Origin: Desulfobaccales bacterium
GTDB taxonomy: Bacteria > Desulfobacterota > Desulfobaccia > Desulfobaccales > 0-14-0-80-60-11
DNA length: 32,494 bases
NCBI GenBank assembly: GCA_037481655.1
Contig: JBBFLF010000028.1
Span: 1 to 32,494 of the forward strand
Reading direction: 5' to 3'
In this document: positions 1 to 32,494 of the stretch, one piece after another
How the letters are laid out: each line of letters opens with the position of its first letter
Numbering within the stretch: the stretch's first letter is position 1
Notes under the pieces: model-generated
Told to the model about the DNA's origin: nothing
Seen by the model: only the letters and a program-made list of their open reading frames with translations
Database searches by the model: none
Position numbers and translations under genes: made by a program

Positions 1-55
1 GAGGGGAGTGTGAGGGGAGGGCGGGGGAGCCACTGCTCCCCCGGCCCTCCCCTCA
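1..55 (+). repeat. Intergenic hairpin repeat, copy A (window starts inside it)
   Basis: A near-perfect stem-loop occupies 11-55. The outer arms 11-22 and 44-55 are exact complements, the inner arms 23-30 and 35-42 are exact complements, and one G at 43 is bulged. The outer arms and the bulge are identical to the third hairpin of the complete copy at 20372-20503. Bases 1-10 match the right arm of that copy's second hairpin, so the unit probably begins before the window. It lies just beyond the 3' end of the minus-strand gene at 62-736 and may end its transcript. Confidence 0.85.
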
Positions 56-61
56 GCTCTC

Positions 62-736
62 CTAAAAATATCCCATGGCCCGGAGGCGTTTCATGATTTC
101 TTCTTTGTTTTGGTCGCGGCCGGCCCGTTCGGCGCCGTCGGGGGCGCCCATTTTGGTGCAGGGGGCGCAGCCCAGGCTGCGGTAGCCTTTGTGGTAGAGG
201 CTGCAGTAGGGCACGTTGCGGCTGCGGATGTAGGACCAGATGTCCAGTTCGGTGAAATGCAGGATGGGTTGCACCCGGGTATGGGGCGGGGTGTCGTAGG
301 GTTCGAAGTAATCCACCTTGGCCCGCTCGGGTTGCTCGTCCCACCTCAGGCCGGTGATGAGGGCCTGCCAGCCGTATTTGCGCAAGGATTCGGCAATGAC
401 CCGGGCCTTGAGCTGGAAGCAGCATTCGGCCTTGTCTTTGGCGATCTCGATGGTTTTTATGGCCTCTTCGTTTCTTTCGATGCGCAGGTCGAGGCGCCAT
501 TCCCGGGCGAGGCGGTCCCGGAATTCGTAGATTTCCGGGAATTTCACCGAAGTGTCGATGTTGAGGACCGGGATGGGGACCTCGCCGCCGCACAGGGTTT
601 TCAGGAGGTGCAGGGTGGTGGTGGAGTCCTTGCCGCCGGTCCAGGCCAGGGCGATGGTGCCGGGGAAGCGCTCCAGGGCTTCCTTGAGCACCGCCTGGCT
701 TTTGGCCACCTTTTCGTCCAGGGTTTTTAATGCCAT
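62..736 (-). CDS. PP-loop ATP pyrophosphatase with mixed CysD/CysH features
   Basis: A 224-residue member of the PAPS reductase/CysD superfamily. The ATP-binding PP-loop is WTGGKDS at residues 32-38. Residues 59-79 (NIDTSVKFPEIYEFRDRL and on) and the tail GRDQNKEEIMKRLRAMGYF resemble sulfate adenylyltransferase subunit 2 (CysD). However, it also carries the cysteine pattern that binds 4Fe-4S in APS reductases: C105-C106, then C190 and C193 as CAPC. The catalytic ECGLH tail of CysH reductases is absent, so simple PAPS/APS reductase activity is doubtful. The ATG at 734-736 follows an AAGGGA ribosome site. It is the last gene of the minus-strand run, 43 nt after a sulfatase-like gene. A role in activating sulfate or a related adenylylation or thiolation is inference; the superfamily assignment is secure. 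Confidence 0.8.
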   Translation of the reverse strand: MALKTLDEKVAKSQAVLKEALERFPGTIALAWTGGKDSTTTLHLLKTLCGGEVPIPVLNIDTSVKFPEIYEFRDRLAREWRLDLRIERNEEAIKTIEIAKDKAECCFQLKARVIAESLRKYGWQALITGLRWDEQPERAKVDYFEPYDTPPHTRVQPILHFTELDIWSYIRSRNVPYCSLYHKGYRSLGCAPCTKMGAPDGAERAGRDQNKEEIMKRLRAMGYF

Positions 737-779
737 AACCGGTCCCTTATATTAAGTTATGTTAAGTTGAAATGCACCT

Positions 780-2108
780 TTACACATTTTCCATCATCTT
801 TTTGAGAATCTCTACTCGAGCACCCATTTCGGGTTTCTGGGCGAGATTTTCGCTTTCCTGAAAATCCGTTTTCAGATCATAGAGTTCCAGGCGCCCATCC
901 TGCCATTCCACCAGTTTGAAAAGGTCCTGGTCAATGAGGGCACGGCAGGGTTGCATATAGGGTTCAAAAGGCAGCGACCGTTTTTCCCGGTTTTGGCGCC
1001 AGATATCAAGGTCGATATTTTCCACCCGGACCAGCTCCCGGGAAGGGCTCAGAAGGGAAATGGAGCTCATGGGGCGGGGAAGGGGGGCGCCGCTTACCTC
1101 CAGCAGGGTGGCATAGAGGTCATGGAGCTGGGTAAGGGAGGGGGTGCGGCCGCTTAATCCGAATTCCTGGGGATATTTGATGAGCAGGGGAACATGAATG
1201 ACCTCATTGTAGACTGTGAAGATATGACCCGAGTGGCCATGTTCTCCGAAGGCCTCACCGTGGTCTGAAGAAATGATGAACATGGTGTCCCGATCCAGAT
1301 GGTGCTTTTTCAAAAAAGTGTAGAAATCATATATTTGGTCATCCAGGAAGGCGATTTCCTGATCATACAACAAAGCTTCACGAGAAGTCATGCTGCGGTT
1401 GTCTGCAAATCTCTGTCGGTATTTTTTGGGAGGATTGTACTTGATATGAGCCTCCATGACATTGATAAAGAGAAAAATTTGTCGATTCCTCATTTTTTTA
1501 AATATTTTTTTGGCCAGCAAGAACGTCAGCCTGGTGACATGGTATGATTTATTCAGGCAATTGCCAAACATCTTTCGATATATTCTGTCAATAAGATGTA
1601 ATAATGGATATTGGTAATATCTTTGCTGAAAAGAATTCCTTATTATAAATAATACTTCCTGCCAGGTTTTTTGTGATTTGTTCATTTTTTTAAGATTATA
1701 TCTCATATTACAATATCTATCATTGTTAAAAATAGTGTCCATATCATAATATTTATTAAATCCATGATTGAATCTCCAGAGACGAGAAATGAAATAATTG
1801 CTGGAAATGCCGACAGTGTAATAGCCCATTCCCTGTAAGATTTCCGGCAAGGTGTAAAAATTTCCCTGAAAAACCAGATCCTCCACCCTGCATTGGTGCT
1901 CACTGGGATAGAGGCCGGTAAATAATGACGCATGGGAGGGCAATGTCCAGGAGGCAGGGGCAAAACAGTGCTCATAAAGCATGGCCTCCTCGGCGATGCG
2001 CCGCAGGCCAGGGGTGGTATCCCGGGGATAGCCGTAAAGCGAGCAGTGTTTGGCACCCACCGTGTCCATAATGAGCAAGACAATGTATTGCGGTGGTGCC
2101 ACGTTCAT
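780..2108 (-). CDS. Sulfatase-like hydrolase (alkaline phosphatase superfamily), second of tandem pair
   Basis: A 442-residue predicted hydrolase or transferase. The N-terminal metal aspartate is D15 in LLIMDTVG. The nucleophile region is SWTLPSHASLFTG, which places Thr55 where formylglycine sulfatases have Cys; the later metal motif is SDHGEAFGEHG. True sulfatases need that Cys or Ser converted to formylglycine, whereas threonine at this site is typical of phosphatases, phosphodiesterases and phosphoethanolamine transferases of the superfamily. No signal peptide or membrane anchor is visible. The ATG at 2106-2108 overlaps the upstream stop as ATGA and has GGAGGT just before it, so the two copies are translationally coupled. 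The central third (about 1430-1800) is strikingly AT-rich: 1681-1740 has 12 G/C in 60 bases. The substrate is unknown. Confidence 0.85.
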   Translation of the reverse strand: MNVAPPQYIVLLIMDTVGAKHCSLYGYPRDTTPGLRRIAEEAMLYEHCFAPASWTLPSHASLFTGLYPSEHQCRVEDLVFQGNFYTLPEILQGMGYYTVGISSNYFISRLWRFNHGFNKYYDMDTIFNNDRYCNMRYNLKKMNKSQKTWQEVLFIIRNSFQQRYYQYPLLHLIDRIYRKMFGNCLNKSYHVTRLTFLLAKKIFKKMRNRQIFLFINVMEAHIKYNPPKKYRQRFADNRSMTSREALLYDQEIAFLDDQIYDFYTFLKKHHLDRDTMFIISSDHGEAFGEHGHSGHIFTVYNEVIHVPLLIKYPQEFGLSGRTPSLTQLHDLYATLLEVSGAPLPRPMSSISLLSPSRELVRVENIDLDIWRQNREKRSLPFEPYMQPCRALIDQDLFKLVEWQDGRLELYDLKTDFQESENLAQKPEMGARVEILKKMMENV

Positions 2109-3487
2109 GCCGATACCTCCTGGGCAGACAGGGTGAGGTCGTCGGCCGGGAGGGGGCCCAGGCGCAGGGTGAGTTCCTGTTGCAAGGCGGCGAGCCGGGT
2201 CTGCCACCGGGGCTCGGCCGCAAGGTCGGTGGTTTCGCCGGGGTCGGCGGTGAGGTCGTAAAGCTCCCGGCGGCCGTCGGCCCACTCAATGAGCTTCACC
2301 CGGGCCGCATCAATCACTGCCCGGCAGGGCTGCATATGGGGCTCGATGGGTTTGCCCCGGGCCTTGAGGTATTTCACCGTGGTGGCCACATCCAGGTTTT
2401 CCACCAGGGCCAGCTCCCGGGGGGAGCCCAGTAGGGAGACGGAACTCTCCGGCAACGGCAGGGGAGCCTGCACCGCCTCCAACACGGTGGCATAGACGTC
2501 ATGCAACTGGGCCACCCGGGCGTCACGGCCTGCCTGCCCGAAGGCGGCCGGATATTTCACCACCAAAGGAATGTGAATGATCTCGTTGTACACACAGAAC
2601 ACATGGCCCCGGCAGGCGTGCTCCCGGAAACCCTCGCCATGGTCCGAGGTGATGATGAGCAGGGTCTCTTCCGCCAGGCCCTGGCGTTCAAGAAAAACGT
2701 AAAAATCATACAACAGATGGTCGAGAAAGGCAATTTCCTGCTCATAGAGAAGTTCATCCTGAGAGGCTTCCCCGGCGTGGCGGGCCAATAGGTGGCGAAA
2801 ATTCTTGGGCGGGTTGTAGTTGGTGTGGGCCTGCATAAAATTAAAAAAGAGAAATAATCTCCGATCTGCTTTTTGGCGAAAGACTTTCTTGGCAATATTG
2901 ATGGACCGTTGACTGGCAAAATAACATTTGTTAATGACATCCCCCCGAAATTTCCGGTAGATTCGGTCCAGAAAATGATAAATCGGATAAGAATAGTATT
3001 GGTTTTGCCAGGATTTTTTCAGGATCAGGGCGATCTCCTGCAAGGTCCGGGAATGGTTTTTCTTTTCCTCCTTGATCTCCCGCCGGGTCTGCCAGTAGCG
3101 CTCGTCGGTGAACAGGGTGTCCATCTCATAAAATTCATGGAAGCCGTGGTGGAAATTGGCGGCCCGGCTGATGAGGTAATTGCTGGAAATCCCTACGGTG
3201 TGATACCCCAGGCTCCGGAGAATCTCCGGCAGAGGGTAGTAATTCCCGGGGTAGAGGAGATTATCGGTGGTGCAGCCGTGCTGGCTGGGATAGAGGCCGG
3301 AAAACAGCGACACGTGGGAGGGCAGGGTCCAGGAGGAGGAGGCGAAGCAGTGCTCATAGACCACCGCCTTATCGGCCAGGCGACGCAAACCCGGGGTGGT
3401 GTCCCGCCGGTGGCCGTAAAGGGAACAGCGCCCCGCGGCCACCGAATCCATGACAATGAGGATGATGTGAGGCAGATCCGTCATCAT
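2105..3487 (-). CDS. Sulfatase-like hydrolase (alkaline phosphatase superfamily), first of tandem pair
   Basis: A 460-residue paralogue of the next gene, matching it along its whole length. Metal-binding D14 lies in LIVMDSVAAG, Thr54 occupies the nucleophile position in SWTLPSHVSLFSG, and the second metal motif is SDHGEGFREH. It shares the phrases LYG(H/Y)xRDTTPGLRR, YEHCFA, HTVGISSNY and MQPCRA(V/L)ID with its partner. It is less AT-rich in the middle than the second copy. The start is uncertain between ATG at 3487 and ATG at 3484, since AGAGG lies immediately upstream and fits 3484 slightly better. There is a 59-nt gap after the methyltransferase stop. It probably acts on a phosphate or sulfate ester, perhaps at the cell surface, but no export signal is visible. 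Confidence 0.85.
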   Translation of the reverse strand: MMTDLPHIILIVMDSVAAGRCSLYGHRRDTTPGLRRLADKAVVYEHCFASSSWTLPSHVSLFSGLYPSQHGCTTDNLLYPGNYYPLPEILRSLGYHTVGISSNYLISRAANFHHGFHEFYEMDTLFTDERYWQTRREIKEEKKNHSRTLQEIALILKKSWQNQYYSYPIYHFLDRIYRKFRGDVINKCYFASQRSINIAKKVFRQKADRRLFLFFNFMQAHTNYNPPKNFRHLLARHAGEASQDELLYEQEIAFLDHLLYDFYVFLERQGLAEETLLIITSDHGEGFREHACRGHVFCVYNEIIHIPLVVKYPAAFGQAGRDARVAQLHDVYATVLEAVQAPLPLPESSVSLLGSPRELALVENLDVATTVKYLKARGKPIEPHMQPCRAVIDAARVKLIEWADGRRELYDLTADPGETTDLAAEPRWQTRLAALQQELTLRLGPLPADDLTLSAQEVSA

Positions 3488-3546
3488 GTCCTCTGCCCAA
3501 ATCCGCTTCGACAGGACCCGGTGAAATACTTTTGGGCCGGCAACGG

Positions 3547-4623
3547 TCAATCCTTCCTGCCGATCCAGAGGAGATTGCGTCCCAAATCCAGTCGATGGGC
3601 CAGATATCCACATGCGCCATTCACCGGGAAAAGGAACATCCGGCGGAGCAAGGGCAAGACGCGCCCTGAGTGGGGGCTTGTGGTGCGGGGCGCAGGTCGG
3701 CGCTCTTCAGTGCCGGAGTAATGGAGGGGCTCCGGTCGTTCCAGCAGTTGTTGCAGAGGCCCTTTGAAATTCGGGCGCAGCCAGCGGCAGAAAATCTTTT
3801 TGAGCGATTTCCCCGCCGGGATATGCAGGTAATCATAATCCAGATGATGGTGGAAGATCTCGCCAAAGCCCTCCTCGGTCATCAGGGTCCGCAGGCTGGC
3901 GAGGGAGAAATAGGAGAGATGTTCCCGGTCAAAGAGGCGATGGGGCTGCTTTTCAAATCGGGCTCCCCAGGAGAAGATATCCGGCACTTCCACCACCAGG
4001 TAGCCCTCTGGCCGCAAGGCCCGACGCAGGCGGGCCACCGCCTGGCGCGGGTGGTCCATATGCTCCAGAACATGGAACATACATATGGCGTCAAAGGCCT
4101 CATCCTCCAGGGTCGCCTCCTCCAGCAACGTGGGGATGACCTGAAGGCCCTTCTGCCGGTGGCGTGCCACCCCTAAGGGCGAGGGTTCAACCCCCAGGAC
4201 CGTGAAGCCTTTCTTTTTAAGCACGGCCAGGAAATCTCCTTCAGCGGAGCCGATCTCGGCCACGGTGCCTGAGGTCAGCCGGGTGTGGGTGAGAAAATAT
4301 TTCACCCGCAGGCGAAGGTTGGCCAGGTAGGCCCGGGCCTGGTCCCGGGAAGGCGGAGGCGCGGCCTCCCGGGTCCGCTCATAATGCATCTTCAACCCTG
4401 CTGGCGAGACGGGGGTGGCGACCTGAACAAAGCCGCACCCGAGGCAGCGGGCGATTTCGATTCCCTCCCAATATACGAGGGGGCGCCTGGCGGCATTGCC
4501 ACATAAGCGACAGGATCTGGCGGCAGAGGCTGCCACCTCCGAGGGATGGGACCGCGGCTCAGGTGCCATAGATTGCCTTGGATGATCTTGGAGTACCGCC
4601 GGAAGCGGACACGGCCGGGTCAC
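3547..4623 (-). CDS. Class I SAM-dependent methyltransferase with N-terminal zinc ribbon
   Basis: A 358-residue protein. The N-terminal part has two CxxC pairs (C38/C41 and C60/C63), a zinc ribbon like those in sugar C-methyltransferases. A Rossmann methyltransferase domain follows, with motif I VAEIGSAEGDFLAVL near residue 120, GVEPSP after beta-2, and the acidic/H region FDAICMFHVLEHMDHP. This arrangement is frequent in enzymes acting on nucleotide sugars or surface glycans. The GTG start at 4623 overlaps the ymdB stop as GTGA, with AGGAGG 10 nt upstream. An ATG at 4569 giving 340 residues is a reasonable alternative because the extra N-terminus looks unconserved. Its position ahead of two sulfatase-like genes suggests a shared role in modifying a surface molecule; this is inference. 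Confidence 0.85.
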   Translation of the reverse strand: MTRPCPLPAVLQDHPRQSMAPEPRSHPSEVAASAARSCRLCGNAARRPLVYWEGIEIARCLGCGFVQVATPVSPAGLKMHYERTREAAPPPSRDQARAYLANLRLRVKYFLTHTRLTSGTVAEIGSAEGDFLAVLKKKGFTVLGVEPSPLGVARHRQKGLQVIPTLLEEATLEDEAFDAICMFHVLEHMDHPRQAVARLRRALRPEGYLVVEVPDIFSWGARFEKQPHRLFDREHLSYFSLASLRTLMTEEGFGEIFHHHLDYDYLHIPAGKSLKKIFCRWLRPNFKGPLQQLLERPEPLHYSGTEERRPAPRTTSPHSGRVLPLLRRMFLFPVNGACGYLAHRLDLGRNLLWIGRKD

Positions 4624-5402
4624 CCCTTGAGGGCCTCCTGGATGCGGGTGATGCCCCGGCAGCGGCCGTCGTCGGTGAGTTCCAGGAGCACCCCCTGGAG
4701 CTGGACCTGGGCCGCCGCCACCTTGAAGGGTTGCGGCCGCTGGCTCAAGAAACGCTCCAGGATGATCTCCTTTTTCATGCCGATGACCCCGTTTAAGGGG
4801 CCGGTCATGCCCACATCGGTGATGTAGCCGGTGCCGCCGGCGAGCACCCGCTCATCCGCGGTCTGCACATGGGTGTGGGTGCCGATAAGGGCGCTCACCC
4901 GGCCGTCCAGGTAGTAGCCTAAGGCCTGCTTTTCGCTGGTGGCCTCGGCGTGGAAGTCCACAATGATGGCGGCCAGATCCGAGGGCAGTTCCGCCAGCAG
5001 CCGGTCGGCAGTGCGGAAGGGGCACTCCAGCGGGCTCATGAAGACCCGGCCTTCGAGATTGAGGACGGCCACCCGCCGGCCCGCCGCGGTCTCCACCACC
5101 GCCCAGCCCCGGCCCGGGGTCCCCGGCGGGTAGTTGGCCGGGCGGAGCAGCCTCTCGCTCTCCTCCAAATACGGCAGGATCTCCTTGTGCTTCCAGATGT
5201 GGTTGCCGCTGGTGAGGACGTCCACCCCCAGATTGAGGAGCTCTTCGGCCACCTGGGGGGTGATGCCGATGCCGCCGGCGGCGTTTTCGCCGTTGGCCAC
5301 CACCAGGTCCACCAGATGGCGGTCCACCAGCCGGGGAACCAGCTCCTGCACCGCCCGCCGCCCCGGAGAGCCCACGATGTCGCCCACAAAGAGGATGCGC
5401 AT
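4620..5402 (-). CDS. ymdB: YmdB-family metallophosphoesterase (TIGR00282)
   Basis: A 260-residue protein matching the family throughout. YmdB enzymes are di-metal phosphodiesterases reported to hydrolyse 2',3'-cyclic nucleotides. Visible metal ligands are D8 (VGDIVG), E39-N40 (ANGENAAGG), N67-H68 (SGNHIW), H151 (DFHAEATSEK), and H176 and H178 (GTHTHVQTAD). It starts 7 nt after the rny stop. An rny-ymdB neighbourhood is a recurring arrangement, which fits a role in RNA turnover or in signalling by RNA degradation products. The start codon is ATG; the ribosome site is weak, as expected for a coupled downstream gene. Length is normal. Confidence 0.93.
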   Translation of the reverse strand: MRILFVGDIVGSPGRRAVQELVPRLVDRHLVDLVVANGENAAGGIGITPQVAEELLNLGVDVLTSGNHIWKHKEILPYLEESERLLRPANYPPGTPGRGWAVVETAAGRRVAVLNLEGRVFMSPLECPFRTADRLLAELPSDLAAIIVDFHAEATSEKQALGYYLDGRVSALIGTHTHVQTADERVLAGGTGYITDVGMTGPLNGVIGMKKEIILERFLSQRPQPFKVAAAQVQLQGVLLELTDDGRCRGITRIQEALKG

Positions 5403-5409
5403 GGGCGGC

Positions 5410-6972
5410 CTACCGGGCGTAATCCACCGCCCGGGTCTCCCGGATGACGGTGACCTTGATCTGGCCAGGGTAGGTGAGCTCCCGCTCGATCTTCTTGGCC
5501 ACCTCCCGGCTCAGGAGGGCGGCCTCCTCGTCGCTCACCTTGTCGCTCTCCACAATGAGGCGGATCTCCCGGCCCGCCTGGATGGCGTAGCTCTTGCTGA
5601 TGCCGTTGAAGGAGCGGGCGATCTTCTCCAGGGCCTCCAGGCGCTTGATGTAGGTCTCCAGCATCTCCCGGCGGGCCCCGGGGCGGGCGCCGGAGAGGGT
5701 GTCGGCGGCCTGCACCAGGACCGCCAGGACGCTCTCGGTGGGCACGTCCTCATGATGGGCGGCGATGGCGTGCACCACCTTGGGGGATTCGCCGTAGCGT
5801 TTGGCCAGATCGGCGCCGATGAGGGCGTGCACGCCCTCGGCTTCGTGGTCCACCGCCTTGCCGATGTCGTGGAGCAGCCCCGCCCGCTTGGCCTGCTTCT
5901 CATTGAGGCCCAGCTCCGCCGCCATGATGCCGCAGAGGTAGCAGACCTCGATGGAGTGCTGGAGCACGTTTTGGGCGTAGCTGGTGCGGTACTTAAGTTT
6001 GCCCAGGAGCTTGATGAGGTCGGGGTGCAGGCCGTGGACCCCGGTGTCGAAGGCGGCCTCTTCCCCGGCCTCCCGGATGGACGCCTCCATCTCCTGGGAG
6101 ACCTTCTCCACAATCTCCTCGATGCGCCCGGGGTGGATGCGGCCGTCGGCGATGAGGCGCTCCAGGCTGCGGCGGGCCACCTCCCGGCGGATGGGGTTGA
6201 AGGCCGAGAGGATGACCGCTTCGGGGGTGTCGTCGATGATGATGTCCACGCCGGTGGCGGCCTCGAGAGCCCGGATGTTGCGGCCCTCCCGGCCGATGAT
6301 GCGGCCCTTCATCTCCTCGTTAGGGAGAGGCACCACGCTCACCGTCTGCTCCGCCACATAGTCGCTGGCATAGCGCTTGATGGCCAGGGCGATGATCTCC
6401 TTGGCCTTGCGGTCGGCCATCTCCCGGGCCTCGGTGTCGATGCGCTTCACCAGCCGGGCGGCGTCGATGCGCACCTCCCGCTCCAGGGTCTTGAGGAGCA
6501 GGTCTTTGGCCTCGGCGGCGGTCATGCCGGCCAACTGCTCCAGGCGGGCGTTCTGCTCCGCCAGGAGGCGCTGATACTCCTCCTGCTTTTCGGCGAGTTC
6601 CTTTTCCAGCTGGTCGGTGAGTTTCTGGCGGCGGTTGAGGTCCGCCTCCCGTTCGTCCAGGGCGGCGGCTTTTTTGTCCAGGTGCTCTTCTCTCTGCAGG
6701 AGCCGTCGTTCAATCTGGTTGAATTCGTTGCGGCGTTCCTGGGTCTCTTTTTCGAATTCCTGCTTCAGGAGAAAGATCTGTTCCTTGGACTGGACCCGGG
6801 CCTCTTTCTTGATGGATTCCGCTTCCTTCCGGGCGTCATCCAGAATCTTTTTCCCCAGCGCCTCCAGGGAGCCGATATGGGAATCGATGACGTGCTTGCG
6901 GTAGAAGAAGCCCGCCGCGAACCCCAGCCCCCCCAAGACTGCGGCAATAAAGGTATAAAACAGTATATACAT
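5410..6972 (-). CDS. rny: Ribonuclease Y
   Basis: A 520-residue membrane-anchored endoribonuclease that initiates mRNA decay. The order is standard: an N-terminal transmembrane segment (residues about 2-22), a long charged coiled coil (about 35-190), a KH RNA-binding domain containing [14 protein letters not shown] (about 210-275), and an HD phosphohydrolase domain with H368-D369 in [12 protein letters not shown], plus HHEDVPTES. Length and all key motifs are intact. The ATG at 6970-6972 is preceded by AGGGG. It heads the minus-strand run that continues into ymdB. On the plus strand a 619-codon open frame covers the gene; this is a GC-skew shadow with no domain. Confidence 0.97.
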
Positions 6973-7369
6973 AAGGGTGTGCCCCTAACCTGAAAGAGAT
7001 GATCCCGGCGGCCAGGTGCGGCGCGCCGCCGGCGGACAGGTCTGGAAGGGAAGGTCGCGCCACGGGGTGGGGGGCGGTCAAGGAAGCGGGCAGATGCACA
7101 CTCTGCCCTGAGCCGCGCCGGCGGGGGCGTAACGTGCGGCGCAGCAGGTGCTGCCAGTCAAAGGTCCTGCGGCTTTCCTCCTTATGCGGGAAGATACGTG
7201 GCACCGTCCACCTCAGGGTGGTCAACCCGGCGCCAGGAGCTGATATATGATGGATCGGGGCACCGCTCACTTGACCCCGATGATGTCCCCCTCTCCCTTG
7301 ACCAAGGGCCCGGATTTTTCACACCCGCTCCGGCCCGTCTCGCCATTTGAATATCGGGGCCGGTGAATC
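6973..7369 (-). other. Intergenic region rich in inverted repeats; possible structured RNA downstream of zapA
   Basis: About 400 nt without a convincing gene. It contains several exact inverted repeats: 7254-7260 with 7275-7281 (7 bp), 7141-7146 with 7149-7154 (6 bp), 7088-7094 with 7102-7108 (7 bp), and a long-range pair 7106-7112 with 7212-7218 that would enclose a 113-nt element. In many Proteobacteria the 6S RNA gene ssrS lies just downstream of zapA on the same strand, so the position invites that reading. The enclosed element is shorter than usual 6S RNA (about 180 nt) and I could not draw the characteristic central bubble. It could instead be the rny leader or a zapA terminator. The 6S assignment is weak. 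Confidence 0.3.
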
Positions 7370-7669
7370 TCAAGGCCCCGGAGGCGCGGCGGCGGCGAAG
7401 CCTTCCAGCCTCTTCAGCAAGCGCCGGGACCGAGCGTCGATCTCGGCCACCAGCTTCTGATGCTCCTCCCTGATTTCCAGAGTTTCGCAAGCCAGGTTCA
7501 AGGCCGCGAGGATGGCCAGGTCAGCCAGGGGACTGGCAGGGAAGACCCGCTGGAGCTCCCGCAACTGCTCATCCACCATCCGGGCCACCGCCTGGAGGGT
7601 TTCCGCAGGCACGCTGCTCTGAAGGGACAATTGCCTGCCTAAAATTTCCACCATGACCTGTTCCGCCAC
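7370..7669 (-). CDS. zapA: Cell division protein ZapA
   Basis: A 99-residue FtsZ-ring stabiliser. The family pattern is clear: MVEILGRQLSLQS at the N-terminus, the globular VQ-type segment AETLQAVARMVDEQLRELQ, then ADLAILAALNLACETL and a C-terminal charged coiled coil. The GTG start at 7669 is preceded by AAGG and lies 10 nt after the stop of the coiled-coil gene upstream. An internal ATG at 7654 would remove five residues. Translation is probably coupled with the ZapB-like partner. It acts in the cytoplasm at midcell, where ZapA dimers cross-link FtsZ filaments. Confidence 0.88.
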   Translation of the reverse strand: MAEQVMVEILGRQLSLQSSVPAETLQAVARMVDEQLRELQRVFPASPLADLAILAALNLACETLEIREEHQKLVAEIDARSRRLLKRLEGFAAAAPPGP

Positions 7670-7679
7670 CGGTATAACC

Positions 7680-7916
7680 TTAAGCTGATTCTCCCAGATC
7701 CAGGATCTTCAGCCGGTTGAGAATCTTGTCCACCCGTTCCCGGACCTGATCCCGTTCCCGGGTGAGCTTCTCCAGGGTGGCCTGGGCCTCCTTCAGGGCC
7801 TGTTCCCGAGCCGCCAAGGCGGTCTTCAGTTCGGCGTTGGCCCGTTTCAGCCCCTCCATCTGGCCCAGGATGGACTCCAGTTTCTGCTCCAGTTCGGCAA
7901 ACAGTTCGGTGACCAC
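7680..7916 (-). CDS. zapB: ZapB-like coiled-coil cell division protein
   Basis: A 78-residue protein, almost entirely heptad-patterned coiled coil (ELFAELEQKLESILGQMEGL and on). Its size and its place immediately before zapA fit ZapB, which links ZapA to nucleoid-organising proteins, but sequence identity in this family is low, so the name rests on context. A longer frame opens at a TTG at 7970. I prefer the GTG at 7916 because it has GGGGGAG just upstream and because the longer version would start inside the promoter's -35 box. Confidence 0.65.
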   Translation of the reverse strand: MVTELFAELEQKLESILGQMEGLKRANAELKTALAAREQALKEAQATLEKLTRERDQVRERVDKILNRLKILDLGESA

Positions 7917-7941
7917 ATGCTCCCCCTGGTTGGCTGCTTTG

Positions 7942-7970
7942 ATTGTGCGTTTGCAAAGCCCAAAAGTCAA
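7942..7970 (-). promoter_or_regulatory. Sigma70-type promoter for zapB-like/zapA
   Basis: Read on the minus strand, TTGACT (7970-7965) and CACAAT (7947-7942) are separated by exactly 17 nt. The -35 box matches the consensus at five of six positions and the -10 box at four. Transcription would start near 7935, about 20 nt before the GTG start at 7916, which supports that start over the upstream TTG. Confidence 0.6.
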
Positions 7971-8051
7971 GAATTTTTCCCGCTCATCGGGGAAACCGCC
8001 GGGAGCTGTCCCCTCATCGTTGAGAAATCCGTCAGTCCGGACGGCACCTCT

Positions 8052-8261
8052 TCAGTCCGGCATTTCGTCGGACCAGTGGATGCACTGCACCGGGCAGGCG
8101 TCCATGGCCTCCTGAATCTTATCTTCCTCACCGCCCCCGGGATTGATGACCTGGGCAAACCCCAGGGATTCATTGAGGCTGAAGACCTCCGGGCAGATCT
8201 CCACGCAGGCCCCGCAGGCGATGCACTCCTCCTCCACAATCACCGGAAAACGCTCCGCCAT
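8052..8261 (-). CDS. Small [4Fe-4S] ferredoxin
   Basis: A 69-residue electron carrier. C13, C16 and C19 in ECIACGACVEICP and C56 in DACPVQC supply the four ligands of one [4Fe-4S] cluster, as in Desulfovibrio-type monocluster ferredoxins. C23 and C60 are left over at positions that, in two-cluster ferredoxins, bind the other cluster. With only six cysteines they more likely form a disulfide or are free. The ATG follows GGGAGGG with good spacing. It lies 66 nt downstream of a methyltransferase-like gene on the same strand. Its redox partner is not evident here. Confidence 0.93.
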   Translation of the reverse strand: MAERFPVIVEEECIACGACVEICPEVFSLNESLGFAQVINPGGGEEDKIQEAMDACPVQCIHWSDEMPD

Positions 8262-8327
8262 GGTTACCCTCCCTTCTGATCTCCGCGCAGGTCGGCGCGC
8301 CGCCCTCCTCCTGCGCCGCTCACTGGA

Positions 8328-9053
8328 TCAAGCTTGAAGCTCAGGGCGCCTAAAAATCGTCACCCCGTGGCGGTTCGGGCCCCGGCGCCCCCGGCAGAAG
8401 GAGCTCAACGCCGGGGAAGGGCGGGGCGCCAGTCTCTGCCAGTCCTCCCGAGCGCCGGTTACCCCGCCGCCCGGTTCCCCGGCCACGATGACCCAGCGCA
8501 CCGTGGGGCAGGCGAAGAAGGGCGCCACCGACTGTCCCGGCGGCGGCCAGCCATAGAAGACCGCCTCCGGCCGGAAGTCATGGACCCCCTTAAAAGCGTC
8601 CCCGGGCACCACTACCGGGGACACCTCCAGATCGGAGACGAACTCCCCCTCGCCCCGGTCCACGGCCAGAAAGGCCATTCCCGCCTGCCGGGCCAGGGGC
8701 GCCAGGGCCTGGCTGAGATATCCACGGCCGGCTCCCGCCTCCAGCAGGCGGCGCACCCCCAGGTGCCGGAGGACCCGCACCAATCGGGCCGGCCACTCCC
8801 GGGAGGGGAAAAAGTAGATGCCGGTGGCCTCAGAAAGGGCGGTGAGGGCGGCGGCCGGGTCCGGGACCGCCGCCAGGAGTTCCTGCCACCAGGCCTCCGG
8901 CTGCAGATAGTCCGGGGTGCCGTCCGGGGGCAGGCTCAGCACGGTGCGGGCCCAGGCCACCAGGCGCTGCCGGTTCCGGAACCTCTCCGGGCGGGCCAGA
9001 TAATCCCTTAAGGGGGCAAAGTCTTCGTGAACCGCCATCCGGGGAATGAGCAT
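8328..9053 (-). CDS. Methyltransferase-like protein (Rossmann fold), function unknown
   Basis: A 241-residue protein. The N-terminal half is a short helical region (DYLARPERFRNRQRLVAWAR). Residues about 90-125 contain a SAM-binding type motif, LLEAGAGRGYLSQALAPLA, followed by LAVDRGEGE at the position of the acidic residue that contacts the ribose. After that the sequence diverges and ends in FRRPELQA. No family-specific catalytic motif is visible, so the substrate is unknown and some such proteins are inactive. The ATG start at 9051-9053 is preceded by GGGAAAG. Its start faces the divergent plus-strand tRNA-Phe promoter across about 20 nt. Confidence 0.6.
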   Translation of the reverse strand: MLIPRMAVHEDFAPLRDYLARPERFRNRQRLVAWARTVLSLPPDGTPDYLQPEAWWQELLAAVPDPAAALTALSEATGIYFFPSREWPARLVRVLRHLGVRRLLEAGAGRGYLSQALAPLARQAGMAFLAVDRGEGEFVSDLEVSPVVVPGDAFKGVHDFRPEAVFYGWPPPGQSVAPFFACPTVRWVIVAGEPGGGVTGAREDWQRLAPRPSPALSSFCRGRRGPNRHGVTIFRRPELQA

Positions 9054-9075
9054 AACATTTTCTTTCCCGGCATGC

Positions 9076-9104
9076 TTGACAAATCCCGGGGCAGGGAGTA
9101 AACA
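9076..9104 (+). promoter_or_regulatory. Promoter of the tRNA-Phe gene
   Basis: A perfect -35 box TTGACA (9076-9081) is followed after 17 nt by TAAACA (9099-9104), a weak -10. The predicted start of transcription, near 9111, is only a few bases before the mature 5' end of the tRNA at 9115. Confidence 0.5.
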
Positions 9105-9114
9105 GAACCGGTGT

Positions 9115-9190
9115 GGCGGGGTAGCTCAGTCGGTAGAGCAGGGGACTGAAAATCCCCGTGTCGGCGGTTCGATTCCGTCCCCCGCCACCA
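9115..9190 (+). tRNA. tRNA-Phe (anticodon GAA)
   Basis: A 76-nt cloverleaf with encoded CCA. The acceptor stem GGCGGGG (9115-9121) pairs exactly with CCCCGCC (9180-9186), followed by discriminator A and CCA at 9188-9190. The D arm has GCTC/GAGC, the anticodon stem is GGGGA/TCCCC, and the loop CTGAAAA puts GAA at 9148-9150. The T arm contains GTTCGATTC. All standard conserved bases are present. No integrase or attachment-site duplication is seen beside it. Confidence 0.98.
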
Positions 9191-9236
9191 GCCTTCTGAC
9201 AGATCCCCCTTTCCCGGTCTGACGGGAGCGGGGCAG

Positions 9237-9980
9237 CTAACGGCCCGGATGCTGATGGCGTCCGGGCTGTGGTGATTTTGGGGGATGATTTTGGGACGTT
9301 GACCACGCCCAAAAAGGCTTCTGCCCCTCTCCCGGACCTCCCCCATCCTTTGACCACGGGAACAGAGGGAGGAGGGAGCCGCAGCTTTCGCCGCAAAAAT
9401 CCCTTTTCTCCCACGCTCTGCCCCAAAAAATCCTTCCGGAGTACTCCTCCTCCGGGACGCAGGGCCGCACCCGGGCGGGGGTGCCCTTGCCGGTCACCAG
9501 CCAGTAGCCCAGGCTCAGGGCCACGATGACCACCCCGGTGGCATAGACATACCCGGGGCTGAGCTTGTCATAGTCAAAGATGATGACCTTCCGGGCGATG
9601 GCCATGAGCGCCGTGGCCATCACCAGTTTCACGTGGATGAAGTCATCCCTCAGATACAGGGTGATATTGGTGAAGATTTCGATGGCGATGAGCACCGCCA
9701 TGAAGGCCCCGAAGGTGGCCAAAATGTCGTTGATATTCAGGAGCAGGTACGGCGGCGCCATGAGCTGCTGATAGAGCATCCAGATGACGTCCCCGATGCT
9801 CCAGAGGATGACCGCGGTCATAAGCACCGCCAGGATGCACACCGCCATATGGATGACCCGGTGCAGGAAGGCGATGAGGGGCTCCGAGCGGTGGGCGGCA
9901 AAATTCCCGTCATCCAGAAAAGTGGTGGTTTGGGGGGGACATTCACTCTGCGGGGCCGTTTGCGGATCTGGGGATTTCAT
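9237..9980 (-). CDS. PsiE-family membrane protein with an anomalous C-terminal tail
   Basis: A 247-residue frame. Residues about 35-165 contain four hydrophobic segments and match the phosphate-starvation-inducible PsiE family (AFMAVLIAIEIFTNITLYLRDD, then MATALMAIARKVIIFD, then YATGVVIVALSLGYWLV). Homologues usually end shortly after this last helix. Here about 70 further residues, rich in Gly, Pro, Ser and Trp, run through DNA that includes a remnant of the intergenic repeat family (9321-9351 on the plus strand). The tail therefore probably comes from loss of the original stop codon or a frameshift near 9440. The ATG start is preceded by GGAGG. It lies 66 nt downstream of a kinase-like gene on the same strand. 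The molecular role of PsiE is not established. Confidence 0.75.
   Translation of the reverse strand: MKSPDPQTAPQSECPPQTTTFLDDGNFAAHRSEPLIAFLHRVIHMAVCILAVLMTAVILWSIGDVIWMLYQQLMAPPYLLLNINDILATFGAFMAVLIAIEIFTNITLYLRDDFIHVKLVMATALMAIARKVIIFDYDKLSPGYVYATGVVIVALSLGYWLVTGKGTPARVRPCVPEEEYSGRIFWGRAWEKRDFCGESCGSLLPLFPWSKDGGGPGEGQKPFWAWSTSQNHPPKSPQPGRHQHPGR
9321..9351 (+). repeat. Remnant of the intergenic repeat (copy H) inside the psiE 3' end
   Basis: The segment reads CCCCTCTCCCGGACC, followed by a C-rich stretch ending in ATCCTT. It matches the right arm of hairpin 1 plus the left arm of hairpin 2 of the complete copy at 20405-20437 with a few differences, and in the same orientation. The left arm of hairpin 1 and everything after hairpin 2's left arm are missing. 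Confidence 0.5.
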
Positions 9981-10046
9981 TCCGTCACCCCTCCTTCACA
10001 GCATTAAAGGGGCGAGGCTGGCTTCCGCCTCCGCTCGCCTCCGGAT

Positions 10047-11174
10047 TCACGCCAGACAATCCCGGATCAGGGCCGCAATCTCTCGGGCCTGCCCTTCGAT
10101 GCTCTCCGCGAGGCGGAACTGCACCAGGGCCCGGCGCAGGTTGTGCTCCGGATCGGTGCTGCGGAAATAGACATTGCCCGCCAGATAATCAGTAAAGAAG
10201 CGCAGCCCCAGCTCCCAGGCGATGAGCCGCAGGGCCGGATACAGATACTCCCGCTCCCGGGGGGTCAAAAACTCCGGGGCCCCCTCCCGGTAGCCGTGCA
10301 GGAAGGCGGCGGCCACCTCGGGCGCAAAGCGCACCCGCTCCCAGTCCCGGGTCTCCTCCCCCAAAGGGTTGCCCAGGGAGCGCAGGGCATCCCCCAGATC
10401 ATAGAGGGCCAGCCCCGGCATTACGGTGTCCAGATCCACCAGGCCCACGGCCCGGCCACTTGTTTCATCCAGCAAGACATTGTCCACCTTGGGGTCGCCG
10501 TGGATGAGGCGCACCGGCAGCTCCCCCCGGTCCCGGGCGGCTGCCAGCACTCCGGCCAGTGACCTGCGAGCCTCGATGCAGCGGGCGGCGTAACGCGCCT
10601 TAGGCGAAGGAGGCAGAGGCTTTCGAGCCCGGAGGGTGTCGTAGGCCTTTAAATACGTGGGGGTGTGATGGAAGCCGGGGAGGGGATCCTCCAGCCGGGC
10701 CGGGTCCAGGTCCTGAAGGAGCGCATGAAAGCGCCCCACAGCCCAGCCCACCTCCTGGGCGTGGTCCAGGCCCTCCAGAATGAGGGGCGTGCGGGTGCCG
10801 GCCAGATAGGTAAGGGCCCGCCATAAGGAGCCGTCCGGGCCCTGCCAGCCGTCCCGGCCGTCGGCCGCGGGCAGAAGCTCCGGGACCGCCAGCTCCGGCC
10901 TGCCAGGAGAGGCTTGACGGGTCTTTTGCCGCAGGTGCCCGCTCACCACCCGCAGATTGGCCAGGATCACCTCCGGCCGGGGAAAGACGGTGAGGTTGAG
11001 GCGCTGCAGAACAAAGCGCCCGTGGCCCTCGCCCACGGTCACCAGGAAGGTCTCATGCACATTGCCCCGGCCCAGAGGCATCAAAGTCGTCACCCGGCCG
11101 GCCGGGCAAAAATGCGCTGCGGCCTCCCAGGCAAGGGCCGGCACCTCTGGAGAAGGGCACAGAGTCTCGGTCAT
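10047..11174 (-). CDS. Aminoglycoside-phosphotransferase-fold kinase, N-acetylhexosamine kinase-like
   Basis: A 375-residue small-molecule kinase. The catalytic loop is RLIHGDPKVDNVLLD, and the metal-binding segment GLVDLDTVMPGLALYDLGDALR replaces the DFG region. This second motif closely follows the form known in N-acetylhexosamine 1-kinases (NahK), which phosphorylate GlcNAc/GalNAc at C1. The N-terminal lobe has the nucleotide loop GRGNVHETFLV. The ATG at 11174 gives an N-terminus fitting that family, although no ribosome site is visible. A GTG at 11195 preceded by AGGA is the alternative. The start region is shared with the divergent membrane-protein gene at 11240. The sugar substrate is inferred from motif similarity only; related kinases act on homoserine, choline or other alcohols. 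Confidence 0.75.
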   Translation of the reverse strand: MTETLCPSPEVPALAWEAAAHFCPAGRVTTLMPLGRGNVHETFLVTVGEGHGRFVLQRLNLTVFPRPEVILANLRVVSGHLRQKTRQASPGRPELAVPELLPAADGRDGWQGPDGSLWRALTYLAGTRTPLILEGLDHAQEVGWAVGRFHALLQDLDPARLEDPLPGFHHTPTYLKAYDTLRARKPLPPSPKARYAARCIEARRSLAGVLAAARDRGELPVRLIHGDPKVDNVLLDETSGRAVGLVDLDTVMPGLALYDLGDALRSLGNPLGEETRDWERVRFAPEVAAAFLHGYREGAPEFLTPREREYLYPALRLIAWELGLRFFTDYLAGNVYFRSTDPEHNLRRALVQFRLAESIEGQAREIAALIRDCLA

Positions 11175-11239
11175 GAGTGAGGCTTTGGGCAGCACCGCTT
11201 CCTGCTTGTCCGGCGGCGCTGATATGCTACACTGCCGCC

Positions 11240-11893
11240 ATGCCGAACGTCCGCAGTCTGGCGGCCGACGCCTTTTTTCTCCTGCAGCTCACCCTGGCCG
11301 GCATCTCCGGCGGCAGCCAGGTGTGGCGGCTGATGGAGACCACCCAGGGAGTGAACGTGAGCTGGCTTTTGGCCTGGCTCACCTACCTCCTCATCAACCT
11401 GGGCCTCACCGTTAAGGCCCATCTGGCCCATCCCAGCCGGGTCACCGGTCAGACGGTCATCACCTACAGCGCCTGGACGCTGGCCATCGCCGCCTGCCTG
11501 GGGGTGCTCCTCTGGCGGGGGCCGGAGCCCTGGGCGAAGCTGGACACCCTCAATACCGGGCTGGTGGGCTCGGGTCTGGCCGCCACCTGGGTGGGGGCGC
11601 GCCTGAAGGGCCTGCCCGTGAGCGACCCGGTGGTGCGGGGGGTCTTCGGGCTCTGTTTCATCGGCCTGCCCCAGGTGATCCTGGCTTACAACATCTTCAC
11701 CGTGGGGGGTGCCGGACTGGCGGGGGGCATGATCCTGGTCGGCCACATCGGTATCACCACCCGCCTGGGGCAGTTATATTTGGCGCTGAAAGAGGCGGGC
11801 TGGGACCGCAACCGCCTCGGCGCGGCGGTAAGCGAAATCGCCAATGAAGTGACCTGGCTGCTGGTCACCGCCGCCTGGCTGTGGCCGGCCTGA
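11240..11893 (+). CDS. Polytopic membrane protein with PQ-loop/SWEET-like repeats
   Basis: A 217-residue protein with about six to seven hydrophobic segments and no signal peptide. The segment GISGGSQVWRLMETTQGVNVSWLLAWLTYL resembles the PQ-loop of SWEET/SemiSWEET transporters (a polar residue-Q pair, then a basic stretch, then a small-residue helix). A second similar unit, GLPQVILAYNIFTVGGAGLAGG, follows about 110 residues later. This suggests two PQ-loop units in one chain. Function is unknown; transport of a sugar or other small solute would be the family-based guess. The ATG at 11240 was chosen because the frame upstream overlaps the divergent kinase gene. The stop lies 13 nt from the 3' end of the convergent rib fusion gene. 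Confidence 0.55.
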   Translation: MPNVRSLAADAFFLLQLTLAGISGGSQVWRLMETTQGVNVSWLLAWLTYLLINLGLTVKAHLAHPSRVTGQTVITYSAWTLAIAACLGVLLWRGPEPWAKLDTLNTGLVGSGLAATWVGARLKGLPVSDPVVRGVFGLCFIGLPQVILAYNIFTVGGAGLAGGMILVGHIGITTRLGQLYLALKEAGWDRNRLGAAVSEIANEVTWLLVTAAWLWPA

Positions 11894-11906
11894 GCGGCGG
11901 CCGGGG

Positions 11907-13121
11907 TCAGCTCCAGCGGGGCGCGCCCCACAGCACCAGGTCCTCCCCCACCTGATAGTAGGTGACGCCTGCCAGGCGGGGGAACTGGCGTTCGGCCACC
12001 GGCAGGTAACCGTCCAGCACCCGGACGCCGCCCACCAGGATGGGGGCCACGGTCACCACCACCTGGTCCACCAGGCGGGAGTTGAGGAAGCTGGTGATGA
12101 CCTGGGCCCCGCCTTCCACCATCAGGGCCGTGATTCCCAGCTCCGCCAGCTGGGTGAGGAGCACCGGCAGGTGGATGCCGCCGTTGGGTCCCACGGGCAG
12201 ACGCAGCACCAGGGCCCCCAGATGCTCCAGCTCCGCCTGGCGCTCCGGCGGGGCCTGCTCGCTGGTGGCCACCACCGGCTGCCGCCGGCCTTCCCTGAGG
12301 AGCCGGGCGTAGGCTGGCAGGCGCAGGCGGGTGTCCATGATCACCGGCCGGGGGTGGGGCCCGGGGACCAGCCGCACCGTGAGGGCCGGATTGTCGGCCA
12401 AGACCGTCCCGATCCCCACCAGGATGGCGTCATGCACAGCTCTCAGCGCATGGGTGAAGGTCTGGGAGGCGGGGCCGCTGATGGCCAGGGGATGGCCGGG
12501 GCGGGCGGCAATGGAGCCGTCCAGGCTCTGGGCGTAGGTCAGGGTGACCAGGGGCCGGCCCTGGCTCTGGCGGAAGCGCCGGGCCGCCTCGGGCAGGTCG
12601 CCCAGCCGCGCTTTTAAAGCGGCGTCTCCCGGAAAGGGCAAGGCCTCCTGGAGCAGGGGCACATTTCCGGTGATGATGATGCCGGGCAGGCTCAGAACGG
12701 CAGCATCTCCCGGCTCGGTCAGCAGCCGCACCGAAGTAATGCCCAGCTGGCGAAGCAGACAGGCGGCCTCCTCCATGACCCTTGGGTCCGGGTGGGAAAG
12801 GGGGCATTCCCAAGCGGCCGCATTGGACGACCCCGACAGATCGAGATACAGAATCACCCCTGCCTCGGCCTGGGCCAGGGCCGCCAGGGCCGCTTCCAGG
12901 CGCTCGCCGCAGCGGCAGCCACTGGCACGCAGGATTTCGCCGGCCGGACAGCGCCGGTGCACAGCCAGAAGGGGCTCACCGTCCAGCCGGAGGTCTCCCC
13001 GGAGCAGGGCCAGATGCCGGCGGCGCTGTTCCCGGTCCGCAAAGGAGAGGACGCGCCACTCCCCCCAGGCGGAGGTGAGGCGCGCCTCGCCTTGCCGCAG
13101 GATCTCCGGGCTTGGGCTCAT
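11907..13121 (-). CDS. Fusion of degenerate GTP cyclohydrolase II-like domain and RibD-type reductase
   Basis: A 404-residue protein. The C-terminal half (about 188-402) is a complete RibD/RibG reductase domain: LTYAQSLDGSIA, the NADPH-binding segment HDAILVGIGTVLADNPALT, and the ending VEGGAQVITSFL...DQVVVTVAPILVGG. In riboflavin synthesis this domain reduces the ribosylamino pyrimidine. The N-terminal half resembles GTP cyclohydrolase II (RibA), with the exact zinc pattern C58-x10-C69-x-C71 and later LLRQLGITSVRLLT. The segment between these (RGIG, the catalytic tyrosine/arginine and DTVEAN in active RibA) is absent, so cyclohydrolase activity is unlikely. No deaminase domain is present. 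The ATG start follows GAGGGAGG. It may be a divergent riboflavin or folate-type reductase with a structural or binding RibA module. Confidence 0.8.
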   Translation of the reverse strand: MSPSPEILRQGEARLTSAWGEWRVLSFADREQRRRHLALLRGDLRLDGEPLLAVHRRCPAGEILRASGCRCGERLEAALAALAQAEAGVILYLDLSGSSNAAAWECPLSHPDPRVMEEAACLLRQLGITSVRLLTEPGDAAVLSLPGIIITGNVPLLQEALPFPGDAALKARLGDLPEAARRFRQSQGRPLVTLTYAQSLDGSIAARPGHPLAISGPASQTFTHALRAVHDAILVGIGTVLADNPALTVRLVPGPHPRPVIMDTRLRLPAYARLLREGRRQPVVATSEQAPPERQAELEHLGALVLRLPVGPNGGIHLPVLLTQLAELGITALMVEGGAQVITSFLNSRLVDQVVVTVAPILVGGVRVLDGYLPVAERQFPRLAGVTYYQVGEDLVLWGAPRWS

Positions 13122-13148
13122 GCCTCCCTCATGCTGCGGTGGCCTCTC

Positions 13149-13634
13149 TCATGGGGTGGGCACCAGGCTGTGAAAATTGAGGAGATTGCCGTCGGGATCC
13201 TTAAAATAGATGGTGCGGTGCCCCCAGGGAAAGGTGGTGGGGGGCATGACCATGACCAGCCCCGGGATTTTTTGCAGACGGGCATGTTCCTGGTCCACGT
13301 CCGCCACCTCAAATTCCAGCATGACGCTCATGTTGGCCCCGCCCCGCATGGCCCCAGGGACGATCCTGGCCATGCTCTCTTCCTTGAACAGGCCTAGGGT
13401 CGCACCGCCCACCTGAAACTCCAGGTAATCGTCGGCAAAGACCCGGGGCTCTGCCTGCAAAACCTGGCGGTAGAAATCTCTGAGGGCTTCAAAGCGACCG
13501 GTGATGTTCACTGCGTGACTGAATTTTTTCACGCTCCGCTCCGGGGGTGAGGGTGCCTGGGAACGGGCCAGTTCGCCTGAGGTCAGAAGCACAAGTGCGG
13601 TCAGGACCGCTATGAGGTATCGGGAGGGGATCAC
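13149..13634 (-). CDS. Predicted exported VOC (glyoxalase-fold) protein
   Basis: A 161-residue protein. Residues 1-26 form a signal peptide (SRYLIAVLTALVLLTSGELA, cut probably near RSQA). The rest is one vicinal-oxygen-chelate domain: FSHAVNITGRFEALRDFYRQVL at its start and WGHRTIYFKDPDGNLLNFHS at its end. H40 in this numbering and the glutamate normally found in place of N in the last strand would be the metal ligands to check. Most VOC proteins are cytoplasmic; an exported one is unusual, and the substrate cannot be inferred. The GTG start at 13634 has GGAGG 9 nt upstream. Downstream, 27 nt separate it from the rib fusion gene on the same strand. Confidence 0.75.
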   Translation of the reverse strand: MIPSRYLIAVLTALVLLTSGELARSQAPSPPERSVKKFSHAVNITGRFEALRDFYRQVLQAEPRVFADDYLEFQVGGATLGLFKEESMARIVPGAMRGGANMSVMLEFEVADVDQEHARLQKIPGLVMVMPPTTFPWGHRTIYFKDPDGNLLNFHSLVPTP

Positions 13635-13752
13635 CGGAAAGTCCTCCGCCGCAGGTGCGGCCCCTGCGACTCATTGGAATCCAGAGCCGGCGTGGAGCCG
13701 CCGGAAAGAAAACCTCCGCCCCTTGGCCTGTCTGACCTGAAGGGGAGAGTGG

Positions 13753-13783
13753 TTGACTTTTTCGCCCGCTGGCCTGATATAGA
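13753..13783 (+). promoter_or_regulatory. Promoter for the GT2 glycosyltransferase gene
   Basis: TTGACT (13753-13758) is followed either by GATATA after 17 nt or by TATAGA (13778-13783) after 19 nt. Transcription would start near 13790, giving a leader of roughly 75 nt before the ATG at 13866. There is no other comparable site in the gap between the divergent VOC gene and this one. Confidence 0.45.
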
Positions 13784-13865
13784 GTAAGGTTTACACAATT
13801 TGGAGCCCAAGACAAGCCCGGCCGGAGGGAAGCTCGGCCGGAGGAGGCTTAGGAGACCCGCCGGC

Positions 13866-15221
13866 ATGGATAACACCGCCCTGATCATCACCGCTCCCCG
13901 GGAGGGCCCGGAGGCGGCCCTCGCGCCCTGCGCCTGGGACCGGGCCCTGAAAATCCTGGTGCCGGTGGCCTGGCTGGCCGTGGCCCTCATGGGGTGGAAG
14001 TGGGGCTCCCTGGACTTTTTCCTGAACCTCCTTCGCAGCCGGACCTACACCTCCTGGCTCCCGGCCCTGGCCGGAATCTACGCCCTGCTCATGCTCTTTT
14101 TGCAGCTCTGGCGCACGGTGCTGTGGGCCTTGTACCGGCCGCAGCCGCCGGCCGAGGGGCCCCTCCCCTCGGTCACGGTGGTGGTGCCGGTGTATAACGA
14201 AGGCGCCATGGTGAGCCGCTGCCTCATCTCCATCGCCGAGGCCGACTACCCTCGGGAGCGCCTGGAGATCATCGCGGTGGACGACGGCTCCACCGATGAC
14301 ACCTGGAAGCACCTGGAACGGACCGCCCGGCGCTATCCGGAGCTCATCCGCACCGTGCGCTTCCCCTGCAACCGGGGCAAAAAAGAAGCCCTGGCCGCGG
14401 GGTTCCGGGCCGCCCACGGGGAGGTCCTGGTGACGGTGGACTCCGACAGCATCATCGCCCCGGACGCCCTGCGTCATCTGGTGGCGCCGCTGGTACACGA
14501 CCCCCAGGTGGGCGCGGTGGCCGGCTTCGTCAAAGTCCTGAACCGCCACCGCTCCCTCATGGGCAAGATGCAGGGGGTGCGCTTTGTCAACCTGGATTTT
14601 CTGCGGGCCTCCCAATCCGTCTACCGCACCGTCATCTGCACCCCCGGGTCTTTGTCCGCCTACCGGCGGGAGGCGGTGCTCCCCATCCTGGAGGCCTGGC
14701 TGAATCAGACCTTCCTGGGCGCGCCCTGTCATCACTCGGAGGACCGGGCCCTCACCAACTTCATCCTGCGCCAGGGGTATTACACCTGCTACCAGCGCAC
14801 CGCGGTGGTCCACACCCTGGTGCCGGAGACCTACGCTGGGGTGTGCCGCATGTATCTGCGCTGGGAGCGGGGCAATGTCCGGGAATCGGCGGTCTTGGCC
14901 ACCTTTCTCTTCCGGCGCTTCCGGAAAGGGGCCTTCTCGGCCCGGCTGGAGTTCCTCCTCACCCAGCTGGAAGGGCCCCTGACCACCTTCTTCTTCGGGG
15001 TCTTGATTTTCTCGGTGGCCGCCTATCCCGCCCTCCTCTTCAAAGTGCTGCTGGCCGTGGGGCTGATGTCGGTGCTCAATCTGATCTACTACCTGTGGCT
15101 GGAGCGGGATTGGGAGGTCATCTACGGCATCATCTACAGCTACTACGCCTTTTTCCTTCTGCAGTGGATCTACCCTTATGCCTTCGTGACCGTGCGGGAC
15201 CGCCGCTGGCTGACGCGCTGA
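13866..15221 (+). CDS. Membrane-embedded family 2 glycosyltransferase
   Basis: A 451-residue protein. Two hydrophobic segments near residues 25-80 precede a cytoplasmic GT-A domain (about 98-340), followed by three more membrane segments to the C-terminus. The GT2 motifs are complete: VVVPVYNEG, D139-D140 in AVDDGSTDD, the DxD-type D192-S-D194, E292-D293 in HSEDRALTN, and RWERGN at 332-337, equivalent to the QxxRW motif of processive synthases. The layout matches NodC, hyaluronan synthase and poly-N-acetylglucosamine synthases, which polymerise and export sugars from UDP-activated donors. It stands alone here without other polysaccharide genes, so the polymer is unknown. The ATG at 13866 was chosen because it follows the AGGAG at about 13850; an upstream TTG at 13800 is in frame. 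Confidence 0.87.
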   Translation: MDNTALIITAPREGPEAALAPCAWDRALKILVPVAWLAVALMGWKWGSLDFFLNLLRSRTYTSWLPALAGIYALLMLFLQLWRTVLWALYRPQPPAEGPLPSVTVVVPVYNEGAMVSRCLISIAEADYPRERLEIIAVDDGSTDDTWKHLERTARRYPELIRTVRFPCNRGKKEALAAGFRAAHGEVLVTVDSDSIIAPDALRHLVAPLVHDPQVGAVAGFVKVLNRHRSLMGKMQGVRFVNLDFLRASQSVYRTVICTPGSLSAYRREAVLPILEAWLNQTFLGAPCHHSEDRALTNFILRQGYYTCYQRTAVVHTLVPETYAGVCRMYLRWERGNVRESAVLATFLFRRFRKGAFSARLEFLLTQLEGPLTTFFFGVLIFSVAAYPALLFKVLLAVGLMSVLNLIYYLWLERDWEVIYGIIYSYYAFFLLQWIYPYAFVTVRDRRWLTR

Positions 15222-15274
15222 GGGGAATGGCCGGAGTGTCTGTGACGCCTTGCCCTCTTTCCCGACCTTCTATC

Positions 15275-15342
15275 AGGGGTAGGGGGTGGGGGCTCGGGGG
15301 AGGGGGCAGGGGTCCACGATCCCTGATCCCCTCCCCCGGAGC
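15275..15342 (+). repeat. Intergenic hairpin repeat, copy B
   Basis: A partial unit consisting of the right arm of hairpin 2 and hairpin 3. The stem at 15296-15305 and 15328-15337 pairs over 10 uninterrupted G-C/A-T bases and is extended outward by GCTC with GAGC. The unit lies between the convergent glycosyltransferase and acetyltransferase genes, where it can act as a two-way terminator. The G runs here are long and close enough to allow quadruplex formation on the plus strand. Confidence 0.8.
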
Positions 15343-15353
15343 TCGGGTCCACT

Positions 15354-15914
15354 TTACTCCGCCGGGCGCCGGTCCCGGCCCTGGACGTCGCAGACCATGA
15401 CCACCAGGTCCCCCCGGTTGCCCTTGTAATCCTTGACCAGGTCCTCAAACACGGCCTTGGCGGAAAAGCCGGCCTTCTTGAACATGGCCAAGGCGGCCTG
15501 GGCCTGGAGGTGGATCTCCGCCACCAGCTTCTCCAGGCCGAACTCCGCCGCCAGCTCCACCAATTCATTCACCAGGAGGGTGCCCAGGCCTTTGCCCTGC
15601 CAGTCCTTGGCCACCACCACCCGGACATTGCCCAGGTGGCGCTTCCAGCCCCGGCGGCGCATGTGCAGGGTGGCATCCCCCACGATCTGGCCGTCCGCTT
15701 CCGCCAGGAGGGGGAAGACCTTGTGGTAGTCAATGTTGTTGACCCAATCCTCGATGACCTTGGGATCCCGCACATCGGAGCGCAGGAACATGAGGTCCTC
15801 GTCGGAGACCCGGCGGAAGAAGTCCATGAGCTTCTCTTTGTCTTCCTTCACCATGGGCCTCAGGATCACCCGGCTGCCATCCTTCAGGATTCCCTCTTTT
15901 TGAAAAGGCACCAT
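15354..15914 (-). CDS. GNAT-family N-acetyltransferase
   Basis: A 186-residue protein with the complete GNAT fold: an N-terminal RVILRPMVKEDKEKLMDFF, the central GQIVGDATLHMRRRGWKRHLGNVRVVV strands, the acetyl-CoA pyrophosphate loop KDWQGKGLGTLLVNELV, and C-terminal LHLQAQAALAMFKKAGF equivalents. It transfers acetyl from acetyl-CoA to an amine, with substrate unknown; relatives include protein acetyltransferases. The ATG is preceded by GGGGGAAGG. It follows the metallophosphoesterase gene by 14 nt, so the two are probably co-transcribed. Confidence 0.85.
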   Translation of the reverse strand: MVPFQKEGILKDGSRVILRPMVKEDKEKLMDFFRRVSDEDLMFLRSDVRDPKVIEDWVNNIDYHKVFPLLAEADGQIVGDATLHMRRRGWKRHLGNVRVVVAKDWQGKGLGTLLVNELVELAAEFGLEKLVAEIHLQAQAALAMFKKAGFSAKAVFEDLVKDYKGNRGDLVVMVCDVQGRDRRPAE

Positions 15915-15928
15915 CCTTCCCCCCTGGT

Positions 15929-16669
15929 TCAGATACCCTGGCTTAAGCGTTCCGCCAACAGCTCCGGCAGGCCGGCGGCCAGGATGCGGCGCTGGGCCGC
16001 AGCGATGTCGTAGGGCACCGACTTGAAGTGCACGGAAAACTCCTGAAAATCGAAGATGGCAAAGGCCGCCTCGGGGTTGCCGTCCCGGGGCTGGCCCACA
16101 CTGCCCGGATTAATCAGGTAGAGACAGGACTGGTCCAGGCGCATTTTATGCCGGGAAGGCGGCAATTGCGCCACCTTGCCCCGCACGTCCCGGTACCACA
16201 GGGCCCGCACGTGGGTGTGGCCGAAGAAGCAGACCCTGAGATCCCGGCGTTCTTTAAGGAAATTGAGGAGGCGCCGGCCCTGGAAGTGATAGACCACGTA
16301 GGCGTCGGCGCTGGCGGGGGTACCGTGGCAGGCGATGAAGCCCTCCCCCTCCCGGACCAGGGGCAGGTTGCGGAAAAACTCCAGGAATTCCGGCCGCACC
16401 TTTTCTCTGGCCCACCTGAGGGCCTGATAGGCAATGATATTGAAGTGCCGGGCCCGGTCCTCCTCCAGGAGGGCCAGGTCGTGGTTGCCGGCGAGACTGA
16501 GGACGGGGCGGGCGGCCAGAAGCTCCAGGCACTCGTTGGGTCCGGCGTTGTAGCCCACGATGTCGCCCAGATTGAGGATGAGATCCACCCCCTCGGCGTC
16601 GATGGCGGCCAGGACCGCCTCCAGGGCCTCAATGTTGCTGTGGATGTCGGAAATCAGGGCCAGGCGCAT
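15929..16669 (-). CDS. Calcineurin-like metallophosphoesterase
   Basis: A 246-residue two-metal phosphoesterase. The motifs appear in order: D8 and H10 in LISDIHSNIEAL, LNLGDIVGYNAGPNEC, LAGNHDLALL, then ACHGTPASADAY and FFGHTHVRALWY, and the ending LINPGSVGQPRDGNPEAAFAIFD. This is the YfcE/DUF2436-type subfamily with a short N-terminus and a C-terminal beta segment; relatives hydrolyse phosphodiesters or nucleotides. The ATG at 16669 directly follows an in-frame TTG that I consider too close to be the true start. The 245-nt region upstream is shared with the divergent RNB exoribonuclease. Confidence 0.88.
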   Translation of the reverse strand: MRLALISDIHSNIEALEAVLAAIDAEGVDLILNLGDIVGYNAGPNECLELLAARPVLSLAGNHDLALLEEDRARHFNIIAYQALRWAREKVRPEFLEFFRNLPLVREGEGFIACHGTPASADAYVVYHFQGRRLLNFLKERRDLRVCFFGHTHVRALWYRDVRGKVAQLPPSRHKMRLDQSCLYLINPGSVGQPRDGNPEAAFAIFDFQEFSVHFKSVPYDIAAAQRRILAAGLPELLAERLSQGI

Positions 16670-16914
16670 CAACAGGATCCGGGCGGAGCCGTCTCGGCTC
16701 GTCTGGTGAATTGGAGGCCAGGCCCTTGGTCCCGATTTCGGAGCGGGCCGGAGCGTCGTTGACTTTTTCCATTTTTCTGGTAATTTTGCACTTCTATTAC
16801 CGACAAGGAATGACTTCCGGGAGTCCTCCCGGGTGAGAGGCAGGGCGGTGGCCGCCTTTGCCTTTCCCCGCCTGCGCCTCCCTCCTACTCCCGAAAGCTT
16901 ACTCCCATTCTACC
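16670..16914. promoter_or_regulatory. Divergent control region between metallophosphoesterase and RNB genes
   Basis: No gene is seen. On the plus strand TTGACT (16759-16764) is followed after 16 nt by TAATTT (16781-16786), a plausible promoter for the RNB gene giving a leader of about 120 nt. In that leader 16817-16822 and 16827-16832 form a 6-bp GC hairpin with a 4-nt loop. Near the end, the sequence around the RNB start has no purine-rich ribosome site. Confidence 0.45.
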
Positions 16915-18900
16915 ATGGAACCGGGCTGGCTGGTCGAATTCTTTGAAGAGAAGCGCATCCTGGTGGCGATGGTGCTGGAGCTCAAAGGCGAGCGCCTGCA
17001 CGTCCTCACCCAGAACAGCCGGGAGATGACCCTGGCCCGCAAGCGCCTCCTGCATGCCTGCCCGGGGAAGTTGCCCCCCGAGGGCTCCCGCCAGCAGATC
17101 CTGGAGCGCCTGCAGGAGACCGCCCGGGTGCGGGAGGAGCTGAAACAGGCCATCGACCTGAACGAGCTCTGGGAGCTGTTGGCAGCGGAAAATGAGCCCC
17201 AAAGCACCGAGGAGCTGGCCCGCCTATGGTTCAACGGCACTTCCTGCGACCAGGTGGCGGCCATGGGCCGGGCCCTGTTTGAGGACCGCTTCCTCTTCAA
17301 ATTCAAAGACGGCCTCTGGGTGCCCAATCCGCCGGAGGTGGTGGAGGCCCTCAAAGAGCGGGCCCGCCGGGAGGAGGAGGAGCGCCGGGAGCTGGCCGAG
17401 GCGGCGGAGTGGCTTAAGGCCGCCTGGGACAAGGGCGAGATCGCCGACGCCGCCTGGCGGGCGCGGCTGGTGGAGCTTTTGAGGCAGGAGGCGGTCTTCG
17501 GCGAAGAGGCCCCGGAGCATGTCAAGATCAAGGCCTATCTCGACAAGGCCGGGTTGACCGCTCCGGATGCCGCCTTCCGCCTGCTGGTGCGCCTGGGGGT
17601 CTTCTCCGAGGACGAGAACCTGGACCTCTACCGCCTGGAAGTGCCGGCGGAGTTTGAACCCGAGACCCGGGAGCTGGCCCGGCGGCTGATGGAAGCGCCG
17701 CCCCCCGACCCCCTGGCGGCCCGGCGCCTGGACCTGACGGGCCTGGAGTGCTTCACCATCGACGGCGAGCGCACCCGGGACTTCGACGATGCCCTGAGTC
17801 TGGAGGAGACGCCAGAGGGCTTGCGACTGGGGGTGCACATCGCCGATGTGGCCTCGGTGGTGGCGCCCACCACGCCGTTGGACGCCGAAGCCCGGGAGCG
17901 GGCCACCTCCATTTACCTCCCGGAGCTGCGCCTGCCCATGTTCCCCGAGGAGCTCTCGGAAAACACCTTATCGCTTCTCGAGGGCGAGGACCGGCTGGCC
18001 TTGAGCTTCCTCATCGAGCTCACCCCCGAAGGCGAGGTGCGGGACGCCGCCATCCATCCCAGCGTCATCCGGGTGAAGCGCCGCCTCACCTACGCCCAGG
18101 TGGATGCCATCCTGGAGGGGGACCCGGTGCTCCGGCGGCTGGCGGAGCTGGCCGGAAAGCTGAAAGCCCGGCGCCTGGCGGCGGGGGGCTATGAGCTGAA
18201 ACTCCCCGAGATCTGGGTCACCCTGAATCACCAAGGCAGCGTGCAGGTGGTGGTGGAGGACCAGGAGACGGTGAGCCACCAGATGGTGAGCGAGGCCATG
18301 GTGCTGGCCAACTGGCTGGCGGCCCGGTTTCTGGCGGAGCATAAGGTGCCGGCCATCTATCGCAGCCAGCCGGAGCCCCGGGAGCCCATCGACCGGGAGG
18401 CCCCCAAAGACCTGGTGGCCCTGTGGCAGGACCGCAAAAAACTCTCCCGGGTGGTCATGGACCTGGAGCCCCAGCCGCATTGGGGGCTGGGCCTGCCGGT
18501 GTACACCATGGCCTCCTCCCCCATCCGCCGCTTCCTGGACCTGGTCATCCACCGCCAGCTCCTGGCGGCCTTGAGCGGCGGGCCGCCGGTCTATTCCCGG
18601 GAGGAGCTGGAGCAAATCCTCATGACCATCGAGCCGGCCATGCGCCGGGCGGGGATGCTCAAGACCCGGCGGCTGAGATACTGGCTCCTCAAGTATCTGG
18701 CCGGCCAGGTGGGGAGCAAAAGGGAGGCCCTGGTGCTGGAGCAGGTGCAGAACCGCTGGCGCCTGCTGTTGCCGGATCTGCTTTTGGAGGTGCCCCTCAC
18801 CGCGCCTGCCTCCCTCAAGCTCAAGCCCGGGGACACGGTCTTGGTGCGCCTGGACAAGGTGAGCCCCCGGGATGACCTGGTGAAGCTCTCCCTGGCCTGA
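16915..18900 (+). CDS. RNB-domain exoribonuclease (RNase II/R family)
   Basis: A 661-residue 3'-5' exoribonuclease. The N-terminal about 230 residues are a family-specific region (start MEPGWLVEFFEEKRILVAMV, a small beta-domain) with a winged-helix-like part. The RNB catalytic domain starts near residue 275. D283, D289, D291 and D292 in TIDGERTRDFDDALS have exactly the spacing of the metal-binding aspartates of E. coli RNase II. VHIADVASVV, LRLPMFPEELSENTLSLLEG and the YRSQPEPRE and SSPIRRFLDLVIHRQ motifs follow. The short C-terminal tail holds an S1-like segment. The N-terminus is closer to the cyanobacterial/chloroplast-type branch than to classical RNase R. The ATG at 16915 lacks a visible ribosome site. 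Confidence 0.9.
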   Translation: MEPGWLVEFFEEKRILVAMVLELKGERLHVLTQNSREMTLARKRLLHACPGKLPPEGSRQQILERLQETARVREELKQAIDLNELWELLAAENEPQSTEELARLWFNGTSCDQVAAMGRALFEDRFLFKFKDGLWVPNPPEVVEALKERARREEEERRELAEAAEWLKAAWDKGEIADAAWRARLVELLRQEAVFGEEAPEHVKIKAYLDKAGLTAPDAAFRLLVRLGVFSEDENLDLYRLEVPAEFEPETRELARRLMEAPPPDPLAARRLDLTGLECFTIDGERTRDFDDALSLEETPEGLRLGVHIADVASVVAPTTPLDAEARERATSIYLPELRLPMFPEELSENTLSLLEGEDRLALSFLIELTPEGEVRDAAIHPSVIRVKRRLTYAQVDAILEGDPVLRRLAELAGKLKARRLAAGGYELKLPEIWVTLNHQGSVQVVVEDQETVSHQMVSEAMVLANWLAARFLAEHKVPAIYRSQPEPREPIDREAPKDLVALWQDRKKLSRVVMDLEPQPHWGLGLPVYTMASSPIRRFLDLVIHRQLLAALSGGPPVYSREELEQILMTIEPAMRRAGMLKTRRLRYWLLKYLAGQVGSKREALVLEQVQNRWRLLLPDLLLEVPLTAPASLKLKPGDTVLVRLDKVSPRDDLVKLSLA

Positions 18901-18913
18901 AGATCATGCTTGT

Positions 18914-19031
18914 GGGAGAGGGGGCCAGGAGGCAGCGGCCCCCTTCCCCCTCTCCCAAACCCACTCCCCAACCCCTTACGATATTAGCCAGATGGGAGAA
19001 AGGGCTTCCCCCATCCCCCAAGCCTCCCATC
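18914..19031 (+). repeat. Intergenic hairpin repeat, copy C, plus a second hairpin
   Basis: Hairpin 1 of the family is present: 18914-18924 pairs with 18946-18956 over 11 bp. It is followed by the left arm of hairpin 2 (to about 18977), after which the unit is truncated. A separate stem, 18991-18998 with 19024-19031 (8 bp), follows. The whole block lies between the convergent RNB and purB genes and probably ends both transcripts. Confidence 0.8.
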
Positions 19032-19055
19032 GCATTTGCCCAAAGTCTATTTCCC

Positions 19056-20348
19056 TCAGCCAAAGACCCGCCGGTAAATCACGTCCACATGGCGCAGGTG
19101 GTGGCGATAGTCGAAGAGCTCCGCCAGCTCGGCGTCGCTGAGGTGGCGGCGGATGTCCGGGTCCCGGTGCACCACGTCGAAGAAGTTCTCCTCCCCCTCC
19201 CACACCAGCATGGCGGCCCGCTGCACCAGCCGATAGGCCGCATCCCGGGTGAGGCCTTTGTTTACCAGGGCCAGGAGCAGGCTCTGGGAGAAGACCAACC
19301 CCCGGCTGGCCTCCAGGTTCTCCCGCATGCGCTGGGGATAGACGAGGAGGTTTTTCAGGAGATTCATCAGGCGGTGCAGCATGAAATCCGCCAAAATGGA
19401 GCTGTCCGGGATGATGATGCGCTCCACCGAGGAGTGGCTGATGTCCCGTTCATGCCACAGGGCCACGTTCTCCAGGGCCGCCAAGGCGTTGGCCCTGAGC
19501 ACCCGGGCCAGCCCGCAGAGGTTCTCCGAGAGCACCGGATTGCGCTTGTGGGGCATGGCGCTGGAGCCTTTCTGGCCGGGGGAGAAGTACTCCTCCGCCT
19601 CCCGCACCTCAGTGCGCTGCAGGTGGCGGATCTCCAGGGCGATGCGCTCCAGCCCCGCGCCGAGGAGGGCCAGAGTGGTGAGATACTGGGCGTGGCGGTC
19701 CCGCTGGATGACCTGGGTGGCGATGGGGGCAGGCCTGAGTCCCAGGCGGCGCATGGCGCTCTCCTCCACCGCGGGCGGCAGATGCGCAAAGGTGCCCACC
19801 GCGCCGGAGAGCTTGCCCACCGCCACCACCTCCCGGGCTTGGCGCAGGCGTTCCCGGTGGCGCTGAAACTCCGCATGCCAGAGGGCGAATTTGAGCCCGA
19901 AGGTGATGGGTTCGGCATGTACCCCGTGGGTGCGCCCCACCATCACCGTGTCCTTGTAAAGGAAAGCTTTCTCCTTTAAAACCGCCAGGAAGTCCTCCAG
20001 ACCGGCCAGCAACAGATCCACGGACTCCGCCAGCCTGAGGGCCAGGGCGGTGTCCAGGATGTCCGAGGAGGTGAGGCCGAAATGAAAATAGCGGCCCCAT
20101 TCGCCCAGGCCCGCGGCCACCTGGTCCACAAAGGCGGCCACGTCATGGTGGGTGGTGCGCTCGATCTCCAGGATGCGCTGCACATCAATTTTGGCCCGGG
20201 CCTCAATCTCCCCCGGCACCTCCGGCGGGACGAAGCCGTGCTCCGCCAAGGCCGCCAGGGCCGCCAGCTCCACCTTCAGCCAGGAGGCGAACTGGTTCTC
20301 CAGACTCCAGATGCGGGCCATGGGCTCCCGGGAATAACGGGGAATCAT
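19056..20348 (-). CDS. purB: Adenylosuccinate lyase
   Basis: A 430-residue enzyme of purine synthesis. It cleaves SAICAR to AICAR and adenylosuccinate to AMP, each with release of fumarate. The fumarase/aspartase superfamily blocks are all present: TTHHDVAAFVDQVA, the FGLTSSDILDTALALRL block, MVGRTHGVHAEPITFG with the catalytic histidine, and the signature SPGQKGSSAMPHKRNPVLSE near residue 265 with the catalytic serine. Length is normal for the short bacterial type. The ATG start follows GAGGTGAG. It is a single gene bounded by repeat copies at both ends. Confidence 0.97.
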   Translation of the reverse strand: MIPRYSREPMARIWSLENQFASWLKVELAALAALAEHGFVPPEVPGEIEARAKIDVQRILEIERTTHHDVAAFVDQVAAGLGEWGRYFHFGLTSSDILDTALALRLAESVDLLLAGLEDFLAVLKEKAFLYKDTVMVGRTHGVHAEPITFGLKFALWHAEFQRHRERLRQAREVVAVGKLSGAVGTFAHLPPAVEESAMRRLGLRPAPIATQVIQRDRHAQYLTTLALLGAGLERIALEIRHLQRTEVREAEEYFSPGQKGSSAMPHKRNPVLSENLCGLARVLRANALAALENVALWHERDISHSSVERIIIPDSSILADFMLHRLMNLLKNLLVYPQRMRENLEASRGLVFSQSLLLALVNKGLTRDAAYRLVQRAAMLVWEGEENFFDVVHRDPDIRRHLSDAELAELFDYRHHLRHVDVIYRRVFG

Positions 20349-20371
20349 GTCTCACCTCACAGGAAAGGCTC

Positions 20372-20503
20372 CCGGGAGAGGGGGCCAGGGGTCGTGGCCC
20401 CCTGCCCCCTCTCCCGGACCCTCTCCCCCAACCCCTTATAGGGGGTGGGGAGGGGAGCTTGAGGGGAGGGCGGGGGACCTGCGGTCCCCCGGCCCTCCCC
20501 TCA
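20372..20503 (+). repeat. Intergenic hairpin repeat, copy D (complete unit)
   Basis: The clearest complete unit. Hairpin 1: 20372-20384 pairs with 20405-20417 over 13 bp. Hairpin 2: a CCCCCAACCCC arm near 20425-20435 and GGGGGTGGGG at 20441-20450 with a TTATA loop. Hairpin 3: 20460-20471 with 20492-20503 (12 bp), continued by 20472-20479 with 20483-20490 (8 bp), with one bulged G at 20491. It lies in the divergent region between purB and feoB, so it is not simply a terminator between converging genes. Confidence 0.9.
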
Positions 20504-20751
20504 AAACGCTTCATTATATCCAGACGGCCCCGAAAAGGGAGGGAGGAAAATTTGTTATTGCAACTCAGTAAAAATAGGTTAGGATTATGTCTACCGGTGC
20601 TCTATGAATATAGGCAATTCGGCAGCCGGGAGGAGATTTCGGTAAACCGGTCCTCGCTTCACCCTGGGCAGCTAAGGGGGGTGGGAGAAAACTATCCCAG
20701 CCTCCCCAGAGGGAGGGCGGGGGCAGATCTGAGCATCCGCGAGAGAATTCC
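20504..20751 (+). promoter_or_regulatory. Leader region of feoB
   Basis: About 250 nt with no gene. An AT-richer part (20545-20600) could hold the promoter, with TTGCAA at 20558 or TTGTTA at 20552, but neither has a good -10. A strong stem with one bulge runs from 20676 to 20707, its TGGGA/TCCCA core continuing into G and C runs. I could not match the region to a known riboswitch, and I see no clear Fur box. No feoA gene is present here. Confidence 0.35.
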
Positions 20752-22677
20752 ATGATTCTGGCGTTCATCGGACAACCCAACTGCGGCAAGAGCACCATCT
20801 TCAACTATTACAGCGGCTACAAGGCCATCGTCTCCAATTTCCCCGGCACCACGGTGAATTACACCGTCAGCCGGGTGGTGCACGCCGGCGAGGAGCTCAC
20901 CTGCGTGGACCTGCCCGGAGTCTATTCCCTGACCTCCATCGACCAGGCGGAGCTGGAGTCCCGGAACTATCTCCTAAAGGAGGAGGCGGACGTCATCGTC
21001 AACGTCATTGACGCCTCGCTTCTGTCCCGCAGCCTGGAGCTGACCCTGGAGCTCATGAGCCTGGAGCGGCCCATGGTGGTGGTCCTCAACATGATGGACG
21101 AAGCGGAGCGCAAGGGCATCTGCCTCAAGCCCACGCTGCTGTCCCACCTGTTGGGGGTGCCGGTGGTGACCACGGTGGCCTCCCAGGGCAAGGGCCTGAC
21201 GGAACTCCTGGATACGGCGGTGGAGGCCGGGCGCCTGAAGATCCGGCCCGCAGCGGTCGCCTTCAGCCGGGACGTGGAGGAGGAGATCGCCGAGCTCTCC
21301 GACTCTTTGGACCCCAAACTGGCCCAGGAATTGGGCCTGCCGTGGCGCTTCTTCCTCGTCAAGCTCCTGGAGGATGATCCCCACCTCCTGGAGGAAGTGG
21401 GCCGGCGCCATCCAGAGATCATTCCGCTGGTGCGCAATCACCAGAAGATCCTGGCCGAGAGCCATGGCCGGCCGCCGGAGACGGTGATCGCCTCGGAGCG
21501 CCATGCCTTGGCGGTCAATATTTTCGAGCAGGCGGCCAAGGTGCTCCCGGCGGCAAAACCCAAGTGGCGGGACCGCCTGGATTGGGTGGCCACGCACCGC
21601 ATCTGGGGCTATGGGCTGCTTGTCCTGGTGCTGGGCCTGTTCTTCCAACTGGTCTTCCGGGTGGGGCAGACGGTGGAGGGGTTTTTCCTCTCCTATCTGG
21701 AATTGTCCCAGGAATTCCTCAAAGGCGCGCTGGGCCAGACGTCTTTGGCCTACCATCTGCTGGGCGAAGGGGTGCTGCTGGGAATTTTCGGGGGGATCGG
21801 CATTGTGGCTCCGTACCTGGTGCCCTTTCTGGTGGGCCTGGCCCTTTTGGAGGACACCGGCTATCTCCCCCGAGTGGCCTTCCTCATGGACAACCTCATG
21901 CACCGGCTGGGGTTGCACGGCAAATCCATCATCCCCTTCATTTTGGGGTATGGCTGCAGCGTGCCGGCGGTGATGGCCACCCGCATTCTGGAAAGCCCCC
22001 GGGACCGCCTGGTGGTGGCCCTCTTGGCCATGCTCATCCCCTGTTCAGCCCGTTCCGTCATCATCTTCGCCCTGGTGGCCGCCATCCTGGGGCCCTATTG
22101 GGCTTTGGCCGTCTATCTCCTCAATCTGGTGATCATCGCCATTTTAGGGCGGCTCTCCACCTGGCTGGTCAAGGAGGTCTCCCCGGGCCTGCTCATGGAG
22201 ATCCCCGAATACCGGCTGCCCACCCTGAAGAATGTTTTCCACAAGTCCTGGCGCAGCCTCAAGGACTTCATCGTGGTGGCCTGGCCCATCCTCATCGTGG
22301 GGAGCACGGTGCTGAGCCTTTTGAAGTTTTTTGGCTTTTACGATGCAGTAAACGCCATCTTTAGCCCTTTGACCCGTCTTTTGGATTTGCCCCCGGCGGT
22401 GGGCACCACCCTGATCTTCGGGATTATGCGTAAGGAGCTTTCTTTGGTGATGCTCCATGAGGCCCTGGGCACCACCCAGCTGGAGACCGTGCTCAGCCAC
22501 ACCCAGCTCCTCACCTTCACCATCTTTGTGCTCTTTTATATCCCCTGCGCCGCCACCATCGCCGCCCTGATGCGGGAGGTGGGCTGGAAAGGCGCCGCGG
22601 TAGGGGTGGTGGGCTCCCTCATCCTGGCCCTGGGGCTGGCCCTGTTGACCCGGGGCCTGGGGACGCTCCTCTTCTGA
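20752..22677 (+). CDS. feoB: Ferrous iron transport protein B
   Basis: A 641-residue inner-membrane Fe(II) transporter. The N-terminal G-protein domain has G1 GQPNCGKS (7-14), switch residues in FPGTTVNYTVS, G3 DLPG (53-56) and G4 NMMD (113-116), followed by the helical GDP-dissociation-inhibitor region to about 270. The C-terminal part has the Gate segments and polytopic membrane core (GIGIVAPYLVPFLVGLALLEDTGYLPR, then GYGCSVPAVMATRILESPRDR with its conserved cysteine). It is shorter than E. coli FeoB (773) but within the range of short bacterial forms. GAGAGA precedes the ATG. FeoA and FeoC partners are absent from the neighbourhood. Confidence 0.95.
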   Translation: MILAFIGQPNCGKSTIFNYYSGYKAIVSNFPGTTVNYTVSRVVHAGEELTCVDLPGVYSLTSIDQAELESRNYLLKEEADVIVNVIDASLLSRSLELTLELMSLERPMVVVLNMMDEAERKGICLKPTLLSHLLGVPVVTTVASQGKGLTELLDTAVEAGRLKIRPAAVAFSRDVEEEIAELSDSLDPKLAQELGLPWRFFLVKLLEDDPHLLEEVGRRHPEIIPLVRNHQKILAESHGRPPETVIASERHALAVNIFEQAAKVLPAAKPKWRDRLDWVATHRIWGYGLLVLVLGLFFQLVFRVGQTVEGFFLSYLELSQEFLKGALGQTSLAYHLLGEGVLLGIFGGIGIVAPYLVPFLVGLALLEDTGYLPRVAFLMDNLMHRLGLHGKSIIPFILGYGCSVPAVMATRILESPRDRLVVALLAMLIPCSARSVIIFALVAAILGPYWALAVYLLNLVIIAILGRLSTWLVKEVSPGLLMEIPEYRLPTLKNVFHKSWRSLKDFIVVAWPILIVGSTVLSLLKFFGFYDAVNAIFSPLTRLLDLPPAVGTTLIFGIMRKELSLVMLHEALGTTQLETVLSHTQLLTFTIFVLFYIPCAATIAALMREVGWKGAAVGVVGSLILALGLALLTRGLGTLLF

Positions 22678-22705
22678 AGCCGATAAACGAGGCCTCCATT
22701 CCTGC

Positions 22706-22740
22706 CCGCCCTGCCGCTAACCCGGGAGGGCGGTTTTTTT
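22706..22740 (+). terminator. Rho-independent terminator after feoB
   Basis: A 7-bp GC stem (22706-22712 with 22727-22733) with a 14-nt loop is followed directly by seven T residues at 22734-22740. It is the clearest intrinsic terminator in the window and lies 28 nt beyond the feoB stop. Confidence 0.9.
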
Positions 22741-22764
22741 ATGGGACATCCGTGCCGTATGTGT

Positions 22765-22793
22765 TTGCAATTCTCGCGGCCGAGGCTGACAAT
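22765..22793 (+). promoter_or_regulatory. Candidate promoter for the small membrane protein/peptidase pair
   Basis: TTGCAA (22765-22770) and GACAAT (22788-22793) are 17 nt apart, each matching its consensus at four of six positions. The site is just downstream of the feoB terminator and 43 nt before the ATG at 22836, consistent with an independent transcript. Confidence 0.4.
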
Positions 22794-22835
22794 GGGGTGG
22801 ACACATGCCCATCTCCCGCCAAGGAGGGCCCATCT

Positions 22836-23150
22836 ATGCTCCGCTCCGCCGAAGTGCTGGCCAACCGGGTGCTGGCAGACAAAAATCTGTTGGCTCAACT
22901 CCAGGTCAACCCCCAAATCCTCACCCGGGTGGCGGAGGAGGTTATCGGGGAATTACCTCCCATGCCGCCCGACGCCTGGATCTACCGTCTGGTGGTGGGC
23001 TCTCTGGGCCTGACGGTGCTCCTGGTGGTCATCGGTGCCATTGTGCTGTCTTTGGGCAATGTGCAGGAGATTCCGGCAGTGCTCACCGCCATCGGCTCGG
23101 CGGCGGTGGGCGCCCTGGCCGGTCTGCTGGCGCCCTCCCCCCGGCAATGA
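22836..23150 (+). CDS. Small holin-like membrane protein
   Basis: A 104-residue protein. A polar N-terminal region of about 48 residues (LANRVLADKNLLAQLQVNPQ) is followed by two hydrophobic segments, about 49-72 and 78-100, joined by the short turn GNVQEIP, and ends in a brief tail. The second segment, rich in Gly and Ala (AIGSAAVGALAGLLAP), and the small size resemble two-segment holins. It is followed after 53 nt by a peptidase without a signal peptide, the usual partner for a holin. I do not recognise a named family. AAGGAGG sits 8 nt before the ATG at 22836, which decides the start. Confidence 0.6.
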   Translation: MLRSAEVLANRVLADKNLLAQLQVNPQILTRVAEEVIGELPPMPPDAWIYRLVVGSLGLTVLLVVIGAIVLSLGNVQEIPAVLTAIGSAAVGALAGLLAPSPRQ

Positions 23151-23203
23151 TTACCTGCCACAAAGAGAACGTGACGCCATCCCGCAAGAGATGAGGTGAG
23201 ATC

Positions 23204-23935
23204 ATGGACATGGCCCTGAGGATCCTGGGAAAAGACGAGAGATACCGGGGGGTGGTCCGGGTGCAGGTGCCGGGCATCTACCCCAAGGGGAGCCCTTTGC
23301 CGGCGCACATGTCCCGGCTGGTGGAAGCGGCGGCGGAGGCCCTGGCCCGGGCCTATCGGGACATCGTGGCCGAGGGCGGGCATCTGTACATCAGCGACAT
23401 GTTCCGCAGCGCCGAGATGCAGCAGAAGGCCCACGAAGACTGGAAGGCGGGCCGCAAAACCGCCTACAGCCCCCCGGCCTGCGGCAGCGTGCATGAGTCG
23501 GGCCGGGCCATCGACATCGACGCCTTCGACACCGGCATCGGTCACAAGCGGGTGCGGGAGATCCTCAACCGCCACGGCTGGGTGAACATCGTCGCCACCC
23601 TCACCGGCCCCGAATGCTGGCACTATGAATTCCGGGAGGAGCGCTGGGAGAGCTACCGGAAAAAGCACGGCTATGCCGCCATGGCCCGGGCCATGAAAGA
23701 GGAGATCGGCAACGTGGCGGGCAAGGAGACCGCGGAGAGCACCGAGGCGGAGGTGAAGTGGCTCCAGGACGCCTTGAACCGCCTCCTGGGCCTTTCCCTG
23801 AAGGTGGATGGCATCTACGGCGCTGCCACCAAAAAGGCGGTCAAGGACTTCCAGAAAAAGTATGGCTTGCAGGTGGACGGCGTGGCCGGACCCATCACCA
23901 AACGGAAGATCAGGGAGCTCCTGGGGGAGGCCTGA
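23204..23935 (+). CDS. M15-type D-Ala-D-Ala peptidase with C-terminal peptidoglycan-binding domain
   Basis: A 243-residue predicted cell-wall hydrolase. Residues about 30-155 form an M15 metallopeptidase domain with the zinc motif SVHESGRAIDID (H97, D104) and the last ligand in WHYEF (H140). Residues about 182-240 form a PGB_1 domain with the two repeats LKVDGIYGAATKKAVKDFQK and LQVDGVAGPITKRKI. No signal peptide or membrane anchor is seen, so release to the wall would need another route. That fits a phage-type endolysin paired with the preceding holin-like protein. Other phage genes are absent. The ATG follows GATGAGGTGAG. A housekeeping carboxypeptidase role is the alternative. Confidence 0.85.
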   Translation: MDMALRILGKDERYRGVVRVQVPGIYPKGSPLPAHMSRLVEAAAEALARAYRDIVAEGGHLYISDMFRSAEMQQKAHEDWKAGRKTAYSPPACGSVHESGRAIDIDAFDTGIGHKRVREILNRHGWVNIVATLTGPECWHYEFREERWESYRKKHGYAAMARAMKEEIGNVAGKETAESTEAEVKWLQDALNRLLGLSLKVDGIYGAATKKAVKDFQKKYGLQVDGVAGPITKRKIRELLGEA

Positions 23936-23968
23936 GGCCTGGCTGATTTTGAGGCCTGCCAATAATTT

Positions 23969-24020
23969 TTGGGAGAGGGGGCCAGGGGTCGCGGTCCCAA
24001 ACCCACTCCCCCAACCCCTT
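23969..24020 (+). repeat. Intergenic hairpin repeat, copy E (internally deleted)
   Basis: Hairpin 1 has lost about 17 nt of its right arm relative to copy D. Only TTGGGA (23969-23974) and TCCCAA (23995-24000) still pair. The left arm of hairpin 2 follows to about 24020 and the unit then stops. It lies between the convergent peptidase and waaA genes. Confidence 0.75.
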
Positions 24021-24050
24021 AAAATGCGATGGGGGCTCTCTCCTTGAAAA

Positions 24051-25403
24051 TCACTTTAAGAGAGAGGCCACCAGCTCGGCCTGGCGCACGGCAGCGCCCT
24101 GGTGGGCTGCAAGAGCGCGGCGGGCCCGGTCCCCGGCCTGGCGGGCGGCCTGGGGGTCGGCCAGCCGGGCCTGCACTGCGGCCGCCAAAGAGGCGGCGTC
24201 CTCCACGATAGCAAGGGCACTGGCGGCCGTGAGCATCTCCTCGGCCCAGCGGAAATTGTTGAGATGGGGGCCGCTTAAGGGGGCCAGGCCCCACACTGCC
24301 GCCTCCAGGAGGTTCTGGCCGCCGTGGGGGATGAGGGAGCCGCCCACGAAGGCCACCGTGGCCACGGCGTAAAGGTCAAAGAGATCGCCGATGGTGTCCA
24401 CCAGGATCACCGGCTCCCCCCGGCGGACCTCCCCGGCCTTGAGGCGGCTTAAGCGGGCGCAGGGCCAGCCCCGGCCGCGGGCCAGGGCTTCCACCGCCGC
24501 GGCCCGCTCCGGGTGGCGGGGGGCCAGGACCAGGAGCAGGGCAGGGGAGGGGGCCCTAAGGCGCCCATAAGCCTCCAGCACCATTTCCTCCTCCCCGGCG
24601 TGGGTGGAGGCGGCCAGAAACACCGGCGCCTCCTTAATGCCCAGGGCTGCCAGCCAGGCCGGTCCTTGGGGTTCCCCCGACGATGCCTCAGTGCGGGAAG
24701 GGGAGGGGAGGGGGGAGACGCCCTGCCGTTCCTGCCAGGCCCTCAGCAGCCGGTCCACCTTCAGGTTGCCGGTGAGGTGCAGCCTTTCCCGGGGCGCGCC
24801 CAGCCGGCTGAGCCTGGCCGCATCCTCTGCCGAGCCTGCGGCGATGACATCGAATAAATCCAAAAAGGCGGCCGCCAGGGACGGCACCCGGAGATAGCGG
24901 CGGAAGCTGCGCTCCGATAGGCGGGCGTTCAGCAGGGCCAGCTTGCACCCCCGCTCCCTGGCCAGCATCAGGAAGCCGGGCCACAGCTCCGATTCCAGGG
25001 CCAGAAAGACATCGGGCTTGAGGACCCTAAGGGCCCGGGAGACCGCCCAGGGCAGGTCCAAAGGAAAATAGCAGACTGTGGCCCCCAAAGGGCCGAACAG
25101 GCGGCGGGCCACCTCCTGACCGGTGGCGGTGCCGGTGGAGATGGTGAGGGAGGCCTCCGGCAGCAACCGGCGCAGTTCCTCTACCAAAGGGGGGGCGCTG
25201 GCGATCTCACCCACCGACACTCCATGCAGCCACAGGCGGGGCCAACCTGGGGGCGGCGAGGGGGGAGGGGTGAGCCCCAGCCGGGGATAAAAGCTTTCCT
25301 CCGCGTCCCGCCGGCGCAGATGACGGTAATAGAAGGGCCAGCCCAAAAGTCCCAGGGACCCGGTAAGGCCAAAGTAACCCCCTAAAAGGATTTTACGCAA
25401 CAT
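24051..25403 (-). CDS. waaA: 3-deoxy-D-manno-octulosonic acid (Kdo) transferase
   Basis: A 450-residue glycosyltransferase that adds Kdo from CMP-Kdo to lipid IV-A in lipopolysaccharide synthesis. An N-terminal hydrophobic anchor (about 5-25) precedes two Rossmann halves. Family motifs are WLHGVSVGEIAS with the catalytic glutamate, LALESELWPGFL, LLNARLSERSFRRY, and the C-terminal GGSLIPHGGQNLLEAAVWG. Length is typical or slightly long. The ATG at 25401-25403 is preceded by AT-rich DNA (25404-25440) with no ribosome site, so translation may be leaderless or weakly initiated. Other LPS genes are not adjacent. Its presence marks the organism as LPS-bearing. Confidence 0.94.
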   Translation of the reverse strand: MLRKILLGGYFGLTGSLGLLGWPFYYRHLRRRDAEESFYPRLGLTPPPSPPPGWPRLWLHGVSVGEIASAPPLVEELRRLLPEASLTISTGTATGQEVARRLFGPLGATVCYFPLDLPWAVSRALRVLKPDVFLALESELWPGFLMLARERGCKLALLNARLSERSFRRYLRVPSLAAAFLDLFDVIAAGSAEDAARLSRLGAPRERLHLTGNLKVDRLLRAWQERQGVSPLPSPSRTEASSGEPQGPAWLAALGIKEAPVFLAASTHAGEEEMVLEAYGRLRAPSPALLLVLAPRHPERAAAVEALARGRGWPCARLSRLKAGEVRRGEPVILVDTIGDLFDLYAVATVAFVGGSLIPHGGQNLLEAAVWGLAPLSGPHLNNFRWAEEMLTAASALAIVEDAASLAAAVQARLADPQAARQAGDRARRALAAHQGAAVRQAELVASLLK

Positions 25404-25942
25404 AATTATTGAAATATAAGAATTTTATTGTTTATTGAGAATTCCGGCGAGGTCGGCTGAGGGCACCCTGCACCTCTTTCCAGGCTCAGATCCCCATCCG
25501 AAGGGCCGCGAGGCATCACTTTTTCGGGTTCGGGAAGCAATTTCTCCCCCAAAATACCCCACCTTTGGTGGTGCATCCCTCCGGCTGCCACTGCCGGCCA
25601 CCGCCATCAATCTGAGGTCCCAAGAGGCATTGACGGGGGCCAGAACGGGCCAGACAGCTCCCCGGTTTATGGCTCGGCGGCTCCTCCTGGGAACCCCAGC
25701 CTCGCTGCAGTGGGGCAAATAGCTGATGGTGTCTGGCGCCTTTTAGGTTGCTTTTCCAGGAGTCAGGACAGCTTGAAACCCCTCCTCGCTTGAAAGCTCA
25801 GCCCGGGAGCTGACGCAGGGCGGGGTCTGCGCTCGCCGCTTCCCGGGCATGACGATTTTTCCCTTAAACGGGAGAGGCAGGGCAAACAGCAAATGCCCTG
25901 ATCGGGTCTCCCGGCCTCAGGACCTGCCCAAAGGCCACAATT
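25404..25942. other. Intergenic region without a convincing gene
   Basis: About 540 nt. Bases 25404-25440 are strongly AT-rich and probably hold the minus-strand waaA promoter, but I cannot place clear boxes. The rest (25441-25865) has normal GC content and short open frames with no ribosome site or domain. Near the right end is a nested hairpin, listed separately. No repeat copy is present here. Confidence 0.5.
25869..25913 (-). terminator. Nested hairpin after the Nudix gene, possible terminator
   Basis: The outer arms 25869-25875 and 25907-25913 (7 bp) enclose inner arms 25878-25884 and 25894-25900 (7 bp) with a 9-nt loop. On the minus strand it lies 30 nt past the Nudix stop and is followed by only three T residues, so termination would be weak. 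A small structured RNA is an alternative. Confidence 0.4.
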
Positions 25943-26419
25943 TTAATTGCTATTGTTCATAATTGAGGCATGCGCCAGCCATCGGGGTCGTTCCCGCCGG
26001 TAATCCGCCAGGATCTGGGCGTGGTCGAAGGCCAAGGGCTCCGGCAGGTCCTCCAGCGGGAAGACCCCCACCTCCGCGGCATCATCTGCGGCCTGGGGCT
26101 CGCCTTGAGCCGTGGCCACAAAGACCACGGTGATGGTGTGCTGGCGGGGATCCCGGTCCGGGGCGGAATAGGCGTGGAACTGCCCCAGCAAGGTGACCTC
26201 CAGCCCGGTCTCTTCCCGGGCCTCCCGCCGGGCCGCCTCCTCCAGGGTCTCGCCGTATTCCACAAAACCCCCGGGCAATGCCCAGCCGTAGGGGGGCTTG
26301 GCCCGGCGGATGAGCACGACCCCTTTAGGCACCTCGATGATGATATCCACCGTGGGCACCGGGTTGCGGTGGCGCCTGGTCACATAGCCGCAGCGGGGGC
26401 AGGTTTCCTCCACCAGCAT
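25943..26419 (-). CDS. Nudix hydrolase (ADP-ribose pyrophosphatase-like)
   Basis: A 158-residue hydrolase of nucleoside diphosphate derivatives. The Nudix box is complete: G51, E57, R65-E66 and E69-E70 in [20 protein letters not shown]. An N-terminal CPRCG (C7, C10) is half of a zinc ribbon of the type found in NudC-like and DUF-type Nudix proteins; the second cysteine pair is missing. The substrate is unknown. The ATG follows AT-rich DNA without a ribosome site. A 14-nt perfect palindrome at 26430-26443 lies just upstream. The stop of the DUF2939-like gene is 30 nt upstream, so the two may be co-transcribed. Confidence 0.9.
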
Positions 26420-26429
26420 TTTAGTTTAC

Positions 26430-26443
26430 ATAATATATATTAT
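26430..26443. promoter_or_regulatory. Perfect AT palindrome upstream of the Nudix gene
   Basis: ATAATATATATTAT is a perfect 14-nt inverted repeat, 10 nt before the Nudix ATG. It overlaps any -10 element for that gene (TATATT or TATTAT on the minus strand) and could be an operator. The short distance would leave almost no untranslated leader. Confidence 0.35.
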
Positions 26444-26449
26444 CAGACA

Positions 26450-27025
26450 TTATTGAAATTCCTGTTTCACAAACCGCTTGAGATCCTCATAGCGCAGGGC
26501 CGCAATGCGCCACACCCCGTCGGTGGGATCCCGCACCATCTCGAAGCGGAACTCCTCCTTGGTTTTGGGGTCCGCAAAAATCACCGTGGCCCGCTCCCCC
26601 TGTTGCTCAATGCGGGCGGTGCTCACTGCCGCGGCCAGCCCCAATATCTGGGTGGTGCTCAGATTTTTCAGATATTTTTCCACCCCGCTTTTGATGACCG
26701 GCGTGAGCGCCTCCACCGCCTTGGGCGGGATGGCCCGGGCCAGCTTCTCCAGCACCCGCCGGCCGAAGCGCTCCACCGCGTCGGGCTCCGGAGACCCCGG
26801 CAGCACCTGGGCCAGATCCTCCGCCGCCTCCCGGCTCAGATGGGTGGCGATGGAGGGGAGATCAATGTAAAATAACAACTTGTCCAAGTCCCGGGTCTTC
26901 AGGGCCACCACCATCTGCTGCAGGGCATAGCGGGGCGAGTTGAGCCAGCGCCAGTAGCCATAGCCCACCGCCACCGCCGCCAAGAGCACGATCAGGGCCG
27001 CCAGCTTTACCGCATTGCTGCGCAT
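26450..27025 (-). CDS. DUF2939-like membrane-anchored protein
   Basis: A 191-residue protein. One N-terminal membrane segment (about 7-24, LAALIVLLAAVAVGYGYW) is followed by a soluble domain that begins SPRYALQQMVVALKTRDLDKLLFYIDLPSIATHLS. That opening is typical of the DUF2939 family, whose members sit at the inner membrane and have no known function. The rest (QILGLAAAVSTARIEQQGERATVIFADPKTKEEFRFEMVRD) fits a ligand-binding-type beta domain. The ATG at 27025 was chosen because GGAGG lies 5 nt upstream and because it puts the membrane segment at the N-terminus; an upstream in-frame start at 27130 would place 35 extra residues before it. Confidence 0.7.
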   Translation of the reverse strand: MRSNAVKLAALIVLLAAVAVGYGYWRWLNSPRYALQQMVVALKTRDLDKLLFYIDLPSIATHLSREAAEDLAQVLPGSPEPDAVERFGRRVLEKLARAIPPKAVEALTPVIKSGVEKYLKNLSTTQILGLAAAVSTARIEQQGERATVIFADPKTKEEFRFEMVRDPTDGVWRIAALRYEDLKRFVKQEFQ

Positions 27026-27271
27026 GTCTGCCTCCAGGCCCCTCTGGGGCCGGATGTTGAAAAGGTCCGGTTGAGTGACTATGAAGGAGAGAGCCGTGGC
27101 CGCGGACTGCTGCAGGGCCATGTGCCCCACCCCGCTGCCGGAGCCTGGGAGCGCCGGATGTCCCGGCTTCCTCGGCGGGACATCACCACTCGCGGGGGAC
27201 GACCGGGTCGGCGCCGCGTCGCCTCACCTCTATCCTTCATTATACGTCAACTCCATATTTAGGCATTCATT
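27026..27271. promoter_or_regulatory. Divergent control region with a 9-bp hairpin
   Basis: A perfect TATAAT on the minus strand (27244-27239) has no good -35 at normal distance. If used, it gives the DUF2939-like gene a leader of about 200 nt. In that leader 27157-27165 and 27176-27184 form an exact 9-bp stem with a 10-nt loop. On the plus strand the gene at 27272 has AT-rich DNA but no clear ribosome site. Confidence 0.35.
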
Positions 27272-27664
27272 ATGACTGCGGAAAAAATCATCTCCCGTCA
27301 CCCCTTGGACAACGGCCTGATCTTGGAGTTTTGGGATCTCTCCCGTCACACCGCCGGCGACCGCTGGCAGGTGACCCTGGAGGCCCGCATCGCCGTGCCG
27401 GTGCGGCCGGAGTATCTGCCCCCGGAGTTGCAGGAGAAATGGCAGGAGGTGGCAGAAGCCCTGGGGCCGGAGGTCTGCTTTCGCCATCAGGAGACCCGCA
27501 ACTTTGTGGATGAGCGCCTGATGCCGGAGCTTCTCAAAGAAATGGAGACCCGGCTGCTGCAGGGGATGAAACGCTACGCCAGCCATCCCCAGTTCGGGCC
27601 CCGTTTCCTCAGGCGGCGCTATCATGAATACCTGGAGCGTTCCCGCTGGTGGCGGGAGGAATGA
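27272..27664 (+). CDS. Hypothetical protein, unknown function
   Basis: A 130-residue soluble protein that I do not recognise. It has an N-terminal beta-rich part (LDNGLILEFWDLSRHTAGDRWQVTLEARIAVPV), a helical centre (PPELQEKWQEVAEALG), and a basic, aromatic C-terminus (PRFLRRRYHEYLERSRWWREE). No cysteine pairs, membrane segments or signal peptide are seen. Codon use and GC content match its neighbours, and the frame is clearly the coding one in this stretch. The ATG has no ribosome site, like several other genes in this part of the window. Confidence 0.7.
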   Translation: MTAEKIISRHPLDNGLILEFWDLSRHTAGDRWQVTLEARIAVPVRPEYLPPELQEKWQEVAEALGPEVCFRHQETRNFVDERLMPELLKEMETRLLQGMKRYASHPQFGPRFLRRRYHEYLERSRWWREE

Positions 27665-27676
27665 AGCCGCACGGAA

Positions 27677-27705
27677 TTGTATAAGGCTAAGGCGCATGCG
27701 ATAAA
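27677..27705 (+). promoter_or_regulatory. Candidate promoter for the rRNA methyltransferase gene
   Basis: TTGTAT (27677-27682) and GATAAA (27700-27705) are exactly 17 nt apart; each box is a modest match. A GC-rich hairpin (GCCGGAGG near 27713 with CCTCCGGC near 27746) follows in the leader, before the AAGGAAGG ribosome site. Confidence 0.3.
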
Positions 27706-27825
27706 GGTGGGGGCCGGAGGGAACGCCTCCCCTGCCCTCTTGGGGCCTCCGGCGGAAATAAGCCCGCAAGATGAGCCTATGCGGCAGTGTGGTGCCAACC
27801 TCTTGTATGCCAAGGAAGGATAAAC

Positions 27826-29022
27826 ATGGCGGAGACAGACGGCCGGCCCTGGCAGGAGTTGCCTCAGGTGCGGCTCACCGGCAAGGGCCGGCGCTGGCGC
27901 AAAAGCGGCCACCCCTGGATTTACCGGGATGACCTGGCCGGCCCGGTGGCAATTGCCCCCGGAGAGCTGGTGGCGGTCATGGGCCCCACCGGGGATTTCC
28001 TGGGGCAGGCCTTCTACAGCGCCACCTCCCGCATCGCCCTGCGGGTCGTCACTCAGGGCGAGGAGGTGGTGGACCGGGAATTCTGGGCCGCCCGCCTGGA
28101 AGGCGCTTTAGCCTACCGGGAGCAGGTGGCCGCCGGGGCGGAGGCCCGCCGCCTGATTTACGGCGAGGCCGACGGCTTTCCCGGGCTGGTGGTGGATGCT
28201 TACGGCCCCCACCTGGTGGTCCAGGCCCTGCACCCCGGGCCGGAGCGCCTTCTGCCCCTCTTTCTGGACCTGCTCACCTCCCGGCTGTCCCCGGCCTCCA
28301 TCACCTTGCGCCACGACGCCGAGGTGCGCCTGCTGGAGGGCCTGCCCCAGGAAGTCAAAACGGTTTACGGCGAACTCCCCGAGCGCCTCACCATCACCGA
28401 GGGCGGCCTTACCTTCCTGGTGGATGTGCGCCGGGGTCAAAAGACCGGCCTCTTCCTGGATCAACGCGAAAACCATCTGGCCGCCCGCACCTACGGCTAC
28501 GGCGAGGTCCTGGACGCCTTTGCTTACCAGGGCGGCTTCGGCCTGCACCTGGCCGCCGCTGCCACTGGGGTGACGCTGGTGGACAGCTCCGCCGCCGCCC
28601 TGGAGGTGGCCCAGGAAAACGCCCGCCTGAACGGCCTGAAAAATATTATTGCATTACGAGAAAATGTTTTTCATTTTTTGAGAAAAGCGGTCAAGGAGGG
28701 CCGGCGCTTCGACACCATTATTCTCGACCCGCCCGCCTTCGCCAAGAGCCGCCAGGACCGCCCCGGGGCACTGAAGGGTTATTTAGAGATCAACCGCCAG
28801 GCCTTGGAGCTGCTCACCCCGGAAGGCTGCCTCATCACCTGTTCCTGTTCTTATAATTTGAGAGAGGAGGAATTTCTGGACCTCTTGCGCCAGGCGGCTC
28901 AGGCCGCCGGCCGGGAGCTCCGGCTGGTGGAGCGCCGGGGCGCCGCCCGGGACCACCCGGCCCTCCTCTCCCTCCCCGAGAGCCTGTATCTCAAGTGTTT
29001 CATTCTCCAGGCCCTGGCCTGA
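27826..29022 (+). CDS. RlmI-type class I 23S rRNA (cytosine) methyltransferase
   Basis: A 398-residue enzyme of the RlmI/RlmK family. An N-terminal PUA domain (about 8-85, RLTGKGRRWRKSGHPWIYRDDL) precedes a linker, EADGFPGLVVDAYG, and a Rossmann methyltransferase domain. Its motifs are FLDQRENH, VLDAFAYQGGFGLHLA (motif I), LVDSSAAALEVAQENARLNG, and IILDPPAFAKSR (motif IV), with the late SCSYNLREEEF. The family methylates C5 of a cytosine in 23S rRNA (C1962 in E. coli). I leave the symbol open because several paralogues share this layout. The ATG at 27826 follows AAGGAAGG. Confidence 0.88.
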   Translation: MAETDGRPWQELPQVRLTGKGRRWRKSGHPWIYRDDLAGPVAIAPGELVAVMGPTGDFLGQAFYSATSRIALRVVTQGEEVVDREFWAARLEGALAYREQVAAGAEARRLIYGEADGFPGLVVDAYGPHLVVQALHPGPERLLPLFLDLLTSRLSPASITLRHDAEVRLLEGLPQEVKTVYGELPERLTITEGGLTFLVDVRRGQKTGLFLDQRENHLAARTYGYGEVLDAFAYQGGFGLHLAAAATGVTLVDSSAAALEVAQENARLNGLKNIIALRENVFHFLRKAVKEGRRFDTIILDPPAFAKSRQDRPGALKGYLEINRQALELLTPEGCLITCSCSYNLREEEFLDLLRQAAQAAGRELRLVERRGAARDHPALLSLPESLYLKCFILQALA

Positions 29023-29435
29023 GACGCTGACCGGACCAAGGGTCACCGGAGCAGTCGCCTTAAGGAGAGGTTCTTCTAAAACAAGAAAACCCTCTCCAGC
29101 CTGAAGGGTTCATGGGGAGGCTATCCAGGCACCGTACCCGGGGCGCAATTTTCCCGCCAGACCGAAATGGTGTGGCGTGCGAGGATCATAAGAAAATCTT
29201 TTTCGTCGAAACGGGGAGTGGCGGGGTATAGAGACCCCGGAATACCGCATCTCCCCTGCCCTGCCGCACCCCGGCAAACAGTACTAGTAACTGACCGGAT
29301 ATATTAATAATTCAATAGAGGAAGATAAATCCTTTGAAGAGGTTAAGGATGGATGCACCTTCTGGGCCCTCGTTTCCCAAGCGTGGGTTATGAGGAGGAC
29401 CTGCCCTGACCGGTGGGATGGTGAATCATAAATCC
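29023..29435 (+). other. Intergenic region between rRNA methyltransferase and yceD
   Basis: About 410 nt with no gene that I can support. A strong hairpin lies at 29064-29097: GGAGAGG (29064-29070) with CCTCTCC (29091-29097), continued inside by TTCTT with AAGAA. It is in the right place to terminate the upstream transcript but lacks a T run. A second small stem, 29222-29227 with 29234-29239, lies farther on. The part at 29295-29335 is AT-rich. A small RNA cannot be excluded. Confidence 0.4.
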
Positions 29436-29463
29436 TTGACAGGGCAGAAGGTTTGTTTACAAT
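29436..29463 (+). promoter_or_regulatory. Strong promoter for yceD-rpmF
   Basis: A perfect TTGACA (29436-29441), a 16-nt spacer and TACAAT (29458-29463, five of six) make this the best sigma70-type promoter in the window. Transcription would start near 29470, about 27 nt before the ATG at 29497. It rules out the earlier in-frame start at 29467, which would lie upstream of the transcript. Confidence 0.8.
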
Positions 29464-29496
29464 TAAGTGTTTTTAATCCCGGGTGAGCGTGGAGCG

Positions 29497-30024
29497 ATGA
29501 AGACCTCCCCCTGGCTGGTGACCATCAGCCGCATTCCTCCGGAGGGGCTGGAGCTGAGCCTGAGCCTCGATGAGGAGTGGTTTGCCCGGTGGCTGGCCCA
29601 GGACCCGGGCTTGGAGATTGCCGGGCCCGCCCGGGCCGAGGCCCGGGTGAGCCTGACTCGGCATGGCCGGGATCTGCTCTTGCGGGGGCGGGTGGCCGGC
29701 ACCCTGACCCTGGCCTGCAGCCGCTGCCTCACTCCTTTTGAGACGCCGCTCACTGCCGCCTTCGAGCTCCTCCTCACCCCCGGGCCGGAACCGGTCAGGG
29801 GCGGCGAAGAGCCGCTCACCCAAGAGGAGCTGGATCTGGACTTTTTCACCGGCGACACCCTGGATCTGGAGCCCTATCTGAAGGAGCAGGTGGTGCTCAT
29901 GCTGCCGGTGAAGCCGTTATGCTCCGATTCCTGCCGGGGTCTGTGCCCGCGCTGTGGCGCCGATTTGAATCTGGGGCCTTGCGCCTGCCAAGGCGGGCCT
30001 TCCGGTCGCCCCGGCACGTCGTAA
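29497..30024 (+). CDS. yceD: YceD/DUF177 family protein
   Basis: A 175-residue protein of the DUF177 family, which is implicated in 23S rRNA accumulation in bacteria and plastids and is nearly always encoded next to L32. Family hallmarks are the beta-rich N-terminus, the RGRVAGTLTLACSRCLTPFETPL block with its first cysteine pair, the acidic stretch LTQEELDLDFFTGDTLDLEPYLKEQVVLMLPVKPLC, and the closing CRGLCPRCGADLN. The four-cysteine set suggests zinc binding. GGAG lies just before the ATG. The following rpmF starts after 29 nt, and both share the promoter at 29436. Confidence 0.9.
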   Translation: MKTSPWLVTISRIPPEGLELSLSLDEEWFARWLAQDPGLEIAGPARAEARVSLTRHGRDLLLRGRVAGTLTLACSRCLTPFETPLTAAFELLLTPGPEPVRGGEEPLTQEELDLDFFTGDTLDLEPYLKEQVVLMLPVKPLCSDSCRGLCPRCGADLNLGPCACQGGPSGRPGTS

Positions 30025-30053
30025 TTTTTACAGGTTGATAAAGGAGAACACCC

Positions 30054-30236
30054 ATGGCACTCCCCAAACGGAGGCATTCGCCCACCCGCCGCAACAAGCG
30101 GCGCAGCCACTACCGCCTGAGTTTGCCCCATCTGTCGGTGTGCCCCAAGTGCAATGAACCCCGGCTGCCGCACCGGGCTTGCCCCGCCTGCGGCTTCTAC
30201 AAGGGCCGGCTGGTGGTGCCCGCCGCCGCGGAATAA
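30054..30236 (+). CDS. rpmF: 50S ribosomal protein L32
   Basis: A 60-residue ribosomal protein. The N-terminus MALPKRRHSPTRRNKRRSHY is characteristic, and C30/C33 with C43/C46 (VCPKCNEPRLPHRACPAC) form the zinc-binding type of L32. AAGGAG precedes the ATG with ideal spacing. In many bacteria plsX and fabH follow rpmF; here an acyl-CoA dehydrogenase follows after 23 nt. Confidence 0.98.
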   Translation: MALPKRRHSPTRRNKRRSHYRLSLPHLSVCPKCNEPRLPHRACPACGFYKGRLVVPAAAE

Positions 30237-30259
30237 CCTTGCCCCGATAAAGGTGCCCC

Positions 30260-31417
30260 ATGGATTATCTGTTGACCGAGGAGCAGCAGATGCTCCAGGA
30301 CCTGGCGCGGCGCATCGCCTACGAGAAGATCAAGCCGGCCCGGGCCCGCCTGGATGAGGAAGAGGAATTCCCCTGGGAGATCATCAAAGACCTGGCCCAG
30401 GCCGACCTGGCCGGCACCATCATCCCGGAGCAGTACGGCGGCCTGGGGATGGGCGCCTTTGAAAACGTCCTCCTCCTGGAGGCCCTCTCCGAAGGCTGCG
30501 TGGGGGTGGCGGTGAGTTTCGCCGCCAGCTTTCTGGGCGCCTACCCCATCATGCTTTACGGCTCCGAGGAGCAGAAGCAGGCCTATCTTCCGGGCATCGC
30601 CAAGGGCGACACCCTGGCCGCCTTTGCCCTGACTGAGGCCCAGGCGGGGAGTGACGCCGCCGCCATCGCCACCACCGCAGTCAAAGACGGCGATTTTTAC
30701 GTGCTCAACGGCATCAAGCAGTGGATCACCAACGCCGGGGTGGCGGACGTCAACGTGATCATCGCCCTCACCGACAAGGCCAAAGGTCCCCGGGGCGCCA
30801 GCGCCTTCATCATCCACAAGGACGACCCCGGCGTCTCCTTCGGGAAAAAAGAGCGCAAGATGGGCATCCGGGCCTCGGTGACCCGGGAGATCATCCTGGA
30901 GGAGGTGCGCATCCCCAAGGATCGCCTCCTGGGCCGGGAGGGCCTGGGCTTCATCATCACCATGAAGACCCTGGATCTGGCCCGCCCCGGGGCCGGCGCC
31001 ATGGCCCTGGGCCTGGCCCAAAGCGCCCTGGATGAAGCCGCCCTCTTCGCCAAGGAGCGCCACCAGTTCGGCCAGCCCATCTTTGCCATCCAGGCGGTAC
31101 AGCACATGCTGGCGGACATGGCGGTGAAGGTGGAGGCCTCCCGGGCCCTGGTCTATGCTGTGGCCCGCTACATCGACACCGACCCCAAGGATTTCTCCAA
31201 GGAGGCGGCCATGTCCAAAGTTTTTGCCACCGACATGGCCATGCAGGTGGCCATCGACGCGGTGCAGGTCATGGGCGGGCACGGCTACATGCGGGATTAC
31301 CCGGTGGAGAAGATGATGCGGGACGCCAAGATCCTGCAGATCTTCGAGGGCACCAACCAGATCATGCGCAACATCATCGGCCTGGCTTTGAACAAAGAGT
31401 ATTCCAAGAAAAAATAA
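30260..31417 (+). CDS. Acyl-CoA dehydrogenase
   Basis: A 385-residue flavoenzyme that introduces a 2,3 double bond into an acyl-CoA and passes electrons to ETF. The three domains are visible: helical N-terminus ([16 protein letters not shown]), the beta domain with signature [12 protein letters not shown] and [10 protein letters not shown] (FAD contacts), and the C-terminal helical domain with [21 protein letters not shown] and [20 protein letters not shown]. The catalytic base is E363 in [11 protein letters not shown]. The sequence is of the short/medium-chain type; substrate length cannot be read from sequence. The ATG follows AAAGG. It probably belongs to the rpmF transcript and works with the EtfB encoded next. 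Confidence 0.93.
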
Positions 31418-31476
31418 CCCGGTTGACCTCTTCTTCGGAATGAGCGGCTGAAGGCCGCTGATACCATGGAAAAATT

Positions 31477-31606
31477 GTGGGGGGAGGGCCAGGGAGCGGT
31501 GGCCCCCTGCCCTCCCCCCACGCCCCCCTCCCAACCCTGTAAGGGTTTGGGGGAGGGGGCCTGGGGGAGGGGTAAGGGCCCACCGGCCCTTAGCCCCCTC
31601 CCCCTA
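31477..31606 (+). repeat. Intergenic hairpin repeat, copy F (complete unit) between acyl-CoA dehydrogenase and etfB
   Basis: All three hairpins are present. Hairpin 1: 31477-31488 with 31510-31521 (12 bp), continued by CAGGG with CCCTG. Hairpin 2: AACCCT/AGGGTT core near 31535-31550. Hairpin 3: 31563-31572 and 31573-31580 pair with 31585-31592 and 31595-31604, a stem of about 18 bp with a small GC bulge. The unit ends 17 nt before the etfB ATG, within a co-directional operon. Confidence 0.9.
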
Positions 31607-31622
31607 CCCTGCTCTCACACCC

Positions 31623-32411
31623 ATGCTCAGAATCATCGTCTGTATCAAGCAAGTCCCGGAAACGGACAAGGTGCGCCTGGATCCCGAAACCCACACCCTC
31701 ATCCGGGAGGGCGTCCAGGCCATCATCAACCCCTTTGACCTTTACGCCCTGGAGGCGGGCCTCAGGCTCAAGGAGGCCCACGGTGGCCAGGTGACCCTCC
31801 TCTCCATGGGGCCGCCCCAAGCCGAGGCGGCTCTCCGGGAAGCCCTGGGCTACGGCGCCGACAGCGCCGTGCTCCTCTCCGACAAGGCCTTTGCCGGGGC
31901 CGACACCTGGGCCACCGCCCTTACCCTGGCCCAGGCCGTACGCAAACTCGGCGGCGCCGACCTCATCTTCACCGGCAAGCAGGCCATCGACGGCGACACC
32001 GCCCAGGTGGGGCCCATGCTGGCCACCCTCTTGGCGGTCCCCTACGTGGCTTGGGCCCGGAAACTCACCCTCACAGGCGACGGGGTGATGGAAGTGGAGC
32101 GCCTCCTGGATCACGGCTATGACGCCCTGAGGGTCAGGCTCCCCGCGGTGGTGAGCGTGGTCAAGGAGATCAACGAACCCCGGGTGCCCTCCTTCAAGGC
32201 CAAGATGCAGGCCAAAAAGGCGGTCATCCCCACCTGGACCCTGAACGACCTGGGACTGAACCCCAAAGACGTGGGCCTGGCCGGCTCCTTCACCCAGGTG
32301 GTGCGGGTCTTCCCGCCGCCGGCCCGAGGTCAGTCCGAAACCTGGACCGGCGACCCCCAGGATCTGGCCACCCGCCTGTGGACGCGGCTTAAGGAATTGG
32401 GAAGGAGGTAA
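31623..32411 (+). CDS. etfB: Electron transfer flavoprotein, beta subunit
   Basis: A 262-residue subunit of the ETF heterodimer, which takes electrons from acyl-CoA dehydrogenases. Family blocks are MLRIIVCIKQVPETDKVRLD, INPFDLYALEAGLRLKE, ALGYGADSAVLLSDKAFAGADTWATA, and the AMP/FAD-binding loop DLIFTGKQAIDGDTAQVGPMLA with VPYVAWARKL. The etfA gene is expected just after the window's end. The ATG at 31623 lacks a ribosome site: the preceding 19 nt are C-rich and belong to the flank of the repeat. Translation may therefore depend on an unusual start or on the repeat structure. Confidence 0.95.
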   Translation: MLRIIVCIKQVPETDKVRLDPETHTLIREGVQAIINPFDLYALEAGLRLKEAHGGQVTLLSMGPPQAEAALREALGYGADSAVLLSDKAFAGADTWATALTLAQAVRKLGGADLIFTGKQAIDGDTAQVGPMLATLLAVPYVAWARKLTLTGDGVMEVERLLDHGYDALRVRLPAVVSVVKEINEPRVPSFKAKMQAKKAVIPTWTLNDLGLNPKDVGLAGSFTQVVRVFPPPARGQSETWTGDPQDLATRLWTRLKELGRR

Positions 32412-32494
32412 TTTGGGGGAGGGGGCCAGGGACCGCAGGCCCCTGCCCCCTCCCCCAAACCCCTCCCCCAACCCCATAAAGGGGGTGGGGAGGG
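32412..32494 (+). repeat. Intergenic hairpin repeat, copy G (continues past the window)
   Basis: Hairpin 1: 32412-32425 pairs with 32446-32459 over 14 bp, continued by CAGGG (32427-32431) with CCCTG (32441-32445). Hairpin 2 follows, CCCCTCCCCCAACCCC, loop, then GGGGGTGGGGAGGG to the last base of the window. It starts at the base after the etfB stop. Only hairpin 3 is missing, and it presumably lies beyond 32494. Confidence 0.85.

Follow-up and report, generated by a model that had tools for sequence, protein, structure and literature searches.

The window analyzed here, a stretch of 32,494 nt from a Desulfobaccales bacterium, encodes on its minus strand (positions 62–736) a PP-loop protein of 224 aa that belongs to the CysD/CysH superfamily and combines an ATP-type PP-loop with the CC and CxxC cysteines of APS reductases, while lacking the ECGLH tail. 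We propose, with a probability of roughly 0.45, that this protein is an adenylyltransferase from the CysD lineage that works without CysN, probably carries a [4Fe-4S] cluster, and activates sulfate or a similar oxyanion for polysaccharide modification. The adenylyl transfer in this proposal is suggested by the residues and the relatives of the protein, and the use for surface sugars, together with a partner enzyme, by its gene partnership. Below, the short form represented by this protein (P0001) is denoted A-type (16 rows of a 54-row alignment), with two outlying pairs, A2 and A3; relatives of CysD length with the four cysteines are denoted B-type (17 rows), and relatives without them C-type (5 rows).

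The A-type protein and its PP-loop

The gene at 62–736 reported in the first-pass annotation is confirmed, and its strand, which had not been named, is the minus strand. The protein scored 144 bits against the PF01507 (PAPS_reduct) model, above the Pfam gathering cut-off of 22.5. Among the NCBI models, the CysD model NF003587 ranked first (138.6 bits, cut-off 195) and the CysH model NF002537 second (118 bits, cut-off 154); the scores for the CysD model TIGR02039 (96.3 bits, cut-off 396.6) and the APS reductase model TIGR02055 (93.2 bits, cut-off 235.3) also remained under the cut-offs. Judged by these curated thresholds, it belongs to neither CysD nor CysH. According to phmmer, the solved structures closest in sequence are CysD (1ZUN), two APS reductases (2GOY and 7LHR) and FAD synthase (E 1e-13).

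The PP-loop is of the ATP type (TGGKDS, residues 33–38, positions 623–640 of the minus strand; site table of the 54-row alignment). The motif [ST]GGKDS is present in all A, A2 and A3 rows except for one, which reads SFGKDS, whereas in the CysH rows K, D and S are replaced by L/M, E/N and D/G, respectively. The GKDS of the PP-loop, K110 of CC-x3-K and ERxGR are also invariant in a separate alignment of 19 sequences, A1; GKDS and K110 had gone unmentioned in the first-pass annotation. According to the site table, K110, ERxGR and the GY[FM] end are common to the A-type and CysD. In the window, ERAGR (residues 203–207, positions 116–130, minus strand), which is found in CysD and partly in CysH, is followed by a GYF end and not by ECGLH; the C-terminus reads KRLRAMGYF, so that the catalytic cysteine of the ECGLH tail is absent. 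The first-pass annotation had described residues 59–79 and the last 18 residues as CysD-like. The former indeed closely match CysD 1ZUN; of the latter, ERxGR and the terminal GYF agree, but the remaining residues differ. It had also noted that the ECGLH tail is missing, and this is correct for the A-type protein, whereas the tail is present in the CysH rows.

Four cysteines at the positions of cluster ligands

On the minus strand, the codons of C105-C106 (positions 419–424) and the C190-x2-C193 motif (positions 158–169) specify the two halves of a presumed [4Fe-4S] ligand set. In APS reductase, CC and CxxC bind a [4Fe-4S] cluster. That the four cysteines reproduce this pattern, as had been claimed from the sequence of the window, is substantiated by the phmmer alignment, in which they pair with CC and CxxC of the Pseudomonas aeruginosa APS reductase 2GOY, and by their invariance among the relatives. 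They are the only invariant cysteines in alignment A1, with no fifth, and all four are kept in each of the 37 A-, A2-, A3- and B-type rows; therefore, the motif is not due to chance. The three canonical CysD rows retain only the C190 position, and the C-type rows have none of the four cysteines (4 of 5) or a single one (1 of 5). Conversely, the CysH rows keep the four cysteines and carry an ECGLH-type tail, but have lost the K-D-S residues that mark the ATP-type PP-loop. Since the window protein has kept the cysteines and the ATP-type PP-loop and lacks ECGLH, it resembles an enzyme that uses ATP and has a cluster site rather than a reductase. The alignment thus agrees with the earlier description of a protein with cysteines at the cluster-ligand positions but without the reductase cysteine, and, given the ATP-type PP-loop, adenylylation is favored among the functions that had been suggested.

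An AlphaFold model of the A-type protein, built from alignment A1, had a mean pLDDT of 90.8 and a pTM of 0.89. With VIA-align, it matched yeast PAPS reductase (Z 24.7), 2goy (Z 23.5), 1zun (Z 22.2) and FAD synthase (8ron_D, Z 21.7), whose fold it shares, and the sulfur transferases NcsA, LarE and TtuA scored lower (Z 13–14). The model thus shows the general superfamily fold, which does not discriminate between functions. It is quite unlikely that the protein is a sulfur transferase like TtuA, NcsA or TtcA, in which ATP would activate the substrate and the cluster would carry sulfide. The combination of a PP-loop with a presumed [4Fe-4S] cluster and the structural kinship with TtuA (5b4f, Z 13.3) and NcsA (6scy, Z 14.0) are compatible with such a role, but the protein is far closer to CysD, CysH and FAD synthase (Z 19–25), and a fifth, catalytic cysteine is missing beside the four invariant ones, whereas thiolases of the TtuA/NcsA/TtcA type use three cluster ligands. 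Three ligands are also given for DndC in the part of the report available to us (PMC10853773). In the neighborhoods that were read, neither a cysteine desulfurase beside an A-type gene nor dnd genes were noticed.

Relatives and ancestry

The A-type is rare: at E ≤ 1e-40, 12 of 395 genomes from the phylum have it. The named short-form relatives come from metagenome assemblies of Syntrophobacterales, Deltaproteobacteria and Candidatus Desulfofervidaceae. In the tree, which contains no FAD-synthase row, the A-type is placed outside the CysH clade, although a grouping of A with CysH was not rejected (p-AU 0.077). One clade of A, B and CysD was not rejected either (p 0.31), and the deep branching order is unsure because of long branches. 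Canonical CysD is nested among the B-type proteins, where three CysD rows and three B rows form one branch (support 100/97), and holding B together without CysD was marginally rejected (p-AU 0.04). On this tree, the four-cysteine state requires two changes.

The one B-type member tested, L037, exceeds the CysD subfamily cut-off (354.6 versus 195 bits) and is followed by a gene for a CysN-like GTPase that scores slightly below the TIGR02034 cut-off (326.4 versus 336.1 bits). A cysN-like gene follows in most of the B-type loci that were read; proteins of CysD length with CC and CxxC are found at L037–L051, L070 and L072, mostly beside such genes. Because the motif runs through the B-type and canonical CysD nests there, the cluster motif is probably ancestral in the family and was later lost from canonical CysD. 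As judged from these sequences, CysD may have started out as an iron-sulfur protein. Two ideas of the first-pass annotation are not supported by this comparison: that the enzyme is an isolated oddity, given B-type sisters that include proteins encoded beside CysN-like genes, and that it joins CysD ends to an APS-reductase motif, as the 17 B-type rows carry the same cysteines. A chimeric origin, with CysD ends fused to the core of an APS reductase, was rejected, since the motif spans the whole B-type group, within which canonical CysD is nested.

Two further relatives were observed. A viral contig (IMGVR_UViG_3300014887_000002; L030:2977-5158) carries a gene for a B-type CysD-like protein; the product encoded 0.5 kb downstream of it has a weak PF01663 match below the cut-off. 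At L068:1330-1908, a gene for a degenerate PP-loop relative of 192 residues, with GDKES and one Cys of CC, overlaps a flippase gene.

Partnership with alkaline-phosphatase-superfamily genes

Two genes for proteins of the alkaline-phosphatase superfamily (PF00884, "sulfatase-like") precede the A-type gene on the minus strand of the window. Protein 1 (459 aa, positions 2105–3484) and protein 2 (442 aa, positions 780–2108, no leader) both contain WTLPSH; their genes share an ATGA overlap, and the gene of protein 2 ends 43 bases upstream of the A-type start. In another genome (G002), a single sulfatase-like counterpart, of protein 1, overlaps the A-type start by 4 bases. All three PF00884 genes of the window's genome lie within 1.8 kb of its two A-type genes. 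Across the 16 carrier genomes, 17 of the 34 PF00884 or PF01663 genes are located at most 5 kb from an A-type gene; 0.17 would be expected if the genes were placed evenly, a rough value only, since operons and clusters are disregarded and one genus contributes three of the genomes. Such a gene is present within 5 kb at 14 of the 20 A-type loci and missing at the other six, namely those of G003, G011, G065, G067 and G314 and one of the two G014 loci. Among the B-type loci L037–L051, 13 of 15 have a PF01663 gene over the cut-off nearby, two of them barely over it, and L043 and L051 have none.

In the window-type partners, the domain begins at the start of the protein and a leader is absent, and the Thr of WTxPSH is invariant (5 of 5) at the position where sulfatases carry the cysteine that becomes formylglycine (FGly). 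The leaderless start and the Thr suggest that these partners are probably cytosolic enzymes of the phosphoryl- or sulfuryl-transfer type. The structural model of the alkaline-phosphatase-superfamily neighbor was poor (pLDDT 66). Within the gene of protein 2, positions 1400–1770 form an AT-rich stretch in GC-rich surroundings.

The partnership also bears on a second type of adenylyltransferase. An enzyme acting like FAD synthase, which would serve a polysaccharide by producing an ADP-linked sugar, polyol or other phosphate instead of APS, is unlikely. FAD synthase is near in both sequence and fold, C-type relatives without the cysteines were found in similar loci, and the PF01663 partners belong to the phosphodiesterase/nucleotide pyrophosphatase class, all of which would fit; nevertheless, ERxGR, the tail and the B-type sisters indicate CysD, albeit with a tree that lacks FAD synthase.

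Genomic setting of the A-type loci

Several A-type loci are surface-polysaccharide clusters with Wzx flippases, and Wzx, Wzz/Wzc and Wza neighbors recur at several loci. The window's genome has two PF01507 matches: the gene in the window and, on contig C10, a paralog with 70% identity to it. This paralog is located between a gene for a UDP-sulfoquinovose-synthase-like enzyme and a Wzx flippase gene, with Wza and Wzc upstream, and it immediately follows the synthase-like gene in three genomes of the genus. At L060 and L062, a flippase-like gene comes directly after the A-type gene (the one at L062 without a Pfam match at 1e-5), and a reading of the neighbors places L036/L078, L064, L065 and L066 inside glycan clusters. 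The setting of the window copy is different: it comes after rny- and ymdB-like genes, together with a SAM methyltransferase gene (PF13489, positions 3547–4623, minus strand), a probable member of the same minus-strand run whose link is uncertain. These surroundings are no clear glycan cluster, which speaks against the proposed role, as do two A3-type loci that are near dxs and have no alkaline-phosphatase-superfamily partner.

Other features of these loci were seen in passing. The distant A3-type members at L081:7568-10548 and L082:2972-10530 are located by xseA-, ispA- and dxs-like genes, as named from reading the sequences, outside glycan loci. The gene of a PP-loop protein resembling WbuX/N-acetyl sugar amidotransferase (L079:17722-18714; 156.9 bits, cut-off 203.2) shares its cluster with an A-type gene. 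The UDP-sulfoquinovose-synthase-like enzymes at L053:7868-9073 and L100–L105 have GTMGVYG for GTMGEYG, that is, a substitution at the E147 position, and possibly make a different sugar product. Loss of E147 impairs Agl3, according to the part of that study available to us (PMC4388408).

Sulfate-pathway genes in the carrier genomes

The 23 PF01507 matches in the 16 carriers comprise 20 of the A, A2 or A3 type, one of the C-type and two with weak scores of 40.9 and 29.4 bits. Canonical CysD and CysH are absent from the carriers. CysN over the cut-off was found in none of the 16 (best score 112.5 bits), a cut-off that the CysN-like partner of L037 also just misses. Of the 16 carriers, 15 have Sat, six have APS kinase, and five have sulfotransferases of the two families searched, PF00685 and PF13469. 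Nine of the 16, including the window's genome, lack APS kinase and both sulfotransferase families, so that ordinary PAPS-based sulfation cannot be completed there. With neither APS kinase nor a PF00685 or PF13469 sulfotransferase in the organism of the window, PAPS-dependent sulfation was rejected there as the ordinary route.

These counts also concern a reductase-like function, in which APS from Sat would be converted to sulfite without a catalytic cysteine of the enzyme's own, for delivery to the UDP-sulfoquinovose-synthase-like enzyme. The retained CC...K...CxxC of APS reductase, the near-universal Sat and the position of the paralog right after the synthase-like gene would agree with this function, but it is unlikely: the ECGLH cysteine is missing and the PP-loop is of the ATP type, the synthase-like protein, at 440.6 bits, falls short of its cut-off (575) and carries V in place of E147, and the synthase-like gene shows no overall link, with 7 of 16 carriers versus 5 of 12 non-carriers. 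The same distribution, together with the fact that the gene adjoins only one paralog, weakened sulfite supply for sulfoquinovose as a general role.

Proposed mechanism

For the preferred adenylyltransferase, the reaction would proceed as follows. ATP would be bound in the TGGKDS PP-loop, and AMP would be placed on sulfate, most likely, or on a chemically similar oxyanion, with pyrophosphate being expelled. The putative [4Fe-4S] cluster next to K110 would assist anion placement, a role that has been proposed for the cluster of APS reductase. With this product and the alkaline-phosphatase-superfamily partner in the cytosol, a surface-polysaccharide precursor would be modified, which the Wzx flippase would subsequently export. 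Further points argue against this proposal: with Sat in nearly all carriers, a second sulfurylase could be redundant; without CysN, the pull on the unfavorable sulfurylase equilibrium stays unexplained; the protein scores under the CysD cut-off; and nine carriers have no complete route of ordinary PAPS-based sulfation, as judged by APS kinase and the two sulfotransferase families.

A more far-reaching version, which we regard as improbable, is a sulfation independent of both PAPS and sulfotransferases. Here, the cluster-bearing CysD-like enzyme would form an adenylyl-sulfate-type intermediate, the cytosolic partner with Thr in place of FGly would use it to sulfurylate a lipid-linked sugar that Wzx would then flip, and the iron-sulfur form of CysD would be the ancestral one.

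Should the form with four cysteines be ancestral, sulfate activation (CysD) and sulfate reduction (CysH) parted ways in an enzyme that already had the cluster, and what the cluster of APS reductase does, which is poorly explained, could be studied in an enzyme that does not reduce. Furthermore, the recurrent pairing with sulfatase-like genes in the absence of APS kinase or the searched sulfotransferases suggests an undescribed modification of surface sugars.

Comparison with known systems

The family is already known. In the literature search, as far as the texts were available to us, we found no description of CysD as an iron-sulfur protein, and nothing on a CysD with CC and CxxC or on a pairing with sulfatase-like genes. 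The PAPS-reductase-like domain of FAD synthase/FMN adenylyltransferase (8ron, 3fwk) shares the fold and the ATP-type PP-loop with the A-type, but has, to our knowledge, no CC and CxxC, and the gene context of the A-type is different. NodPQ and additional cysDNC copies resemble the A-type genes in being dedicated extra sulfate-activation genes in glycan loci, as exemplified by nodP-nodQ at L112 and by second copies of cysC, cysN and cysD in the sulfated capsule cluster of Vibrio KMM 8419, according to the accessible part of that report (PMC11641403). However, these systems use CysN, APS kinase and sulfotransferases, which were not found in the window's genome (PF00685 and PF13469 having been searched). 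CysH (2GOY) has the fold and the [4Fe-4S] positions of CC-x3-K and CxxC in common with the A-type, which differs by the lack of the ECGLH cysteine, the retention of K-D-S in the PP-loop and its position outside the CysH clade. The likeness to CysD (NF003587, TIGR02039; 1ZUN) extends to K-D-S of the PP-loop, the DT...KFPEIYEFRD block, K110, R131/D133/E134, ERxGR and the terminal GY[FM]; in contrast to CysD, the A-type is about 43–77 aa shorter, remains under the CysD cut-offs, occurs without CysN and keeps all four cysteines rather than only the C190 position. The B-type CysD-like proteins of Geomonas, Syntrophorhabdus, Bathyarchaeota and others share with the A-type the four cysteines and the frequent alkaline-phosphatase-superfamily neighbor, and are set apart by insertions that bring them to CysD length, by a usually cysN-like neighbor and, in the member tested, by a score that passes the CysD cut-off.
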